Below, piece by piece: positions 1 through 64,000 of a DNA stretch of 64,000 nucleotides (positions are counted from its first letter, which is position 1; each line of letters begins with the position of its first letter). A program made the position numbers and the translations under genes. This DNA comes from Sphingorhabdus sp. EL138 (GTDB lineage: Bacteria > Pseudomonadota > Alphaproteobacteria > Sphingomonadales > Sphingomonadaceae), in assembly GCF_945890115.1 (NCBI RefSeq), contig NZ_CAMDCK010000008.1, positions 1 to 64,000 of the forward strand, given 5' to 3'. The notes beneath the pieces were generated by a model. It searched no databases and was not told the origin of the DNA. It was given only the letters and a program-made list of their open reading frames with translations.

Positions 1-228
1 CAGGGCATCCGCCATGCTTACATCAAACGTGGAACTCCACAGCTGAACGGCAAAGTCGAGCGATCCCATCGCTCAGACCAACAGGAGTTTTACCAGCTCC
101 TGTCATACAAAGGCGACGTCGATCTCGAGGCCAAGCTCATCGAATGGGAAAACTTCTACAACTTCAACCGACCGCACGGTGCTTTCAACGGAAAAACACC
201 CTATGAAGCCCTTCGCGAAAGGCTATAA
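1..228 (+). CDS. IS481-family transposase, C-terminal part (cut by window edge)
   Basis: The open frame runs from the window edge to TAA at 226-228 and encodes the last 75 residues of a DDE (rve) transposase. Visible hallmarks are NGKVERSHRSDQ, which carries the last catalytic Glu of the DDE triad, and the C-terminal NFNRPHGAFNGKTPYEALRE, typical of IS481/IS3-type elements. It would cut and join IS ends. Only the 3' end is inside the window, so whether the copy is intact cannot be judged. A likely terminal inverted repeat follows at 241-268. The element abuts the attL copy of the genomic island. It is host DNA outside the island unless the island boundary lies further left. Confidence 0.85.
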   Translation, partial: QGIRHAYIKRGTPQLNGKVERSHRSDQQEFYQLLSYKGDVDLEAKLIEWENFYNFNRPHGAFNGKTPYEALRERL

Positions 229-240
229 TCTCTCCCAGTC

Positions 241-268
241 GATGTCCCGTTAGATCGTCAACCTTACA
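241..268. repeat. Probable terminal inverted repeat of the IS481-like element
   Basis: Read on the minus strand this begins TGTAAGGTTGACGATC and follows the transposase stop by 12 bp. IS481 elements usually start with TGT and have inverted repeats of about this length. The partner end lies outside the window, so the exact end (267-270) and any target duplication cannot be confirmed. Confidence 0.55.
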
Positions 269-370
269 CATAAATTTCCATGTCCCCGAAGGGTATGGTA
301 TTAAGTCATTGAAATATATGGTGAGCCCTGCTGGGTTCGAACCAGCGACCTACTGATTAAAAGTCAGTTG
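268..370. repeat. attL: 103-bp direct repeat, left end of island
   Basis: This 103-bp block is identical, base for base, to 15292-15394. It comprises 51 bp downstream of a tRNA-Lys gene and the last 52 nt of that tRNA on the minus strand. Such a repeat, one copy in an intact tRNA and one in a fragment with a tyrosine integrase beside it, is the usual footprint of tRNA-site integration. The left edge coincides with the end of the IS, so the original repeat may have been longer before the IS landed. Confidence 0.93.
319..370 (-). other. tRNA-Lys 3' fragment left by integration
   Basis: These 52 nt equal nucleotides 25-76 of the intact tRNA-Lys at 15343-15418, including the anticodon stem-loop, T arm and encoded CCA. 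The acceptor 5' strand and D arm are missing because the sequence diverges at 371, so it cannot fold as a tRNA. It marks the old 3' end of the target gene. Confidence 0.9.
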
Positions 371-494
371 GGATAAATGTTTCACTGAATGTCATCTGCA
401 TTCACAATAGCTGTATACAGCATATAAACATTGAAAATAATACATTTTTATAAAGCATGCTGTTGCACCTTGTGTCATCCAATCTCACTCACTA

Positions 495-516
495 TGAAAC
501 CTAGGTGAAACCTTTT
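495..516. repeat. Candidate integrase arm-type site, left
   Basis: A 22-bp sequence holding two tandem GAAACCT units (core TGAAACCTAGGTGAAACC) occurs here and again at 15266-15287, just inside the other island end. Paired short direct repeats flanking the core are typical of arm sites bound by the N-terminal domain of P4-type integrases. The left copy lies 10 bp before the integrase start codon, so binding could also regulate the gene. The rest of 371-526 is AT-rich and holds a 12-bp palindrome (410-421) but no gene. Confidence 0.6.
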
Positions 517-526
517 GAGATGAAGC

Positions 527-1783
527 ATGGCAAAACGAGTTCCTGCGCTGACGGCTGTTGCGTTCGCTAAGATAAAACCTGATCCCACGAAGACTATAGA
601 ATTAGTCGATGGCGCTGTTGCTGGTTTGCGTTTGAGGGTGACACCTTCAGGTTCGAAGACTTGGTCACTTAACATCCGAGCAAATGGCGTAATGCGGCGC
701 TTTGACGTGGGTAAGGAACTGGGTCTTGCCGATGCCCGAAAGAAAGCCGCAATGTTACGCCAACAAATAAACGATGGTGGTGACCCTACAGCGGAAAAGC
801 GCGAGCAGCGCTCGAGGGCCGTTTCAGCGAAATTGGGTATTGGAACGTTCGAAGCAGTTATCGACGCATACTTTGCCGATGGAAATGGCGCAGGTTTAAA
901 AAGTAAGGCCGAGCAGACCAAGCGGATCAAGCAGGTTCTTGCTGTCCACCTTAAGCGTCCCGCAAAAGACATTACTTCATCTGACCTGCAGCGTGCTGTT
1001 GATGCGTATAGTGCAAAAGTTGCGGCTGCACGGGCGGTTGGTTACGTTAAGCCTCTTGTAAAGTGGGCGCAAAAGCGCGGGCTGATGCAGGGCGTGTTTG
1101 ATATTGAAAAGCCAATGCAAGACGCGCCCAAGCAAAGAGTTTTAACGGAAGATGATCTTGCCAGCCTTCTACCGACATTTACCGATCCCTATGGACGCTG
1201 CTGCCGGATGATTTTGCTAACAGGTGTGCGTCTTAATGAAGCCAGCAACGCAACGTGGGGGCAGTTTGATGTCGCGAATGCTATCTGGACAATACCCGGG
1301 GAGGCGCGAAAGGACACGCGGCTGCAAACGAAGCGAAGGGTGACGCCCAAGAGAGCGATGTCCATCCCGTTATCCCGACAAGCACTATTGCTACTGGAAG
1401 AAATTAAGGCTGCAGAACTATCACGCCGGGAGTTGGCAGGTAATGGTGATGACATTGCGCCAGGAGATATGGTTTTTGTCGGTCAGAAAGGCGGGAAGCT
1501 CGATAACTGGGACCGTTGGCTCAAAGCCCACTTTAAAAAATCTGGTGTTGACGCGTGGTCTGCACACGCACTGCGTCGAACGACGGCCACACTGGCGGGC
1601 GAAACGGGTGCTGCGCCACACGTCGTGTCTGTCATACTCGGACATGCGAACCTTGGGGGCCAGCTAGTCGCCGGCTACAACAAAAGTAGGTATGAGACCG
1701 AGCATGCCAAGGTCTTGCAGGATGTAGCGGATCGTATTGATCGGCTGCATCAACCAGGTCAGCAAACCGTTGAGGCGGCCTAG
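527..1783 (+). CDS. P4-type tyrosine integrase of the island
   Basis: This 418-residue site-specific recombinase would integrate and excise the island at tRNA-Lys. The N-terminal ~90 residues match the DUF4102 arm-binding domain (PDPTKTIELVDGAVAGLRLRV). The central SAM-like core-binding region covers about 100-200. The catalytic residues of the tyrosine recombinase fold are visible: Arg235 (TGVRLNEA), His347 and Arg350 (HALRR), His373 (LGHANLG) and the nucleophile Tyr384 (AGYNKSRY). All are present, so the enzyme should be active. It sits next to attL as expected for an integrase, reads inward, and its stop directly abuts the next gene. The length is normal for the family. Confidence 0.96.
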   Translation: MAKRVPALTAVAFAKIKPDPTKTIELVDGAVAGLRLRVTPSGSKTWSLNIRANGVMRRFDVGKELGLADARKKAAMLRQQINDGGDPTAEKREQRSRAVSAKLGIGTFEAVIDAYFADGNGAGLKSKAEQTKRIKQVLAVHLKRPAKDITSSDLQRAVDAYSAKVAAARAVGYVKPLVKWAQKRGLMQGVFDIEKPMQDAPKQRVLTEDDLASLLPTFTDPYGRCCRMILLTGVRLNEASNATWGQFDVANAIWTIPGEARKDTRLQTKRRVTPKRAMSIPLSRQALLLLEEIKAAELSRRELAGNGDDIAPGDMVFVGQKGGKLDNWDRWLKAHFKKSGVDAWSAHALRRTTATLAGETGAAPHVVSVILGHANLGGQLVAGYNKSRYETEHAKVLQDVADRIDRLHQPGQQTVEAA

Positions 1784-2125
1784 ATGGTGAAGCGGTCAAG
1801 TAATCCTCCGAAGGACACAGTGAAGCTGCTACCTCCCTGGCACGAGGATATACTCGACGAGCACTTCAAGGGTCTGCCTGGTCTGTATGTTCGCCAACTT
1901 CTGGATAAAGCAAGCGCTGCTGATAGATCGGTATCTGCAACGAAACGTGTAAGCGAACGCCACAAAAAAAGGAATGAAGTCAAAAGCCTTGCGCGAGATT
2001 ACTACCTTGCGAACCGAGATCGTTACAGGAGTAATAAAGAAGCGGCTAGGGATCTTTATAACCAATTTAAGTCTGCAGAATTTCGAACCTATGTAAACTG
2101 GGTTTCTAAATGGTCATCAGAATAA
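1784..2125 (+). CDS. Hypothetical protein downstream of integrase
   Basis: The ATG follows the integrase TAG with no gap, so translation is probably coupled. The 113-residue product is basic and mostly helical, with no signal peptide or membrane segment. It has a proline-rich start (SSNPPKDTVKLLPPWHE) and a Lys/Arg/Tyr-rich second half (KSLARDYYLANRDRYRSNKEAARDLYNQFKSA split by charged stretches). I do not recognise a family. The position suggests a role in recombination or its control, which is inference only. A perfect 22-bp palindrome begins at the last base of the stop codon. Confidence 0.6.
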   Translation: MVKRSSNPPKDTVKLLPPWHEDILDEHFKGLPGLYVRQLLDKASAADRSVSATKRVSERHKKRNEVKSLARDYYLANRDRYRSNKEAARDLYNQFKSAEFRTYVNWVSKWSSE

Positions 2126-2146
2126 TCACGCTACGCGTAGCGTGAT
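2125..2146. repeat. 22-bp perfect palindrome
   Basis: The sequence equals its own reverse complement over 22 bp, centred on CTACGCGTAG. It starts at the last base of the upstream stop and ends 70 bp before the AlpA-like gene. There is no T-run after it, so it is a poor intrinsic terminator. A dimeric operator, perhaps for the AlpA-like protein, or a DNA cruciform fits better. Confidence 0.7.
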
Positions 2147-2215
2147 CATGACCCTTTGCAGCTTGAAGCCAAGCTAGGCATCAGCGGGATAAATTCAATC
2201 TCGTGGGGATTCATA

Positions 2216-2455
2216 GTGGTCAAGCTGGTTTCATCAAAAAAGTCGGGCAGGCCGACGTTCGACTTCGGTCAGCTTTCGGATACTGCCTTCGTGCGTATTA
2301 CGCAGATCGTAGGTCCATTGGTGCCGTGTTCGCGCTCAACTTGGTGGCGGTACGTCAAGACCGGGAGGGCGCCACAACCCTTTAAACTAGGCGCGGGCGT
2401 AACGGCTTGGCGCGTGGGTGATATTCGCGCCTGGCTGGCAGGTCAGCAACCATGA
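2216..2455 (+). CDS. AlpA-like helix-turn-helix regulator / excisionase
   Basis: The product is a small DNA-binding protein of the AlpA/MerR-like type that controls integrase expression or directs excision in P4-like elements. The motif RITQIVGPLVPCSRSTWWRY, then VKTGRAPQPFKLGAGVTAWR and DIRAWLAG, follows the AlpA pattern (helix-turn-helix, then a wing with xPxPxKLG and a W-R contact). I chose GTG at 2216 because a GTGGGGA Shine-Dalgarno lies 7 bp upstream and gives 79 residues, the usual AlpA size. A TTG at 2156 would add 20 unconserved residues. The stop overlaps the next small frame (ATGA). Confidence 0.8.
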   Translation: MVKLVSSKKSGRPTFDFGQLSDTAFVRITQIVGPLVPCSRSTWWRYVKTGRAPQPFKLGAGVTAWRVGDIRAWLAGQQP

Positions 2456-2571
2456 CCCACCCATTGGTTCAATTCGCGCATCTACTCGACCCTTCGCCTA
2501 AAGTGAGGTTTAGCCTCGTCGCGATGCCGCACCGCGTCTCACGGGAGGCCTGCAATGCAGACTGCCAGTAA
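2452..2571 (+). CDS. Possible small coupled ORF before primase
   Basis: An ATG overlapping the AlpA-like stop (ATGA) opens a 39-codon frame that ends 17 nt inside the primase gene. It bridges the whole 99-bp gap between the two genes. The product has two Cys near its end (ACNADC) and no recognisable motif. It could be a leader that couples translation of regulator and primase, or chance. No homology evidence is available. Confidence 0.3.
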   Translation: MTHPLVQFAHLLDPSPKVRFSLVAMPHRVSREACNADCQ

Positions 2572-5116
2572 ACAACTGCAACCCAGCCAAGACGTGATTG
2601 AGAACTTTCTCTCTGGCGTTGTTCAAACGGACATACATCTGGCTGCCATAACGCCTGACGGGGCTATATCAGGCAAGTACTTCGGTAGCGATGTGGAAGC
2701 TGCGACGAACTGGGCTGTGGATCAAAACGCGCAGGGGAGGGGGCTGTACTATACAGGCAACAGGTGCCACGCGGGCGTAACTATCAAGCCGACAAAGGCC
2801 GATATCACCTCGGCGCGGTTTGTATATGCCGATCTCGATCCCCCGAAGGATGGCTCGCCCTTCAATAAGGCTGCCGTAGTCAGTGCCTTGTTAAACTGTA
2901 CCACTCCACCAACCCTCTTAAAAGACAGCGGTAATGGCATTCAGCCAATCTGGTTTTTAACGGACGGCTCAAAGGACTTCGATCGCGTTGAAGCAGTCAA
3001 CAGGTCAATTGCGTCGCAGTGGGGCGGAGACAACTGCCACAACATCGAGCGTCTGCTTCGGTTGCCGGGTACAGTAAACTACCCAAATCAAAAAAAGCTT
3101 GAACGCGGCTGTGCTGAAATCCTATCGTGTGTGCTAAGCCAAGACCTCAACCTGACTTATACACTCGACGAACTTGAGGCAGCTTGGGGCCATGAAGCTG
3201 CTAAGCCGAAACCATCTCCCAAGGTAGCCATTGCGGTACCGAGCAACTTGACGCTGCTTGAAAGTGCCGACCTTAAGCGCGGAAGCATCGCGACGTTGTC
3301 GACCATGTTGGATGACCCAGACAAGCACTTCCGGGTGCCCGACCGTTCAAGCTGGGCTTACGGCATCGCGTGCCAAATGGTCGACGACGGCTACGGCGAT
3401 GAAGAAATATTGGGCGTGCTTTTAAACCCAGCGAATGCGGGTTGTGCCCATATAGCCGATCAGTCTGATCCTACCCGTGCGGCCACGCGCGCCATTAGCA
3501 GGGCAAGGCAGCGCTATGTCCTTCCGCCCGGCGGTTCGATATTTGGAAACAAGACACTTTCCACCAGCAACCGGCCCAAGATTAAGATTGTAGGTGGCGA
3601 CCTTGCCAACATGGCAGACCAAGCCGAGCAGTCTTTAATTGATGCTGACGTTGGTTACTATCAGGCGGGCGGCAGGATCGTTCGGATAGGCATTATTCCC
3701 AGTGCCAAGGTTTGCGACATGCTTAACGGACGCGTCCGGGTTTTTGATGTTGGTGAAGCAGAGTTGATCGAAGCATTTACGTCGATAGCTGACTGGATGA
3801 AGTTAGAAAAAGAGAGAGAGACCAAGGTTAACTGCCCGACAATAGTTGCTCAAACATACATGGCGAGGGGGGGTAAATGGAAGTTGCCACCTTTGACGGG
3901 TGTAATCGACATACCCACGATACGGCCCGACGGAAGCCTGCTTACTGTAAAGGGATACGATGCCAGCACTGGGCTACTGTATTCGCCCGGTAGTACAACT
4001 CTGCCAGTTATTGCGCAGTCACCGACAAAGGCAGAAGCGCTAGCAGCGTTGACTAAGCTGAAGGCGCCGCTCAGCAGCTTTCCGTTTCTGACAGACCCTG
4101 ACGAAGCAGTAGCCTTATCTGCGATGTTGACCTCGGTTTGTCGGATGGCACTAAGTAGTGCTCCTCTACATGGGTTTTCTGCACCGACGGCAGGGTCTGG
4201 GAAGAGTATACTTGCCGATCTTGCCAGCATTCTGCGCACTGGCCGGGAAGCTGCTCCTATTGCTCAAGGTAAGACCGCTGAAGAACTCGAGAAGCGGCTG
4301 GGTTCAATGTTGCTTGAAGGTGACGGGTGCGTTGCCATCGACAACTGCGAAACGCCGCTTGGAGGAGAGTTTTTGTGTCAGGCGATTACCCAGCCCAGCT
4401 TAAAGGTGCGCCCGTTAGGTAAGTCGATGATGATAGAAGTGTCTACCGCTGCATTGTTCACGGCTACAGGAAACAATTTGACCTTCATCGGAGACATGGG
4501 GCGCCGCGCGTTGCTTTGTCAGCTTGATCCCGGCGTTGAACGGCCTGAACTGAGGAAGTTTGCATTCGACCCTGTGAAGGTTGTCAAAAATAGCCGGGGG
4601 GAGTTTGTTGCTGCCGCTCTTACCATCCTTCGTGCCTATCATGTAGCCGGGCGTCCGTTTCAGGTGGCCCCGCTAGGTTCCTTCGCTGACTGGTCGAATT
4701 TGGTCCGCAGTGCGCTTCTTTGGCTCGACTGTGCCGATCCTTGTGACACCATGGATAAGGTCCGCAAAGCAGACCCTGAACTCGCCCAGATAAAGCTGAT
4801 GATGACCCAATGGGATCGCGTGAACGGCCAGAATGGTGTCACCACAGGCCAACTCACTGCACTGGCGGCAGAAATGGTGGAAGCTGGCACTGGTATCTTC
4901 GCGAAAAAACTGAAGCACCCAGAATTCAGGGACGCCCTGCACGCAGTGGCCAAAGATGGGCAGCATATTAACGGCAGGCGGCTTGGTAACTGGCTCTCAA
5001 AGCATCAGGATCGCGTGGTGGGCGGTAAAAAGTTCATCTCGACAGGCACGCGTGGTGGGCAGTTAGTTTGGCGCCTTGAGCATGTCGCAGCAGTTTCCAG
5101 GGCTACCACCCAATAG
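2555..5116 (+). CDS. Primase-helicase of the island (AEP primase plus P-loop ATPase)
   Basis: This 853-residue replication protein resembles the RepB/phage-type primase-helicases of integrative elements. Residues ~20-210 look like an archaeo-eukaryotic primase domain: metal-binding DxD in VYADLDPP (Asp93, Asp95), the GNGIQPIWFL strand, and His162 with IERLLRLPGTVNYPNQ. Residues ~250-330 hold a PriCT-like helical region. Residues ~500-700 form a P-loop ATPase with Walker A APTAGSGKS (543-551) and a Walker B-like CVAIDN. A GGGAGG Shine-Dalgarno precedes ATG 2555. It implies that the excised island can replicate or be primed autonomously. Confidence 0.82.
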   Translation: MQTASKQLQPSQDVIENFLSGVVQTDIHLAAITPDGAISGKYFGSDVEAATNWAVDQNAQGRGLYYTGNRCHAGVTIKPTKADITSARFVYADLDPPKDGSPFNKAAVVSALLNCTTPPTLLKDSGNGIQPIWFLTDGSKDFDRVEAVNRSIASQWGGDNCHNIERLLRLPGTVNYPNQKKLERGCAEILSCVLSQDLNLTYTLDELEAAWGHEAAKPKPSPKVAIAVPSNLTLLESADLKRGSIATLSTMLDDPDKHFRVPDRSSWAYGIACQMVDDGYGDEEILGVLLNPANAGCAHIADQSDPTRAATRAISRARQRYVLPPGGSIFGNKTLSTSNRPKIKIVGGDLANMADQAEQSLIDADVGYYQAGGRIVRIGIIPSAKVCDMLNGRVRVFDVGEAELIEAFTSIADWMKLEKERETKVNCPTIVAQTYMARGGKWKLPPLTGVIDIPTIRPDGSLLTVKGYDASTGLLYSPGSTTLPVIAQSPTKAEALAALTKLKAPLSSFPFLTDPDEAVALSAMLTSVCRMALSSAPLHGFSAPTAGSGKSILADLASILRTGREAAPIAQGKTAEELEKRLGSMLLEGDGCVAIDNCETPLGGEFLCQAITQPSLKVRPLGKSMMIEVSTAALFTATGNNLTFIGDMGRRALLCQLDPGVERPELRKFAFDPVKVVKNSRGEFVAAALTILRAYHVAGRPFQVAPLGSFADWSNLVRSALLWLDCADPCDTMDKVRKADPELAQIKLMMTQWDRVNGQNGVTTGQLTALAAEMVEAGTGIFAKKLKHPEFRDALHAVAKDGQHINGRRLGNWLSKHQDRVVGGKKFISTGTRGGQLVWRLEHVAAVSRATTQ

Positions 5117-5118
5117 GG

Positions 5119-5235
5119 GGTTAGGTGGTTTAGGGGGTTATCTTTGGCTTATTCTTAAGAAAGTAAAAGGAGAAAGAGTATGATTATAAATAGTAAAGTG
5201 GGCGGAACTAAACCCCCAAAACAACCTAACCACCT
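5119..5235 (+). promoter_or_regulatory. Long-range inverted repeat enclosing a ribosome-binding site
   Basis: A G-rich stretch just after the primase stop (GGTGGTTTAGGGGG within 5119-5139) is complementary in two blocks to a C-rich stretch early in the next gene. GGGGGTT at 5133-5139 pairs with AACCCCC at 5211-5217, and AGGTGGTT at 5123-5130 pairs with AACCACCT at 5228-5235. The loop contains the AAAGGAG ribosome-binding site (5165-5171) and ATG 5180. Folding could limit translation of that gene. The G-runs could also form a weak quadruplex. Confidence 0.4.
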
Positions 5236-5785
5236 CACCGGTGGGCGGATGCCGTCGCCTTCTAAGCTGGGTGCAAGGGGTATATTCCGCAACGCTATGC
5301 AGGAGCGGTTAACCAGTCGCCCATTTGACCGGATCAGCGCCTATAAAGTCCGTGAGAGCCGCAAAAATATTGAGCATGAACTTCGGGTCGTTTTGGGGCT
5401 TGAAGCCTATCTGTGGACAAAACCAAGTCGTCGTAATCCCTATGTGCTGGTGGGTTGCACACCGGAAGACAAGGCGCAGCGGTTGAAAAAGATCCCAGGT
5501 GTTATTGCTACGGAGCTTGGCGAGAACCTTATCCCAGCAATTGAAGCGCTGCACGTTGAAGGTATCCCGCGGCAGGATGTAGATGCATTCGTGGCGTCAA
5601 TTAAATCGTCCGTCTTTAGGCTTCTTGACGACTGCGATAATGTGCTGGCGGTTACAGCGAGGTCAATCAGGGACGAATATGGTGCGGTTAGGAACGGGAC
5701 ATCGGGTTCAGAACAAATCTGCCGTGATGCACTGCGCATCGCCGACGTGGCTATGGACTTTGCAAAGAAGCATGGGGTGCTGTGA
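5180..5785 (+). CDS. Hypothetical island protein
   Basis: The product has 201 residues, a strong AAAGGAG ribosome-binding site 8 bp upstream, and no family I can name. It has a polar, low-complexity start (to about residue 30), then a basic segment (RESRKNIEHELRVVLGLEAYLW) and a helical second half rich in Asp/Glu. There is no signal peptide or membrane helix. Its start codon lies in the loop of a possible long-range hairpin. It sits between the primase and the small Cys/His protein, so it may be part of the replication module. Confidence 0.55.
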   Translation: MIINSKVGGTKPPKQPNHLTGGRMPSPSKLGARGIFRNAMQERLTSRPFDRISAYKVRESRKNIEHELRVVLGLEAYLWTKPSRRNPYVLVGCTPEDKAQRLKKIPGVIATELGENLIPAIEALHVEGIPRQDVDAFVASIKSSVFRLLDDCDNVLAVTARSIRDEYGAVRNGTSGSEQICRDALRIADVAMDFAKKHGVL

Positions 5786-5859
5786 TGGCCCAGCCCTTCA
5801 ACCATGAGGTGAAGGTTTTTTGCAACTTCTCGTCGTCCTTCGGACCTTCTGGGGGATAA
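5785..5859 (+). CDS. Possible 24-codon coupled ORF
   Basis: An ATG overlapping the TGA of the 201-residue gene (TGATG) opens a 24-codon frame ending at TAA 5857-5859, two bases before the next start. The chain of overlaps suggests translational coupling across the gap. The peptide has no recognisable motif, and coding status is unproven. Confidence 0.2.
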   Translation: MAQPFNHEVKVFCNFSSSFGPSGG

Positions 5860-5860
5860 A

Positions 5861-6172
5861 ATGCCTTTGAAAACGATACTATCAGGACGGGCAGCGCGTT
5901 GCACCGCGAAGGCAAAGAGCACTGGCGTCCGTTGTTTTCGGCTTGCGAACGCCAATATGGGCTGCCGGGTATGCCATGTCCACGGCGCCCGACGGCGCTC
6001 CACTATACGATGCGGCAAGGCGCACTGGGCCTACAAAGACGGCTTGGCAACTAAACAAAAGCGCGAACAAGACCGTCTTATTGCAGTTGAGCTAAGACTA
6101 TTAGAGGACGTAGCGTTCCGCCTTGGCATTGCTTCCGGTCGCAGGTGGGTCGGCCGCAAACCGAAACTATAA
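5861..6172 (+). CDS. Small Cys/His-rich basic protein (phage HGG-like)
   Basis: The 103-residue product resembles small phage and island proteins that carry a CxxCxxHG zinc-knuckle-like motif near the N-terminus. Visible are RCTAKAKSTGVRCFR, then GCRVCHVHGARRRS and WAYKDGLATKQKR. Family members usually read CRxHGGxS/T and then a GxxxGxYT-like stretch, so this is a diverged copy. Cys14, Cys25, Cys35, Cys38 and His41 could bind zinc. The function in the family is unknown. A GGGGGA ribosome-binding site precedes ATG 5861. Confidence 0.6.
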   Translation: MPLKTILSGRAARCTAKAKSTGVRCFRLANANMGCRVCHVHGARRRSTIRCGKAHWAYKDGLATKQKREQDRLIAVELRLLEDVAFRLGIASGRRWVGRKPKL

Positions 6173-6278
6173 CTTCCCATTTTTGGGCAGATGTAAAAAG
6201 GCAGAAAAATTCGCCATCATCTCTCTGGACGACAAGAGACTGTTGCTATTGTGAGAGTTTAATTGTCAAACACGTCGG

Positions 6279-9200
6279 ATGGGCCAGCAATTCTTTGAAG
6301 ATCCGATTCTCAACTCACCATATGACCAACCCGGCCAGCACTGGGAACTCAGCAAGTCTGGGCAGCCGACCAACATAATCATCGACCAGCGGCGGCGTAG
6401 CGACCTAGTTTCGCCAATCCCCCCGTCGAAGAAGAATAAAGGCAAGGGGGACGTTGATACTAGTCTCTTCGCCGATGGAAATGACAGCGAGCGCTACAAC
6501 CCGATCGAGTCCATCAACGGTATTCGTTCCGCTGTAGAAAGTTGGCGCCAGCTTCCTGAGAGCCAGTGGCAGGTTTCCCCTACAACCGCGCGGCTGCTTG
6601 GACATTGGCGCCATCATGAATTCCAAAACCAGCGGCCATTCTTTTGTCAGGTTGAAGCGGCCGAGACAGTCATTTGGATGACCGAAGTTGCGCCGAAGTC
6701 ATCCGCCCAGGGCAAGCGCTTCTGGGAATTTCTTGAACGGGCTAACAAGGAAGCCAATCCCGAACTAATCCGCATGGCGCTGAAGCTGGCGACGGGCGCA
6801 GGCAAAACAACAGTAATGGCGATGCTAATCGCATGGCAGACGTTGAATGCGGTTCGGCACCCTAATAGCAAGAAGTTCACGACGGGTTTCCTTCTGATCG
6901 CCCCTGGCCTGACCATCAAAGACCGCCTGCGTGTCCTCCAGCCCAACGATCCGGATAGCTATTACAAGAGCCGCGAAATCGTACCCGACGACATGCTGGG
7001 TGATCTGGGTAAGGCCAAGATCGTAATTGCTAACTATCATGCATTTAAGCGTCGCGCCGAAGTTCCGCTGAATAAGGTGCAGCAGGCTGCTTTGCAGACC
7101 GAAGAAAAGCCTGAGACTGACGGTGCTATGGTACGCCGCATTGCTGGCGGCCTGATGGGCATTAAAAACATCTGCATCATAAACGACGAGGCGCACCACT
7201 GTTATCGTGAGCGCCAGCAGAGCGAAGAAGAAAAGCTAACTGGCGACGCTCTAGAAGAGGCTAAGAAGAATAACGAAGCCGCCCGGCTTTGGATTTCCGG
7301 CATCGAGACAATAAAACGCGAGTTGGGTGTCCGCATGGTTTATGACCTGTCGGCTACGCCGTTCTTCTTAAAGGGTTCTGGCTACCGCGAAGGCACGCTG
7401 TTTGGCTGGGCGGTAAGCGACTTCAATCTGATGGATGCCATTGAGTGCGGCATTGTGAAGCTTCCCCGCGTGCCAATTATCGATAACGTGCCGCAGAGCG
7501 ATATGCCCATGTTCCGCAATTTATGGGACCATGTCGGTAAGAAGCTGCCCAAGAAAGGGCGATCGCAATCCGGCGTTATGGACCCGCAGAAGCTGCCGCC
7601 CGAACTGCTGACGGCCATCGACGCGCTCTATGGGCACTACGAGAAGACTGTCGACCTTTGGCGGGAGGCGAACATCGGCGTTGATCCGGTCTTCATTGTG
7701 GTATGCAACAACACGACGACATCCAAACTGGTTCACGACTATGTCGCTGGTTATGAGATTGAAGGGCCAGATGGTTCTATCCAACAAATCGCCGGGCGGT
7801 GTGAACTGTTCCGCAACTTCGACCCCAATGGCGTTGCCAAACCCCGGATGCGCACGCTGCTCATCGACAGCGAACAGTTGGACAGCGGCGAGGCCATAAG
7901 CAAAGAGTTCCGTGAAGCAGCCGCCGAGGAAATTGAACGGTTCCGAGCCGAAATGATCCAGCGCACCGGCGACGTACAAGCAGCGCAGAAGATTAGCGAC
8001 GAGCAGTTGCTGCGTGAAGTTATGAACACTGTTGGCAAGCCTGACAGGTTGGGTGAAGGCGTTCGCTGCGTTGTTTCTGTCTCAATGCTGACCGAAGGCT
8101 GGGACGCCAACACAGTGACCCATGTCCTTGGTATCAGGGCGTTCGGTACGCAACTCTTGTGCGAGCAGGTGATCGGCCGCGCGCTTCGTCGGCAAAGCTA
8201 TACTCTGCAAGCCGATGGGCGCTTCGCGGCCGAGTATGCCGATATTTTTGGCATACCTTTCGACTTCACTGCCCAGGCGGTGCCATCGAAGCCACACAAG
8301 CCGGTGGATACAGTTCACGTCCACGCTATCAGCCCCGATCGCGACGCACTTGAGATACGTTTCCCCCGGGTCGAGGGCTACCGCACCGAACTGCCTCAGG
8401 ATGTCCTGCGGGCCGAATTCACCGAAAACAGTCGTCTGCAACTTGACCCAAATCTAGTCGGAGCATCGGAAACCAAGAACTCTGGCATAGTTGGTGAAGC
8501 CGTCGATATGACGTTAGAACATTTGGCCAGTGAGCGGATGTCCACTATCCTGTTCACGCTTACCGATCATATCCTCAAGAGGTACTTCACCGAGGCTGGC
8601 CAACCCCCGCAACTCCAACTATTCCCGCAGTTGAAACGCATCGTGCGAGAATGGATGGAAAACTACCTGACATGTGTCGGCCAGACCCATCCCGCTCAAG
8701 TGCTTTATCAAGTGATCGCAGATATGGCGGGTCAGCGCATTCATGCTGCCCTTGTCCGCGCCACGATCGATAATGGCAATGTCAAGGTGATCCTCGATGC
8801 CTTCAACCGCGAAGGGTCCAGTCGCCACGTCAGCTTCATAACATCCAAGCCGCGCGTCGAGACACAGCCCGACAAGTGCCATATCAACTATTGCGTACTG
8901 GACAGCGACTGGGAGGGCGAATTCTGCCGCGTGGTAGAAAAGCATCCCAAAGTTCTGGCTTATGTAAAGAACCACGCGATGGGTTTTGAAGTGCCATATA
9001 ATTTTATGGGAGAGGTGCGCCGCTATCGGCCTGATTTCATCGTGAAGGTGGATGATGGGAACGGCCTTGACGATCCTCTCAACCTGGTGGTCGAGGTGAA
9101 GGGCTATCGCGGTGAAGACGCGAAGGAAAAGGCCAGCACCATGGAAACCTATTGGGTCCCCGGCGTGAATAATTTAGGTCGCCATGGCCGCTGGGCGTTT

Positions 9201-9293
9201 GCCGAATTCACCAATGTGTGGACCATGCAGACTGAACTGGACGATACTGTCACCCAGTGGCTGGATACCGTGCTGAAAGCGCGTGAAGCATGA
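6279..9293 (+). CDS. Helicase-nuclease restriction subunit (type III Res-like)
   Basis: This 1004-residue SF2 helicase carries a C-terminal nuclease, the probable restriction subunit of the adjacent methyltransferase. Motifs: Walker A TGAGKTT (172-178), DEAHH (303-307), SATPF (358-362), a motif V region TEGWDANTVTHV, and motif VI QVIGRALRR (630-638). The C-terminus has a PD-(D/E)XK site: PDFIVKV (Pro918, Asp919) and EVKGYRG (Glu939, Lys941). All key residues are present. The order helicase then PDxK is that of type III Res, but the long N-terminal extension (~150 residues) and the partner genes resemble the BPTD_3080-like family rather than classical EcoP1I Res. The ATG at 6279 has only a weak ribosome-binding site. 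Confidence 0.85.
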   Translation: MGQQFFEDPILNSPYDQPGQHWELSKSGQPTNIIIDQRRRSDLVSPIPPSKKNKGKGDVDTSLFADGNDSERYNPIESINGIRSAVESWRQLPESQWQVSPTTARLLGHWRHHEFQNQRPFFCQVEAAETVIWMTEVAPKSSAQGKRFWEFLERANKEANPELIRMALKLATGAGKTTVMAMLIAWQTLNAVRHPNSKKFTTGFLLIAPGLTIKDRLRVLQPNDPDSYYKSREIVPDDMLGDLGKAKIVIANYHAFKRRAEVPLNKVQQAALQTEEKPETDGAMVRRIAGGLMGIKNICIINDEAHHCYRERQQSEEEKLTGDALEEAKKNNEAARLWISGIETIKRELGVRMVYDLSATPFFLKGSGYREGTLFGWAVSDFNLMDAIECGIVKLPRVPIIDNVPQSDMPMFRNLWDHVGKKLPKKGRSQSGVMDPQKLPPELLTAIDALYGHYEKTVDLWREANIGVDPVFIVVCNNTTTSKLVHDYVAGYEIEGPDGSIQQIAGRCELFRNFDPNGVAKPRMRTLLIDSEQLDSGEAISKEFREAAAEEIERFRAEMIQRTGDVQAAQKISDEQLLREVMNTVGKPDRLGEGVRCVVSVSMLTEGWDANTVTHVLGIRAFGTQLLCEQVIGRALRRQSYTLQADGRFAAEYADIFGIPFDFTAQAVPSKPHKPVDTVHVHAISPDRDALEIRFPRVEGYRTELPQDVLRAEFTENSRLQLDPNLVGASETKNSGIVGEAVDMTLEHLASERMSTILFTLTDHILKRYFTEAGQPPQLQLFPQLKRIVREWMENYLTCVGQTHPAQVLYQVIADMAGQRIHAALVRATIDNGNVKVILDAFNREGSSRHVSFITSKPRVETQPDKCHINYCVLDSDWEGEFCRVVEKHPKVLAYVKNHAMGFEVPYNFMGEVRRYRPDFIVKVDDGNGLDDPLNLVVEVKGYRGEDAKEKASTMETYWVPGVNNLGRHGRWAFAEFTNVWTMQTELDDTVTQWLDTVLKAREA

Positions 9294-9354
9294 CCGGCGG
9301 CATCCTCTCAACCGCAACACGACCCTACCGTATTTTCCTGAAGGCAGCCCAATA

Positions 9355-12192
9355 ATGGCCAAGAAACCGCTCTCCATCGACACACTGACCCATGAAGACG
9401 CGACGCGCCTGAATGCGCCGACGGCGGAACTGGAAGCCTTTGTCAGCAAGGAAATGAAGCGGCCGATCCAGGTCGCTTACGAACGTCGCAACCCTGATCT
9501 TGATCCGCAGTTGGTGTGGCGTGGCAAGGATATGGCCGACTGGTCCGACCTAGTAGTGGAGGCACCACCACTCTATATCCAAGAGAAGATCCACCCAAAG
9601 GCGATCATCGAAGACCTGAAGCGTTCGGCCGCACGTAAGGCAGAGCCAGAACCGATGGCGGACCTGTTTGCTGATTTCAACGGCATTCCGCCCGACGCGA
9701 AGACCGAATTCTATGCCCACGAGCAGCACTGGTCGAATCGGATGATTCTGGGCGACGGGCTGAAGGTAATGGCTAGCTTGGCTGAACGTGAGGGGCTGAA
9801 GGGCAGTGTGCAGAGCATCTTTATCGATCCACCCTATGGTATCAAATTCAACTCCAACTTCCAGTGGTCGACAACAGATACAAAAGTTCACGAAAGCAAA
9901 GCAGATCATCTAACACGTGAGCCGGAACAGGTGAAGGCGTTCCGCGACACCTGGCGTGACGGGATCCATTCCTACCTCACTTATCTGCGCGACCGCCTGA
10001 CAGTGGCGCGCGACCTGCTAACAGAGAGCGGGTCTGTATTTGTTCAGATTGGGGAGGAAAATGTTCATCGCGTTCGGGCGTTAATGGATGAAGTGTTTGG
10101 GGAAGATAACTTTATCGGAATGATCTGGTTCCGAAAGAAAACCATGCCACTTGGAGCTACCTATCTGGAACGAATGGGTGACTACATAATATGGTTCGGT
10201 AAAAATAAAGATCGTACAAAATTTAGACGTCTTTTTAAAAAGATCGATATTGTTGGTGACTTCCATTGGAACTGGCGAGAAGCCGACGAAGTATCTCGCA
10301 GAAAATTTTCAAAGCAAGAACTCGAGCAGAACCCTGAAGGCGACCCATTTCGTCTTGTGTCAATGTGGCCGCCGTCTTTCAGTGCAAAGGATGTATATGC
10401 CGTTGACTTTCGAGGAAAGCGTTGGCTGCCTGGGGGCGGGCAGTGTTATCCTTCTGGCCCCGAAAAACTAGAACGTTTGATTAAGGCAAACCGGCTTGAA
10501 CCGGAAGGTCAGTATCTTCGGTATGTGATGAAGTTATCGGATGACGATACTACCAAGCTGAATATGACTTGGACGGATACTGCAGGAGCACGAGACAAAC
10601 GTTACATTGTCGAAACCAGTGAATTTGTCGTCCAACGCTGCATTTTGATGACTACCGATCCCGGTGACCTTGTGCTTGATCCCACTTGTGGCTCGGGTAC
10701 TACAGCCTATGTCGCCGAACAATGGGGCCGCCGCTGGATAACGATTGACACCAGCCGCGTCGCAATGGCGCTGGCCCGTGCTAGGCTGATGGGTGCGCGT
10801 TATCCTTGGTATTTATTAGCGGACAGCAAGGATGGCCAGTTGAAAGAAGGCGAAGTCACCCGCTCCGTCCCGCGCGATGGGCAGACTTTTGGCAGGGTGC
10901 GGCAGGGGTTTGTCTACAAACGGGTGCCACATATCACGCTCAAATCTATAGCTAACAACGCCGAGATAGACACCATCTGGGAGCAGTATCAGCCTGGCCT
11001 TGAGGATCTACGTCATAAGATAAACCAAGCGCTAGGGACTACCTGGCAGGAATGGGAAATCCCGCAAGTGCTGACTGACGAACACCGCCAGAAGATCTCG
11101 CAGAACGAAGCGCAAGATGGGTTCTATACTGCTGATGATGGCCCGGAAAACTGGCTTTCTTACTGGTGGCGCGACCGCATCGACCGCCAGAAGGAGATCG
11201 ACGCCAGCATCGCTGCCAAGGCGGATTCTGAATATCTTTACGATCAGCCTTACACCGACAATGCGCGCGTAAGGGTCGCCGGACCATTCACCGTAGAAAG
11301 TCTATCTCCTCACCGCGTACCAGCCGTGGACTTCGACGATAGCCTTTTCGATGAGATGGAAGCAACCGGTGGCAAGCGCGAGAAGCTCGGCGATGGAGGC
11401 GAAAGTGGCAACTTCACTAATATGGTGCTGGACAACCTTAAGAAGTCCGGTGTGCAGCAGTCGCATAAGGTCGACCGGCTGGTGTTCACCTCGCTGAAGG
11501 GTTGGCCCGGCCAATTTATCTGTGCTGAAGGAATGGTGCGTCAAAAGAGCGCGGACGAAGCTGCCGATGACGATACCGTCCCACAGAGGCGCGCTGCGAT
11601 TCTCATTGGTCCAGAATATGGCACAGTCTCTCGCTCTGACTTGACCGCTGCCGCACGTGAAGCGGCCGAGGCAGGTTTTGACATGCTGATCGCGGCTGCG
11701 TTCAACTTTGATGCCCACGCTAGCGAAATGGACAATATGGGATCTCTGGCTGTTTTGAAGGCCCGCATGAACCCCGACCTGCACATGCCCGACTTGGCCA
11801 ATACAGGGGCTGGCAACCTGTTCACTGTATTCGGTGAACCCGATGTGGTGGTGCATGAGGAGGACGATGGCCGTATCTCTATCGAGGTGCAGGGCGTTGA
11901 CATGTACAAGGCGGGCGAAATTGTGAGCGCCAATGCCGATGACATAGCCGTGTGGTTCCTGGACACTGATTATGATTATGAAAGCTTCTTTGTGCGTCAT
12001 GCGTACTTCCCGGGCGCGAACGACCCTTACAAGGCGCTCAGAACGACACTGAAGGCGGAAATCGACGAAGACGCCTGGGAGAGCCTGAAGCGCACCCGAT
12101 CACGTCCATTCGAGCGCCCAGCCAGCGGTCGTGTGGCTGTGAAGGTCGTCAATCACCTGGGGGATGAGGTGATGAAGGTGTTGGAGGTATAA
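9355..12192 (+). CDS. Type III Mod-like adenine-specific DNA methyltransferase
   Basis: This large N6-adenine methyltransferase would protect host sites and probably supply target recognition to the upstream nuclease. The motif order is beta-class: DPPY (158-161) precedes the SAM-binding DPTCGSGTT (442-450), with the presumed target-recognition region between. The ~400-residue C-terminal extension is unlike ordinary Mod proteins and has no motif I recognise. I chose ATG 9355, which has a GAAGGCAG ribosome-binding site; an in-frame GTG at 9283 would overlap the nuclease gene by 11 nt. The region 10040-10650 is visibly AT-richer than its flanks, as if the recognition domain had been swapped. 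Confidence 0.88.
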   Translation: MAKKPLSIDTLTHEDATRLNAPTAELEAFVSKEMKRPIQVAYERRNPDLDPQLVWRGKDMADWSDLVVEAPPLYIQEKIHPKAIIEDLKRSAARKAEPEPMADLFADFNGIPPDAKTEFYAHEQHWSNRMILGDGLKVMASLAEREGLKGSVQSIFIDPPYGIKFNSNFQWSTTDTKVHESKADHLTREPEQVKAFRDTWRDGIHSYLTYLRDRLTVARDLLTESGSVFVQIGEENVHRVRALMDEVFGEDNFIGMIWFRKKTMPLGATYLERMGDYIIWFGKNKDRTKFRRLFKKIDIVGDFHWNWREADEVSRRKFSKQELEQNPEGDPFRLVSMWPPSFSAKDVYAVDFRGKRWLPGGGQCYPSGPEKLERLIKANRLEPEGQYLRYVMKLSDDDTTKLNMTWTDTAGARDKRYIVETSEFVVQRCILMTTDPGDLVLDPTCGSGTTAYVAEQWGRRWITIDTSRVAMALARARLMGARYPWYLLADSKDGQLKEGEVTRSVPRDGQTFGRVRQGFVYKRVPHITLKSIANNAEIDTIWEQYQPGLEDLRHKINQALGTTWQEWEIPQVLTDEHRQKISQNEAQDGFYTADDGPENWLSYWWRDRIDRQKEIDASIAAKADSEYLYDQPYTDNARVRVAGPFTVESLSPHRVPAVDFDDSLFDEMEATGGKREKLGDGGESGNFTNMVLDNLKKSGVQQSHKVDRLVFTSLKGWPGQFICAEGMVRQKSADEAADDDTVPQRRAAILIGPEYGTVSRSDLTAAAREAAEAGFDMLIAAAFNFDAHASEMDNMGSLAVLKARMNPDLHMPDLANTGAGNLFTVFGEPDVVVHEEDDGRISIEVQGVDMYKAGEIVSANADDIAVWFLDTDYDYESFFVRHAYFPGANDPYKALRTTLKAEIDEDAWESLKRTRSRPFERPASGRVAVKVVNHLGDEVMKVLEV

Positions 12193-12193
12193 C

Positions 12194-12991
12194 TTGGGAC
12201 GCTATCGCCGCTCAGGACATTATCGTACAAACAGCAACGGTACGACTTTTTGGGTGAGTGGCCATAGAGTAGATAGGGACACATGGGGTTACTCATCGGC
12301 CGGACCTTCTATGGACGGATCTACCGAACGGAGAGACTTGTTCGGAGTTTCTCCGAGAAAAGCTAGTGGGAAAACGGACGGCACCATTCCGAGCTTTACA
12401 GTACCTAATGCTCGCTGCCCTGAATGCGGAGCATTAGTTTTCTTTTACCAAAACGCCTCTGGAAGTAGGGTTTTCTTCGACGACATTGGTCCACCTTGGC
12501 CGAAGCATCCTTGCACGGATTTTGTGGCTTCGAGTGGTAGCAAATCGAACCAGTCAGCAAAGACTGATACATCCCTATCGACCGCGGCGACATCGCGGGA
12601 TGATCCTGAGGATTTGTTATCAATACTGCTGATGCCGGAAGAACTGACTGAAGACTACGCAAGTGAGCTTTTAGAGTTAACCAAGGATGGCTGGGACCGA
12701 TGCATCGTCAAGAGAAAGACCATCAGGCATATCGGCGAGGCCAGCCGAATATACTATGTTGTGCATTCTGCGCTCGATCCAAAGGAGAAATCAGTTCGTT
12801 TTTCAACTGCATGGAGAGTGCCACACCCATTCGCTAAGGACACTGTCTACCTGAAGGGCAACCTTCTATCTTACTTTGATTTTGAGATTTTTGCACCTCG
12901 CGAAGTGATGATTGAAAGGAAGTTCACAAAAGCTGGTAGTGCAACGAAACGTCGCTCAAAAAAGCGGAAGGGTAAACGGAAAAAGACATGA
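12194..12991 (+). CDS. Zinc-ribbon hypothetical protein of the restriction cluster
   Basis: A TTG start is supported by GGAGGT 5 bp upstream, right behind the methyltransferase stop. The 265-residue product starts with a basic Arg/Tyr-rich segment (GRYRRSGHYRTNSNG) and has a half zinc ribbon CPECGALVFFYQ with a downstream GPPWPKHPC that may complete a C-x2-C...H-x-C site (about residues 75-112). The C-terminus is very Lys/Arg-rich (SKKRKGKRKK), suggesting nucleic-acid binding. I know of no function. The gene is AT-richer than its neighbours and overlaps the next start (ATGA), so it is translated with the restriction genes. Confidence 0.65.
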   Translation: MGRYRRSGHYRTNSNGTTFWVSGHRVDRDTWGYSSAGPSMDGSTERRDLFGVSPRKASGKTDGTIPSFTVPNARCPECGALVFFYQNASGSRVFFDDIGPPWPKHPCTDFVASSGSKSNQSAKTDTSLSTAATSRDDPEDLLSILLMPEELTEDYASELLELTKDGWDRCIVKRKTIRHIGEASRIYYVVHSALDPKEKSVRFSTAWRVPHPFAKDTVYLKGNLLSYFDFEIFAPREVMIERKFTKAGSATKRRSKKRKGKRKKT

Positions 12992-15072
12992 CGCTCCTCT
13001 ATGCATCCACCTTTACTGACGCATTAGGCAAGTTATCTGCCCCTGAGCAGAAACAGGCCAAGCTGACGGCTTTCGATCTCCAAATGGATCCGCGTGGCAA
13101 TGGGCTGCAATTGCACCGCATTGAAAAATCGCCTGGATTTTGGTCGGTCCGAGTTAGCGGCGATATTCGGATAGTCTTATTCAAAGACGCAGAAACCACA
13201 CTGTTGGCTTATGTCGATCACCATGACGCAGCGTATCGCTGGGCGGAACGCAAGCGGGTAGTGGCCCATGAGCGCACAGGCGCGATGCAGTTTGTCGAAG
13301 TGCCCGTTGTTGCCGATGAGGTTGTACCTGTCCCTGTTGCGCAACCTGCACCGCAAGTGCCTACGACTATTCCGTTAGCAAAACCCTCCCATCAGCCCTT
13401 CGCTAACCTGACCGATGACCAGATGCTCGACGTGGGTGTTCCGCGCGAATGGCTAGATATCGTTAGGGCTACGCCTGAAGACGGCCTGTTCGACTTGCTG
13501 GATAAGCTGCCCGCTGAAGCAGCAGAGGCATTGCTGGATCATGCCACTGGGGGCAAGATCGAGGATCATGTTGCTGTTAAGTTGCCTGGCGCAGATCCTT
13601 TTGCCCATCCGGATGCCCAGCGCCGTTTCCGTGTTGTGGAGAACCTAGAGGAACTGAAGGCGGCTCTTGACCAGCCTTTCGAGAAATGGGCCGTTTTCCT
13701 GCACCCCGCCCAACGTGCTCTAGTAGAACGTAATTGGTCAGGCCCAGCACGGATTAGCGGCAGTGCGGGCACCGGCAAAACTATCGTAGCTTTGCATCGT
13801 GCAGCATTTCTGGCCAAATCGCGAGGCACGGGCGTATTACTGACGACATTTTCAAAGCCGTTGGCCTCTGCCTTAGCAAAGAAACGTGATATTCTAGCGC
13901 AATCAGAACCGGAATTGCGCGACTTAGTTACCGTGGCAGCGTTGGACCAGGCGGCTTTCGAAATTTACACCCGCCAATTTGGCCAACCCACCATGGCAAC
14001 CGCTTCGCAAGTGCGGGCAGCGATCAAGGCTGCGCAGGATATAAGCCTAGGCACTAATTTCACCCCGCAATTTCTTTTTGAAGAATGGACGGAACTTGTT
14101 GACGCGTGGAATGTCACTGAAGGCTCTGCATATGCTCAAATACCCAGGTTGGGGCGCCGCACCCGGCTAGGTCCAGTGCAACGTGAAGCTGCCTGGCAGG
14201 TGTTTACCTTTGTCCAACAGCGGCTGACAGAGCGCAACGTTACCACCTGGTCGCAACTCTATGCGCGGCTGGCCGAATGGTTAGTCGAAAAGAATGGGCG
14301 GCTGTTGTTTTCTCATGTTGTGGTGGACGAAGCGCAGGACCTGTCTGTAGCCCAGGCGCGCTTTTTGGCTGCTATCGGCAAGCTGGATAAAGAGGCTATC
14401 TTCTTCACCGGCGATCAAGGTCAACGGATTTTCCACCTGCCGTTCAGTTGGATTAGCTTAGGTATCGATATACGGGGTAGGGGCCACAGCCTGAAGGTTA
14501 ATTACCGCACGTCGCATCAAATCCGCTCTACTGCCGATAGGTTGTTACCATCGGTAATTGTGGACGTAGATGGGGTCGAGGAAGGTCGGCGAGGAACTGT
14601 CTCGGTATTCGATGGCCCAGACCCACAAATAATTTTGGCTGCTAACGAGGGCGAAGAGATCGAAATGGTGGCGGGTTACTTGAGGACCTGTTTAGCTGAT
14701 GGGATGGAACGAGGCGACCTTGCGATTTTAGTACGTTCGCAACGGCAATTGTCGCGTGCACGGTCTGCTGCTGACGCGGCGGGACTGGATTATGACGGCC
14801 CAAACGGTGTCACAATCACTGCAATGCATGATGCCAAGGGGCTGGAATTCAGGGGCGTCGTCGTGATGGCCTGCGACGATGACGTTATACCGGATGGGGA
14901 GCGCATCGCCGCTATTGGCGATATGGCTGAGATGGAGTCGGTGTATGAATCAGAACGCCACCTGCTTTACGTCGCCTGCACCCGCCCCAGAGACCGGCTG
15001 ATGGTTAGCGCGGTTGAACCTGGTTCAGAGTTCCTTGAGGATTTTAGGCATCGCCCAAGTTTGATCGGCTGA
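12988..15072 (+). CDS. RelE/ParE-like domain fused to UvrD-type SF1 helicase
   Basis: This 694-residue protein combines two modules. Residues 1-95 look like a RelE/ParE toxin fold (KLSAPEQKQAKLTAF, then GFWSVRVSGDIRIVLF and LLAYVDHHDAAYRWAERR), including the basic and aromatic positions typical of mRNA-cleaving relatives. After a Pro-rich linker (~105-135), residues ~220-690 form an SF1A helicase: Walker A SGSAGTGKT (257-265), DEAQD (447-451), GDQGQRIF, NYRTSHQIR and a C-terminal HDAKGLEFRGVVV and LLYVACTRPRDRL. There is no separate antitoxin. ATG overlaps the upstream stop by 4 nt, so it belongs to the same operon as the restriction genes. Confidence 0.82.
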   Translation: MTLLYASTFTDALGKLSAPEQKQAKLTAFDLQMDPRGNGLQLHRIEKSPGFWSVRVSGDIRIVLFKDAETTLLAYVDHHDAAYRWAERKRVVAHERTGAMQFVEVPVVADEVVPVPVAQPAPQVPTTIPLAKPSHQPFANLTDDQMLDVGVPREWLDIVRATPEDGLFDLLDKLPAEAAEALLDHATGGKIEDHVAVKLPGADPFAHPDAQRRFRVVENLEELKAALDQPFEKWAVFLHPAQRALVERNWSGPARISGSAGTGKTIVALHRAAFLAKSRGTGVLLTTFSKPLASALAKKRDILAQSEPELRDLVTVAALDQAAFEIYTRQFGQPTMATASQVRAAIKAAQDISLGTNFTPQFLFEEWTELVDAWNVTEGSAYAQIPRLGRRTRLGPVQREAAWQVFTFVQQRLTERNVTTWSQLYARLAEWLVEKNGRLLFSHVVVDEAQDLSVAQARFLAAIGKLDKEAIFFTGDQGQRIFHLPFSWISLGIDIRGRGHSLKVNYRTSHQIRSTADRLLPSVIVDVDGVEEGRRGTVSVFDGPDPQIILAANEGEEIEMVAGYLRTCLADGMERGDLAILVRSQRQLSRARSAADAAGLDYDGPNGVTITAMHDAKGLEFRGVVVMACDDDVIPDGERIAAIGDMAEMESVYESERHLLYVACTRPRDRLMVSAVEPGSEFLEDFRHRPSLIG

Positions 15073-15291
15073 TTAGAATAGCTGTAAAATAAAATGCAGC
15101 CAACTGAACGAGTAGAATAATATGTAAGAAGGAACTGTGGGTCCCATCAGCCAGAATAAGGGGGTGCGACCCCGGTAGGGTCTCGTTAGGTAGGTTTTTG
15201 AAGGGGGTAGGGGGGTAAGTTCACGAACCGGCTGGGCAGCGTGCTGAACGCCTGCAATGCAACGGTGAAACCTAGGTGAAACCTTTTTCCA
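15073..15291. other. Non-coding right end of island
   Basis: There is no plausible gene in these 219 bp. It holds a short hairpin (GGGGT-GCG-ACCCC, 15161-15173), several G-runs (15203-15217) and the right-hand arm-like repeat at 15266-15287, 4 bp from attR. It is likely recombination-site DNA rather than coding. Confidence 0.6.
15266..15287. repeat. Candidate integrase arm-type site, right
   Basis: This is an identical 22-bp copy of 495-516 (tandem GAAACCT units) with 4 bp between it and the attR repeat. Here the flanking base gives a full GGTGAAACCTAGGTGAAACC double repeat. Two sites, one near each island end and both in the same orientation, would lie on either side of the core in the circular form. 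Confidence 0.6.
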
Positions 15292-15394
15292 ACATAAATT
15301 TCCATGTCCCCGAAGGGTATGGTATTAAGTCATTGAAATATATGGTGAGCCCTGCTGGGTTCGAACCAGCGACCTACTGATTAAAAGTCAGTTG
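15292..15394. repeat. attR: 103-bp direct repeat, right end of island
   Basis: Identical to 268-370. The copy overlaps the 3' 52 nt of the intact tRNA-Lys, so after integration the tRNA keeps its sequence because the element supplies the 3' part. The divergence point at 15395 lies between tRNA nucleotides 24 and 25, near the end of the D stem. Confidence 0.93.
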
Positions 15395-15418
15395 CTCTAC
15401 CGACTGAGCTAAGGGCCC
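15343..15418 (-). tRNA. tRNA-Lys (anticodon UUU)
   Basis: The minus-strand 76-mer folds as a standard cloverleaf. The acceptor stem pairs GGGCCCT with AGGGCTC (one G-U), the anticodon arm is ACTGA-CTTTTAA-TCAGT with anticodon TTT, and the T arm is GCTGG-TTCGAAC-CCAGC. The CCA end is encoded. It is the integration target of the island to its left. Confidence 0.98.
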
Positions 15419-15458
15419 CCGCTTTGAACTATCATGGGTTCAAAGGAGAGCGCCCCCC

Positions 15459-16070
15459 CTAATGGCGGTGGGGGGTACGGTCAAGCGCCTTTGGTCGGTT
15501 TAATCGCGATTGCAGGTGACGAATGTTAAGGCCCGACACGGGGTCGCGCCAATCAGGGGCAATCATCGCGGCAGGTGTGAGGACAAAGCCGCGTGACCGC
15601 AGGCCCGGATGCGGAATGGAAAGTGCTGGATTGCTGTCGGCCCACATGCCGCCGGACCATAAAAGAATGTCGAGGTCCAACACCCGCGCGCGCCAGCTTT
15701 GGCCGCGACGGACGCGTCCGAAATGACTTTCGATTTCATGCAGGCGGGCAAGCAGGGCAGGCGGATCAAGTGCGGTTGCCACTATCGCCGCGGCATTGGC
15801 AAAGCGGCGTGACGATGGCCCCATCGGGCTTGACTGAATGATGGCCGAATGTGCGAACACATCAATGTCATCCATCTCCAGCGCAGCTATTGCCTGCGGG
15901 ATGATGCGGTTTGGTGCGCCAATGACGGGATGTGGCTGATTTGAACCTATGCCAATAAGATAGAGATGCGACAGATCAAATATCCTGGGCCAAGCGGGTG
16001 TATAATGCGGGCCTGCGGTCGCGGAAGAAGCCCATGCTGGCGCGGTGCGCGCGGGCTTGGTCGAGGTCAA
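15459..16070 (-). CDS. folK: HPPK, 6-hydroxymethyl-7,8-dihydropterin pyrophosphokinase
   Basis: This enzyme transfers pyrophosphate from ATP to hydroxymethyl-dihydropterin in folate synthesis. The family start is seen in YLIGIGSNQPHP, the ATP/pterin motif in RGQSWRARVLDLDILLW (HPPK signature RxxRxxDLDIL) and the C-terminal IPHPGLRSRGFVLTP. The conserved domain begins about residue 36. The only ATG/GTG/TTG in frame before it is TTG 16070, which makes a 95-nt overlap with the amidase gene. The true start may be a rarer codon near 15970. It is read as the last gene of the aguB transcript. Confidence 0.85.
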   Translation of the reverse strand: MTSTKPARTAPAWASSATAGPHYTPAWPRIFDLSHLYLIGIGSNQPHPVIGAPNRIIPQAIAALEMDDIDVFAHSAIIQSSPMGPSSRRFANAAAIVATALDPPALLARLHEIESHFGRVRRGQSWRARVLDLDILLWSGGMWADSNPALSIPHPGLRSRGFVLTPAAMIAPDWRDPVSGLNIRHLQSRLNRPKALDRTPHRH

Positions 16071-16842
16071 AGGTCGACACTAATATGCCGGTTTCAGCGT
16101 CGTCCAGGTCGCAGACCACATCGCCCCATTCATTGGCGATGAAGCTGGTGCCGTAGAATTTTTGCGCTGCCTGTCCGTGGTCATCTTCGCTGCCGACCCT
16201 ATTGGCCGCAATCACGGGCATACAGTTCGACACGGCATGGCCAATCATCGCCCGCCGCCACATGTGCCGCGTGTCCAATGTCGCATCCTGCGGCTCTGCA
16301 CCGATGGCTGTGGGGTAGAATAACAATTCAGCGCCCATCAATGCCATCGCCCGCGCACATTCGGGGTACCATTGGTCCCAGCAGATGCCGACACCAATGC
16401 GCGTGCCGAAGACGTCCCACACCTTGAACCCCGTATTGCCGGGACGGAAATAATATTTCTCCTGATAGCCGGGGCCGTCGGGAATATGGCTCTTGCGATA
16501 CACACCCATGATTTCGCCATTGGCATCGATCATGGCGATGCTGTTGTAGAAATGCGCGCCGTCGCGTTCGAAGAAGCTGGCGGGGATAGCAACATTCAGG
16601 CGCTTGGCGAGCTTAGCCATGGCCCGGACGGCAGGATGTTCCAAGGTTGGCCGCGCGAGCGCGAAATGGGCTTCTTCCTGCGTTTTGCAGAAATAAGGGC
16701 CGGAAAACAATTCAGGCGGCAGGATAATTTGCGCGCCAAGGTCGGCTGCCTGCGACACAAGGTCGCTGACGGCATCGATGTTTTCGGCTTCGTTTGCCGA
16801 CAAAGGCAATTGCAACGCGGCTACAGTGATGTTCCTAGTCAT
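15976..16842 (-). CDS. aguB: N-carbamoylputrescine amidohydrolase
   Basis: A nitrilase-superfamily enzyme that turns N-carbamoylputrescine into putrescine, CO2 and ammonia, the second step of the agmatine deiminase route. The Glu-Lys-Cys triad is visible: Glu44 (ILPPELFSG), Lys117 (YRKSHIPD) and Cys154 (GICWDQWYPE). The motifs PGYQEKYYFRPG and DTRHMWRRAMIGHA are diagnostic for AguB rather than other amidases. I chose ATG 16842 (MTRNITVAALQLP), giving 288 residues, the family length; a start 12 codons upstream adds an unconserved tail. Agmatine deiminase aguA lies 1 kb upstream on the same strand. Confidence 0.95.
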   Translation of the reverse strand: MTRNITVAALQLPLSANEAENIDAVSDLVSQAADLGAQIILPPELFSGPYFCKTQEEAHFALARPTLEHPAVRAMAKLAKRLNVAIPASFFERDGAHFYNSIAMIDANGEIMGVYRKSHIPDGPGYQEKYYFRPGNTGFKVWDVFGTRIGVGICWDQWYPECARAMALMGAELLFYPTAIGAEPQDATLDTRHMWRRAMIGHAVSNCMPVIAANRVGSEDDHGQAAQKFYGTSFIANEWGDVVCDLDDAETGILVSTFDLDQARAHRASMGFFRDRRPALYTRLAQDI

Positions 16843-16953
16843 GCCGCGTCTATAGCCGCACGCAGAAACGCGCCGCAATCACCATTGTCGTCAGAGCGCA
16901 TATTTTGCATGTTTTGTTTTTGGACAATATTTGACGCTACACTTAGCAAATGG

Positions 16954-16985
16954 GCGGCAGCGACACGCATTTGCGTCGCTGCCGC
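16954..16985 (-). terminator. Strong hairpin downstream of exported methyltransferase
   Basis: An 11-bp perfect stem (GCGGCAGCGAC/GTCGCTGCCGC) with a 10-nt loop begins 10 bp after the stop of the minus-strand gene. The T-tract is short (ATTT), so it may be a pause or stability element more than a strong terminator. Confidence 0.6.
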
Positions 16986-16995
16986 TACAAAATCA

Positions 16996-17856
16996 TCAGT
17001 CCCGCTTTTTGAACAACAATGTCATCCGGTCTGTTTCGCCAATCGCTTCATATTTTGCGCGATCAACATCCTTCAAACGCAGCGCGGGCGGTAATGTCCA
17101 CACGCCATCGGGCCAGTTTGCACTGTCCTTAGGGTTGGCGTTCACTTCGCTCTTGGCGGCAAGTTCAAAACCATGGATTTCCATGAAGTTGATGATGTCG
17201 GCTTCGCGCATATAGCCCTTACTGCCATTGGTGTAGCTGTAAGGCGCGTCCGCTTTCGCACGGTGTTGCTCAATGCCCAGTAGGCCGTCTGGCTTCAACA
17301 GATCGCGCATCGCCTTTATTTCCGAGTCCGCGATGTTCCAGTTGATCATATTGTGCATCATCCGCATCACCAAAATTCGATCAAAGCTGCCCTTGGCACC
17401 TTCCGGAATTTCGCTGAGGGAAAATGCGTTGAAGTCGGTTGCCGGACGGCCGGACACCGCCGCTACATCCGACGGGAATTTGGTAACTGCCGCAGCTATG
17501 CCCTGCTTTTGCTGGTCGCTGAAATATGTTTTTGTTCCGAAATACAGGCCAGTATATTTGCCATTTTCGTTCACGTAACGGCCAAGAATCCGCGACACCC
17601 ATGCCCCGCCAGGGGCATATTCACCAACGACATGATCGGGATGAATACGAAAGAATTCAAAAGTCTCGGCAGGATGACGATACTGGTCGCGCTTTGCATC
17701 ATTGGCACGGGCGGGGTCGACAAGTATCTTGGCTAACCGTTCCTGATGCGCCTTATGCATTTTGTCATGGTCGGCCTTCTTGGCACCATGATGGTCGGCA
17801 ATTGCTGGAACGGCCAAAGTGGCGGCGGCGAGGGCGAATAGAAAAGCTTTTTTCAT
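16996..17856 (-). CDS. Exported class I SAM-dependent methyltransferase-like protein
   Basis: The 286-residue product starts with a clear Sec signal peptide (MKKAFLFALAAATLAVPAIA, cleavage near ADH), then a His/Lys-rich stretch (DHHGAKKADHDKMHK) and a methyltransferase-like domain. The conserved RHPAETFEFFRIHPDHVVGEYAPGGAWVSRIL is followed by the post-I region DRILVMRMMHNM. The usual SAM-binding GxGxG is replaced by EYAPGGAW, as in other exported relatives. A periplasmic methyltransferase is odd because SAM is cytosolic, so the fold may have another role. A hairpin follows the stop. Confidence 0.75.
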   Translation of the reverse strand: MKKAFLFALAAATLAVPAIADHHGAKKADHDKMHKAHQERLAKILVDPARANDAKRDQYRHPAETFEFFRIHPDHVVGEYAPGGAWVSRILGRYVNENGKYTGLYFGTKTYFSDQQKQGIAAAVTKFPSDVAAVSGRPATDFNAFSLSEIPEGAKGSFDRILVMRMMHNMINWNIADSEIKAMRDLLKPDGLLGIEQHRAKADAPYSYTNGSKGYMREADIINFMEIHGFELAAKSEVNANPKDSANWPDGVWTLPPALRLKDVDRAKYEAIGETDRMTLLFKKRD

Positions 17857-17920
17857 GGGAAATCCTCTTCTTGGTTGCGTGCTCCGGATATGGGTATGTG
17901 CGCTTAAAATTCCAATAGAG

Positions 17921-18901
17921 TTATGTCGGCACTTGTTGGCTGGAGCAATGAAAGCTGCCGCCGCCTGTCAATACTGCGTCCGCCATGACACCGACAACCT
18001 TTCGGTCGGGGAACAATGACGCCAAAACGGCAATAGCTGCATCGTCACTGCGCACGCCATAGATCGGCACGACAATTGCGGCATTGCCGATGTAGAAATT
18101 CATGTAGCTTGCCGGAACGGCTTCTCCATCCTGCAAGAAGCGCCCGACCGAAGGCATGAGGCTGACCCGGCACCCAAATGCTTCCGCGCGTTTCCGGGCA
18201 TCTGCAAAAACGGCTTCATTGGGGTCATCGGACCCTGCGCCTTGCGGAATGAGGATATGGTTCGCACCCACAAAGCGAGCGAGATTGTCGATATGCCCAT
18301 CGGTGTGATCATTCGCCAATCCGTCGCCCAGCCATAGCAGGCGTTCGATCCCAAGGTCATCGCGCAGCCGCGATTCAATCGCCTCCTTATCAAGCGAAGG
18401 GTTACGGTTCGGGTTCAACAAGCAATCGACCGTGGTCGCTGCCAAGCCATCACCGTCCACATCGATGGAGCCGCCTTCCAAAATCCAATCCGCCTTCGTG
18501 ACGTCAAATCCCGCAGCAATAGCGAGGTCATATCCAATGCTTTTGTCGCCGGGATAATCGAAACGGTCCCCCCAGCCATTAAAGCCAAAATGGCGGGCGA
18601 TACGCAGATCGCCGTCCTTCACGATAATACAGCCCGTGTCGCGTAGCCATATGTCGCCTATTTGCTGCTGTTCTACATGAACCCCGCTGTCCACAAGGTC
18701 CTTGGCAATCATTGCGGCTTCGGCGCTACCTGCGATCACATGGACAGCCTCCCCGTCGCCTGATGCGAGGACGGCGTTGGCAAATGCGGCAATCTGCAAC
18801 TGGGCGCGATGCAGCGGTTCACCCCAAGCATCGGTCGAACTTGGAAAGCCGATCCAGACAGATTCATGGGGTGCCCATTCTGCGGGCATGCGAAACGCCA
18901 T
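17921..18901 (-). CDS. aguA: Agmatine deiminase
   Basis: A guanidino-group hydrolase (PPAD family) that converts agmatine to N-carbamoylputrescine. Visible are the substrate motif DIWLRDTGCI, EGGSIDVDGDG, NDHTDGHIDNLARFV and the catalytic Cys319 in GGGSFHCSSQQVP at the C-terminus. At 326 residues it is a little shorter than typical 340-370 but complete. It lies upstream of aguB on the same strand with the exported methyltransferase between them. Together they give an agmatine-to-putrescine pathway. The stop of the M28 peptidase gene upstream is 3 bp away from its start. Confidence 0.94.
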   Translation of the reverse strand: MAFRMPAEWAPHESVWIGFPSSTDAWGEPLHRAQLQIAAFANAVLASGDGEAVHVIAGSAEAAMIAKDLVDSGVHVEQQQIGDIWLRDTGCIIVKDGDLRIARHFGFNGWGDRFDYPGDKSIGYDLAIAAGFDVTKADWILEGGSIDVDGDGLAATTVDCLLNPNRNPSLDKEAIESRLRDDLGIERLLWLGDGLANDHTDGHIDNLARFVGANHILIPQGAGSDDPNEAVFADARKRAEAFGCRVSLMPSVGRFLQDGEAVPASYMNFYIGNAAIVVPIYGVRSDDAAIAVLASLFPDRKVVGVMADAVLTGGGSFHCSSQQVPT

Positions 18902-18904
18902 GGG

Positions 18905-20584
18905 TTATTTCCCGCTGCGGCTTTTGTCGCGAACGGCGCGGAATTCATCGCCTTCGTTCCAGTTTGGCCATGCATTGGTCATCGCAAGCATCCGGCCAAC
19001 ACGGTAATAAAGCTTCAGATCAGACATGACACCGGACCAGTCCCAATTTTCGTCAAATTCATCGCCGGGGGCGTGATAACGGTTCTTTTCATAATCATCT
19101 GCTGCTGCTTGGGCCGCTGCTTTACCGCCATTGACCAGATCATCGCCACCTTCAAAATAGACCATCGGCACGCCAAGTTTGGCGAAGCTGAAATGGTCGG
19201 AACGATAATAGAAACCTTTTTCTGGGGTCGGCTCCATTTCGGGCGTGCGACCTTCCGATTTCGCCGCCGCTTCCAAATAGGCATCAAGTTGCGACTTGCC
19301 TTTGCCAATGACGGTCAGGTTCTTGGCAGGGCCGGACATCGAAAACGCATCCATATTTACGCCGCCAACGGTCTGAGACAGCGGGAATACAGGGTTTTCG
19401 GCATAATATTTGGAGCCGAGCAGGCCGCTTTCTTCGGCAGTGACCGCAAGGAACACGACCGACCGGTCTGGTGCGCCAGCTTTGGTATAGCCCTCCGCAA
19501 GCGCAACCAGCGCGGCTGTCCCCGTGGCGTTGTCAACGGCGCCGTTGCAAATATCATCGCCATCCGCCGCGGCCGTGCAGCGCCCCAGATGGTCCCAATG
19601 CGCGGTGTAAAGCACATATTCGTCGGGCCGTTTTGTGCCTTTCATGACGCCAACAACGTTCTTGCTGGCTTTGCGCGCAATATCGTTGTCAAAGTTCAGC
19701 GAGGCGGTGAGGTTCAACGGCACGGCCTTGAACCCCTTTTGCTTTGCTGCAGCCATTTGCTTTTCCAGGTTCTGGCCTGCTGCGGCGAAAATATCCTTGG
19801 CGACGGATTTCTGAATCCAGCCATTGGCCTGAGTTTGGCTTTTGCCGCCATCTTTGGATTGTGCGAGGAACTGCGTCCCCGTCCAACTGGAATTGACGAC
19901 ATTCCAACCATAAGCGGCTGGCGCGGTGTCGTGGATGATCAAAACGGCAGCGGCCCCCTGACGCGCCGCTTCTTCATATTTGTAAGTCCAGCGGCCATAA
20001 TAGGTCATGGCTTTGCCGCCGAAGGGACCATCAAGGCCGTCGTTTTCAAAATCGGGGTCGTTGACCATCACGACGACGGTCTTGCCCTTCACATCAACGC
20101 CCGCATAATCGTTCCATCCCTTTTCCGGGGCGACAATGCCATGGCCGACGAAAACCATATCGCTTTGCTTGATGTCGGTTTTGGGGGCTTCGCGATAGCT
20201 GCCGATCACATAGTCACTGCCATAGGCAAAAGACATGGCCTTTCCGTTCCGGTCGGCAATCCTTAAGGCTGAAACGTTTTTCGCGGTGATTTCGATCAGG
20301 GGGACGTCCTGTGTCCAACTGCCATTATTTCCCGGTTCGAGCCCTGCCGCTTTGAACTTTGATATCAAATAGGCGACTGTCTTTTCTTCGCCAATAGACC
20401 CAGGCGCACGACCTTCATACGCATCAAGCGACAATTCGCGGGTGACGTCCTGCATTGTCTTTTCCGACAGTGCAGGAACCGTTACGTCAGGCAGCGCTGA
20501 TACCGCGACATCCGGCGATGCCGCCTTCTGGCACGCGCTGGTCAGGGCAAGCGCGGAAACAAGGGCCAAGGAAAGCAGGCGCAT
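18905..20584 (-). CDS. M28-family zinc aminopeptidase, lipoprotein
   Basis: A secreted metallo-aminopeptidase, 559 residues. The N-terminus is a lipoprotein signal with lipobox LTSAC and Cys18 as the anchor. A PA-like insert covers roughly residues 120-280. The M28 zinc ligands are visible: His329 and Asp331 (TAHWDHLG), Asp351 (GAVDNATG), the catalytic pair Glu384-Glu385 (TAEESGLLG) and a C-terminal His in YRSDHFSFAKLG. It should act in the periplasm or at the cell surface on short peptides. It probably starts the transcript that continues into aguA. Confidence 0.92.
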   Translation of the reverse strand: MRLLSLALVSALALTSACQKAASPDVAVSALPDVTVPALSEKTMQDVTRELSLDAYEGRAPGSIGEEKTVAYLISKFKAAGLEPGNNGSWTQDVPLIEITAKNVSALRIADRNGKAMSFAYGSDYVIGSYREAPKTDIKQSDMVFVGHGIVAPEKGWNDYAGVDVKGKTVVVMVNDPDFENDGLDGPFGGKAMTYYGRWTYKYEEAARQGAAAVLIIHDTAPAAYGWNVVNSSWTGTQFLAQSKDGGKSQTQANGWIQKSVAKDIFAAAGQNLEKQMAAAKQKGFKAVPLNLTASLNFDNDIARKASKNVVGVMKGTKRPDEYVLYTAHWDHLGRCTAAADGDDICNGAVDNATGTAALVALAEGYTKAGAPDRSVVFLAVTAEESGLLGSKYYAENPVFPLSQTVGGVNMDAFSMSGPAKNLTVIGKGKSQLDAYLEAAAKSEGRTPEMEPTPEKGFYYRSDHFSFAKLGVPMVYFEGGDDLVNGGKAAAQAAADDYEKNRYHAPGDEFDENWDWSGVMSDLKLYYRVGRMLAMTNAWPNWNEGDEFRAVRDKSRSGK

Positions 20585-20648
20585 GGAAATCTCCTAAAGT
20601 GAAATATTATTGCGCGCCTTGTGCCAGACCCGTTCGTGCGGCTCAAAT

Positions 20649-20679
20649 GAAAAAGGCGGCCACATGGACCGCCTTTTTT
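20649..20679 (-). terminator. Intrinsic terminator after rpsD
   Basis: A stem AAAAGGCGG/CCGCCTTTT with an 8-11 nt loop is flanked by A-runs on one side and T-runs on the other, so it can stop transcription in both directions. It lies 20 bp after the rpsD stop on the minus strand. Confidence 0.85.
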
Positions 20680-20698
20680 GTAATCTTTGCGTGGAAGA

Positions 20699-21313
20699 TT
20701 AACGCGAATAGAATTCGACGACCAGATTTGGTTCCATCTTCACAGGATAAGGCACTTCATCAAGCGTAGGGACGCGTGCGAAGGTTACCTTGTCATTGCC
20801 ATCAACGGCAACATATTCAGGAATGTCACGCTCGGCGAGGCCTTGGGCTTCGATAACCAACGCCATTTCCTTAGCTTTTGGCCCGAGGCTGATGACGTCG
20901 CCAACGGCAACCTGACGGCTGGCGATGTTGCACTTCACGCCATTGACGCGGATATGGCCATGGCTGACGATCTGGCGTGCAGCAAAAATAGTTGGTGCGA
21001 ACTTGGAGCGGTATACGACCATGTCCAAACGACGCTCCAGCAGACCGATAAGGTTCTGCGACGTATCGCCCTTCATGTTGCTGGCTTCTTGATAGGCGCG
21101 CTTAAACTGCTTTTCCGTCACATCGCCATAATAGCCCTTAAGCTTCTGCTTGGCGCGCAGCTGGATGCCATAATCAGACAGCTTGCCTTTACGGCGCTGA
21201 CCATGCTGGCCTGGGCCATATTCGCGCTTATTTACAGGGGATTTTGGACGGCCCCAGATGTTTTCACCCATCCGGCGGTCAAGTTTATACTTCGAGCTTT
21301 TGCGCATCGACAT
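20699..21313 (-). CDS. rpsD: 30S ribosomal protein S4
   Basis: A primary 16S rRNA-binding protein that nucleates small-subunit assembly. The sequence [34 protein letters not shown] and the S4 domain ([33 protein letters not shown]) match the alphaproteobacterial protein closely. I chose ATG 21313 ([11 protein letters not shown]), giving 204 residues, the family size; the open frame extends 16 codons upstream without conserved sequence. The gene is isolated, not in a large ribosomal operon, as is usual in alphaproteobacteria. A terminator follows. Confidence 0.98.
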
Positions 21314-21492
21314 ATTCAGTCTCCAATTGCTAACAACGTTGTTTCCGGTCCCGCGCGACACATTTGAAATGTGCCGGACACCTGCTTCACCGGAGTGCAG
21401 GGTCGATTGCGAAGCGGCGCCTATGGCCGTTGATGGGCGTTATGTCAACATCTGGCTCGACTTTACGGGGGCTGAACCGTAAAGGCGCTGCC

Positions 21493-21813
21493 ATGAGTAG
21501 AACAGTCAGCCCAATTGAACCCGCCAAGTGCAATGATATGTCCGAAGTGCGTGCGGGTGTTGATTCGGTTGATGCGCAATTGGTCGAGCTTCTGGCTGTT
21601 CGCTTTGCGTATATGGATGCCGCCGCCCGGATTAAAACAGAACGCAACGCCGTGCGTGACGAAGCGCGCAAGCTGCAAGTTCTCAAAAACGTCCATGACG
21701 CGGCAAATGGCTCGGATATTCCCGTCGAGTTGGTTGCTGACCTGTGGGAGCGTTTGGTTGAAGCTTCTATCGCTTACGAACTCGATAAATGGGATGCCAA
21801 TCGCGTCCGATAG
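21493..21813 (+). CDS. Chorismate mutase (AroQ/PchB type)
   Basis: A small all-helical chorismate mutase that rearranges chorismate to prephenate for Phe/Tyr synthesis. Residues consistent with the AroQ fold are EVRAGVDSVDAQLVELLAVRFAYMDAAARIK (helix 1, with the conserved basic residues) and the C-terminal WERLVEASIAYELDKWD. I chose ATG 21493 (MSRTVSP) because it fits the usual ~100-residue length; upstream codons are not conserved. PchB-like isochorismate pyruvate lyase activity cannot be ruled out from sequence alone. It is convergent with trmJ. Confidence 0.85.
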   Translation: MSRTVSPIEPAKCNDMSEVRAGVDSVDAQLVELLAVRFAYMDAAARIKTERNAVRDEARKLQVLKNVHDAANGSDIPVELVADLWERLVEASIAYELDKWDANRVR

Positions 21814-21845
21814 TCTGGCCAGCGGTGGGCTAAAGAGCGAAAAAC

Positions 21846-22568
21846 TCAACCTTCGGGCGGTCGCCGTCTATTCAACGTTGTGAGCACGCCGCGCAACGTC
21901 CTGACCTCAAGTGCATTCCATGCAGGCTTCGTCAGCAAATTGCGCAATGTGCGGCGGGTGACTGGCGCGCGGTCAATGGGCGTGAAATAATTCAGCGGCT
22001 CCAGCATGGCGTCCAATTGTGCAATAAGGCCATCCAATTCGAACTGCGTCGCAGGTGGCTCTAAATCCGTTTTGGGTGGGCTCGCGAGCGTTTGCGTTTT
22101 TGACCATTCATACGCGCACAGGATAACCGCTTGTGCCAAGTTCAGCGAACCAAATTCAGGATTAATCGGCACTGTAATGATGGCGCGGGCAACATTGACT
22201 TCGTCGCTTTCCAGGCCTGATCGTTCGGCCCCGAACAATATCGCGCTTCGCCCTATGTTGCCCAATACCTCTCGGGCGGCCGCTTCGGGGGTTATAACCG
22301 GCTTCGTCACGCCGCGCTTGCGCACCGTTGTGGCATAGACATGCGCAATGTCTGCGGTTGCCTCCCATAGTGTTGGAAAAACTTGGGCATTCGCTAACAC
22401 AATGTCCGCGCCGGATGCCGCTGGACCTGCATTGGGGTTTGGCCATCCGTCGCGTGGGGCGACAAGACGCATTTCGGTTAGGCCAAAGTTGAGCATAGCC
22501 CTTGCAGCCTTGCCAATATTCTCGCCCAATTGCGGACGGCAAAGAATGATGATGGGCGGCGCGCTCAT
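21846..22568 (-). CDS. trmJ: tRNA (Cm32/Um32) methyltransferase TrmJ
   Basis: A SPOUT-class enzyme that 2'-O-methylates nucleotide 32 in the tRNA anticodon loop. Visible are the N-terminal [23 protein letters not shown], the SPOUT knot residues [16 protein letters not shown] and [19 protein letters not shown]. At 240 residues it is family-sized. Its start overlaps the nrdR stop by 4 nt, so the two are co-transcribed with nrdR upstream. Confidence 0.93.
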
Positions 22569-23026
22569 TTCAGCGCCGCTTCAACCACGCTTCCGGCGAA
22601 ATCCTCAAAATCCTTGGCTTCGCTAAAGTCCTTATACACTGACGCGAAACGAATATAGGCAACGCTATCAAGCGCCTTCAACCCATCCATGACGAATTCA
22701 CCAATGCGTTTGGTTTCGATTTCGCTTTCACCCAAGGTTTCAAGTTGCCGCTGGATAGCAGAGGCAAGCTTTTCGATTTGCGTACTGTCCACCGGGCGCT
22801 TTCGGCATGCGACCGACAGCGATCGTTCCAGCTTCTCTCTGTCGAACGGCTCGCGCTTGCCTTCGCTTTTGATCACCACCAACTCACGCAACTGAATGCG
22901 CTCAAAGGTTGTGAAGCGCCCACCGCAACCCTCGCACTGCCGCCGACGGCGGGTCGCGCTGTTGTCTTCAGTCGGACGGCTGTCCTTTACCTGGCTATCG
23001 TCATGTCCGCAAAATGGGCAGCGCAA
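22565..23026 (-). CDS. nrdR: Transcriptional repressor NrdR
   Basis: A zinc-ribbon plus ATP-cone regulator that represses ribonucleotide reductase genes when (d)ATP is bound. The zinc site is Cys3, Cys6, Cys31 and Cys34 ([20 protein letters not shown]). The ATP-cone runs from about residue 46 to 136 ([33 protein letters not shown]). Length 153 matches the family. It lies directly after the zinc-ribbon membrane gene and overlaps trmJ. Confidence 0.97.
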
Positions 23027-23371
23027 TTATTTTTCCTGATTCTTTTTCTTGTTTACGTGGCGGTAGGCAACAATAGCTGCACCAATCAATGCGCCTGTTG
23101 CCAGTCCGATTGGGGCAATGATACCGGCTGCAGCGCCGATGGCGGCACCACCCGCAACTTTCTTGACGGTATCTTGATCCGCTAAATGCTTGCCGGTGTG
23201 GAACGCATCCTTGGTCGCGCCCCACAATTCGTCCGCAGCCTCACCGACGTAATGCCGTGCCTGATTGGGTATGCTTTCGGCGGCCCGTTGTTCAGGCGTT
23301 TTGGCACCGCAATTGGCACAAAACTTAGCGCCGTCGCCATATGCCGCATCACATTCGTTACAAAATCCCAT
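23027..23371 (-). CDS. Zinc-ribbon protein with glycine-zipper membrane segment
   Basis: A 114-residue protein with an N-terminal zinc ribbon (CNECDAAYGDGAKFCANCG, two CxxC knuckles at about 4-7 and 18-21), a helical middle and a Gly/Ala-rich hydrophobic C-terminal part (GGAAIGAAAGIIAPIGLATGALIGAAIVAY) that is probably membrane-inserted. It ends in a Lys-rich tail. ATG 23371 has a GAAGGGA ribosome-binding site; an upstream extension of 51 codons is not supported. The stop directly abuts the nrdR start. Function unknown. Confidence 0.7.
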   Translation of the reverse strand: MGFCNECDAAYGDGAKFCANCGAKTPEQRAAESIPNQARHYVGEAADELWGATKDAFHTGKHLADQDTVKKVAGGAAIGAAAGIIAPIGLATGALIGAAIVAYRHVNKKKNQEK

Positions 23372-23417
23372 GGTCAATTCCCTTCTGTGTATTAGATGGG
23401 TAAGGCACCTGTGTAAT

Positions 23418-24731
23418 TCAAGATGAGTAAATTGGGAAGCGGCTGCACAATTCGCGGACACGCAGTCGGACCTCGGCCTCGACCGCCGCATCGCCGTGCT
23501 CGCCCTTTTGACGCAAACCTTCAAGCACGTCAGAGATCATGTGGCCGATCTCCCGGAATTCAGCGACGCCAAAGCCGCGTGTCGTTCCGGCAGGCGACCC
23601 AACGCGAATACCGCTGGTTTTCATCGGCGGCAGCGGATCGTTTGGAATGCCGTTTTTGTTGCAGGTAATAGCCGCGCGCTCCAACGCCTCGTCAGCATCG
23701 CGTCCGGTGATGCCGAGCGGGGTCAGGTCAACCAACGCCAAATGCGTATCGGTGCCGCCGGAAACCAAGTTTGCGCCGCGTTCATGCAGTGTTGCGGCCA
23801 GAACCTTCGCATTGGCGATTGTCGCTGCGGCATAAGTTTTGAAATCGGGGCGAAGCGCCTCACCAAAGGCCACAGCCTTGGCGGCAATAACATGCATCAA
23901 TGGACCGCCTTGCAGGCCCGGGAATACCGCAGAGTTGATCTTCTTGGCGATAGCCTCATCATTGGTCATGATCATGCCGCCACGCGGTCCACGGAGCGTT
24001 TTATGCGTGGTGTTGGTTACGACATGCGCATGCTCGAGCGGGTTGGGATGAACGCCGCCAGCAACAAGGCCGGCAAAGTGCGCCATATCAACATGGAAGA
24101 TCGCGCCGACTTCGTCAGCAATAGCGCGGAAGCGTGCGAAATCAATAATACGCGGATACGCAGAACCACCGGCAATAATGATTTTCGGACGATGTTCCTT
24201 GGCAAGCCGCTCGACCTCGTCGAAGTCAATAAGATGGGTTTCTGGATTCACGCCAAACTGCACCGCGTTGAACCATTTGCCGGACATGGCGGCCTTTGCG
24301 CCGTGCGTTAAATGGCCCCCTGCATCAAGGCTCATACCCAATATCGTCTCGCCCGGTTTTACCAGCGCCAGCATGACCGCGCCATTGGCCTGCGCGCCGG
24401 AATGCGGTTGGACGTTGGCAAAGCCAGCATTGAAAAGCTTCTTGGCGCGTTCAATGGCTAATGTTTCAACTTCGTCCGAGGGCGCACAACCCTGATAATA
24501 ACGCTTGCCGGGATAGCCCTCAGCATATTTGTTAGTGAAGACGGACCCCTGCGCCTCAAGCACAGCTTTCGACACAATGTTTTCGGACGCAATCAGCTCA
24601 ATCTGGTTCTGCTCGCGGTCCAGTTCATGGGTAAGGCCGGCAAACACTTCAGCATCGGTTTCGGCCAAGCCGCGTGTGAAAAAGCCGTCGGGCTGAACAT
24701 CGGAAAGATCGTGTGCGGGGCGCGTGCTCAT
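23418..24731 (-). CDS. glyA: Serine hydroxymethyltransferase
   Basis: A PLP enzyme that interconverts serine and glycine while loading one-carbon units on tetrahydrofolate. The PLP lysine is Lys244 in [16 protein letters not shown]. Other family blocks are [33 protein letters not shown] and [13 protein letters not shown]. Length 437 is normal. Its start overlaps the rpiB stop (ATGA), forming an rpiB-glyA pair that is common in alphaproteobacteria. Confidence 0.98.
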
Positions 24732-25180
24732 GCTGGTTCCTTAGTCATGATGGGGTTGGATAATTTATCAACGCGCCGTTGGTGCCGGTCGCCACCAAAT
24801 TCGGTTGAGAGAAATGCATCAACACAGGCCTTCGCCATTTCGATACCGATCAGGCGCGCGCCCATGGCAATGACATTTGCGTCATTATGTTCGCGCGACA
24901 GGCGTGCCGAAAGTGGTTCAGACACCAGCGCAGCGCGCGCGGTAGGATTGCGGTTTACGGCGATGGAAATGCCAATGCCGGACCCGCATAAAGCCACACC
25001 GCGTTCCGCCGAACCGTCGGCTATCGCGCTTGCAAGCCTGTATCCGTAATCGGGATAGTCCACTGAAGCTTCATCATGGGGGCCAAGGTCGGCAACATCA
25101 TGTCCGGCAGCGCGCAGATATTCAGCTAGCGCTGATTTCAGCGCGAGAGCAGCATGATCTGAGGCGATGGCGATACGCAT
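24728..25180 (-). CDS. rpiB: Ribose-5-phosphate isomerase B
   Basis: Interconverts ribose-5-phosphate and ribulose-5-phosphate in the pentose phosphate pathway. The RpiB/LacAB fold shows [11 protein letters not shown] (His9), the catalytic Cys65 in [15 protein letters not shown], and the C-terminal [18 protein letters not shown]. The length of 150 residues is typical. First gene of the pair with glyA. Confidence 0.96.
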
Positions 25181-25285
25181 GGCACATCCTGTAGCAGCTT
25201 GAGTCGAACTTCGCCTGCCCTATGGGACCACGGCGCAAAAGGCCATGCTGAATTTCCCCGATTGCGAAGCTTATCCACCGTCTTT

Positions 25286-25504
25286 ATGGATACGATTATG
25301 CTTAATGCCTTATTGTCCATCGCTATGCTGTCTGCTTTTCTGCTGCTTTATGGCGCGTGGAAACGCTGGCGGCAGGAGGGCGCTAGCCAGCAAATGTGGC
25401 TGATGGTCGCGGCGGTTTTAGTAATATTTGCTAATGTGGCGATTTGGGTGGTGCCGGATGAAAAGGGGCAGTCTTTGGTCACTGGGGCGGTTGATCGGCC
25501 CTGA
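25286..25504 (+). CDS. Small two-helix membrane protein
   Basis: A 72-residue product with two hydrophobic segments (ALLSIAMLSAFLLLYGAW, then MWLMVAAVLVIFANVAIWVV) separated by a basic loop KRWRQEG, so it probably spans the inner membrane twice. ATG 25286 or 25298 is possible. No function is known. It is divergent from rpiB and followed by a palindromic repeat cluster. Confidence 0.65.
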   Translation: MDTIMLNALLSIAMLSAFLLLYGAWKRWRQEGASQQMWLMVAAVLVIFANVAIWVVPDEKGQSLVTGAVDRP

Positions 25505-25508
25505 CTTG

Positions 25509-25690
25509 TTCACGCAGGGGCGCAGAGGGCGCGGAGATTGCAAAAGCTGATGTGATTCTGAACTTGTTTCAGAATCTTAATAATTGGCGACCACAGAAGT
25601 AAGACCCTGAACCAAGTTCAGGGTGACGGATGATAACAAGTTCAGAATGACAGCGGGAAAGCCTCCGCGTGCTCTGCGCCTCTGCGTGAA
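25509..25690. repeat. Composite palindromic repeat (REP/MITE-like)
   Basis: This non-coding block is bounded by 28-bp inverted repeats matching at 25 of 28 positions (25509-25536 and 25663-25690, both containing GGCGCAGAG-type sequence). Inside are two hairpins: GATTCTGA/TCAGAATC (25554-25576) and ACCCTGAAC/GTTCAGGGT with a 3-nt loop (25604-25624), plus a further copy of AACAAGTTCAGAAT at 25635. It looks like a nested, mobile palindromic element of the kind scattered between genes in sphingomonads. Confidence 0.7.
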
Positions 25691-25694
25691 AAAA

Positions 25695-26351
25695 TCACTT
25701 AATGGGCGAATTAGGGTCCAACCGGAAATCGAGATAGCTGTTCACCGACGCCATCAGCATGTCCATTTCATTTTCGAAGAAATGGTTTGCGCGGGGAATT
25801 TCGTCATGATGAATGGTGATGTGCCGCTGGGTGCGGAGCTTGTCGACGAGCTTTTGCACCGCGTTCGGCGTCACAACTTCATCATTCACGCCTTGAATGA
25901 TGATACCCGATGAAGGGCAGGGCGCCAGAAAGCTGAAATCATACATGTTGGCTGGAGGCGCGACCGAGATGAAGCCACGGATTTCCGGGCGACGCATCAA
26001 AAGCTGCATTCCGATCCACGCGCCAAAGCTGAAACCGGCGATCCATGTGGTGGAAGCTTCGGGGTGGAAGCTTTGGACCCAATCGAGCGCAGACGCGGCA
26101 TCAGACAATTCACCGATACCATTGTCAAATTCGCCTTCGCTTCGGCCAACGCCGCGAAAGTTGAATCGTAAGACGCCAAAACCGCGCGCCACAAAGGTTT
26201 TGTAAAGCTGTTGCGTGATGCGATCGTTCATTGTCCCGCCCGCTTGCGGATGCGGGTGCAATATCATTGCAATCGGAGCTCGTGGGCGCGGCGGCGGCGA
26301 AAAACGGGCTTCAAGGCGGCCTTCTGGACCTGGAATAGCAATGGCGGGCAT
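25695..26351 (-). CDS. Alpha/beta hydrolase
   Basis: A serine hydrolase-fold protein of 218 residues. The nucleophile elbow GFSFGAWIG (Ser) and the oxyanion-side motif HPHPQAGGTMNDRI are visible, with a C-terminal HHDEIPRANHFF supplying the likely catalytic His. It resembles the uncharacterised COG2945-type hydrolases, for which no substrate is known. ATG 26351 (MPAIAIPGPEG) fits; the frame extends much further upstream without conserved residues. It is divergent from the cysteine desulfurase operon. Confidence 0.8.
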   Translation of the reverse strand: MPAIAIPGPEGRLEARFSPPPRPRAPIAMILHPHPQAGGTMNDRITQQLYKTFVARGFGVLRFNFRGVGRSEGEFDNGIGELSDAASALDWVQSFHPEASTTWIAGFSFGAWIGMQLLMRRPEIRGFISVAPPANMYDFSFLAPCPSSGIIIQGVNDEVVTPNAVQKLVDKLRTQRHITIHHDEIPRANHFFENEMDMLMASVNSYLDFRLDPNSPIK

Positions 26352-26456
26352 ATAAAATTTCGATTCTAAGAATGTGTGCCGAGCGGTGCCCGACGGATCG
26401 GGCTTTGCATGAGTTGGAAGCGGTATATAGAAGCAGTGACGATTTTCGCAACTGTC

Positions 26457-27506
26457 ATGGAAATTATGCCCGACCAAAGCCGCATCTATCTTGATCATGC
26501 CGCCACGACGCCCGTCATTCCGGCGGCGCGTGCGGCGATGGCCGAAGCCATGGTGCACTGGGCCAATCCGTCATCGCCGCATCAAGAGGGCAGGGCAGCC
26601 CGCTTTGCGCTAGAGGACGCACGCAGGCGGATTGCAGCCGCGCTGGATTGGGATGGAGAAGTCATCCTGACGAGCGGAGCCAGCGAAGCGATTGCACTTG
26701 GGCTTCGGGGCACAACCGCGGTGGCGAGTGCGGTGGAGCATGATGCGGTGCTGGCGGTGGCTGGGCCGAACCGTTTGCCGGTAGGGGATGATGGGCAGGT
26801 CGATGTCGGTGCGATTATTGGCAACGCCCGATTTGCCGTTCAATCCGTGAACAATGAAACTGGCGTCATCCAGCCCATAAAGGAGATTGCGGGCGCTGTG
26901 CGGGCCGTTGGCGGCATATTCTTCGCCGATTGTTCCCAGAGCGCTGGAAAACTGCCGCTCCCCGATGCGGATATGATTGCGGTCTCGGCGCATAAATTGG
27001 GCGGACCGCCGGGCATGGGTGCATTGCTCGTGCGCAATCTTGGATTATTGTCACCGACGGGTGGTCAAGAGCAAGGCTACCGACGCGGGACGGAGAATTT
27101 GCCTGCGGCGATCGGATTTGCAGCGGCGCTTGAGGCGGGGTTTTTGTGGATGGAAAACGCGGTGCGCCTCCGCAAAACATTGGAGGTCGCGGTTGTCGAA
27201 TCTGGCGGCGTTGTCATTGCATCGGAAAGCAACCGGTTAGCAACCATCGGCAGTTACCATATGCCAGGCGTTGCCGCATCGAGCCAGCTTATCAATTTCG
27301 ATATGGCGGGGATCGCAGTTTCTGCGGGCAGCGCCTGCTCGTCGGGGACGCTGAAAACCAGCCATGTGCTGGGTGCGATGGGATGGGATGATAGATCCGC
27401 GTCCGAAGTCATCCGCGTCAGCTTTGGCGCTGCCACGAATGACGTTGACATCACCCGTTTCATCGATGTTTGGCGCAACATTGCCGCCCGCGCAAAAGCC
27501 GCATGA
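26457..27506 (+). CDS. Cysteine desulfurase (NifS/IscS family), first copy
   Basis: A PLP enzyme that removes sulfur from cysteine for Fe-S clusters or tRNA thiolation. Residues by position (349 aa from ATG 26457): YLDHAATTP at the start, His95 (VEHDAV), the PLP Lys180 (SAHKLGG) and the sulfur-carrying Cys294 in the GSACSSGTLKTSH loop. It is shorter than IscS (~404), so closer to the IscS-like small group. The last codon overlaps the start of the second copy (ATGA). A start at 26466 is equally possible. Confidence 0.9.
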   Translation: MEIMPDQSRIYLDHAATTPVIPAARAAMAEAMVHWANPSSPHQEGRAARFALEDARRRIAAALDWDGEVILTSGASEAIALGLRGTTAVASAVEHDAVLAVAGPNRLPVGDDGQVDVGAIIGNARFAVQSVNNETGVIQPIKEIAGAVRAVGGIFFADCSQSAGKLPLPDADMIAVSAHKLGGPPGMGALLVRNLGLLSPTGGQEQGYRRGTENLPAAIGFAAALEAGFLWMENAVRLRKTLEVAVVESGGVVIASESNRLATIGSYHMPGVAASSQLINFDMAGIAVSAGSACSSGTLKTSHVLGAMGWDDRSASEVIRVSFGAATNDVDITRFIDVWRNIAARAKAA

Positions 27507-28648
27507 TATATCTAGACTATCAAGCCACGACGCCGCTCGCGCCCGAAGCCTTTTCGGCAATGGAGCCTTGGCTAAAGACCGGATTTGCGAACCCGCATAG
27601 CATGCATGCAGCGGGCAGAGCAGCGGCAGCGGCGGTTGAGGTCGCCCGCGATCGGATCGCGGCTTTGTTGCCGCCCGGCGGGCGCGTTATCTTTACCTCA
27701 GGCGCGACAGAAGCAATAAATTTGGCGATTATGGGAACTGGTCTGCCGGTCAGCGCCGCTGCGACTGAGCATGCGGCGGTTCTGGATTGCGTAAAGCATT
27801 TGGGTGGTAATATCCTCCCCATCGACTTGCGATGGGGAGGTGGCAGTTGCCTTGCAACTGACGGAGGGGCTTCTTCAATATTGGGACAGGTTGTATCCAG
27901 TTCCCCTCCACCGCTCGACCTTGTCGAGCGGTCCCCCTCCCCATCGCAAGTCGATGGGGAGGAATTGCTCGCCATCATGCTTATCAACAACGAAATTGGA
28001 ACCATTCAACCTATTGCCGATCTCGCCGCCGCCGCCCACGCTCAAAATAAGCTGTTCCTATGCGATGCCGTGCAAGCATTTGGCCGTATGCCTATTCCAG
28101 ACGGCCCGGACATGATCGCGATTTCCGCGCATAAAATATACGGACCAAAGGGCATCGGCGCTTTGTGGGTGCGCGATGGCGTTTCACTGGCCCCACAAAT
28201 GCTGGGCGGGGGGCAAGAGCAAGGCATGCGCTCTGGCACGCTCTCACCTGCTTTATGTGCTGGCTTTGGCGCTGCTGCAAAATTGGCGGCAGAAAGGATG
28301 GAAACAGATGCGGAGCATGTCTCCGCCCTGTGGGACCGCGCTTTGGCAGCGTTCGCAGACTGGACCATCAATGGCGCGACGAATGAGCGCTATAAAGGTA
28401 ACCTCAACATCCGCCGCGAAGGTATTGACGCGGGACGGCTGATCTCGGAATGCCGAAACATCGCATTTTCCGCCGGCAGCGCATGTGCAAGCGGGTCCGG
28501 TCGGCCAAGCCATGTGTTACGCGCGATCGGTCTGACTGACGCACAGGCAAAATCTTCCATCCGCTTGGGCTTTGGCCGCTATACGACGGCTGCAGAGATT
28601 GATATTGCAGCCGAGGCTATCAACCGAGCAGCAGAGGCGATGTTATGA
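27503..28648 (+). CDS. Cysteine desulfurase, second copy, with palindromic element read in frame
   Basis: A paralogue of the preceding gene: YLDYQATTP, His90, PLP Lys211 (SAHKIYG) and Cys328 (GSACASGSGRPSH) are all kept, so it may still be active. Between His90 and INNEIG (162) lie 72 residues, whereas copy one has 37 in the same stretch. Residues ~104-154 are encoded by a 149-bp palindromic element. The insert puts a Pro/Ser/Gly-rich, unconserved stretch near the active-site region. It overlaps both neighbours by 4 nt, implying one operon with the ferredoxin. Confidence 0.88.
   Translation: MIYLDYQATTPLAPEAFSAMEPWLKTGFANPHSMHAAGRAAAAAVEVARDRIAALLPPGGRVIFTSGATEAINLAIMGTGLPVSAAATEHAAVLDCVKHLGGNILPIDLRWGGGSCLATDGGASSILGQVVSSSPPPLDLVERSPSPSQVDGEELLAIMLINNEIGTIQPIADLAAAAHAQNKLFLCDAVQAFGRMPIPDGPDMIAISAHKIYGPKGIGALWVRDGVSLAPQMLGGGQEQGMRSGTLSPALCAGFGAAAKLAAERMETDAEHVSALWDRALAAFADWTINGATNERYKGNLNIRREGIDAGRLISECRNIAFSAGSACASGSGRPSHVLRAIGLTDAQAKSSIRLGFGRYTTAAEIDIAAEAINRAAEAML
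27814..27962. repeat. 149-bp palindromic element inside a coding sequence
   Basis: The two 27-bp ends (27814-27840 and 27936-27962) are perfect inverted copies of each other, and each is itself a hairpin (CCTCCCCATCG stem, 5-nt loop). Two more hairpins lie inside: CAGTTGC-CTT-GCAACTG (27844-27860) and CCGCTCGAC-CTT-GTCGAGCGG (27911-27931). No stop appears in the desulfurase frame. It resembles intergenic sphingomonad palindromes, but here it is translated. Confidence 0.85.
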
Positions 28649-28977
28649 TCACAGTCACGTTCATCAATGCCGACGGCGAATCGCGGGAGGTGCAAGCGGT
28701 TGACGGCCAGAGCTTGCTTGATCTCGCGCAAGCCGCCGGACAGCCGCTTGAGGGCACCTGCGAAGGCCAAATGGCGTGTTCCACCTGCCATGTGATCATT
28801 GATAAGGATTGGTTCGACAGGCTCCCCCGCGCGGTTGAGGATGAGGAAGATATGCTTGATCTCGCTAGTGGCGCACGACGCACGAGCCGCCTGTCGTGCC
28901 AAATCATCCTGACGCCCGAACTTGACGGGTTGCTTGTCCATGTTCCGGCGGAAAGCCGAAATATGCAGGGTCTGTGA
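28645..28977 (+). CDS. 2Fe-2S ferredoxin, adrenodoxin type
   Basis: A 110-residue electron carrier. The cluster ligands follow C-x5-C-x2-C-...-C: CEGQMACSTC then LSC. The sequence DGQSLLDLAQAAGQPLEGTCEGQ and ERLPR-like WFDRLPRAVEDEEDMLDLA is typical of ISC-type ferredoxins (Fdx/FdxB). Its start overlaps the second desulfurase stop by 4 nt (ATGA). It likely gives electrons for Fe-S assembly by the desulfurases. No scaffold (iscU/sufU) is next to it. Confidence 0.92.
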   Translation: MITVTFINADGESREVQAVDGQSLLDLAQAAGQPLEGTCEGQMACSTCHVIIDKDWFDRLPRAVEDEEDMLDLASGARRTSRLSCQIILTPELDGLLVHVPAESRNMQGL

Positions 28978-29009
28978 CCGCCTTCACTTCCCATTCACGA
29001 AAAAGCGCC

Positions 29010-29015
29010 TATATG
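29010..29015 (+). promoter_or_regulatory. Candidate -10 box of ssrA
   Basis: TATATG lies 8 bp before the GCCGGG-TTCG-CCCGGC hairpin that should open the tmRNA precursor. A weak -35 (TTCCCA, 28988-28993) lies 16 bp upstream. Assignment is by position only. Confidence 0.35.
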
Positions 29016-29016
29016 T

Positions 29017-29330
29017 GTCGTTGCCGGGTTCGCCCGGCTATGGTGATAAATTGCGATGTGCAATAGGTGCAGCGGACCCGGGGGCGGTACCCGGCAGCTC
29101 CACCAAAATCTCTGTTTGTCAGAGGTCTTGGAGGGGCTGAACTAGGATCGACGTGCGTTGAAAAGCATTGTTTTTGCCCGGCATGAATAAGCCGTGAAAT
29201 GGTTCATAACCAATAGGTGCAAACGATAACTCAGCACTTGCTCTCGCAGCGTAATTTTGGGCCTCACGGTCTGAATTTACACTAAAAGAACGCGGCCGAA
29301 CCGGCCGGGCAACAGAAAGGTTACAGCGGC
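29017..29330 (+). ncRNA. ssrA: tmRNA, circularly permuted (two-piece)
   Basis: The tmRNA rescues ribosomes stalled on broken mRNA. Here the 3' tRNA-like piece comes first and ends in CCA at 29103-29105 (GGCAGCTCCACCA). The message piece follows, starting GGGGCTGAACTAGGATCGAC at 29133. GGGGCT pairs with AGCTCC to make the acceptor stem across the two pieces. The 27-nt stretch between them is the part removed in processing. The tag frame 29219-29254 (GCA AAC GAT ... TAA) encodes ANDNSALALAA, a typical sphingomonad ending. Piece ends at 29017 and 29330 are approximate. Confidence 0.93.
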
Positions 29331-29367
29331 CCCCCGGAGCCGGGCAACAGAATCCGGGACCTTTTTT
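29316..29367 (+). terminator. Terminator after ssrA
   Basis: A two-part stem (AAAGGT/ACCTTT outside, CCCGGA/TCCGGG inside) is followed by a run of T at 29362-29367, in the plus direction. It lies in a region with three GCCGGGCAACAGAA copies (29304, 29339, 29378). Confidence 0.6.
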
Positions 29368-29490
29368 ATACGCGCGTGCCGGGCAACAGAATCCCCCCGC
29401 TAACGCCACGCATTTGCAGCGACAGGGATGTTTGAGTCCTATTTGCAGATTAAAGTCCGAACTGCGCGCTTCTGGTAAGACTTTCGATGG

Positions 29491-30744
29491 TCAGGCGAGC
29501 GCGATAAGGTCCGTGGCTCTCAACAACGCCAATCGCGCCGACCGGACCTTATTCAACAAGTCGGGGTCGCCAAGCTGGTTCGGCGCAATGGTTTCGGGCC
29601 AGTGCGCGGCAACAACTTCCTTTATGGTGTCCAGTTTTTTCGCATCGGCGATAAAGCGTGGGTCAACGGTTGCAGGGTCGGCAACGACACGCAGGCGCAA
29701 GCAGGCCGGGCCGCCGCCATTTGCCATCGATTGGCGCACGTCCACCGGTACAAGCTTGCGGATGGGGCCATTACCGTCGATCATTTCGGTCAGCCAGCCC
29801 CAAACCCGCGCATTTTCTTGCGCTTCATTGGGCAGGATAAGCGCCATGCCGCGGTCGGGCAGTGTCACCAACTGCGCATTGAATAAATAGCTTTGAATGG
29901 CGTCTGCGAGGCTAACGCGGTCTGCTGGGACGATGATGATCTCTGCCTCAGGCATAAGTCGTTTGATGTCGGCATAGGTCTGTTCTGGGTGCTCAAACGC
30001 CTGTTCATGCGTGAAAAGCACGCGTTCATTTGCCACGGCGACGACATCATTGTGAAACGCCCCAGCGGCGATGGCCATTTCGGATTGCTGCACGAACAAA
30101 GTTTTGGCCGGATCAAGCCGGTGCGCACGCGCTATGGCCTTTGACGCCTCAATATGCTGCCGCGCAGGGAAGGGCCCGCCGGTTTTGCCATAGACAAATA
30201 TTTCGATACCCGCTGCATCATGCGATACACATAAACGCATGAAATTGGCTGCACCTTCGTCGCCAAATGGCGCTGGCACCGGTCCATTCACCGCAAAATA
30301 CCGTTCGTTCGCGAAGGCCAACTGCAACTGCGCCAGCGTCCCTGTCCACTCATGGCTTCGGTGGGCCATGGTGAGCAGATTTGCCGCCGACAGATGGCAT
30401 TTGCCATCGGCTGTGTCCGGTGCAGGCGAAACGGTAGCTGCGTTTGCCGCCCACATGGACGAAGCCGAAAAAGCGGCAGCCCGAATATGTGGCTCCGCCG
30501 ATTGCATATCGGTTGCAAGTCCGCTGAGCCAATGGTGGTTTGGTCGGTCGAGCGGCATGAAGAATCCTTGTGCCAGCCCAAGAGCAATGTTGGCGCGCAT
30601 TTTCTCAATGCCCTGCAACGCCGCAGCTTTGGGGTAAGATGCCGCGCCAGCGTTGTTTGACGATGCCAAATTGCCAAGGCTTAGCCCGGCATAATTATGG
30701 CTTGGACCTATGATTCCGTCAAAATTGATTTCGAGCAAAGCCAT
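29491..30744 (-). CDS. astB: N-succinylarginine dihydrolase
   Basis: Hydrolyses N2-succinylarginine to succinylornithine with release of NH3 and CO2, the second step of the arginine succinyltransferase pathway. The family start NFDGIIGPSHNYAGLSLGNLAS, RPNHHWLSGLATDMQSAEPHI and the C-terminal NGGGPACLRLRVVAD are present. At 417 residues it is slightly shorter than E. coli AstB (447). ATG 30744 overlaps the astA stop (TAATG). Confidence 0.96.
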   Translation of the reverse strand: MALLEINFDGIIGPSHNYAGLSLGNLASSNNAGAASYPKAAALQGIEKMRANIALGLAQGFFMPLDRPNHHWLSGLATDMQSAEPHIRAAAFSASSMWAANAATVSPAPDTADGKCHLSAANLLTMAHRSHEWTGTLAQLQLAFANERYFAVNGPVPAPFGDEGAANFMRLCVSHDAAGIEIFVYGKTGGPFPARQHIEASKAIARAHRLDPAKTLFVQQSEMAIAAGAFHNDVVAVANERVLFTHEQAFEHPEQTYADIKRLMPEAEIIIVPADRVSLADAIQSYLFNAQLVTLPDRGMALILPNEAQENARVWGWLTEMIDGNGPIRKLVPVDVRQSMANGGGPACLRLRVVADPATVDPRFIADAKKLDTIKEVVAAHWPETIAPNQLGDPDLLNKVRSARLALLRATDLIALA

Positions 30745-31775
30745 TAAGACCGCTCCACATAAGTCACCTGATCGCCTACCGAAATATTCAGCGCCCGCGC
30801 ACATTCCGCATCCATAATGACGTTATCGCCGCGATCATCAATCCAGCCATAAGCGGCCTTAAATGCGTGCAAGCGGCCTAAGGTAAGCAACTTTTTTTGG
30901 TCGCTTTTCTGTTCGCCTGCGGAATGGCTTATCTCCGTTATCGTCACATCCTTTGCCTCGCGGATGCTCCGGATTTGGTCCGTGCGGGCGGTCATGGTGG
31001 GGCCGCCGTCAAAAATGTCGATGTAATTTTCCCATGCGAATCCCTCATTTTCCAGCATACGCATGGCCGCGCGGCCAGAAGGATGCGGCACGCCAATAAC
31101 GGTCTTTGCGCTTTCCTGAAGCATGGCGATATACACTGGGTGCTTGGGCATGAGGTCGGCGATGAATTGGTTGCCGAATTTCCCATTGAATTCGTCTGCT
31201 TCTTGAAAGCTCATCCCGAAAAAGCGTCCGGCAACACCATCCCAAAAAGGAGAGCCTCCCGCCTCGTCAATCACGCCGCGCAATTCGGCAATGGTTCTGT
31301 CGGCGAACCTTTCGCGGTGGTTACGAATGAAAAGATAACGGCTGCGCGCTATCAGCATGCCTAGCCCGCCAGCGCGTTCACCGGGGTGCAGGAACAAACC
31401 GCCGACTTCGGTGGTGCCTTCAAGATCAGTCGAGAGGTTGAGAATGTCCGCCCGGAATGTGCGTTCCAATTCCACACTATGCTGAGTCAGCGCGCCAATG
31501 CGATAGCTGTAAAAAGGCCATCTCTGTCCAACTTTGCCAAAGATCTGGCAAGTGCCGCGCACTTCGCCGGTGAGGCTGTTCTGCAATACAAACACATAGA
31601 GGTCGTCGGCAACATCATCCGCCACTCGGTCAAATCCAGCGGCAGACCGTTCCAGTTTTTCGGACAGCGCTTTCTTGTCCGGCGGCAGGTTGGTGAAACC
31701 ACCGCCGGTGCGTTTCGCCATTTCGTAAATTGGTTGCAAATCGCCCATATTCGCCGGGCGGATGAGGAAAGTCAT
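30744..31775 (-). CDS. astA: Arginine N-succinyltransferase
   Basis: Transfers succinate from succinyl-CoA to the alpha-amino group of arginine, the first step of the AST route. The AstA fold (an acyl-CoA N-acyltransferase) shows MTFLIRPANMGDLQPIYEMAKRTGGGFTNLPPD and EVGGLFLHPGERAGGLGMLIARSRYLFI. Only one astA is present; many bacteria have heterodimeric AruF/AruG. It overlaps the hydrolase upstream (ATGA) and astB downstream. astC, astD and astE are not in the window. Confidence 0.95.
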   Translation of the reverse strand: MTFLIRPANMGDLQPIYEMAKRTGGGFTNLPPDKKALSEKLERSAAGFDRVADDVADDLYVFVLQNSLTGEVRGTCQIFGKVGQRWPFYSYRIGALTQHSVELERTFRADILNLSTDLEGTTEVGGLFLHPGERAGGLGMLIARSRYLFIRNHRERFADRTIAELRGVIDEAGGSPFWDGVAGRFFGMSFQEADEFNGKFGNQFIADLMPKHPVYIAMLQESAKTVIGVPHPSGRAAMRMLENEGFAWENYIDIFDGGPTMTARTDQIRSIREAKDVTITEISHSAGEQKSDQKKLLTLGRLHAFKAAYGWIDDRGDNVIMDAECARALNISVGDQVTYVERS

Positions 31776-32980
31776 AAGGCCCCTTTTTCTGATAAACGCA
31801 TGATGGTCAGTGCGGACAATTGCGCGCGCTCGGTTAGGCTTTCGACGATGAGGAATTCATCCTTGCTGTGAATATTGCCGCCGCGAACGCCCATCGTATC
31901 GACCACCGGGACGCCACAGGCCGCGATATTGTTACCATCGCACACACCGCCGCTGGAGCGCCAAGCGATGGATAGACCGAGATCAGCACCACATTGTTTG
32001 ACGAGGCCAAATAGCTTAGCGGCTTCGTCGTCGATTGGCTTGGGTGGGCGACCAAAACTGCCATGCAGATGGGCGCGCACCTCATGTTCGCGTTCGATGT
32101 CGGCGATGATCCGATGCAAATCTGCCTCAGTTTGTGTCACAATCTTCGGAGTGCGTGGCCGGAAGTTCACGCGCAATATTGCGTGATCGGGCACGACATT
32201 ATTAGGACCGCCACCTTCGATTTTGGCGGGGTTAATCGATAGCCCTTCGCGCGAGAGCCGCTTGAGGCGAAGCGCGAGATCCGCTGCCGCCAATACCGCA
32301 TTGCGGCCATCATCGGGGTTGCGGCCAGCATGAGCGGCTATGCCTGAAAAAATCACCGAGAAATTGCCACTCCCGCCACGTGCCCCAGCCAGCGTGCCGT
32401 CGGGCAGTGCAGGTTCATAGGTCAACGCTGCCAACTTGTTCTGCGCAAGCTCGGCAATCAGTTTCGCGGATGAAGGTGAGCCAACTTCCTCATCGCTGTT
32501 AATGAGGACTTGGTACCCTGTACGCGAAATTTTTGTCGAAAGTTCCATCGCGCGCAATGCGGCGAGCATGACGGATATGCCGCCTTTCATGTCGGCAACA
32601 CCGGGACCATTTAGGACGCCGTCATCTAACCAGCGCAGCTTCTGAAACTCATGGTCTGCAGGAAAAACCGTGTCCATATGACCCGTGAACAACAATTGTG
32701 TTGGCGCATGAGGGCGCACGGTAACCAAAAGATGTTGCCCATGCGCGACCGTTTTGATCGATCCGTCGGCTAGTACGCGGTCGACCGGTTCGGGATTAAC
32801 CAGAGCAACCTCGCCAGGAAGAACCGAAAACGCGTCGGCCAACATTTTCGCGGTCGTCGCTAAGCCATCGAGATTGCTTGAACCGCTGTTCACCGCGGAC
32901 CAGCTTTGCACTTGCTCAAGCATGGAGCGCTGTTGAATTGTTTCAAGAACCTGTCGTTCGCTGTCGGTTAGCCTATGCAT
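31772..32980 (-). CDS. M20-family metallohydrolase of the ast operon
   Basis: A dinuclear zinc hydrolase of the ArgE/DapE/CPG2 type, 402 residues. The ligands are in TGHMDTVFP (His, Asp), GVADMKGG (Asp), NSDEEVGSP (Glu catalytic pair) and the C-terminal NIHSKDEFL (His). Its product starts the transcript with astA and astB and may remove the succinyl group (a substitute for AstE) or an acetyl/glutamyl group. Which one is inference. Confidence 0.85.
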   Translation of the reverse strand: MHRLTDSERQVLETIQQRSMLEQVQSWSAVNSGSSNLDGLATTAKMLADAFSVLPGEVALVNPEPVDRVLADGSIKTVAHGQHLLVTVRPHAPTQLLFTGHMDTVFPADHEFQKLRWLDDGVLNGPGVADMKGGISVMLAALRAMELSTKISRTGYQVLINSDEEVGSPSSAKLIAELAQNKLAALTYEPALPDGTLAGARGGSGNFSVIFSGIAAHAGRNPDDGRNAVLAAADLALRLKRLSREGLSINPAKIEGGGPNNVVPDHAILRVNFRPRTPKIVTQTEADLHRIIADIEREHEVRAHLHGSFGRPPKPIDDEAAKLFGLVKQCGADLGLSIAWRSSGGVCDGNNIAACGVPVVDTMGVRGGNIHSKDEFLIVESLTERAQLSALTIMRLSEKGAL

Positions 32981-33031
32981 GACCTGATCTTAGCTTTGGT
33001 CGCTTAAAAGGACCACCCCTAGCGTATGGGA

Positions 33032-33856
33032 TTATCCAACTTCCCGTGCGAGCGCGCACCATTCGGCTATGTTTATGGTTTCAGGACGTCGATCTTCGGC
33101 AATGCCGGTTTTATGGAGTGCCTCCAAAGCGCCAGGGACGCCCTTCAGGCTTTGTCGCAGCATTTTGCGCCTCTGCCCGAAGGCGGCACCCGTCAGATTT
33201 TCCAAAACGGACATTTTAACGCCACTGGCCGCGTCCTTTGGCGTGATGTGCACTACGGCGGACATGACCTTTGGCGGCGGGGTAAAAGCGGAGCGATGGA
33301 CTGGCATTGCAATTGACGCATTCGAACGCCACTGCGCCAAAATCGCTAAGCGGCCAAAAGCGCTGGTGCCAGGGGAGGATACTATCCTGTCAGCAACTTC
33401 GCGCTGGAACATAAGCGTCAGGCTTTTCCAAATTGGTGGCCATGCATTGCCGCTAAGCCAGCCAACGGCCAGTGCCGTCCCAACATTGTAGGGCAGGTTG
33501 GAAACGATGTGAAATGGCGCGCCGATTTCGGCAAAAGGATCGATTTTGAGGGCGTCCCCTTCAATAAAGCGCAATTGGCCGGGAAATGCCTCCGCCAACT
33601 CGGCAAGCGCTGGTAAGCAGCGATGGTCGCGCTCTACGGCCACAACATGTGCGCCAGCGCGTAACAGCGCGCGTGTGAGGCCACCGGGACCTGGTCCTAC
33701 CTCATACACATGCTCGCCCGCCAACGGGCCGGGAATAGCTGCGATGCGATCCAGCAGCTTCTCATCAAAAAGGAAGTTTTGGCCAAGTGCCTTGCTGGCA
33801 GACAGGCCATGGCGGGCAATGACGTCCCTAAGTGGGGGCAGCGAAACCGTCATCAA
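33032..33856 (-). CDS. rsmA: 16S rRNA (A1518/A1519) dimethyltransferase
   Basis: Dimethylates two adenosines in helix 45 of 16S rRNA. The SAM site YEVGPGPGGLTRALLRAGAHVVAVE and the catalytic NLPYNVGT motif (motif IV) are visible. The C-terminal domain runs to about residue 274. Its start overlaps the pdxA stop (ATGA), as in the conserved lptD-surA-pdxA-rsmA operon. All key residues are present. Confidence 0.97.
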   Translation of the reverse strand: MMTVSLPPLRDVIARHGLSASKALGQNFLFDEKLLDRIAAIPGPLAGEHVYEVGPGPGGLTRALLRAGAHVVAVERDHRCLPALAELAEAFPGQLRFIEGDALKIDPFAEIGAPFHIVSNLPYNVGTALAVGWLSGNAWPPIWKSLTLMFQREVADRIVSSPGTSAFGRLAILAQWRSNASIAMPVHRSAFTPPPKVMSAVVHITPKDAASGVKMSVLENLTGAAFGQRRKMLRQSLKGVPGALEALHKTGIAEDRRPETINIAEWCALAREVG

Positions 33857-34869
33857 CCACCATCGGTGGCGGCAAGGCGGTGTAATGCCGCTGACTCCGC
33901 CATTTTGATTGCTGCGATCATCGAATATGGCAGGGCTTTGTTTTGGCCAGCGATATCGAAAGCCGTGCCATGATCTGGTGATGTCCTGACGACGGGCAAT
34001 CCAAGAGTGATGTTGACAGCATCATGGAAATACAGCGTTTTCAGGGGTATAAGCGCTTGGTCATGATAAGCGCATAAGGCGGCGTCATATTGTGCGCGCG
34101 CCTCGGCATGAAACATCGTGTCGGCAGGCAGGGGGCCTATGACGTTGAATCCTTCACTCCTGATCTGCGCAATGGCGGGCTCAAATATTTCAAGCTCCTC
34201 GCGGCCCATATGGCCCGATTCTCCGGCATGGGGGTTGAAACCAGCGACCGCGAGCCTTGGATTTTCAATTCCAAAATTGCGCTGCAATCCCTTTGCCGTG
34301 GCGCGCAGGCGTTGACGGATCAGCCGAGCATCCAGCGTCGTTGCTACATCGGCCAGCGGGATGTGTGTCGTCATTGGGACCACACGCAGGTCCGGGCCGG
34401 CGAGCATCATGATCGCATTATCCTTGGCTACGCCGCAGCGTTCAGCAATAAATTCAGTCTGGCCAGGATGCGTAAACCCAACGGCATAAAGCTGCGATTT
34501 GGAAACGGGGCCAGTGACCAAAGCGGCGGCGCTCCCTGCCCGGGCAAAGCCGATCGCCATTTCCAGCGCTTGGTATGCACAATGCGCACCGTCCAAGTCC
34601 GGAATGCCGGGGACGACCGAAAGGCAGTTGTGCAGTTGAATGACGGGAAGGGCGGTATCGAAATGCTTGAACGTATCCGCTGGGTCTTCAATGCGGACAA
34701 CTGGGCCGTGCCAGTGCGGCGCGAAACTTCCAATGTCGCCAATGGCAAAGAATGGCGCCAAGCCAGAGGCGTGACGGGCTTCCCACGCTTTTCCTATAAT
34801 CTCCGGCCCGATACCAGCCGGATCACCGACCGAAATGGCCAGCGGCAGTTCCAATCGGCCGGGCGGCAT
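33853..34869 (-). CDS. pdxA: 4-hydroxythreonine-4-phosphate dehydrogenase
   Basis: Oxidises 4-phosphohydroxy-threonine in the DXP-dependent pyridoxal phosphate pathway. Visible: ISVGDPAGIGPEI, LVTGPVSKSQLY, and the metal-binding His in TTHIPLADV and ALCAYHDQALIPLKTL; the C-terminal TSPDHGTAFDIAG is typical. Length 338 is normal. Its ATG overlaps the surA stop (TGATG). Confidence 0.96.
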   Translation of the reverse strand: MPPGRLELPLAISVGDPAGIGPEIIGKAWEARHASGLAPFFAIGDIGSFAPHWHGPVVRIEDPADTFKHFDTALPVIQLHNCLSVVPGIPDLDGAHCAYQALEMAIGFARAGSAAALVTGPVSKSQLYAVGFTHPGQTEFIAERCGVAKDNAIMMLAGPDLRVVPMTTHIPLADVATTLDARLIRQRLRATAKGLQRNFGIENPRLAVAGFNPHAGESGHMGREELEIFEPAIAQIRSEGFNVIGPLPADTMFHAEARAQYDAALCAYHDQALIPLKTLYFHDAVNITLGLPVVRTSPDHGTAFDIAGQNKALPYSMIAAIKMAESAALHRLAATDGG

Positions 34870-36209
34870 CAGTTATATTCGATAACCGCATCGCGGCGCA
34901 AATCGCGTAGGTAAATGCGGGCGCGCTTGTTCACGCGCTCTTCTTCCAATCGCGACATGATTTCGTCGAAACTTTCGGACGCAGCCTCTTGCGGTGCGTC
35001 GCGACCACATAGGACGAACACGCGAACGCCATCTTCCAAAGATCCATAAGGTGGCGTTGATTGGCCAACCTGTAAATCGAGCATAACCTGCTGCAATGGA
35101 GCGGGTAGTTCGCGGATTTTGATACCGTCTCGGTTAACCACATCGGCGCCAAGTTTGCGTGCCATCTCGTCCGCGACACCGCAGCCAGAAATTTGTTGTG
35201 TTTCTTCGCTGAACGTCTTGATCAATGGCGTTACTTGAGCTTCCGTTGTGCCCTTCGGGAAGTTGATTGCAATTTGCTTCAAGCTTAACACGGAGTCTCT
35301 CGGATCAGAGGTCGCCACCTGACGCTTATCGATCAGTAACAGGATCGAGATACCGCCAGGCGATGCAACGGCGTTAACCTCGTTACTGTTCATGCTAGCT
35401 GCTGCCGTGGCCAGTGACTGAGGTAATTGCGCGAGCGATAACCAACCGAGATCCCCGCCGACGGATGCAGTGGACGCTTCAGAAAACTGACGAGCGTAAG
35501 CTACAAAATTGCCGCCTTGGCGCAATTGATCAATTATTTTTCGCGCGTTTTCCTGAACTGCCGGCAAGGTTTCAGGCGTCGCCGCCAAATAAATTTCGCC
35601 CAAGCGATATTCCGTCGTGCCTTTGGTTGCCTTAATGCGTTCAATGATAGCGTTCACTTCGTCGTCGCTTACATTGGCAGATGGGCGAACGTTGCGCGAA
35701 AGCAGTCGGCTCCAAGAAAGTTCGCCCTTAATTTGCCGCTTGAGTGTTGCGACCGACGCACCAATGGATCCCAGATATTTTTCGACCTCGTTTGCTGGGC
35801 GGTTAAAGTTCTGCTGGGCGACACGGTCGAAATATTGATTTACTTCAGCCTCAGTGACTTCAATTTCATTGGCTGCTGCCTCTTGGATCTGCAGTGTTTC
35901 ATCAATCAAATTCGTCAAGATTTGTGCGCGAAAACGGGCGAGTTCTTCGGGCGGTAATTTGTTTTCATTCGCCGCTACGATGAGCGCTAGGCGATGATCA
36001 ATGTCGGTACCCGTGATGATTTCACCATTTACCTGCGCGGTCGCACGACGCACATTGGGGTCATTTTTGCCGAACAACTGCTGCCCTTCGGGTATATCCA
36101 AATTGGACTCAGAGGCGATAGTATCAGAGGCCGTTTGCGCAATTAGTGGTGTCAGTGCCGTTGCAGAAACGAGCACGGCAACTAAGGACAGGCGCGTGAA
36201 TAACTTCAT
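34869..36209 (-). CDS. surA: Periplasmic chaperone/peptidyl-prolyl isomerase SurA
   Basis: Escorts outer-membrane proteins across the periplasm, in particular LptD, whose gene is next upstream. The N-terminus is a signal peptide (MKLFTRLSLVAVLVSATALTPLIA). The N-terminal SurA domain (IDHRLALIVAANENKLPPEELARFRAQILTNLIDE, split) spans ~55-160, and one parvulin domain covers ~195-310 (EYRLGEIYLAA, FSEASTASVGGDLGWL). A second parvulin domain may be degenerate at ~310-420. Length 446. Confidence 0.94.
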   Translation of the reverse strand: MKLFTRLSLVAVLVSATALTPLIAQTASDTIASESNLDIPEGQQLFGKNDPNVRRATAQVNGEIITGTDIDHRLALIVAANENKLPPEELARFRAQILTNLIDETLQIQEAAANEIEVTEAEVNQYFDRVAQQNFNRPANEVEKYLGSIGASVATLKRQIKGELSWSRLLSRNVRPSANVSDDEVNAIIERIKATKGTTEYRLGEIYLAATPETLPAVQENARKIIDQLRQGGNFVAYARQFSEASTASVGGDLGWLSLAQLPQSLATAAASMNSNEVNAVASPGGISILLLIDKRQVATSDPRDSVLSLKQIAINFPKGTTEAQVTPLIKTFSEETQQISGCGVADEMARKLGADVVNRDGIKIRELPAPLQQVMLDLQVGQSTPPYGSLEDGVRVFVLCGRDAPQEAASESFDEIMSRLEEERVNKRARIYLRDLRRDAVIEYN

Positions 36210-36315
36210 TGATATTGATCCAATACAGTATCAGTTTCGGACGGCCAATTAGCCAATGCCTGCTGAACAACAGATGAGCGGCCAGAAGCCCGTCAGAATA
36301 TTTCTTAACGACGCC

Positions 36316-38547
36316 TTACACACCCAGATTGCGAAATGCCAGACGGAACAGGAAGCTGTTGCCGCGCTGGGAATCGCCCACAGGCTGATAGTCACGCCGC
36401 CACGTTAGGCTTAGCGATAAGCAATCGTCATCATAAGAGACGCCAAGCCTGTGCCGGATTGGGTCGAAGCCATCCGAGAGTATTGTGGGGTCTTCGTTGG
36501 TACCGGTAAGGTCAAGAATGGTCGATCCAAAAACCGACCAAAAGCGCGCCACACGTACACGACCAGCGAGCCGAATTTCTTCGCGGTCCTTTAAATCTTC
36601 TAGCGTCGGACCAATGTTGCGCTTCAACTTAAGATAGCCAGCCTGCAAATAGGTTCCGCGCGAACCGACAGTGGCGTCGATTTCGTTACGCCGGAAGGCT
36701 AAATTGTCCTTATCCAGTCTGAAACGGTGCGTTAACTTTACGATGTTTTTAAAGCGAAATTCTGAACGGCCGACAATGTCTGATGCTTCGTCCGACAGTC
36801 CTGTCCCGTCAGGGAAGATCGAAGCTTGGTTGGACAGGCGATAGCTTTGGCCCAAATTAACGTCGGCCGTAAAATAGGTTTTCCGTAAGGCCCAGTCAAA
36901 ACCATATGTCACGCGATAATCGTCTTCGAACCGGTCATAGCCTGGAAACCGGTTCAGCGCGAAGATATTGCTATCCTCAAGGTCGACAGCCCGCGAATCT
37001 TCGTTTGGCATCTTCAGATTGCTAATGGTCGGCGCTGCCACGACCTGAAGGCGTGGCGTGAAAATCTGCGTACCGCCAAAGGCCTGTCCTATGAAAGGCC
37101 ATTTAACGTCTGCCGCCGCTGCAAATATGCTGCGCGTTTGCCAGCCTGTTTCACCGCGGTAAATTGCCGTTAACGTGCTTGCATTGTCGTCACTGTTGTA
37201 AACATCGCCCCGCGCAAGCATTATAAAGCTCACTTCTTGACCAAGGCCATTAATTGTCCGCAAGTCCCATTTGGCAGAGGCAAAGGCCCGTTGTGTGTCT
37301 TGTCCCTCCGTGCGGGCAATGGCTAGGCTGTTGGCCTGAAGCTGGATAGTTCCCCCAACCACCGGGGCATCCATACGCAAGCGGTAATCTAGTTCGGGCA
37401 GAGCAATGGGCGCAATCCCCTGCGGGTCGGCCGTACGCAAGGTCTGTACAGCCCAGCCTGCCAATGAAAAGTAGCTGTTCTCCCCGATGCGTTCCGCCGA
37501 AAATGTCGACCGCAGCCTGTCGTCGCGGCTTATGTCATAGCGCCGAAGGAATGTTCGGTCGGATGCATAGCGACCGGATGCCGAAAATGACCAATGTGGG
37601 TCGAATTGAAACCGGCCAGCGCCCTCCAGATATCCCCGAAACACATTTGACCCAACAGAGGTTGCAACGCCGCTGGTGCTAATGCGGTCGCTATATGTGC
37701 CATATGCCGTCAGGTCGACTGCGCCATATTTTTCCAATGACCGAAAATTCACGCGGCCCAAAGGCGCTGCATCGGAAAATGCAGTGACTGATCCAGTAAA
37801 ATCCCGATTTTGGGTGATGCGCCAATAATAAGATTGCCCCAGCTCAACGCCGTTGTTGCGGGAGAAACCAATGCTTGGGACGAGAAAGCCGCTGCCCGCA
37901 TTTGTACCGACAGGGTGCGATAAAAACGGTAACGGTATAACAGGCAACCCAAAAAGCTCGATACGCGCGCCTTCGTAATCAACACGTTTCTTGGCGGGGT
38001 CATAGACGACTTTGACGGCCTTTACCTCCCAGCTTGGCCTCTTCGGGCAGCCATTGGCGGTTTCGACGCTACATGCGGTGTAGGCTGCATAGTTTAGCGT
38101 ATAGACTCCATCTTTGCGTGCGCCGCTATTGGCGGCGAGGCGGCTCTTGTCGGCCAGCACCACCAGCAGATTGTTGATAACGCCGTCTTTTAGGGCGTCA
38201 GTAAGCCCGATTGTGTCGCCATAAGCGACGTCGCCTTCTGGTCCAACCGTCCGGATATTGCCCTCGGCCACAACTCGGCCGGTTGTGCGGTTCCATATAA
38301 TGGAGTCTGCGCGGACGAAATACCCGTCGCGATTTGCAATTACGTTGCCTTTGGCCGTTACAACTTCGGTATTCGAGTCATATTCCACAACCGCCGCAGA
38401 AAACCCAATCTGGTCGCTGGTCTGCTGCGTTGGTTCGGCGGATGCTGCGGTTTGGGCCATCGCGATTGCTGGCAACGAACCGCATCCGAGCAATATCGGC
38501 ATCAGCAGAATGCGAACAAGGGTGGGCCGGGGGGCGGGAATAATCAT
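36316..38547 (-). CDS. lptD: LPS-assembly outer-membrane protein LptD
   Basis: Inserts lipopolysaccharide into the outer leaflet with LptE. Residues ~50-200 (from ATG 38547) form the periplasmic OstA/LptA-like slide (EVVTAKGNVIANRDGYFVRADSI, GRVVAEGNIR). The rest is a beta-barrel with many amphipathic strands ending in the typical FRLAFRNLGV. A signal peptide with PILLGCGSLPAIAMA is at the start. The frame is open another 33 codons upstream, so the start is uncertain. Cysteines are few (CSVETANGC), as in alphaproteobacteria. Confidence 0.93.
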   Translation of the reverse strand: MIIPAPRPTLVRILLMPILLGCGSLPAIAMAQTAASAEPTQQTSDQIGFSAAVVEYDSNTEVVTAKGNVIANRDGYFVRADSIIWNRTTGRVVAEGNIRTVGPEGDVAYGDTIGLTDALKDGVINNLLVVLADKSRLAANSGARKDGVYTLNYAAYTACSVETANGCPKRPSWEVKAVKVVYDPAKKRVDYEGARIELFGLPVIPLPFLSHPVGTNAGSGFLVPSIGFSRNNGVELGQSYYWRITQNRDFTGSVTAFSDAAPLGRVNFRSLEKYGAVDLTAYGTYSDRISTSGVATSVGSNVFRGYLEGAGRFQFDPHWSFSASGRYASDRTFLRRYDISRDDRLRSTFSAERIGENSYFSLAGWAVQTLRTADPQGIAPIALPELDYRLRMDAPVVGGTIQLQANSLAIARTEGQDTQRAFASAKWDLRTINGLGQEVSFIMLARGDVYNSDDNASTLTAIYRGETGWQTRSIFAAAADVKWPFIGQAFGGTQIFTPRLQVVAAPTISNLKMPNEDSRAVDLEDSNIFALNRFPGYDRFEDDYRVTYGFDWALRKTYFTADVNLGQSYRLSNQASIFPDGTGLSDEASDIVGRSEFRFKNIVKLTHRFRLDKDNLAFRRNEIDATVGSRGTYLQAGYLKLKRNIGPTLEDLKDREEIRLAGRVRVARFWSVFGSTILDLTGTNEDPTILSDGFDPIRHRLGVSYDDDCLSLSLTWRRDYQPVGDSQRGNSFLFRLAFRNLGV

Positions 38548-38724
38548 AAAAACCAAACTGCCCTTTATCGCCGCTATTGCCGTGGGTCCACCCATGTTGC
38601 CACGCATGGCATTATTTGCGGCTAAGCGCTGGCATATTCTGACCATCTTTTGCTTTAATCGGAACGGATAATAGGCCTATAGAAATGTCAAACATGACAC
38701 CCAGCGGAAAGGCTGTTTATTTCC

Positions 38725-40182
38725 ATGAAAATCAATTTTATCGATGCGCGCCCCAAAGATGCCGACGTGATCGCATTTATCGTTACCAAAAGCACTTTTG
38801 CCGATTTCGAATTTCCCTTGGAAAAAGCGGACATTATTCACGCGACCGCAAAGCTTGCGCGGTTTGAAGGTGTGGCGGGGCAAAACTTCCTGTTGATCAA
38901 CGAACAAGACGGCAAGTTGGTGCGCATCATGCTGCTTGGTGTGGCGGAAGGTGAGGCGGCGGATTACCAGAAAGCTGGCGGAGACATTATCGCCAAGGTG
39001 CAGACATCTGGCGCAAAGCACATTGCCCTTCATGGGGCTAATTTGACGGCGCAGTTCGCGGCAGAGGTTGCTTTTGGCGCAACGCTGCGCAACTGGCGGA
39101 TGGACAAATATCGCACCAAATTGGCCGAAACGTCAAAGCCGACGGTGGAGTCGTTCACCGTCGTTGCTGCGCCTAAAGAAGCCAGCGCGCATTGGACAAG
39201 TTACCAAGCGGTCGCGCAAGGCGTTGTCTTGACCAAGGAATTGGTGACGGAGCCTGCAAATATCATTTATCCAGAAAGCTTTGTTGATCGTTGCCAGCAT
39301 TTAAAAGAACTGGGCGTCGAAATCAGCGTGCTGGATGATAAGGATATGGCGGCGCTTGGCATGGGGGCGCTGTTGGGCGTGGCGCAAGGCTCACGTCGCC
39401 CGGCACGGCTGTTGGTGATGAAGTGGGACGGCACCGACGGCGCGCAGCAACGGCCAGTCGCCTTGGTCGGCAAGGGTGTGACGTTCGATACAGGTGGTAT
39501 TTCCATCAAACCAGCCGCAGGCATGGAAGATATGAAATGGGATATGGGCGGTGCCGGCGCGGTTGCAGGTGCCATGAAGGCATTGGCGGGACGCAAGGCC
39601 AAGGCCCATGTCGTTGGCGTTTGCGGCCTTGTGGAGAATATGCCCGACGGTAATGCGCAACGTCCCGGTGATATCGTTACGTCCATGTCGGGCCAAACGA
39701 TTGAGGTGCTGAACACCGATGCAGAAGGCCGCCTTGTTTTGTGCGACGCGCTCCATTGGGTGCAGGAGAAGTATAACCCAGAATATATCGTCGATTTGGC
39801 GACACTGACGGGCGCGATCATCGTGTCGCTTGGCAGTGAATATGCGGGGCTATTCTCGAACAGTGACGAACTTGCCGATAAGCTCACGGCAGCGGGTAAG
39901 GCATCAGGCGACCCTTTATGGCGTCTCCCCTTGTCAAAGGCTTATGACAAGATGATCGACAGCCCGATTGCCGATATGAAGAATATCGGCGGGAAAGGCG
40001 CAGGCTCCATTACCGCCGCGCAATTTTTGGGCCGCTTCATTAAGGACGGCGTGAAATGGGCGCATCTTGATATTGCTGGCACCGTGTGGGCCGACAAGCC
40101 GGGCCCCGTATGGGACAAGGGCGCAACCGGATTTGGCGTGCGTTTGCTTAATCGCTTCGTCGCCGACAATTTCGAAGGCTGA
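38725..40182 (+). CDS. pepA: Leucyl aminopeptidase (M17)
   Basis: A cytosolic dizinc aminopeptidase that releases N-terminal residues from peptides. The metal and catalytic residues are Lys250 (VGKGVTFDTGG), Asp255, Asp273 (KWDMGGAGAV) and the signature NTDAEGRL at 330-337. The N-terminal ~150 residues form the less conserved domain. Length 485. Upstream is divergent lptD. A small family of DNA-binding functions is known for PepA; not visible here. Confidence 0.97.
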   Translation: MKINFIDARPKDADVIAFIVTKSTFADFEFPLEKADIIHATAKLARFEGVAGQNFLLINEQDGKLVRIMLLGVAEGEAADYQKAGGDIIAKVQTSGAKHIALHGANLTAQFAAEVAFGATLRNWRMDKYRTKLAETSKPTVESFTVVAAPKEASAHWTSYQAVAQGVVLTKELVTEPANIIYPESFVDRCQHLKELGVEISVLDDKDMAALGMGALLGVAQGSRRPARLLVMKWDGTDGAQQRPVALVGKGVTFDTGGISIKPAAGMEDMKWDMGGAGAVAGAMKALAGRKAKAHVVGVCGLVENMPDGNAQRPGDIVTSMSGQTIEVLNTDAEGRLVLCDALHWVQEKYNPEYIVDLATLTGAIIVSLGSEYAGLFSNSDELADKLTAAGKASGDPLWRLPLSKAYDKMIDSPIADMKNIGGKGAGSITAAQFLGRFIKDGVKWAHLDIAGTVWADKPGPVWDKGATGFGVRLLNRFVADNFEG

Positions 40183-40194
40183 TGTAGCGGCATC

Positions 40195-40626
40195 ATGCAG
40201 GTCGATTTCTATCAGCTCACCCGCGATCCTGCTGAAAAAATACTCGCCCTCATCGCCCAGCGTATATTGGACGATGAAGGGCGGTTATTGATCGTCAGTG
40301 ACGACAGCGTGCAATTGGACGCCATATCGTCCGCGCTTTGGACGGCAAAGGCGGACAGTTTTCTCGCGCATGCCAAGGCAGGTGAGGGGGAGGATGCCCT
40401 GCAACCCATATTGTTGTCACATGATGTCGCAGCCACGAATAAAGCGCGGTTTGTGGCCATTGCCGATGGAAACTGGCGCCCGATTGAAAAAGAATTCGAT
40501 CGCATTTTTTACCTCTTTCCGCCCAGCCACACCGACAACGCGCGGGCCGCGTGGCGCAGCTTAAGCGAAGGCGTGGAGCGACGTTACTGGAAACAGGACG
40601 GCGGTAAATGGGTGCAAGGCCCATAA
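40195..40626 (+). CDS. holC: DNA polymerase III subunit chi
   Basis: Links the clamp loader to single-strand binding protein. Blocks seen: [40 protein letters not shown] and a C-terminal [22 protein letters not shown], typical of the alphaproteobacterial HolC. Thirteen bp after pepA, so likely co-transcribed. Length 143. Confidence 0.93.
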
Positions 40627-40694
40627 AGCTTGCCAAAAAGGCCAAGCATCGTTATCTGCGCGCCAAATTCACCCCTATATATTTGGAGTATCTC

Positions 40695-41117
40695 ATGGCG
40701 GTTACGCGCACATTTTCGATCATTAAGCCCGACGCAACACGCCGCAACCTGACAGGTGCCGTGACCAAGATGCTTGAAGAAGCCGGCCTGCGCGTCGTGG
40801 CTTCAAAGCGCATCCACATGTCGCGCGCACAAGCCGAGGGCTTTTACGCCGTACACAAAGAACGCCCGTTCTTTGGCGAACTCGTCGAATTCATGATCAG
40901 CGGACCAGTGGTCGTGCAAGTGCTTGAAGGCGAAAATGCCATGCAGCGCAACCGCGACATCATGGGCGCAACGAACCCTGAAAATGCGGAACCCGGCACC
41001 ATCCGCAAGGAATTGGCCGAAAGCATCGAAGCCAACACCGTCCATGGTTCGGACAGCGATGAAAACGCCGCCATCGAAATCGCCTATTTCTTCAAGCCTG
41101 AAGAGATTGTTGGTTAA
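40695..41117 (+). CDS. ndk: Nucleoside diphosphate kinase
   Basis: Transfers phosphate between nucleoside di- and triphosphates. The active His117 lies in [12 protein letters not shown], and [16 protein letters not shown] is the N-terminal signature. ATG 40695 has a TTTGGAG ribosome-binding site; the length of 140 fits the family. The frame is open upstream but not conserved. Confidence 0.98.
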
Positions 41118-41118
41118 A

Positions 41119-41433
41119 CTATTCTCGAAAAGGCGATTTTTTCCATAAATCGTCGAGTACTTGCAGTGTATCTTCACTGATCCGCTCGGCAGGCGGCCAA
41201 GGACCGTCTGCCGACATCGCGCGAAACTCTTTTTCGCGTGCAACTTCAGTAGGCCAAAGCGCAATTGCGACTAGTTCTTCATTTGCGCCACGACCAAGGC
41301 ATGAGCCAAAAGACCCATGCTCGGACCCTTGGCGTGTTACTTCGCACCAACGATTTCGAAAATCAGTCTCATGTTCAGGAGCCACCCGCCACCGATAAAT
41401 GGCAATAAATCCGGTGCTAGCGTTAGAATTCAT
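41119..41433 (-). CDS. ABM-like (antibiotic monooxygenase fold) protein
   Basis: A 104-residue protein of the dimeric alpha-beta barrel type: FIAIYRWRVAPEHETDFRNRWCEVT and LVAIALWPTEVAREKEFRAM. Homologues are small monooxygenases or uncharacterised stress proteins; the substrate is unknown. ATG 41433 overlaps the purN stop by 11 nt, so it is read with purM-purN. Confidence 0.7.
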   Translation of the reverse strand: MNSNASTGFIAIYRWRVAPEHETDFRNRWCEVTRQGSEHGSFGSCLGRGANEELVAIALWPTEVAREKEFRAMSADGPWPPAERISEDTLQVLDDLWKKSPFRE

Positions 41434-42370
41434 TGGCCACATCCATAAGCCTAGTCAGCTTCTTCGGCGCAACAGCGCGCCAGCTTTTGGCGATCCAGTC
41501 GCCAATATGGTCCCAATCGGTGTCGCCAAGGTCCAGCCTGATTGCCACCCAGCCATCCCCGAAATAGGCAGGGCGGTAGTAACGCCCGGCGTCGCTGTCG
41601 ATCAGCATCGCTTGCTCCTCCGCGCCGCTGATTTTGACCAGCAAGGCAGTCTTGCCGTCGCCGTGATGGTCGATAGACACATAAGCGAATTTCTTGCCAC
41701 CAACGATGCCGAAGCACGGCATGCCGTGGGACATAACTTCATCGGCTTCAGGCTGGGCGAGGGCGAGGGTACGGACTTGCGCCGTCAGATATTCCGGGTT
41801 GGTGTCGCGCGCGACAAAATCTGCCAGCGTCTTGGGGTATAATTGATACTCCGCCATTTTAACGCGGTCGGCGAGCGTATCTGCTGTGTCGCCGGACAAA
41901 ATCGCCACTTCGATTTGGCCAAGCACGGGGCCATCGTCCAATTCCGCCGTGACCAAATGCACGCTGGTTCCCGCGACTGTGTCATTAGCGTCAATAGCTC
42001 TTTGATGGGTGTGCAGGCCCTTATATTTAGGCAGCAAAGACGGGTGGATATTGAGCATGCGTCCATCCCATTTTGCGACAAATTCTGTAGACAATATCCG
42101 CATATATCCAGCCAAAGCGACATAGACCGCACCGGCTTTGACGATCGCGTCATGCATGACCGCGTCATGCGCGGCACGGTCAAGGCCGATATGTGATACC
42201 GCAAAGGTCGGGATACCCTCTGTCGCCACGACTTTCAGCCCTTCTGCATCTGGGTTGTTGCTGGCGACCAGAACAATTTCATAGGGGCAGCTTGGCAATT
42301 TAGAGGCATATAACAAAGCCGCCATATTCGTGCCCGCGCCGGAGATCAGGACGGCGACTTTGGCTTTCAT
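41423..42370 (-). CDS. purN: GAR transformylase PurN fused to a MmcQ/YjbR-like domain
   Basis: Residues 1-190 are formyltetrahydrofolate-dependent phosphoribosylglycinamide formyltransferase: catalytic Asn107, His109 (NIHPSLLP) and Asp146 (AELDDGPVLGQ). Residues ~192-305 are a DUF/YjbR (CyaY-like fold) domain (ALAQPEADEVMSHGMPCFGIVGGKKFAYVSI, FGDGWVAIRLD). The usual PurN is ~215 residues, so this is a real fusion of 315. YjbR domains bind DNA in some proteins; here the role is unknown. It lies downstream of purM. Confidence 0.9.
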   Translation of the reverse strand: MKAKVAVLISGAGTNMAALLYASKLPSCPYEIVLVASNNPDAEGLKVVATEGIPTFAVSHIGLDRAAHDAVMHDAIVKAGAVYVALAGYMRILSTEFVAKWDGRMLNIHPSLLPKYKGLHTHQRAIDANDTVAGTSVHLVTAELDDGPVLGQIEVAILSGDTADTLADRVKMAEYQLYPKTLADFVARDTNPEYLTAQVRTLALAQPEADEVMSHGMPCFGIVGGKKFAYVSIDHHGDGKTALLVKISGAEEQAMLIDSDAGRYYRPAYFGDGWVAIRLDLGDTDWDHIGDWIAKSWRAVAPKKLTRLMDVANEF

Positions 42371-42377
42371 TTGCTCT

Positions 42378-42481
42378 CCCCTCCCGCAGGCGGGAGGGGT
42401 CGGGGGAGGGCTTCCACATTAAACGCTGCACGCGAAGCTTCGGTTCGCCCCACCCCTAGCCCCTCCCGCAGGCGGGAGGGG
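42378..42481. repeat. Pair of identical 22-bp palindromes between purM and purN
   Basis: The hairpin CCCCTCCCGC-AG-GCGGGAGGGG occurs at 42378-42399 and again at 42460-42481, in a 104-bp block with C/G-rich arms that themselves pair weakly. It has the form of a REP pair (BIME-like). It probably marks a transcript-stability or insertion site, and it fills most of the gap between the two pur genes. Confidence 0.75.
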
Positions 42482-42493
42482 GATAAAGGTAGT

Positions 42494-43600
42494 TTAGCCC
42501 ACATAAGTCGCAGTCCAATCGGATTGCGCGCTCCATGTTTCGACAGAGCCCTTAACGGTGCAGCCCTTGTCACCTGCTGCAATGTGACCGATATTAAACA
42601 CCGTCTCACCAGCGGCCTCTAGCGTGGCCGTGACGTCGGCCACATCCCCGTGCGCCACGACGACAGCCATGCCGACACCACAGTTAAATGTCCGCGCCAT
42701 TTCCTCGGGCTCGATATTTCCCTGTGCTTGCAAAAACGCCATCAGGCGCGGCTGTGTCCAAGCGTCCGCGTTGACATGCGCATGAAGCCCCGCTGGCAAA
42801 ATGCGCGGAATATTCTCAAGCAAACCGCCGCCCGTAATATGCGCCATCGCGTGGATTTTGCCCGTGCGCACCAGCGGCAGCAAGGATTGCACATAGATAC
42901 GTGTGGGCGCCATCAGCGCGTCGATCAAGATGACATTCTGGTCGAACAGAGCGGGGCGATCCAGCTTCCAGCCCTTGTCCGCCGCAAGTCTGCGCACCAA
43001 CGAAAAGCCGTTGGAGTGCACACCCGACGATGCAAGGCCCAAGATGACGTCGCCCGCTTCAATTTTGTCGGCGGTGAGAACTTGGTCGCGTTCCACCGCG
43101 CCGACGCAAAAGCCAGCAAGGTCATAATCACCGTCGGAATACATTCCGGGCATTTCCGCGGTTTCGCCGCCGATCAGCGCGCATCCAGCCAGTTTGCAGC
43201 CCTTAGCGATGCTGGCCACGACGGACGTCGCAACCGCATTGTCCAGCTTACCAGTCGCATAATAATCCAAGAAAAACAGCGGCTCTGCGCCCTGTACGAT
43301 CAAGTCATTTGCGCACATCGCAACGAGGTCGATGCCGACGCCTTCATGCCGTCCGGACTCTATTGCTAGCTTCAGCTTTGTGCCCACACCGTCATTGGCC
43401 GCGACCAGCAACGGGTCGTGAAACCCCGCTGCTTTCAAATCGAAGAACCCGCCAAATCCGCCAAGGTCGGCGTCCGCACCTGCACGACGCGTTGCTTTGG
43501 CCAGTGGCGCAATGGCGCGCACCAGGGCATTGCCGGTTTCGATGGAAACACCCGCCTTGGCATAGGTGTAGGATTCTGGGGTTTGATCTTTTGCGTCCAT
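42494..43600 (-). CDS. purM: Phosphoribosylformylglycinamidine cyclo-ligase
   Basis: The AIR synthetase of purine synthesis. Visible: [48 protein letters not shown] split, [11 protein letters not shown] and [13 protein letters not shown]. Length 368. First gene of purM-purN, read toward purN. Confidence 0.96.
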
Positions 43601-43661
43601 TTGACGCCGTTAGCGAGAACAGGCTTGGAATTCCACGTCTATGTCGCCTAAAGGTGACGAG

Positions 43662-44717
43662 ATGACAAATTTGCCCAAGAATTGGTTCCGCATTGCTGCA
43701 ATCGGCTTGCCTTTGGCGCTGGTTGGCGGTGGCATCGTCGTTGCGCAAATTGAAGGGCCAAAGCGCGGTATTGCGCCGATTGCGAGCGCCGGCGACTTTG
43801 AAGTTACCGGCGTTTCGGTCAACGTGGTTGGCGACAACGCCTTTGAAGCACGAAAAAAGGGATGGGAGCAGGCGCAGCGCATTGCATGGGCGGCGTTGTG
43901 GCGCAAAACCCATAATGAAGTAGGGGCTGGCCTGTCCGATTCGACATTGGACGGCATTACCGCCGCGATTGTGGTGGAACAGGAACAAATTGGCCCACGC
44001 CGTTATGTTGCAAAGCTGGGCGTCCTATTTGACCGTGCGCGCGCAGGTCAGTTGCTGGGCGTCAGCGGCGTTGCAAGGCGTTCTGCGCCTTTGATGTTGT
44101 TGCCCGTGACCTATTCCGCAGGTGCACCCACGGTGTTTGAACAGCGGACATCATGGCAACGAAGCTGGGCCAAATTTCGTACCGCAGACAGCACCATCGA
44201 TTATGTCCGCCCAAGCGGGGCAGGTGGCGAGTCGCTTTTGTTAAATGCAGGCCAACCGGAACGCCGCAGTCGCATTTGGTGGCGCACGATCCTTGACCAA
44301 TTCGGTGCGGCGGACGTTATCATTCCCATCGCGCGGATTGAACGGCAATGGCCGGGTGGTCCAGTCATAGGTCGTTTTTCGGCGCGTTATGGTCCCGATA
44401 ACAAGTTTCTGGGTGCATTCACGCTGCGCACGACGGGCAGCGCTGGCATTCCTGCGATGATGGATCAGGCAGTGATGCGGATGGATCAATTGTTCCAATC
44501 GGCCTTAGCCTCAGGGCGCTTGCGGGCGGATGCATCTTTGGTCCTTGAACCCGAAGTGGTTGAGGGCGAGGATTTGGAGAGCGAAGTCGAAGACGCTGCG
44601 GCTTTGGATGAAACTGGCGCGCCGTCACAGGAACCCGCCGCGCCATCGCTTGATGACGTCGTCAGATCTATTGTGCCAGAGGGGCAGGCCCCTTCTGCGC
44701 CTCAGCCCCGGCCATAA
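43662..44717 (+). CDS. Exported or membrane-anchored protein of unknown function
   Basis: 351 residues from ATG 43662. A single hydrophobic helix after a basic start (NWFRIAAIGLPLALVGGGIVVA) suggests a signal anchor. A conserved-looking EARKKGWEQAQRIAWAALWRK region follows, and a Pro/Glu-rich acidic C-terminus (ESEVEDAAALDETGAPSQEPAAPS). It resembles DUF2066-like proteins of sphingomonads. It lies just upstream of hdaA, a frequent neighbour, so a link to replication control is possible but unproved. Confidence 0.65.
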   Translation: MTNLPKNWFRIAAIGLPLALVGGGIVVAQIEGPKRGIAPIASAGDFEVTGVSVNVVGDNAFEARKKGWEQAQRIAWAALWRKTHNEVGAGLSDSTLDGITAAIVVEQEQIGPRRYVAKLGVLFDRARAGQLLGVSGVARRSAPLMLLPVTYSAGAPTVFEQRTSWQRSWAKFRTADSTIDYVRPSGAGGESLLLNAGQPERRSRIWWRTILDQFGAADVIIPIARIERQWPGGPVIGRFSARYGPDNKFLGAFTLRTTGSAGIPAMMDQAVMRMDQLFQSALASGRLRADASLVLEPEVVEGEDLESEVEDAAALDETGAPSQEPAAPSLDDVVRSIVPEGQAPSAPQPRP

Positions 44718-44734
44718 GCGCATTTAGCGGGTCG

Positions 44735-45319
44735 ATGCGTCAAATTGCTTTGCCCTTGGATGAGTTGCGCGGTGGCGCGTCGTCCAGCCTCATCATCACG
44801 GATTCGAATGCAGCGGCCTTTGCCGGACTGTCCAAGGCGGCTAGCTGGGCCAAGCGTTGTGCGATCTTAACTGGGCCAGCCCGCTCCGGAAAAACGCTGA
44901 TGGCGCGGTATTTCTCGGGACAGAATGGCACTGTCATCGATGAAGCCCAAGCCAGTTCCGACGAAACACTTTTCAATGCGTGGAACCGTTCACAAGAAAG
45001 CGGCGTGCCATTGTTATTGATATCGCGTTGGCAACCTGCGGAATGGAATATTGCACTGCCCGATTTGCAGTCGCGATTAGGCGCGGCAATGTTGCTCGAC
45101 ATTGCGCCGCCGGATGATGAGATGATTGAACAATTGCTGCAAAAACAGCTCGCCGACCGGGGCGCTGCGATCAGCATCGATGCCTTAAGCTATGTGAAGC
45201 GGCGTATCAAACGTAGCTATGTTGCCATTGAGAAATTTGCGCGATCTGCAAACGCCATGGCGCTCTCGGAAAATGCGCCCGTAAATTTGACCTTGGTAAA
45301 AAAAGTTCTCGAAGACTGA
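44735..45319 (+). CDS. hdaA: DnaA regulatory inactivator HdaA
   Basis: Binds the sliding clamp and stimulates ATP hydrolysis by DnaA after initiation (RIDA). The N-terminal clamp-binding motif QIALPL is at 3-8. A small AAA+ domain follows, with Walker A-like GPARSGKT (47-54); the usual Walker B is degenerate. Length 194, shorter than DnaA itself as expected. Confidence 0.92.
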   Translation: MRQIALPLDELRGGASSSLIITDSNAAAFAGLSKAASWAKRCAILTGPARSGKTLMARYFSGQNGTVIDEAQASSDETLFNAWNRSQESGVPLLLISRWQPAEWNIALPDLQSRLGAAMLLDIAPPDDEMIEQLLQKQLADRGAAISIDALSYVKRRIKRSYVAIEKFARSANAMALSENAPVNLTLVKKVLED

Positions 45320-45333
45320 TCTAAGTTCAGGAT

Positions 45334-46530
45334 CTAAGCCGGCGTTTCGCGCACCATATCTTCTTCATGTGTGAGGGTCATCTTGAGCTTGCCGTTGACC
45401 ACGGCAAAGGCCAACCGACCTTCCACAAGATCCAGAGCATCGCGCCCGAATTGGTCAAAACGCCATCCCGTTAACACTTCAAGGTCTTCGCGCTCGCCCG
45501 CAGCCAAGCGCTCAAGTTCTTCCGTCCGCACAATCAAGCGCGGGGCTACGTTGATTTCGCGTGATCGGATTTTGAGTAACAGCTTTAGCAGATCCGCGAC
45601 CAGCGAACCGTCTTTGCCACCGCTAGGGGACGATCGGGCACGGTCTGGCAAATTGTCACGCGCCATAGGCTGGCTCGCTTCAATCACTCCGATCAGACGC
45701 GCACCTATGTCATTGTCACGCCATGCGGGCGAAAGGCCACGCACTTTGGGCAGATCCGCCTGACTTTTGGGGGGATGCGCGGCGATATCGGCCAGCGTTT
45801 CATCCTTCATAATGCGGCCACGCGGGATATTCTTGCGCTGCGCCTCTTTCTCGCGCCAAGCAGCCATGGCTTGAAGCCGACCAAGCACGTCAGGTTTGCG
45901 CGATTGCACCTTAATCCGTGCCCACGCGTTTTCAGGGTCATTGCGATAATTGGCGGCGTCGGAAATGCGCTCCATCTCGTCATTCAACCACGCGCCACGG
46001 CCAGTAGTTTTAAGCTTTTCCAACATCATCGGAAAAATAACCGACAAATGCGTTACATCCGCAATGGCATAATCGATTTGGCGTTTGTCCAGCGGACGCC
46101 GCGACCAATCGGTAAAGCGGGCGCCCTTGTCCAACTGGATACCCATCCACAGGTCGACAAGGTTCGAGTAACCGACTTGTTCACCCTGACCCAGCGCCAT
46201 GGCGGCAATTTGCGTGTCGAACATGGGGTGCGGGGTTTTGCCGGTCAGGTTGAAGAATATCTCGATATCCTGGCCACCTGCGTGGAAAACCTTTAACACA
46301 TCCTCATTTTCGCACAGCAGCTCAAGCATTGGCGTCAGGTCAAGACCTTCGGCCTTGGGGTCAATCGCCGCGGCCTCATGGGCGTCGGCCAATTGCACCA
46401 AACATAAGTCGGGATAATATGTATTTTCCCGCATAAATTCGGTGTCGACCGCAACAAAAGGCGATTGTGCAAGGCGTGCGCATAATTCGGCGAGGCGTTT
46501 GCTGTCAGTGATGAGTGGATGAATCTGCAT
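45334..46530 (-). CDS. rnd: Ribonuclease D
   Basis: A 3'-5' exoribonuclease that trims tRNA precursors. The DEDDy site is seen in FVAVDTEFMRENTYYPDLCLVQL, then FHAGGQDIEIFF and DYAIADVTHL. HRDC-like helical regions follow the nuclease domain. ATG 46530 (MQIHPLITDS) is chosen over one 12 codons upstream. Length 398. Convergent with hdaA, 14 bp apart. Confidence 0.95.
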   Translation of the reverse strand: MQIHPLITDSKRLAELCARLAQSPFVAVDTEFMRENTYYPDLCLVQLADAHEAAAIDPKAEGLDLTPMLELLCENEDVLKVFHAGGQDIEIFFNLTGKTPHPMFDTQIAAMALGQGEQVGYSNLVDLWMGIQLDKGARFTDWSRRPLDKRQIDYAIADVTHLSVIFPMMLEKLKTTGRGAWLNDEMERISDAANYRNDPENAWARIKVQSRKPDVLGRLQAMAAWREKEAQRKNIPRGRIMKDETLADIAAHPPKSQADLPKVRGLSPAWRDNDIGARLIGVIEASQPMARDNLPDRARSSPSGGKDGSLVADLLKLLLKIRSREINVAPRLIVRTEELERLAAGEREDLEVLTGWRFDQFGRDALDLVEGRLAFAVVNGKLKMTLTHEEDMVRETPA

Positions 46531-46624
46531 TGGGCATCGCCCTAGCACCCATTCACGACTTGACAAAGTGCCGCTGCACTGTTGACAGGCCCGCTTTCCA
46601 CAGCTTTTTTGAATTGAGTAAACA

Positions 46625-48409
46625 ATGCACGCTTATCGTACGCACAAATGCGCCGAACTCCGCGATTCCCATGTGGGCGAAACCATCCGCCTGTCGGGCT
46701 GGGTCCACCGTAAGCGCGACCATGGCGGCGTGTTGTTCGTCGATTTGCGGGACCATTATGGCATGACCCAGATCGTCGCCGATACCGACAGCCCCGCTTT
46801 ACCGATATTAGAGGCGTTGCGCCTCGAAAGCGTCATCACCATTGATGGCGAGGTGAAGGCCCGCAGCGCAAGCACGGTCAATGCCCATCTGCCGACCGGG
46901 CAGATTGAAGTTTTTGCCCGCAGCGTCACGGTGCTGAGCAAGTCGGAAGAACTGCCATTGCCAGTTGCCGGTGAGCAAGAATATCCCGAAGAAACGCGAT
47001 TGAAATACCGCTTTCTCGATTTGCGCCGCGAAACGCTCCACGCCAATATCGTCAAGCGCACGCAGATCATTCGCGAAACGCGCCGCCGGATGGAAGATAT
47101 CGGCTTCACGGAATATTCAACGCCCATCTTGACTGCATCCAGCCCTGAAGGCGCGCGCGATTTCCTCGTGCCAAGCCGCATCCACGCAGGCAAATTCTTT
47201 GCGCTGCCGCAAGCGCCACAGCAGTATAAGCAGCTGTTGATGGTCGCCGGCTTCGACCGCTATTTCCAGATCGCACCATGCTTCCGCGATGAAGACCCGC
47301 GCGCCGACCGTTTGCCGGGCGAATTTTACCAGCTTGATCTGGAAATGAGTTTTGTCACGCAGGAAGAAATCTGGGACACGATGGAACCCGTGATGGCGGG
47401 CGTGTTTGAGGTATTTGCCGACGGCAAAAAAGTGACACCCGCCGGACAGTTCCCGCGCATCCCGCATTCAAAGGCGATGCTGGATTACGGCACTGACAAG
47501 CCGGACTTGCGCAACCCGCTGATCATCCACGACGTTACGGACCATTTCAAAACCTCGGGCTTCGGTCTGTTTGAACGCATTGTTGACGGCGGCGGCGTTG
47601 TCCGCGCTATTCCTGCGCCAAAAACAGCGGATAAGAGCCGTAAATTCTTCGACGACATGAACGAATGGGCGCGCAGCGAAGGTCACGCCGGACTAGGCTA
47701 TGTGACCCGTAAGGGTGGCGAGTTTGGCGGCCCAATCGCCAAGAACCATGGCGAAGAGGGAATGCGCGCGCTGTACGACGCGATCGGCCTTGGACCTGAT
47801 GATGGTTGCTTCTTCGCCGCTGGCAAGGAAGAGCAAGCGGCAAAGCTGGCTGGCGCGGCGCGTACGCGGACGGGCGAGCAACTTGACCTGATTGAAAAGG
47901 ACGCGTTCCGTTTTTGCTGGATAATCGACTTCCCATTCTACGAATGGAGCGAAGAAGACAAAAAGGTCGACTTTGCCCATAACCCCTTCTCAATGCCTCA
48001 GGGCGGGCTACAGGCGCTCGAAACGCAGGACCCGCTCACCATCAAGGCCTATCAATATGACATGGTCTGTAACGGCTATGAGCTTGCCTCAGGCTCGATC
48101 CGGAACCAGCACCCCGATTTGATGGTCAAGGCGTTTGAACTGACTGGGCTGACGCAGGCCGACGTTGAGGCGCGCTTTGGCGGCATGTATCGCGCATTCC
48201 AATTTGGTGCGCCACCGCATGGCGGCATGGCCGCAGGGGTGGACCGGATGGTCATGCTTTTGTGTGGCGTTCAGAATTTGCGTGAAATCACCTTGTTCCC
48301 GATGAACCAACGGGCGGAAGACCTTTTGATGGGTGCGCCGTCGCCTGCGATGGCCAAGCAACTGCGCGAATTGCATATTCGCGTGGTGGAGCAGCCGCCC
48401 AAGGCCTGA
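46625..48409 (+). CDS. aspS: Aspartyl-tRNA synthetase
   Basis: Class II aaRS, 594 residues. The N-terminal OB fold ([22 protein letters not shown]) is followed by motif 2 ([10 protein letters not shown]) and motif 3 ([19 protein letters not shown]). The bacterial insert domain is present. Alphaproteobacteria often have a nondiscriminating form charging Asp and Asn; this cannot be told apart here. Confidence 0.97.
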
Positions 48410-48504
48410 TTTCAGGGATAAGTTGAGCAGCAGGATCTGTCCCTTTTGGGGACAGAGCTGCGCTTTCGCTTGTTTGTCCGCGCAATAGATGCTGGAAAGC
48501 TAGA

Positions 48505-49290
48505 ATGTCTATCGACCTTTCCCAGTTTGAAGCCGGTAAAATATATGACGGCGCTTATGATAAGGACCTGAAAAGTCTTCAGGACCGCTTGTCCGAGCTG
48601 CAGGCACTGCACATTCTGCATGAAGCGCGCACCTTAATCATCGTCGAAGGCTGGGATGCCGCAGGCAAGGGTGGTGCAATTAAGCGCATGACCTCTTTGC
48701 TTGACCCGCGATTTTATCAGGTCTTCCCTATTTCTGCGCCAACCTTAGAAGAAAAGGACAAGCATTTCCTGTGGCGCTTCTGGAATAAATTGCCGGGCAA
48801 ACGGGAAATCAGCATTTGGGACAGAAGCCATTATGGCCGCGTACTTGTGGAACGTGTTGAGGGATTTTGCACCGAAGCCGAATGGCGGCGCGGCTATGAC
48901 GAAATCAACGAATTTGAATCGCGCCAAGGCGAAATCGGCACGAAGATTATCAAGATATTCTTGCATGTGACTGCTGAAATACAAGACAAGGTTCTGACAG
49001 AACGGCTGGATGATCCAACCAAAAGGTGGAAAGTCACTGCAGAAGATTTTCGCAATCGCGAAAAGCGGGAGGAATATCTCGACGCGCTAAAGGATATGTT
49101 CAAGCGCACGCATACGCATTGGGCACCTTGGACCGTTATCGACGGCAATAATCAAAAGGCGGCTCGGATTGCGGTCCTTACGCATGTTATCGCAGAATTA
49201 GAGAAGAGTGTGCCGCCGGAATTTCCAGAGGCTGATCCAGCGGTCGTGGCTTTGGCGCAGCGGACGATTGGCTATTCCCCCAAGGGATAG
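48505..49290 (+). CDS. ppk2: Polyphosphate kinase 2
   Basis: Uses polyphosphate to phosphorylate (deoxy)nucleotides. The Walker A EGWDAAGKGG and Walker B SIWDRSHYGR are visible, then WRRGYDEINEFESRQ. Length 261. ATG 48505 gives the family length. The last 19 nt overlap greB on the other strand. Confidence 0.94.
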   Translation: MSIDLSQFEAGKIYDGAYDKDLKSLQDRLSELQALHILHEARTLIIVEGWDAAGKGGAIKRMTSLLDPRFYQVFPISAPTLEEKDKHFLWRFWNKLPGKREISIWDRSHYGRVLVERVEGFCTEAEWRRGYDEINEFESRQGEIGTKIIKIFLHVTAEIQDKVLTERLDDPTKRWKVTAEDFRNREKREEYLDALKDMFKRTHTHWAPWTVIDGNNQKAARIAVLTHVIAELEKSVPPEFPEADPAVVALAQRTIGYSPKG

Positions 49291-49760
49291 TCTATCCGTA
49301 TTATTTCCCATTCTTTGGGCCCTGTCGGCAAATTCACAGTTTTGACATCCCCCACGCGCGCGCCGCGTAAGGCGCGGGAAAGGGGTGCGTTCCAGCCTAT
49401 GCGTCCGTTGCTGGCATCCGCTTCATCGTCGCCAAGGATTGTGATCGTGCGTTCCACGTCATCGACATCCGCAATCGTAACGCACGCGCCAAAATATATG
49501 CGGCTTCGGTCCTCTTGCTTGGATGGGTCGAGTATTTGGGCGACTTTCATCTTTTTGGACAGCTGACCCAATTCCCGGTCAATCGCGCGGAGCTTTTGGC
49601 GGCCATAGATATAATCGCCATTCTCGCTTCGGTCGCCATTGCCTGCGGCCCAATGGACGATTTCAACCACTGCGGGTCGGTCGATGGCGAACAGCTGTTC
49701 ATAGCGTTCGCGTAAGGCCGCGAATCCGGCTGGGGTAATCGGGTTGGTGCGTTCGGCCAT
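49272..49760 (-). CDS. greB: Transcription elongation factor GreB
   Basis: Rescues backtracked RNA polymerase by activating its cleavage activity. The coiled-coil N-terminus ends in the acidic tip NGDRSENGDYIYGR and the C-terminal FKBP-like domain shows VTIADVDDVERTITILGDDEADASNG. Length 162. Start ATG 49760 (MAERTNPITPAG). Confidence 0.94.
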   Translation of the reverse strand: MAERTNPITPAGFAALRERYEQLFAIDRPAVVEIVHWAAGNGDRSENGDYIYGRQKLRAIDRELGQLSKKMKVAQILDPSKQEDRSRIYFGACVTIADVDDVERTITILGDDEADASNGRIGWNAPLSRALRGARVGDVKTVNLPTGPKEWEIIRIDYPLGE

Positions 49761-49861
49761 GCATCCGCCTTAGCCGTTCGGGGCGAGGAGAGTCGAGAGA
49801 GCCCAGAAGTGCGGCGTGACCTAGCGATACCTTGACCCCGCTCGAGCCGAAAGGGTGGGTA

Positions 49862-51889
49862 TTAACCCGGCGTTGGCTTGCCCAAATAGGTGCTGAGCGG
49901 CGTTGCCGAGCGCACGCGTGCCTTTTCGGGGTGAAGATGGTCATACATCACTGCATTTTCCAAAACGCGATAGACATAATCGCGGGTTTCGCTGAGCGGG
50001 ATTTTCTCAATCCAATCCATGATATCGATACTACCTGTGCGTGGGTCGCCATAAGCACGGAGCCATTTGTTCACATTGCCTGGACCGCCATTATACGCAG
50101 CGATGGCCAAGGGATAACTTCCGTCATAATAATCGAGCATGCGCTCAATATAGGTGGCACCCAAGGCGATATTGTAATCGGTATCAACGGTCAGCGCATC
50201 AGGACGATAGGCCATTGAGATTTTGCCCGATGTCTCCCGCGCTGTTCCGGGCATCAACTGCATCAGGCCGCGGGCCCCTGCGTGGCTGACGGCGGCGCGG
50301 TCAAACTGGCTTTCCTGACGCATGATTGCATGGGCGAGCGTCCAGGTCTGGCTATGCGCCGCTGGAACATTGACGGTGGGGTAGCTGTTACCCAGCAAAT
50401 CTGGGATGCCATCGGTGCGCGCTGCACGACCCGCCATGACGGCCAGATCCGGACGGCCAAGCTTTTGCGACAGGCCAATCGCAGCCGTATATTCCTCACG
50501 GTCATCCGCGTGGCGGGCAATGGCCCTGAAAAAGTTGCTCTGGTCACGCCAGCTGCCATATTTTGCGGCCAGGGCTGCTGCCAAATGCACAGGGGGAACA
50601 TTGCCGTCCGCCAGAATTGGCGGGGTGGCTGCCACGCGCGGAACTTGCGGCAAGGGACGACGCAGCTGCTCCAAGGCCAACTGGCCAAAAAAGCTCTCAT
50701 AAAATGCCGCTGCTTTTTCATAATAGCCCGTCGCGCCTGACGGGTCTCCCGCCTTGGCTGCGGCCTTGCCAGCCCAGTAAAAACCCCTTGATCGCGTTTG
50801 TGCAGTTTTTGCGGCAGTCGCATAAAGTTCGAACATTTTTACGGCATCACGCGGGCGGCCCAAGCGGTGCATAGCCACCGATCCGGCCAGCCAAGTGAGG
50901 CTGGTATATCGATCACGCGTAGCCAGATCCTGATCCGCCAATATAAGGCCAGCAGGGACGGCGTCGTCCACACGAGAGGCGATGCGATAGGTCATGTCAT
51001 ATTGACCATCATTTTCAGACGCGCGTGCTTGCGTCAGCAGCAATTGGTACCAATCCTTGAGGACGGGCACGGGTGCGGCCAGATTCCGTCGGTTTGCAAG
51101 CAATTCGCGCACAGCCAAGCCGTTACCAGCGGCCCGCATTGCGTCCGCTTGGGCCGCCAGAAGACTGGCTTCGCTGCTTGCTAAAGCGCCTGCCTCTTGC
51201 ACCTTTAAGTCGGCATCGGGGGACTTTATCCGCATTGCCAATGCCGCCACAAATGCGGGGCGACGCTGCGGCGAGGTAAAAGCGATCCAGCGTTCGGCGC
51301 CGCGCGTCAACCCTGACCACAGCAACCGGTCGACTCGTGCATCATGGTCAGCAGAGGTCAGCGTGCCGCGGGCAATGCGGAAAACCCGTCCTTCATCTTC
51401 GTCGCTCAATGCGCCGCCGCGCCATGCCTCGCGCGCTTGCGCTTCACCGCGGGCCTTGTCGCCAACACTATCCAGCGCCAACGCAAATTTTGCGCGACCT
51501 TCATTGCTGACTGGCGGCAACCGGTCAAAATAAGCCACGACTTGGTTAGGAGAGTAAGACAGGGGATTGATCGCCTGTTCCGCTTTTTTGCGCATGTCAT
51601 CGGCATTTGGCCAATCGGGGTAGAGCATCAAAAATGAGGCGTAATCGTTAAAGCTATAATTGCCGGGTGCGCTTAACATTTTCCAACGCTGCAGCGCGGC
51701 GGGGATTTTACCCTCGCTTGGGTCGTAAATGACCAGTGTAGACAATATTTGTCCGGATGGCGTGGATATTTGTCCGGTGCCGGTGCCGCTTTGCCATATA
51801 ATCCCGTCGGATTTCTGTGCGGATGCGGACGCAATAAATGGAATAATCAGCACGGATGCGGAAATGAGATGCTTTACCATGCCGGACAT
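49862..51889 (-). CDS. slt: Soluble lytic murein transglycosylase
   Basis: Cleaves peptidoglycan glycan strands in the periplasm. A signal peptide (SVLIIPFIASASA) is followed by a long alpha-superhelical region (~50-480) and an SLT domain near the C-terminus: IMRQESQFDRAAVSHAGARGLMQLMPGTA (catalytic Glu) and YPLAIAAYNGGPGNVNKWL. Length 675 from ATG 51889. A start three codons later is equally good. Confidence 0.93.
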   Translation of the reverse strand: MSGMVKHLISASVLIIPFIASASAQKSDGIIWQSGTGTGQISTPSGQILSTLVIYDPSEGKIPAALQRWKMLSAPGNYSFNDYASFLMLYPDWPNADDMRKKAEQAINPLSYSPNQVVAYFDRLPPVSNEGRAKFALALDSVGDKARGEAQAREAWRGGALSDEDEGRVFRIARGTLTSADHDARVDRLLWSGLTRGAERWIAFTSPQRRPAFVAALAMRIKSPDADLKVQEAGALASSEASLLAAQADAMRAAGNGLAVRELLANRRNLAAPVPVLKDWYQLLLTQARASENDGQYDMTYRIASRVDDAVPAGLILADQDLATRDRYTSLTWLAGSVAMHRLGRPRDAVKMFELYATAAKTAQTRSRGFYWAGKAAAKAGDPSGATGYYEKAAAFYESFFGQLALEQLRRPLPQVPRVAATPPILADGNVPPVHLAAALAAKYGSWRDQSNFFRAIARHADDREEYTAAIGLSQKLGRPDLAVMAGRAARTDGIPDLLGNSYPTVNVPAAHSQTWTLAHAIMRQESQFDRAAVSHAGARGLMQLMPGTARETSGKISMAYRPDALTVDTDYNIALGATYIERMLDYYDGSYPLAIAAYNGGPGNVNKWLRAYGDPRTGSIDIMDWIEKIPLSETRDYVYRVLENAVMYDHLHPEKARVRSATPLSTYLGKPTPG

Positions 51890-51976
51890 ATTATGGACCC
51901 CATCCTTATCAATTGCTGAACAAGCGACTGTAGTAAGCTTAGCGTTCAATTTGGATCAGAATGAAAGTCTTATAAT

Positions 51977-52852
51977 ATGTTCTCCGGATCAATACCGGCT
52001 CTAGTGACTCCTTTTTGCGACGGAGCGTTTAGCGAAAAGCATTTTCGTGCGTTGATCGATTGGCAAATCGAGCAAGGCTCAAGCGCGCTTGTGCCCGCAG
52101 GAACCACTGGAGAGGCGTCGACGCTGTCTAACGCGGAGCATCATCGCGTTATTGAGATATGCATAGAGCAAGCTGCTGGACGCGTGCCTGTTATCGCGGG
52201 TTGCGGATCAAACGACACGAACAACGCTGTTCTGCACCTCAACTTTTCCAAGAAAAGCGGGGCTGCCGCCGGATTGGTGGTTGCGCCTTATTACAACCGG
52301 CCAAACCAAGAGGGTATTTACGCGCATTTCGAACATATGACGAAAAAGAACGAACTGCCGATACTGCTCTACAATGTGCCGGCGCGTACGGTGACGGATA
52401 TCAAGCCAGAAACCGTTGCCCGTCTGGCAAAGTTACCGACCGTAATCGGCATTAAGGATGCCAGTGGCGACATGCCGCGCGTTACCGATCATCGTTTGGC
52501 TTGTGGGCCGGACTTCTGTCTGTTGTCAGGGGTCGATGAACAGTCGCTTGCGTTCAATGCGGCGGGAGGAAAAGGCTGTATTTCGGTGACGGCGAATGTC
52601 GCGCCGAAACTATGCGCTGAGTTTCAAGCGGCCTGTGCCTCAGGTGACTATTATTTGGCGCGTGAACTGAATGACAAGCTCTATCCCCTCCATTTGTCAT
52701 TGTTTTCTGATGCGTCCCCTGGTCCAATCAAATATGCTTTGTCTCGGGTAATCGAAGGCTTCCCGACGGAGTTGCGTTTACCAATGACGCCGCCGAGTGA
52801 GGCAAGTCGTCGTCAGGTTGATGCCGCTTTGGAGAATGCAGGTCTCATCTAA
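51977..52852 (+). CDS. dapA: 4-hydroxy-tetrahydrodipicolinate synthase
   Basis: Condenses pyruvate with aspartate semialdehyde in lysine and peptidoglycan precursor synthesis. Schiff-base Lys160 (VIGIKDAS), Tyr132 (LYNVPART) and [11 protein letters not shown] are present. Length 291. Its TAA overlaps the smpB start (TAATG). Confidence 0.97.
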
Positions 52853-53334
52853 TGACTCGTCCAAAGCCGGAAGCATTTAACAAGGTCAAAACGGTCGCCG
52901 AAAACCGGCGGGCGCGGTATGACTTTCATATCGATGACAAATATGAAGCTGGCATTGTCCTGACTGGTACGGAGGTAAAGTCCTTACGCTTTGGCGAGGG
53001 CTCAATTGCCGAGAGTTATGCCGAAGTTCGTGATGATCAAATTTGGCTGATTAACGCCAATATTCCAGAATTCAGCCACGGAAACCGTTTCAATCATGAA
53101 CCGAAGCGCCCACGCAAATTACTCCTTAATGAACGTGAAATAAACAAGCTACATGGAGCTGTAATGCGTCAAGGTATGACGCTCGTTCCGCTGTCGATTT
53201 ACTTCAACGGCCGGGGCAGGGCGAAAGTGGAGCTGGCGTTGGCAAAGGGTAAAAAGGCCCCAGACAAGCGTGCGACGGAAAAAGAGCGCGATTGGAAGCG
53301 GGAACAAGGAAGAATTATGCGGGATCGCGGATGA
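52852..53334 (+). CDS. smpB: SsrA-binding protein
   Basis: Partner of tmRNA in ribosome rescue; ssrA is at 29 kb in this window. Visible: [43 protein letters not shown] and a basic C-terminal tail. Length 160. Overlaps dapA and the DUF2062 gene. Confidence 0.97.
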
Positions 53335-53897
53335 GCAAATTCAACGCCTGGTTACATAAGCAAGCGCCGACTCGCGACAGCTTTGAACGCAGCCGTTTTC
53401 TGCGTCCTTTTGCGCAACGTGTTTTCCACCCGGCATTGTGGCGATTTACGCGCCGGTCGGTGCCGCGCGGCGTCGCGCTTGGCCTGCTCGTCGGCATTTT
53501 CCTTTTGGTACCTGGTGTTCAAATTGCCGGCGTCGCATTATTGGCGTTGCCGCTCCGCGCCAATATTCCAATCGGCGCGGCGATGACTTTTCTCAGCATG
53601 CCAGCGACCACGCCGTTCATATTTTTTGGGTCGATCTATGTTGGTGAATCCGTTTTGCGGCTAAACAACGGTTCCGGGCGCTTTTACGAACTCGTTGAAA
53701 CGGCCGCGCCCTTATCTGCTTGGGGCGACTATGTCTGGAATGAAGCGCCGCTTGCACTCGTTCAGGGGATAGCTGGGCTCGCCATTATTTCAATCGTTGC
53801 TGCGGTCGTTGGTTACTTCGTTGCTGCTTGGTTTTGGCGCTGGCGGGTAAGTGCCAAATGGCGCCGCCGGTCGAAGTCACTTTCGTCGGGCAGATAA
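53331..53897 (+). CDS. DUF2062 membrane protein
   Basis: 188 residues from ATG 53331, which overlaps the smpB stop (ATGA). The basic N-terminus is followed by hydrophobic segments ([79 protein letters not shown]), so about three to four membrane helices. The family function is unknown. Confidence 0.85.
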
Positions 53898-53951
53898 TGC
53901 ACTGGTTGGATTAAAGCAGGGAAGTTGGTTCTGTTTAGCTGTGATTTTATT

Positions 53952-54173
53952 TCAACGGAACCTGCTGCGCAAAACGGTAATTCCATGTTTCAGCCGTGGC
54001 AAAACAATGAGAAGCGAAGCCAATAACAGCATTGAGTGCGTGATTATGTGAACGTCAATCCCGAGCTCCTCAGCCCAATGCGCCGCCGTAACCACCGCAA
54101 AGAGCGCGTAGAACGCAGCGTAGATAGTCAACATCGTTGCAAAAAGCGCAAAAACTACCGGTAAAACGCGCAT
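53952..54173 (-). CDS. Small membrane protein
   Basis: A 73-residue product with two hydrophobic stretches (VLPVVFALFATMLTIYAAFYALFAVV and IITHSMLLLASLLIVLP) separated by an acidic loop. The ATG at 54173 (MRVLPVV) gives this; a longer start is possible. Function unknown. It is on the strand opposite to smpB and recA. Confidence 0.5.
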   Translation of the reverse strand: MRVLPVVFALFATMLTIYAAFYALFAVVTAAHWAEELGIDVHIITHSMLLLASLLIVLPRLKHGITVLRSRFR

Positions 54174-54437
54174 ATGCCTGCTCCTGCGGCCAAGCATTTG
54201 ATAACCTGCCCCATCAACACACGTCAATCGGCTTCGATGCAACTTAATGTAAATTATATCAGATGGTTGATGTATTATTCAGTTTCAAGAAATTCGCACA
54301 GCCCATTGGAAGAACCTGCATGGCGATTACGAAATCTTGACAAATGGTCCGATGCGTTCCAGCCCAAGGCTATGGTAAACTGTACCTTAAGTCTAAGCAG
54401 CATGATTTTATCGGGTAAGGGGCCAATTTGAACAAGA
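54174..54437. other. Non-coding stretch before receiver remnant
   Basis: I see no convincing gene, RNA or repeat in these 264 bp. Frames open over this stretch carry no conserved sequence. It is where the body of the lost histidine kinase gene may have been. Confidence 0.5.
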
Positions 54438-54554
54438 TATCGCCGCCGACTGCGCGAAACGATCAGTCTCGACAATGTCGCTTTCTTGGCTAAGCCGTTT
54501 TCCGTCCAGCAAATTGCCGAGGCGGTCAACGACGTGCTTGCGCAGGGCAATTAG
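54438..54554 (+). pseudogene. Receiver-domain remnant, tail of a lost hybrid histidine kinase (cckA?)
   Basis: The plus-strand frame from 54441 to TAG 54552-54554 encodes 37 residues, RRRLRETISLDNVAFLAK then PFSVQQIAEAVNDVL, which match the end of a response-regulator receiver domain (the conserved Lys of the KPF motif, then the last helix). A stop at 54429-54431 closes it upstream, and no receiver phosphoryl-Asp or kinase domain is present. In related genomes, from memory, a CckA-like hybrid kinase lies between DUF2062 and recA. This looks like its deleted remnant. Confidence 0.6.
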
Positions 54555-54588
54555 GTTAGGTACTGAAAAACAACATGTAAATTTATTT

Positions 54589-54603
54589 GTTCCACTCTTG
54601 TTC
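54589..54603 (+). promoter_or_regulatory. SOS box upstream of recA
   Basis: GTTC-N7-GTTC at 54589-54603 is the alphaproteobacterial LexA-binding consensus, 78 bp before the recA start. A second inverted GTTC-GAAC (GTTCTTTTAGAAC) overlaps it. LexA repression and DNA-damage induction of recA are expected. Confidence 0.8.
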
Positions 54604-54680
54604 TTTTAGAACAGAAAGCGTACAAAGGATGCGTTCCGGGGAAGTCCTTCGGAGCAGGCATGACGCTAAGGAGTGGAAAA

Positions 54681-55760
54681 ATGGCAGCAAGTCTCAAGAT
54701 AATTGATGGGAATCAGGCAAACGGTATGAAAAATTCGGAACGTGAAAAGGCCCTAGAAGCAGCTTTGGCGCAGATTGATCGCGCATTCGGCAAGGGTTCG
54801 GCGATGAAGCTTGGCAGCCGCGAGGCGATCAGCATTGATGCCGTCTCGACCGGCTCGCTTGGGCTGGACATTGCGCTTGGCATTGGTGGATTGCCCAAGG
54901 GACGCGTGATTGAAATTTACGGTCCTGAAAGTTCGGGTAAGACGACATTGACCCTGCACGTAATTGCAGAGGCGCAAAAGGCAGGCGGTACAGCGGCCTT
55001 CATCGACGCAGAGCATGCGCTTGACCCCGGCTATGCCAAGAAGCTTGGCGTAGACGTAGATAATTTGATCGTGTCGCAGCCGGATACCGGTGAACAAGCG
55101 CTCGAGATTGCCGACACGTTGGTGCGTTCAAACGCAGTGGACATCATCGTGATCGACTCGGTGGCGGCACTTGTTCCGCGCGCAGAAATCGAAGGCGAAA
55201 TGGGCGACAGCCATGTGGGTTTGCAGGCGCGCTTGATGAGCCAAGCGCTGCGCAAGATTACAGGTTCAATCAGCCGTTCGAACTGCATGGTCATCTTCAT
55301 CAACCAGATTCGTATGAAGATTGGGGTGATGTATGGTTCGCCAGAAACCACGACGGGCGGCAATGCCCTGAAATTCTATGCATCGGTGCGTTTGGATATT
55401 CGCCGCACAGGCCAGATCAAGGCAGGCGAAGATATTGTTGGCAATGCGACCCGTGTGAAGGTTGTAAAGAATAAGGTCGCGCCGCCATTCAAACAGGTCG
55501 AATTTGACATCATGTATGGCGAAGGCATTTCCAAAACGGGTGAACTGCTCGATCTGGGTGTGAAGGCGGGATTGGTCGAAAAATCGGGTAGTTGGTTTAG
55601 CTATGATTCGATCCGTATTGGCCAAGGTCGTGAGAATTCGAAAAGCTATCTGACCGAAAATCCGGAGGTTGCGGCTCGGTTGGAAGCAGCCATTCGCGGA
55701 AAGACAAAAGAAGTCGCTGAGGTCCTGATGACCGGGCCAGACGCGGAAGACGACGCTTAA
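54681..55760 (+). CDS. recA: Recombinase A
   Basis: Strand exchange in recombination and co-protease for LexA. Walker A GPESSGKT is at 81-88 and the 359-residue chain has the normal core. I chose ATG 54681 (MAASLKIID), with AAGGAG upstream; a start 7 codons earlier is possible. An SOS box lies upstream. Confidence 0.98.
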
Positions 55761-55941
55761 GATTTTTACGAACAAGCGCGGCCTTGCCTGAGGCTGCTGC
55801 TTTTGGCCCGTCCTGGTCCACCCCGGGGCGGGTCATTTATATGCTGGTTGGTAGATGCTGCCTTTTTCTTTGCGTGCCGCATCGGCGGACGCACGGGCCT
55901 AAGTTCTTGACAGGCACATTGGCTGGGGCACAACGGTCGGC

Positions 55942-56760
55942 ATGAGGCCCGTCATTCATCTTATCGGTTTACCGACTGATCAAAACAGTTCGTTCGCGCG
56001 TGGGGCCGCATTGGCGCCACCGGCTATCCGCGCGGCATTGTGGAGCGACCGAGGCAATCTATCCGCGCAATCCGGCCTTGAAATTGGCACTGACGTCATG
56101 CTCAAGGACCTCGGAGATTTGCCCTTATCGGATGTTGACTGCGCCGCCGATGACGCATTGATTCTAAAGGCGGTGACCGAAACCGTGAACGCAGATGCTA
56201 TCCCGTTGTTGCTGGGCGGTGATCATGCGGTGACATACCCCATCGTTGCGGCGCTGGCGGCGCGTTATGGACCGCTGAACATTCTGCATTTTGATGCGCA
56301 TCCGGATATATATGCTGATTTCGAAGGCAACCCGCGCAGCCATGCCTCGCCCTTTGCGCGCATATTGGAAGCGGGTCATGCAAAGCGTATCGTGCAGGTC
56401 GGCATTCGCACGTTGAATAGGCACTGCCGCGAACAGGCGGATCGGTATAATGTCGAAATTCTGCCGATACTCAATTTCGAAGTCGCGATGGTGCCCATCC
56501 TTGATGGCCCGTTGTATATCAGCATCGACCTTGACGGCATTGATCCTTCCGAAGCGCCCGGCGTGGCACATCCAGAGCCCGGCGGCTTAACGATCCGCGA
56601 AGTCCTGTCCATTATCGCCAAGCAACGCGGGCAGATTGTCGGCGCAGATATTGTTGAACTTAACCCCGCGCGGGACGTGAACGACATTACCGCCATCGTG
56701 GCCGCCAAGCTGGTGCGCGAAATCGCCGCGCAAATGCATCAAAATTACGACCATCCATAA
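55942..56760 (+). CDS. Arginase/agmatinase-family ureohydrolase
   Basis: A dimanganese enzyme. The metal ligands are all visible: His95 (GGDHAVTYP), Asp118, His120 and Asp122 (HFDAHPDIY), Asp196 and Asp198 (SIDLDGIDPSEAPG). The PEPGGL at 213-218 is typical of agmatinase and related enzymes. Arginase or agmatinase cannot be settled by sequence. With aguAB at 16-18 kb and ast at 30 kb the genome has three candidate routes for arginine. It is 180 bp downstream of recA. Confidence 0.88.
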   Translation: MRPVIHLIGLPTDQNSSFARGAALAPPAIRAALWSDRGNLSAQSGLEIGTDVMLKDLGDLPLSDVDCAADDALILKAVTETVNADAIPLLLGGDHAVTYPIVAALAARYGPLNILHFDAHPDIYADFEGNPRSHASPFARILEAGHAKRIVQVGIRTLNRHCREQADRYNVEILPILNFEVAMVPILDGPLYISIDLDGIDPSEAPGVAHPEPGGLTIREVLSIIAKQRGQIVGADIVELNPARDVNDITAIVAAKLVREIAAQMHQNYDHP

Positions 56761-56770
56761 GGAAGCAACC

Positions 56771-57397
56771 ATGACCATCATCTTACACCATCTCAACAAT
56801 TCGCGTTCGCAACGTATCTTGTGGTTGCTCGAAGAACTGAACCTTCCTTATGAAATCCGCCATCATGCGCGTGATGCTGTGACCAATCTTGCGCCCGAAG
56901 CGCTTTTGAACGTGCACCCTTTGGGCAAGTCGCCGTTGATTGAAGATGACGGCAAAACCATTTCCGAATCTGGCGCAATCGTCGAATATCTGTGCGAACG
57001 GCATAATGGCGCACATCTTGTCCCTGTTCGCGGCACGGATGCACATATCCGCTATCTGGAGTTCATGCATTTTGCCGAAGGCTCGGCGATGACGCCGATC
57101 TTGCTGAACCTGTATACGGCCCGTTTGGGCGATGCTGCTGCACCCTTGCATCCGCGGATAAATCAGCAGCTTGAAAGCCATTTTGCGTTCATGGAAGATA
57201 CTTTGAAAGCGACGGGTTGGTTCGTTGGCGACAGCCTCACGGGCGCTGACATTATGATGAGCTTTCCGGCTGAAGCCGCGGTTAAAATGGGCCGGGCGGC
57301 GAACTTACCGAATCTCACTGCTTTCGTCGAAAAAATCCATGCTCGCCCCGCGTATCAGGCCGCTCTGCAAAAGGGCGGACCTTATGCCTATGCGTGA
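56771..57397 (+). CDS. Glutathione S-transferase
   Basis: 208 residues, a thioredoxin-fold N-terminus (ILHHLNNSRSQRILWLLEEL, with the Ser-rich active-site region) and the helical C-terminal domain (ETYKATGWFVGDSLTGADIMMSFP-like: DTLKATGWFVGDSLTGADIMM). Substrate unknown. Just after the ureohydrolase gene. Confidence 0.9.
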   Translation: MTIILHHLNNSRSQRILWLLEELNLPYEIRHHARDAVTNLAPEALLNVHPLGKSPLIEDDGKTISESGAIVEYLCERHNGAHLVPVRGTDAHIRYLEFMHFAEGSAMTPILLNLYTARLGDAAAPLHPRINQQLESHFAFMEDTLKATGWFVGDSLTGADIMMSFPAEAAVKMGRAANLPNLTAFVEKIHARPAYQAALQKGGPYAYA

Positions 57398-57461
57398 TAG
57401 CGACCGCAAACTGCACATCCGGCTTGCAGCACGGCGAGTCGTTCCCTAAGTCGCAGTCATT

Positions 57462-60104
57462 ATGACCTCGACCAATGACATTCGCCGTGGCTTCCTCGAT
57501 TATTTCGGTGGTGCCAATCATGACATAGTGCAGTCTGCACCGCTCGTGCCCTATAATGACCCAACATTGATGTTCGTCAATGCTGGGATGGTGCCGTTCA
57601 AGAATGTGTTCACGGGCCTGGAAAGTCGCGAAACGCCGCGTGCAGCCTCAAGCCAGAAATGTGTGCGGGCAGGGGGCAAGCATAACGACCTCGATAATGT
57701 GGGCTATACGGCGCGGCACCACACGTTTTTTGAAATGCTCGGCAATTTTTCGTTCGGCGATTATTTCAAAGAGCAGGCGATTACCCATGCATGGACATTG
57801 TTGACCAAGGAATGGGGGCTTGACCCAGCGCGGTTGACGACCACCGTCTATCATACCGATGATGAGGCGTTCGACCTGTGGCGCAAGATTGCCGGCCTGC
57901 CTGAAGAACGGATCATCCGAATTTCCACCAACGACAATTTCTGGTCGATGGGCGACACTGGGCCATGCGGACCATGCAGCGAAATATTCTACGACCATGG
58001 CGACCATATCTTCGGTGGGCCTCCCGGAAGTCCGGACGAAGATGGTGACCGTTTTGTCGAAATCTGGAACCTCGTATTCATGCAGTTTGAACGGCAGGAT
58101 GACGGCACCGACGTGCCATTGCCAAAGCCGTCTATTGATACGGGCATGGGGCTAGAGCGCATTTCTGCCGTCATGCAGGGCGTAACGGACAATTACGACA
58201 CCGATACGTTCAAGGCATTGATTAACGCGTCTGAGGAACTCACCAGCACAAAGGCGGTTGGCGAACAAAAAGCCAGCCATCGCGTCATCGCGGATCATCT
58301 ACGTTCGACCAGCTTTCTGCTCGCCGATGGCGTGATGCCGTCGAATGAAGGTCGCGGCTATGTCTTGCGGCGGATTATGCGTCGCGCCATGCGCCATGCG
58401 CATATTCTTGGCGCGAAAGAACCGCTGATGCACCGTCTGGTCGGAAGCCTTGCCGCCGAAATGGGTGCGGCCTACCCCGAATTGCTGCGCGCGCAGCCCA
58501 TGATTGAGGCGACGCTGAAGCAAGAGGAAACCCAATTCCGCCGGACGCTTGATAAGGGCATTAAGCTGCTCGACGAAGCGACCGCTGGCATGACGCCGGG
58601 CGATATTCTGGCGGGCGATACCGCGTTCAAGTTATATGACACATATGGTTTTCCCTATGACCTGACCGAAGACGCATTGCGTGCGCAAGGTTTTGGGATT
58701 GATCAGGCGGGTTTTGAAACCGCGATGAACAGTCAAAAAGCGATGGCGCGGGCCGCATGGAAGGGTTCGGGCGCGAAGGCTTCGGACGATGTGTGGTTTG
58801 ACATTGCTGAACGTGTCGGCAGCACCGAGTTTACAGGCTATGCCGCGAACGAAGGCGAGGGGCAAGTTGTTGCACTCGTCAATGACGGCGTTGAGGTGCA
58901 ATCGGCGGTCGCCAATGACACTATCACGGTCATTACCAACCAGACGCCATTTTATGGCGAGAGCGGCGGACAGATGGGTGACGCTGGCGTGATTTCTAGT
59001 GGTAACATGCGCGGTGAAGTGACCGACACGGCAAAGCCATTGGGCCGTTTGCACGCGCATCAAGTCACGATTGGCGCAGGCGAAATTAAAGTCGGCGATT
59101 TCGTCACGCTGAAAATCGACATCCAGCGTCGTGACGCGTTGCGCGCCAACCACAGCGCCACGCACTTGCTGCATGCGTCATTGCGCCACCGTTTAGGTGA
59201 GCATGTTAGCCAAAAGGGCAGCATGGTTGCACCAGATCGCTTGCGGTTCGACTTTTCGCATAACCAAGCGGTAACGCCGCAAGAGATTGCGATGATCGAA
59301 GCAGATGTAAATGCGCAAATCCGCGGCAATGACGCGGTGACGACGCGGTTGATGACCCCCGATGACGCCGTCGCCGCTGGCGCACTTGCCTTGTTTGGCG
59401 AAAAATATGGCGAAGAAGTTCGCGTGCTAACCATGGGCAAGAGCGAGAACACGCATTATTCGTTGGAACTGTGCGGCGGCACCCATGTCAATGCATTGGG
59501 CGACATCGCTTTGCTCACGATCATCTCCGAAGGCGCGGTGGCAAGCGGTATCCGCCGCATCGAGGCGCTGACGGGAGAGGCGGCGCGCTTATGGCTTGTT
59601 GGCCGTGAGACGCAGTTGAAAAATGTGGCCGCAATGTTGAAGACTGCTCCGGACGAAGTAAGCGTGCGTATCGAAACGCTGATTAACGATCGCAAGCGGT
59701 TGGAGAAGGAGCTTTCCGAAGCCAAGACCGCGCTCGCTTTGTCAGGTGGCGGTGGTCCAAAGGCAGAGGCCGAACACATCGGTGATATCACCTTCATGGG
59801 GCAAGTTATCGCGGGCATTGAGCCAAAAATGCTGCGCGGCCTTGCCGATGACCAAATGAAGGCCATTGGCACGGGTATCGTGGCCATCATCGCTGCGAAT
59901 GAAAACAGCAACACGGTGGTGGTTGCCGTTTCGCCTGCCTTGCATGGCACCATAAATGCGCCTGACCTTGTGCGGGCGGCAACAGAGGCCATGGGCGCGC
60001 AAGGCGGCGGTGGACGCCCTGACATGGCGCAAGGCGGCGGTCCTGCAGGTGCCGAATTGGCACAGGCGGCGTTGGATGCGATTAAGGCGAAGATTGCTGG
60101 TTAA
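57462..60104 (+). CDS. alaS: Alanyl-tRNA synthetase
   Basis: 880 residues. Class II core with motif 1 to 3 ([42 protein letters not shown] split), the editing domain HSATHLLHA and CGGTH, and a C-terminal domain with a Gly-rich tail. Stop overlaps the antiporter stop on the other strand. Confidence 0.98.
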
Positions 60105-61834
60105 GAGGTAAGTTTCAGCTTGGGGGCCTCATCAAGGCCTCCGGCTTCCTTAATCTGACGCCGGAACTCATCGCGCTTTTCGTGAATCGACGCGATCACT
60201 GGGCCCATGGGAACGCCCAAGTCCACCAGAACCGCTTCGGATAACTGGAGCGAGCTTTCCAGCGTTTCGGGTACGGCGTCGGTCGCGCCTGCTTGATAGA
60301 GCCGCGCGGCATGATCTGGATCACGGGCGCGCGCCACAATTGTGATATCGGGCAACCATTTACGAACGCGCTTGACGATATGTTCGGCCAATACCGGCTG
60401 GTCCATTGTCAGGATCAGCGCCTTGGCATGGCCCAAGTTCAATTTATCCAACGTCTCGGGCCGTGAGATGTCACCATAAACCACCTTGTACCCCGCACGC
60501 CGCGCGTCTGTTACTACGTCGACATTGGATTCCACGGCGATATATGGTTGGCCATGCATCGTCAGCATGTCCGCCACCAGTTTTCCTACCCGGCCAAAGC
60601 CGATCACGACCGTTCGTGGTTCCTGCGACGTGTCTTGTTCTTGCACCTCTTCATCGCTCTCGCGTAATTCCAGACGGCGGGCCATATCATGACCGATACG
60701 CGCCAAAATCGGCGTGATCGTTAGACCAATTGCAGTGGCCACTTGCCAGAAATTAACGGTAGCAGTGTCGATGATCTGCGCTGCGCCCGCGACGCCCAAG
60801 ACGATGAGGGTCGTTTCGGACGGGCTGCCCATAAGGACGCCTGTTTCGGCCGCGGTGCCGGTGCGTGCCCCGTTCAACTTCAACAAACTTGCGGTCACAG
60901 CGGCTTTAACAAGCACCACAGCCGCCACAGCGCCAACCAGAGCGGCCCAATTGGCGGCGACGAAACGCAAGTCGACCTGCATCCCAATGCTGATGAGAAA
61001 GACACCCAGCGCCAGCCCTTTGAAGGGTGCAGTCATAACCTCAACTTCTGCATGATAATCGGTCTCGGCGATTAACAGGCCAGCGATCATTGCGCCCACG
61101 ATGGGCGAAAGGCCGACCGCGCCCGTCGCCAGACTTGCAACAATGACAACGAGCAAGCTGACCGATACAAATAACTCAGGGCTTTTTGTGCGTGCGGCTT
61201 GTCCGAATAAGCGGGGCAGGAAGAATCGGCCAAGCACAAGCATGGCGACGATGACAAGGCCACCTTGCCACAATATAGCGACGAGACCTGACCATGAATC
61301 CGCGCCGGCTTGTGGCGCCAACGCCCCCAAAACGAATATTATCGGCACAATGGCCAAATCTTCGAACAGCAACATGGCCAAAGCCGACTTACCCACGGCG
61401 GAATGCGTGCCGGATATGGGGAGTACCAAAGCCGTCGACGAGAGCGCTAATGCAACCCCAATGCCGATGGCGGCGGTTGCGTCATATCCGAAGGCATACA
61501 AACCAGCCGCAATAATCAGGCCAGCGCCAAATAACTGTGCCGCACCGACGCCGAACACCAAGCGTCGCATCTTCCATAATCTGCGGAAGGATAGCTCAAG
61601 ACCGATGGAGAACAGCAACAATATAATGCCATATTCGCCTATGGGTTGAATAGCCTCCGGATTGGTGATGGTCACCCATTCGAGCATTGGGTAAACTGGC
61701 ACCAAGGATCCAAGCCCCATCGGGCCAACCATTATCCCGACCAATATAAAACCGATGATAGGCGTGATGCGAAGCCTGGCAAAAGCAGGGATGACTATTC
61801 CCGCTGCACCCAAAATGACGAGCAGATCGCTCAT
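60101..61834 (-). CDS. Kef/CPA2-type K+/H+ antiporter
   Basis: 577 residues from ATG 61834. The N-terminal part has about 12 hydrophobic helices ([42 protein letters not shown]). The C-terminal part carries a TrkA-N Rossmann domain ([16 protein letters not shown]) and an acidic tail. Kef-type efflux proteins are usually gated by glutathione conjugates; a GST gene lies 3 kb away. Its stop overlaps alaS by 4 nt. Confidence 0.92.
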
Positions 61835-61909
61835 GCCTTCGGTTTGTAGTTCACCTGCCATGACCTGCATTTACGCACAGGCGACAGGAGAAAGAAAGGG
61901 TAGGGCAAT

Positions 61910-61940
61910 AAAAAAGCGCGGGAGTTGCCCCCCGCGCTCT
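61910..61940 (-). terminator. Intrinsic terminator after icd
   Basis: An 8-bp stem AGCGCGGG/CCCGCGCT with an 8-nt loop, followed (on the minus strand) by a T-run from the A-run at 61909-61914. It lies about 25 bp after the icd stop. Confidence 0.85.
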
Positions 61941-61962
61941 CACTTATTCAAATGTGTTGGAG

Positions 61963-63183
61963 TTACATCCAGCTACCCATTTTGACTTCGAGATTGGCAC
62001 GAACCTGCTCAAAAAACTGTTCTGTGGTCATCCAAGCCTGATCTGGGCCGATGAGGATCGCGAGGTCCTTGGTCATATGGCCATCTTCAACGGTTTGAAT
62101 GCAGACTTCTTCAAGCGTTTCAGCAAAACGCGTGACGTCGGGCGTATCGTCAAACTTCCCACGGAATTTGAGGCCGCCCGTCCATGCGAAAATGGACGCA
62201 ATCGGGTTGGTTGAGGTTGCCTTACCTTGCTGATGCTGGCGATAATGGCGCGTAACCGTGCCGTGCGCGGCCTCGGCTTCAACGGTCTTGCCATCTGGTG
62301 TCATCAGGATGGAGGTCATCAGGCCAAGCGAGCCAAAACCCTGCGCAACCTGATCAGACTGCACATCGCCGTCATAATTCTTACATGCCCAAATGAACTT
62401 GCCCGACCATTTCAACGCCGATGCGACCATGTCGTCGATCAAACGGTGCTCATAGACAATGCCGAGTTCCTTGAACTTTGCGGCAAATTCAGCTTCGTAC
62501 ACTTCTTGGAATAGATCCTTGAAACGGCCGTCGTAATATTTGAGGATCGTGTTCTTGGTCGACAGATAGACTGGCCATTCGCGCGTTACGCCATAGTTCA
62601 ACGACGCACGGGCAAAGTCGCGGATGGAATCGTCGAGATTGTACATCGCGAGCGCCACGCCGGGTGAAGGGTAACGGAAAACCTCTTCGTCAATTTTCTG
62701 GCCATCATCGCCATCCCATACGAGACGCAGTGTTCCGGGACCGGGCACCAAGAAATCCGTAGCGCGATATTGGTCACCAAAAGCATGACGACCGATGACG
62801 ATGGGGTCCGTCCAGCCCGGAATCAAGCGCGGTACGTTGTCGATGACGATTGGCTCGCGGAAAACTACGCCGCCCAAAATGTTGCGGATGGTGCCATTGG
62901 GCGACTTCCACATTTTCTGCAGGCCGAACTCTTCGACGCGCGCTTCATCTGGCGTAATCGTGGCGCACTTTACGCCGACGCCGAATTCGCGGATGGCGTT
63001 AGCGGAATCGACAGTGACCTTATCATTGGTCTTGTCGCGATACTCCATCCCAAGGTCGTAATATTTGAGATCGATATCCAAATATGGCAAAATGAGTCGC
63101 TCACGGATCCATTCCCAGATGATCCGTGTCATTTCGTCGCCATCAAGCTCGACGACTGGGTTTTTGACCTTAATTTTTGCCAT
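61963..63183 (-). CDS. icd: NADP-dependent isocitrate dehydrogenase
   Basis: Makes 2-oxoglutarate in the TCA cycle. Signature [23 protein letters not shown] and [27 protein letters not shown] are those of the short, eukaryote-like homodimeric form. Length 406 from ATG 63183. Confidence 0.97.
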
Positions 63184-63335
63184 GGCAGAAAGCACTTTCC
63201 ATTAGGGAGATGGGATGTTTAGCGGTGCCATAGCAAAGTCTGCCATATGTTCAACTGCATCCCCAATATTGTCTGAAAATGGCTGAAATGGCATCTTAGG
63301 TTGTAAGATGGTGTCGCATCCCCTAGCTAGACCGG

Positions 63336-64000
63336 ATGAGCAGACAAGAATTGACAAACCGGGGCACCGGGGTTGCGAAATGGTCCTTTCCACCCATCCA
63401 TCCTGAGGGCCGCAAGTTCGGCCTTATCGCCGCAGGCATAACCCTGTTTTTCGCCTTTATGGCATGGGAAACGCTGGCTTGGCCTATGGCAGCCGTCACC
63501 GTGTGGACATTGGCCTTCTTTCGCGATCCTGTGCGTGCGACGCCGATCGACGAGCGATTTATCGTGGCACCTGCCGACGGGCTTGTCACGTTGATCGAAC
63601 AAGTCCTTCCGCCACTGGAATTGCGCGGACCTGATGGCTTGGGTGACCAGCCCATGACGCGCGTGTCGATTTTCATGAGCGTGTTTGACGTGCACATCAA
63701 CCGGACACCTATTCGCGGCACTATTAAGCGCGTCGTGTATATCGCGGGCAAATTCCTCAACGCCGACCTTGATAAGGCTAGCGAAGAAAATGAACGCCAA
63801 CATTTTCTCGTGGAACGCAGCGATGGCGTGCGCATTGGCTTTACGCAAATCGCTGGCTTGGTGGCGCGCCGTATCGTTGCTTTTGTTAAAGAAGGCGACA
63901 ATGTTGCCAATGGGCAGCGCGTGGGCCTGATCCGCTTTGGCAGCCGCGTTGATGTTTATTTGCCGCATGGCACGTCGTCGCGAGTCATCAAGGGCCAGCG
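63336..64000 (+). CDS. psd: Phosphatidylserine decarboxylase (cut by window edge)
   Basis: The last 221 codons run past the window edge. [35 protein letters not shown] and the autocleavage [10 protein letters not shown] (Ser of the pyruvoyl site) are present. The protein makes phosphatidylethanolamine in the inner membrane. A short N-terminal hydrophobic helix is seen ([17 protein letters not shown]). Confidence 0.95.

Follow-up and report, generated by a model that had tools for sequence, protein, structure and literature searches.

A palindromic element translated in frame inside a Sphingorhabdus cysteine desulfurase, and its likely kinship with DUF559-encoding repeats

The window analyzed here, a stretch of 64,000 nucleotides from Sphingorhabdus sp. 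EL138, carries a 149-nt palindromic element (positions 27814-27962) that is read through in frame, and without a stop, inside nfs2, a gene for an IscS/NifS-type cysteine desulfurase. This was seen both by direct reading and in the translation of the open reading frame, and the element almost certainly reached its place by insertion. Comparison between genomes shows that it belongs to a repeat family, that it was inserted in frame, and that it is absent from most relatives while a close relative carries the same insert. Comparison likewise shows that such elements recur at the same loops, that tRNA synthetases are among their hosts, and that long forms with the same ends encode a DUF559 protein whose core has a low dN/dS. 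The coding insert is likely to be a non-autonomous derivative of a mobile palindrome, the full form of which encodes DUF559. The evidence is comparative throughout, and no movement was observed.

The palindromic element and its host gene

The host gene, nfs2 (27503-28648, + strand), codes for a protein of 381 aa with an Aminotran_5 domain (166 bits). Its open reading frame, 27470-28648, opens with TTG, has an in-frame ATG at 27503 and contains no internal stops. The product gave IscS/NifS-type NCBIfam matches, every one below its equivalog cut-off, and its PDB relatives are cysteine desulfurases. A paralogous cysteine desulfurase that lacks the insert is encoded upstream (ORF 26376-27506, + strand; Aminotran_5 over 26463-27506), and a 2Fe-2S ferredoxin gene (Fer2) lies downstream (28645-28977, + strand). 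Directly downstream of the nfs2 operon, at window positions 29010-29345, there is a tmRNA gene (tag ANDNSALALAA), and the motif GCCGGGCAACAGAA is repeated near the end of this gene and just beyond.

The element, which is translated within residues 104-154, consists of an A half followed by a reversed B half, all on the + strand. The left terminal hairpin, CCTCCCCATCG-ACTTG-CGATGGGGAGG (27814-27840), is followed by an A-type subterminal hairpin that is part of a TGGC..TGACGGAGGGG module (27844-27860), a central GAGGGG..CCCCTC stem with a copy-specific loop (27864-27908), a B-type subterminal hairpin, ACCGCTCGAC-CTT-GTCGAGCGGT (27910-27932), and a right terminal hairpin that is a perfect inverted copy of the left one (27936-27962). 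The inverted ends pair perfectly over 27 bp, or over 28 bp when the flanking T/A is counted. An earlier note on this DNA had described a 149-bp element with perfect 27-bp inverted ends and neither stop nor frameshift, all of which we could re-read in the sequence; the four hairpins that it reported became five on recount (two terminal, two subterminal and one central). The fold of 27810-27966 reached -108.9 kcal/mol, compared with -54.8 (sd 4.0) for shuffled sequences (z -13.5), and none of 200 shuffles was as good. Four of the six frames of this element are open. Rfam gave two sub-threshold matches at the element, both to eukaryotic RNAs, which were dismissed as chance.

Counted on the translations, the loop from TEH/VEH to NNE.G has 79 residues in the nfs2 product and 44 in the upstream paralogue, in agreement with the 35 additional residues that had been claimed relative to the sister enzyme. 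Close orthologues without an insert have 46 residues here, so that the nfs2 loop is 33 residues longer than theirs. About 50 codons were inserted and ∼17 native codons are missing beside the insert, close to the ∼15 estimated previously, and hence the insertion was not clean. The residues His90, Lys211 and Cys328, which we take to be the catalytic residues of the family, are all retained, the earlier note having stated this of both catalytic residues, and their columns are invariant across 39 sequences. The AlphaFold model of the insert-bearing enzyme had a mean pLDDT of 84 and a pTM of 0.86, with pLDDT values below 50 in the insert (residues 111-114 and 116-149) as well as at residues 1-6 and 328-331. 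Since low model confidence is expected for an orphan insert, this suggests rather than shows that the insert is disordered. It is probably a disordered excursion on the host enzyme, and the insert-bearing desulfurase is presumably made and active.

The genus set comprised 45 genomes, including that of the window (G000), and the nfs2 protein was matched in all 45, in a few of them (e.g., G198) weakly and perhaps via the paralogue. The empty version that the earlier note had proposed to look for among relatives was found in 24 of the 29 genus genomes read, with loops of 46-56 residues. The loop is filled in the other five: G000 and G205 carry the same insert, G167 and G199 a second one, and G196 a third. 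The 50-51 residues do not belong to the conserved sequence of the enzyme, because this insert is common only to G000 and G205. A thirtieth genome, G068, has an unlike loop of 66 residues. In G205, which is an independent assembly of a close relative, the right arm of the insert is partly lost or decayed, and the frame is still open. A tree computed from the flanks of 29 taxa clusters G205, G167 and G199 (support 95) amid insert-free species; G000 adjoins this group at a node that carries no support value, and G196 is distant, beside the insert-free G195. From these placements we deduce three or more insertions or replacements in the loop. The left flank of the loop in G167 and G199 (L086, L087) resembles that of the G154/G163/G164 clade, as if the loop allele had been swapped before the second insertion.

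The repeat family and its DUF559-encoding long forms

The ends of the element, whose presence elsewhere had been proposed as a check, recur at many other places, both within and between genes; in its own genome we counted 29 matching pieces at 12 distinct places, the nfs2 copy included. The family is built from two half-modules: A, a terminal hairpin plus TGGC-hairpin-TGACGGAGGGG, and B, a terminal hairpin plus GGGACC-hairpin-GGTGGAGGGG. They are combined as A+rcA, A+rcB or B+rcB, and solo terminal hairpins also occur. Exact patterns detected 89 A halves in 21 of the 45 genus genomes, the own genome included, and 98 B halves, also in 21 of the 45, and the reversed patterns used as a control gave zero matches in the same 45 genomes. 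B halves were present in 6 of 289 sampled Alphaproteobacteria, the own genome being one of them. Element DNA was matched in 15 of 41 genomes, all within the genus, and was partly matched in eight Sphingobium plasmid records.

A search set to lengths of 90-175 nt yielded 95 full-length elements of 97-162 nt, with the consensus ends AAAT-CCTCCCC..GGGGAGG-ATTT. No target-site duplication of 5-9 nt was observed among these 95 elements, and hence classical transposition is not supported; direct matches of 3-4 nt were slightly in excess within the AT-rich ends (for 4 nt, 0.447 vs 0.417, sd 0.014). Stop-free frames accounted for 56% of the six frames of the 95 elements compared with 47% (sd 1.8) in shuffles, which suggests that the family is somewhat suited to read-through. 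G199 contains several identical copies each of B half-elements of the AGCGAAGCT and GTCGCAGAC types, and this recurrence suggests a recent burst.

From 129 fetched clusters we obtained 135 element places, and 55 rows, a figure that includes duplicates from overlapping stretches and antisense frames, lay in frames that stay open for 50 codons or more in both directions. Intragenic copies were recognized through the open frame, so that gene-breaking copies fall outside these counts. Thirteen of the 14 host ORFs scanned matched curated families above cut-off, namely nfs2, valS, lnt, an Lhr-type helicase, dnaE2 (our reading of a match of the DNA polymerase III alpha type), a nucleotidyltransferase, an acyl-CoA carboxyltransferase, leuS, sarcosine oxidase alpha, biotin carboxylase, uvrC, methylmalonyl-CoA mutase and glyS; the fourteenth, a putative DNA methylase (L331), gave sub-threshold matches only. 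Empty orthologues are present for nfs2, valS, glyS and uvrC.

Some of these genes were hit repeatedly. The own genome has one strong match to valS, the next being at E 2e-23. Inserts were found in 4 of the 29 valS loops read, out of the 30 best loci (G000, G199, G162 and G197), as unlike palindromes at the same place. The valS insert of G000 is absent from G205, and valS of G202 also has an insert. At glyS site 1, 7 of the 19 loops read are filled: G192 and G197 carry inserts of the nfs2-element family, G195 has one of related look, and G161, G137, G193 and G199 have inserts of another repeat type. In-frame inserts of other repeat types at the glyS loci L415-L443 encode peptides such as SPAQAGAQ..LRRG and RHPELVSG..QVQHDG and presumably resemble CGTC-type REPs. 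At one point of uvrC, 15 of the 18 sequences read are empty, G205 has a solo hairpin, and G167 and G199 have a full element. Similarly, the rnpA-yidD spacer (23 loci, L390-L412) contains a full element in 2 cases, a degenerate solo hairpin in 6, a remnant in 1 and none in 14. The coexistence of these states suggests that full elements collapse to solo hairpins, or grow from them. The loops of valS, glyS and the desulfurase, hit by unlike repeats, amount to a natural insertion scan of important enzymes.

Some pairs of inverted halves enclose 440-490 bp or more, with a DUF559 ORF between them. All 10 long forms scanned matched PF04480 (78-108 bits; cut-off 20.6). A profile made from 12 DUF559 cores, each lying between two inverted halves, detected 20 DUF559 genes, spread over 15 genus genomes, and gave a single match in another family; this survey ran on stretches chosen for their repeats and says nothing on the frequency of DUF559 without repeats. 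Among the eight genus genes beyond the profile set, the hairpin pattern was matched at both ends in six, at a single end in L220 and at neither in L208. The DUF559 open frame spans both half-elements, and the peptides that these encode (GEGD..GGG and PLHH..GPPPRSGEE) resemble the coding inserts. The own genome has a DUF559 copy at C5:30934-31384, between genes that by eye encode acyl-CoA carboxylase subunits. The dN/dS of the core was 0.07-0.26 in five pairs (dS 1.0-1.4), dS being saturated in four further pairs, and the cores look to be under purifying selection.

A PDB profile search with DUF559 returned the endonuclease-like 3hrl (E 4e-22) and PvuRts1I (E 0.0015), along with a weak match to 3r3p, a mobile-intron endonuclease (E 0.05). 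With the predicted DUF559 fold, Foldseek ranked 3hrl (E 1e-3) and 3r3p (E 0.05) first, matches that are weak alone because the model came from one sequence and had a mean pLDDT of 63.5. PHROGs gave weak matches only, and Rfam gave no match at threshold on three long-form loci. In the available part of one report, VsrA, a Caulobacter DUF559 protein, is proposed as a mismatch-repair endonuclease (PMC12907096), which counts against the mobile-element reading of DUF559. A partial literature search, in which the letters of the repeat were not used as a query, returned nothing on this palindrome family or on a link to DUF559, and none of the papers that it returned for DUF559 is tied to palindromic repeats by its title.

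DUF559 relatives on plasmids were also collected by protein alone, blind to any repeat (36 records, of which 20 were examined). Inverted repeats scoring at least 16 bracketed 15 of these 20 loci, in Sphingomonadales, Sinorhizobium, Azospirillum lipoferum, Deinococcus and Cyanobacteria; the loci of A. brasilense, Synechocystis B12, Photobacterium, Shinella and Methylobacterium were not bracketed. IMG/VR contributed 21 DUF559 loci, partly near relatives of one another, with bracketing in 13 of the 14 that have at least 150 bp downstream and in 6 of the 7 that have less. Of 580 random places taken as background from 81 sequences, 1 was bracketed; the organisms sampled there differ from those of most test loci. 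The Pseudanabaena galeata plasmid pPg_02 (L504, 152250-154167) has a DUF559 element, its inverted flanks spanning 52 columns, that is embedded in frame in a large ORF, by eye methylase-like (DNA methylase). Two loci on plasmids of Sphingomonas parapaucimobilis YK209 (L493, L485) carry bracketed DUF559, one with sufB and sufC as its neighbors, the other flanked by transhydrogenase subunit genes.

We consider that the short copies quite probably derive from DUF559 elements. The full form would encode a Vsr/homing-endonuclease-like DUF559 nuclease between two inverted half-elements. Its copies would enter new places, and those in genes would survive in a tolerant loop with the frame kept open, for which stop-poor hairpins would be of help; most genic copies would be lost, and selection on the insert would act mainly against loss of the frame. 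We lean slightly towards the view that the nuclease drives the spread, with DUF559 cleavage promoting movement by, e.g., cut-and-repair or homing-like copying. An equally cautious preference goes to a broader proposal, that DUF559 is the single gene of a widespread class of mobile elements, a ∼110-residue homing-endonuclease-like nuclease between palindromic halves, whose gene-less offshoots scatter palindromes over genomes and, time and again, extend the same loops in essential enzymes by translated segments. As part of this proposal, the class would span Alphaproteobacteria, Deinococcus and Cyanobacteria, and its full form could sit in frame in a host gene.

It is possible, if rather doubtful, that another enzyme (a Y1/RAYT, TIRYT or DDE transposase) spreads the palindromes, in which case DUF559 would be a passenger, or a homing-type parasite that invades palindromes already in place. 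TIRtrons, in which RAYT-like transposases are flanked by inverted repeats, are described in the accessible part of PMC3733652, and a homing parasite would suit an endonuclease related to mobile-intron enzymes, both structure matches being weak. Furthermore, several genomes with short copies have no DUF559 in the stretches examined: this holds for 9 of the 24 genus genomes bearing half-elements, G205 included, in their repeat-chosen stretches. However, the DUF559 open frame traverses both half-elements, and the bracketing of DUF559 by inverted repeats extends over several phyla. A Y1_Tnp domain (PF01797) was not matched in the own genome by a search that was positive in 5 of 14 control genomes, and a RAYT/Y1 transposase was rejected as the partner.

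Divergence of the inserts

Shared inserts had a lower dS than the flanks of their own gene in 12 of 12 pairs, one of which (Lhr) carries unlike inserts, and in most pairs it was far lower. The values were 0.05 in the insert vs 0.41 in the gene for nfs2 of G000/G205, 0.07-0.09 vs 0.50-0.55 for lnt, 0.04-0.10 vs 0.47-0.63 for methylmalonyl-CoA mutase, and 0.09 vs 0.16 for uvrC, the mildest contrast among like pairs. The dN of the inserts was of the same order as their dS (ratios of ∼0.4 to 2, on few changes), so that there is no sign of protein-level constraint. In 14 orthologous pairs pooled, hand-picked from 62 as copies of one element and not all independent, 40 of 1398 stem sites had changed, compared with 38 of 441 loop sites (p 1e-6); the loops of the element change about as fast as flanking DNA. 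Two of the stem changes were compensatory, 18 were one-sided and still pairing, and 17 were pair-breaking, and covariation is hence not demonstrated.

Putative intergenic copies, such as those between rnpA and yidD, are about equally conserved, and the low divergence therefore looks palindrome-born rather than protein-born. It looks to reflect conversion between copies or arms, or a constraint on the hairpins; gene conversion of this kind is a possible source. Whole-gene exchange between species was rejected as the cause for the nfs2 insert, as differences start immediately on both sides of it.

That the insert serves the host, as a regulatory mRNA hairpin or as a useful protein segment under selection, appears improbable: such a role would fit shared inserts that diverge less than the synonymous sites of their genes and stems that change less than loops, but not a dN close to dS, putative intergenic copies about as conserved as genic ones, a G205 insert whose right arm is partly gone and whose frame is intact, or unlike elements occupying the same loop. 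Palindromes are prone to template-switching events and the length of the nfs2 loop varies within the genus, but local growth of a palindrome by template switching in a variable loop, instead of insertion, is highly improbable, being largely excluded by the same half-modules at unrelated places, and the full, solo-hairpin and empty alleles of uvrC at one point also speak against it.

Comparison with known systems

We return to the reading of the insert as an offshoot of a DUF559-encoding palindromic element. The in-frame palindrome as such is not a new phenomenon, because RPEs, WPEs and REPs are already established. The available parts of PMC2229807 and PMC10969869 report in-frame palindromic repeats from Rickettsia, Wolbachia, enterobacteria and Neisseria, and describe RPEs as repeats of 105-146 bp that occupy intergenic as well as genic places and keep the reading frame in conserved proteins. 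The likeness to Rickettsia palindromic elements drawn in the earlier note holds for behavior and fails for membership by host, Sphingorhabdus lying outside Rickettsiales. Like RPEs and WPEs, the present family consists of ∼100-150 bp palindromes within and between genes, and like RPEs it occurs in frame in conserved genes (the 13 recognized here) whose orthologues are empty. In contrast to RPEs and WPEs, it has modular A/B halves, DUF559 long forms and unlike elements in the same loops, and its host order is not Rickettsiales; the likeness to RPEs is drawn from their description. The recurrent loop inserts would offer a direct view of mobile DNA making new protein sequence outside Rickettsiales. 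The Caulobacter CIR, according to the available text, lies outside genes and has stops in all six frames (PMC2229807), whereas the present family has in-frame copies and the window's element is open in four of six frames.

Like the GTAG/CGTC REPs (Di Nocera et al. 2013), the present elements are palindromic, have in-frame copies and count tRNA synthetases among their hosts. E. litoralis and S. alaskensis are sphingomonads. The accessible part of PMC3733652 reports REPs in frame in tRNA synthetases of these two species, and recB of X. campestris and X. oryzae hit at about one site. Unlike a GTAG REP/REPtron, the present element carries no GTAG tag, and its own genome has no Y1 transposase match. 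A CGTC REP has a CGTC-type tag, an AT-starting stem of 8-9 bp and an unpaired tail, as far as the same source describes it (PMC3733652), whereas the terminal stems studied here begin with CC/GG and are self-paired to the end (AAAT-CCTCCCC..GGGGAGG-ATTT). No mobilizing enzyme is known for CGTC repeats, according to the part of that source available (PMC3733652).

TIRtrons are described there as RAYT-like transposases between inverted repeats, some with GGGGWSAS, which in some species form a repeat family (PMC3733652, available part). The DUF559 long form similarly consists of a small gene flanked by inverted repeats, and these likewise occur as a repeat family; however, its gene is a DUF559 endonuclease, not Y1, and GGGGAGGT and GGGGAGGG fail GGGGWSAS. 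As with homing endonucleases (I-Bth0305I), DUF559 is tied to mobile DNA and its nuclease fold is probably related (3r3p, E 0.05), but DUF559 elements have palindromic ends, and neither a defined homing site nor an intron or intein was seen.

Finally, the family resembles MITEs in being short and multicopy with terminal inverted repeats. The counterpart of the autonomous partner of a MITE would be the DUF559 long forms, which share the ends of the element and for which mobilization is a candidate role. A DUF559 nuclease with the same ends is a testable candidate mobilizer and would give a domain of unknown function a role. If the DUF559 reading is right, these elements would be a new kind of mobile element.
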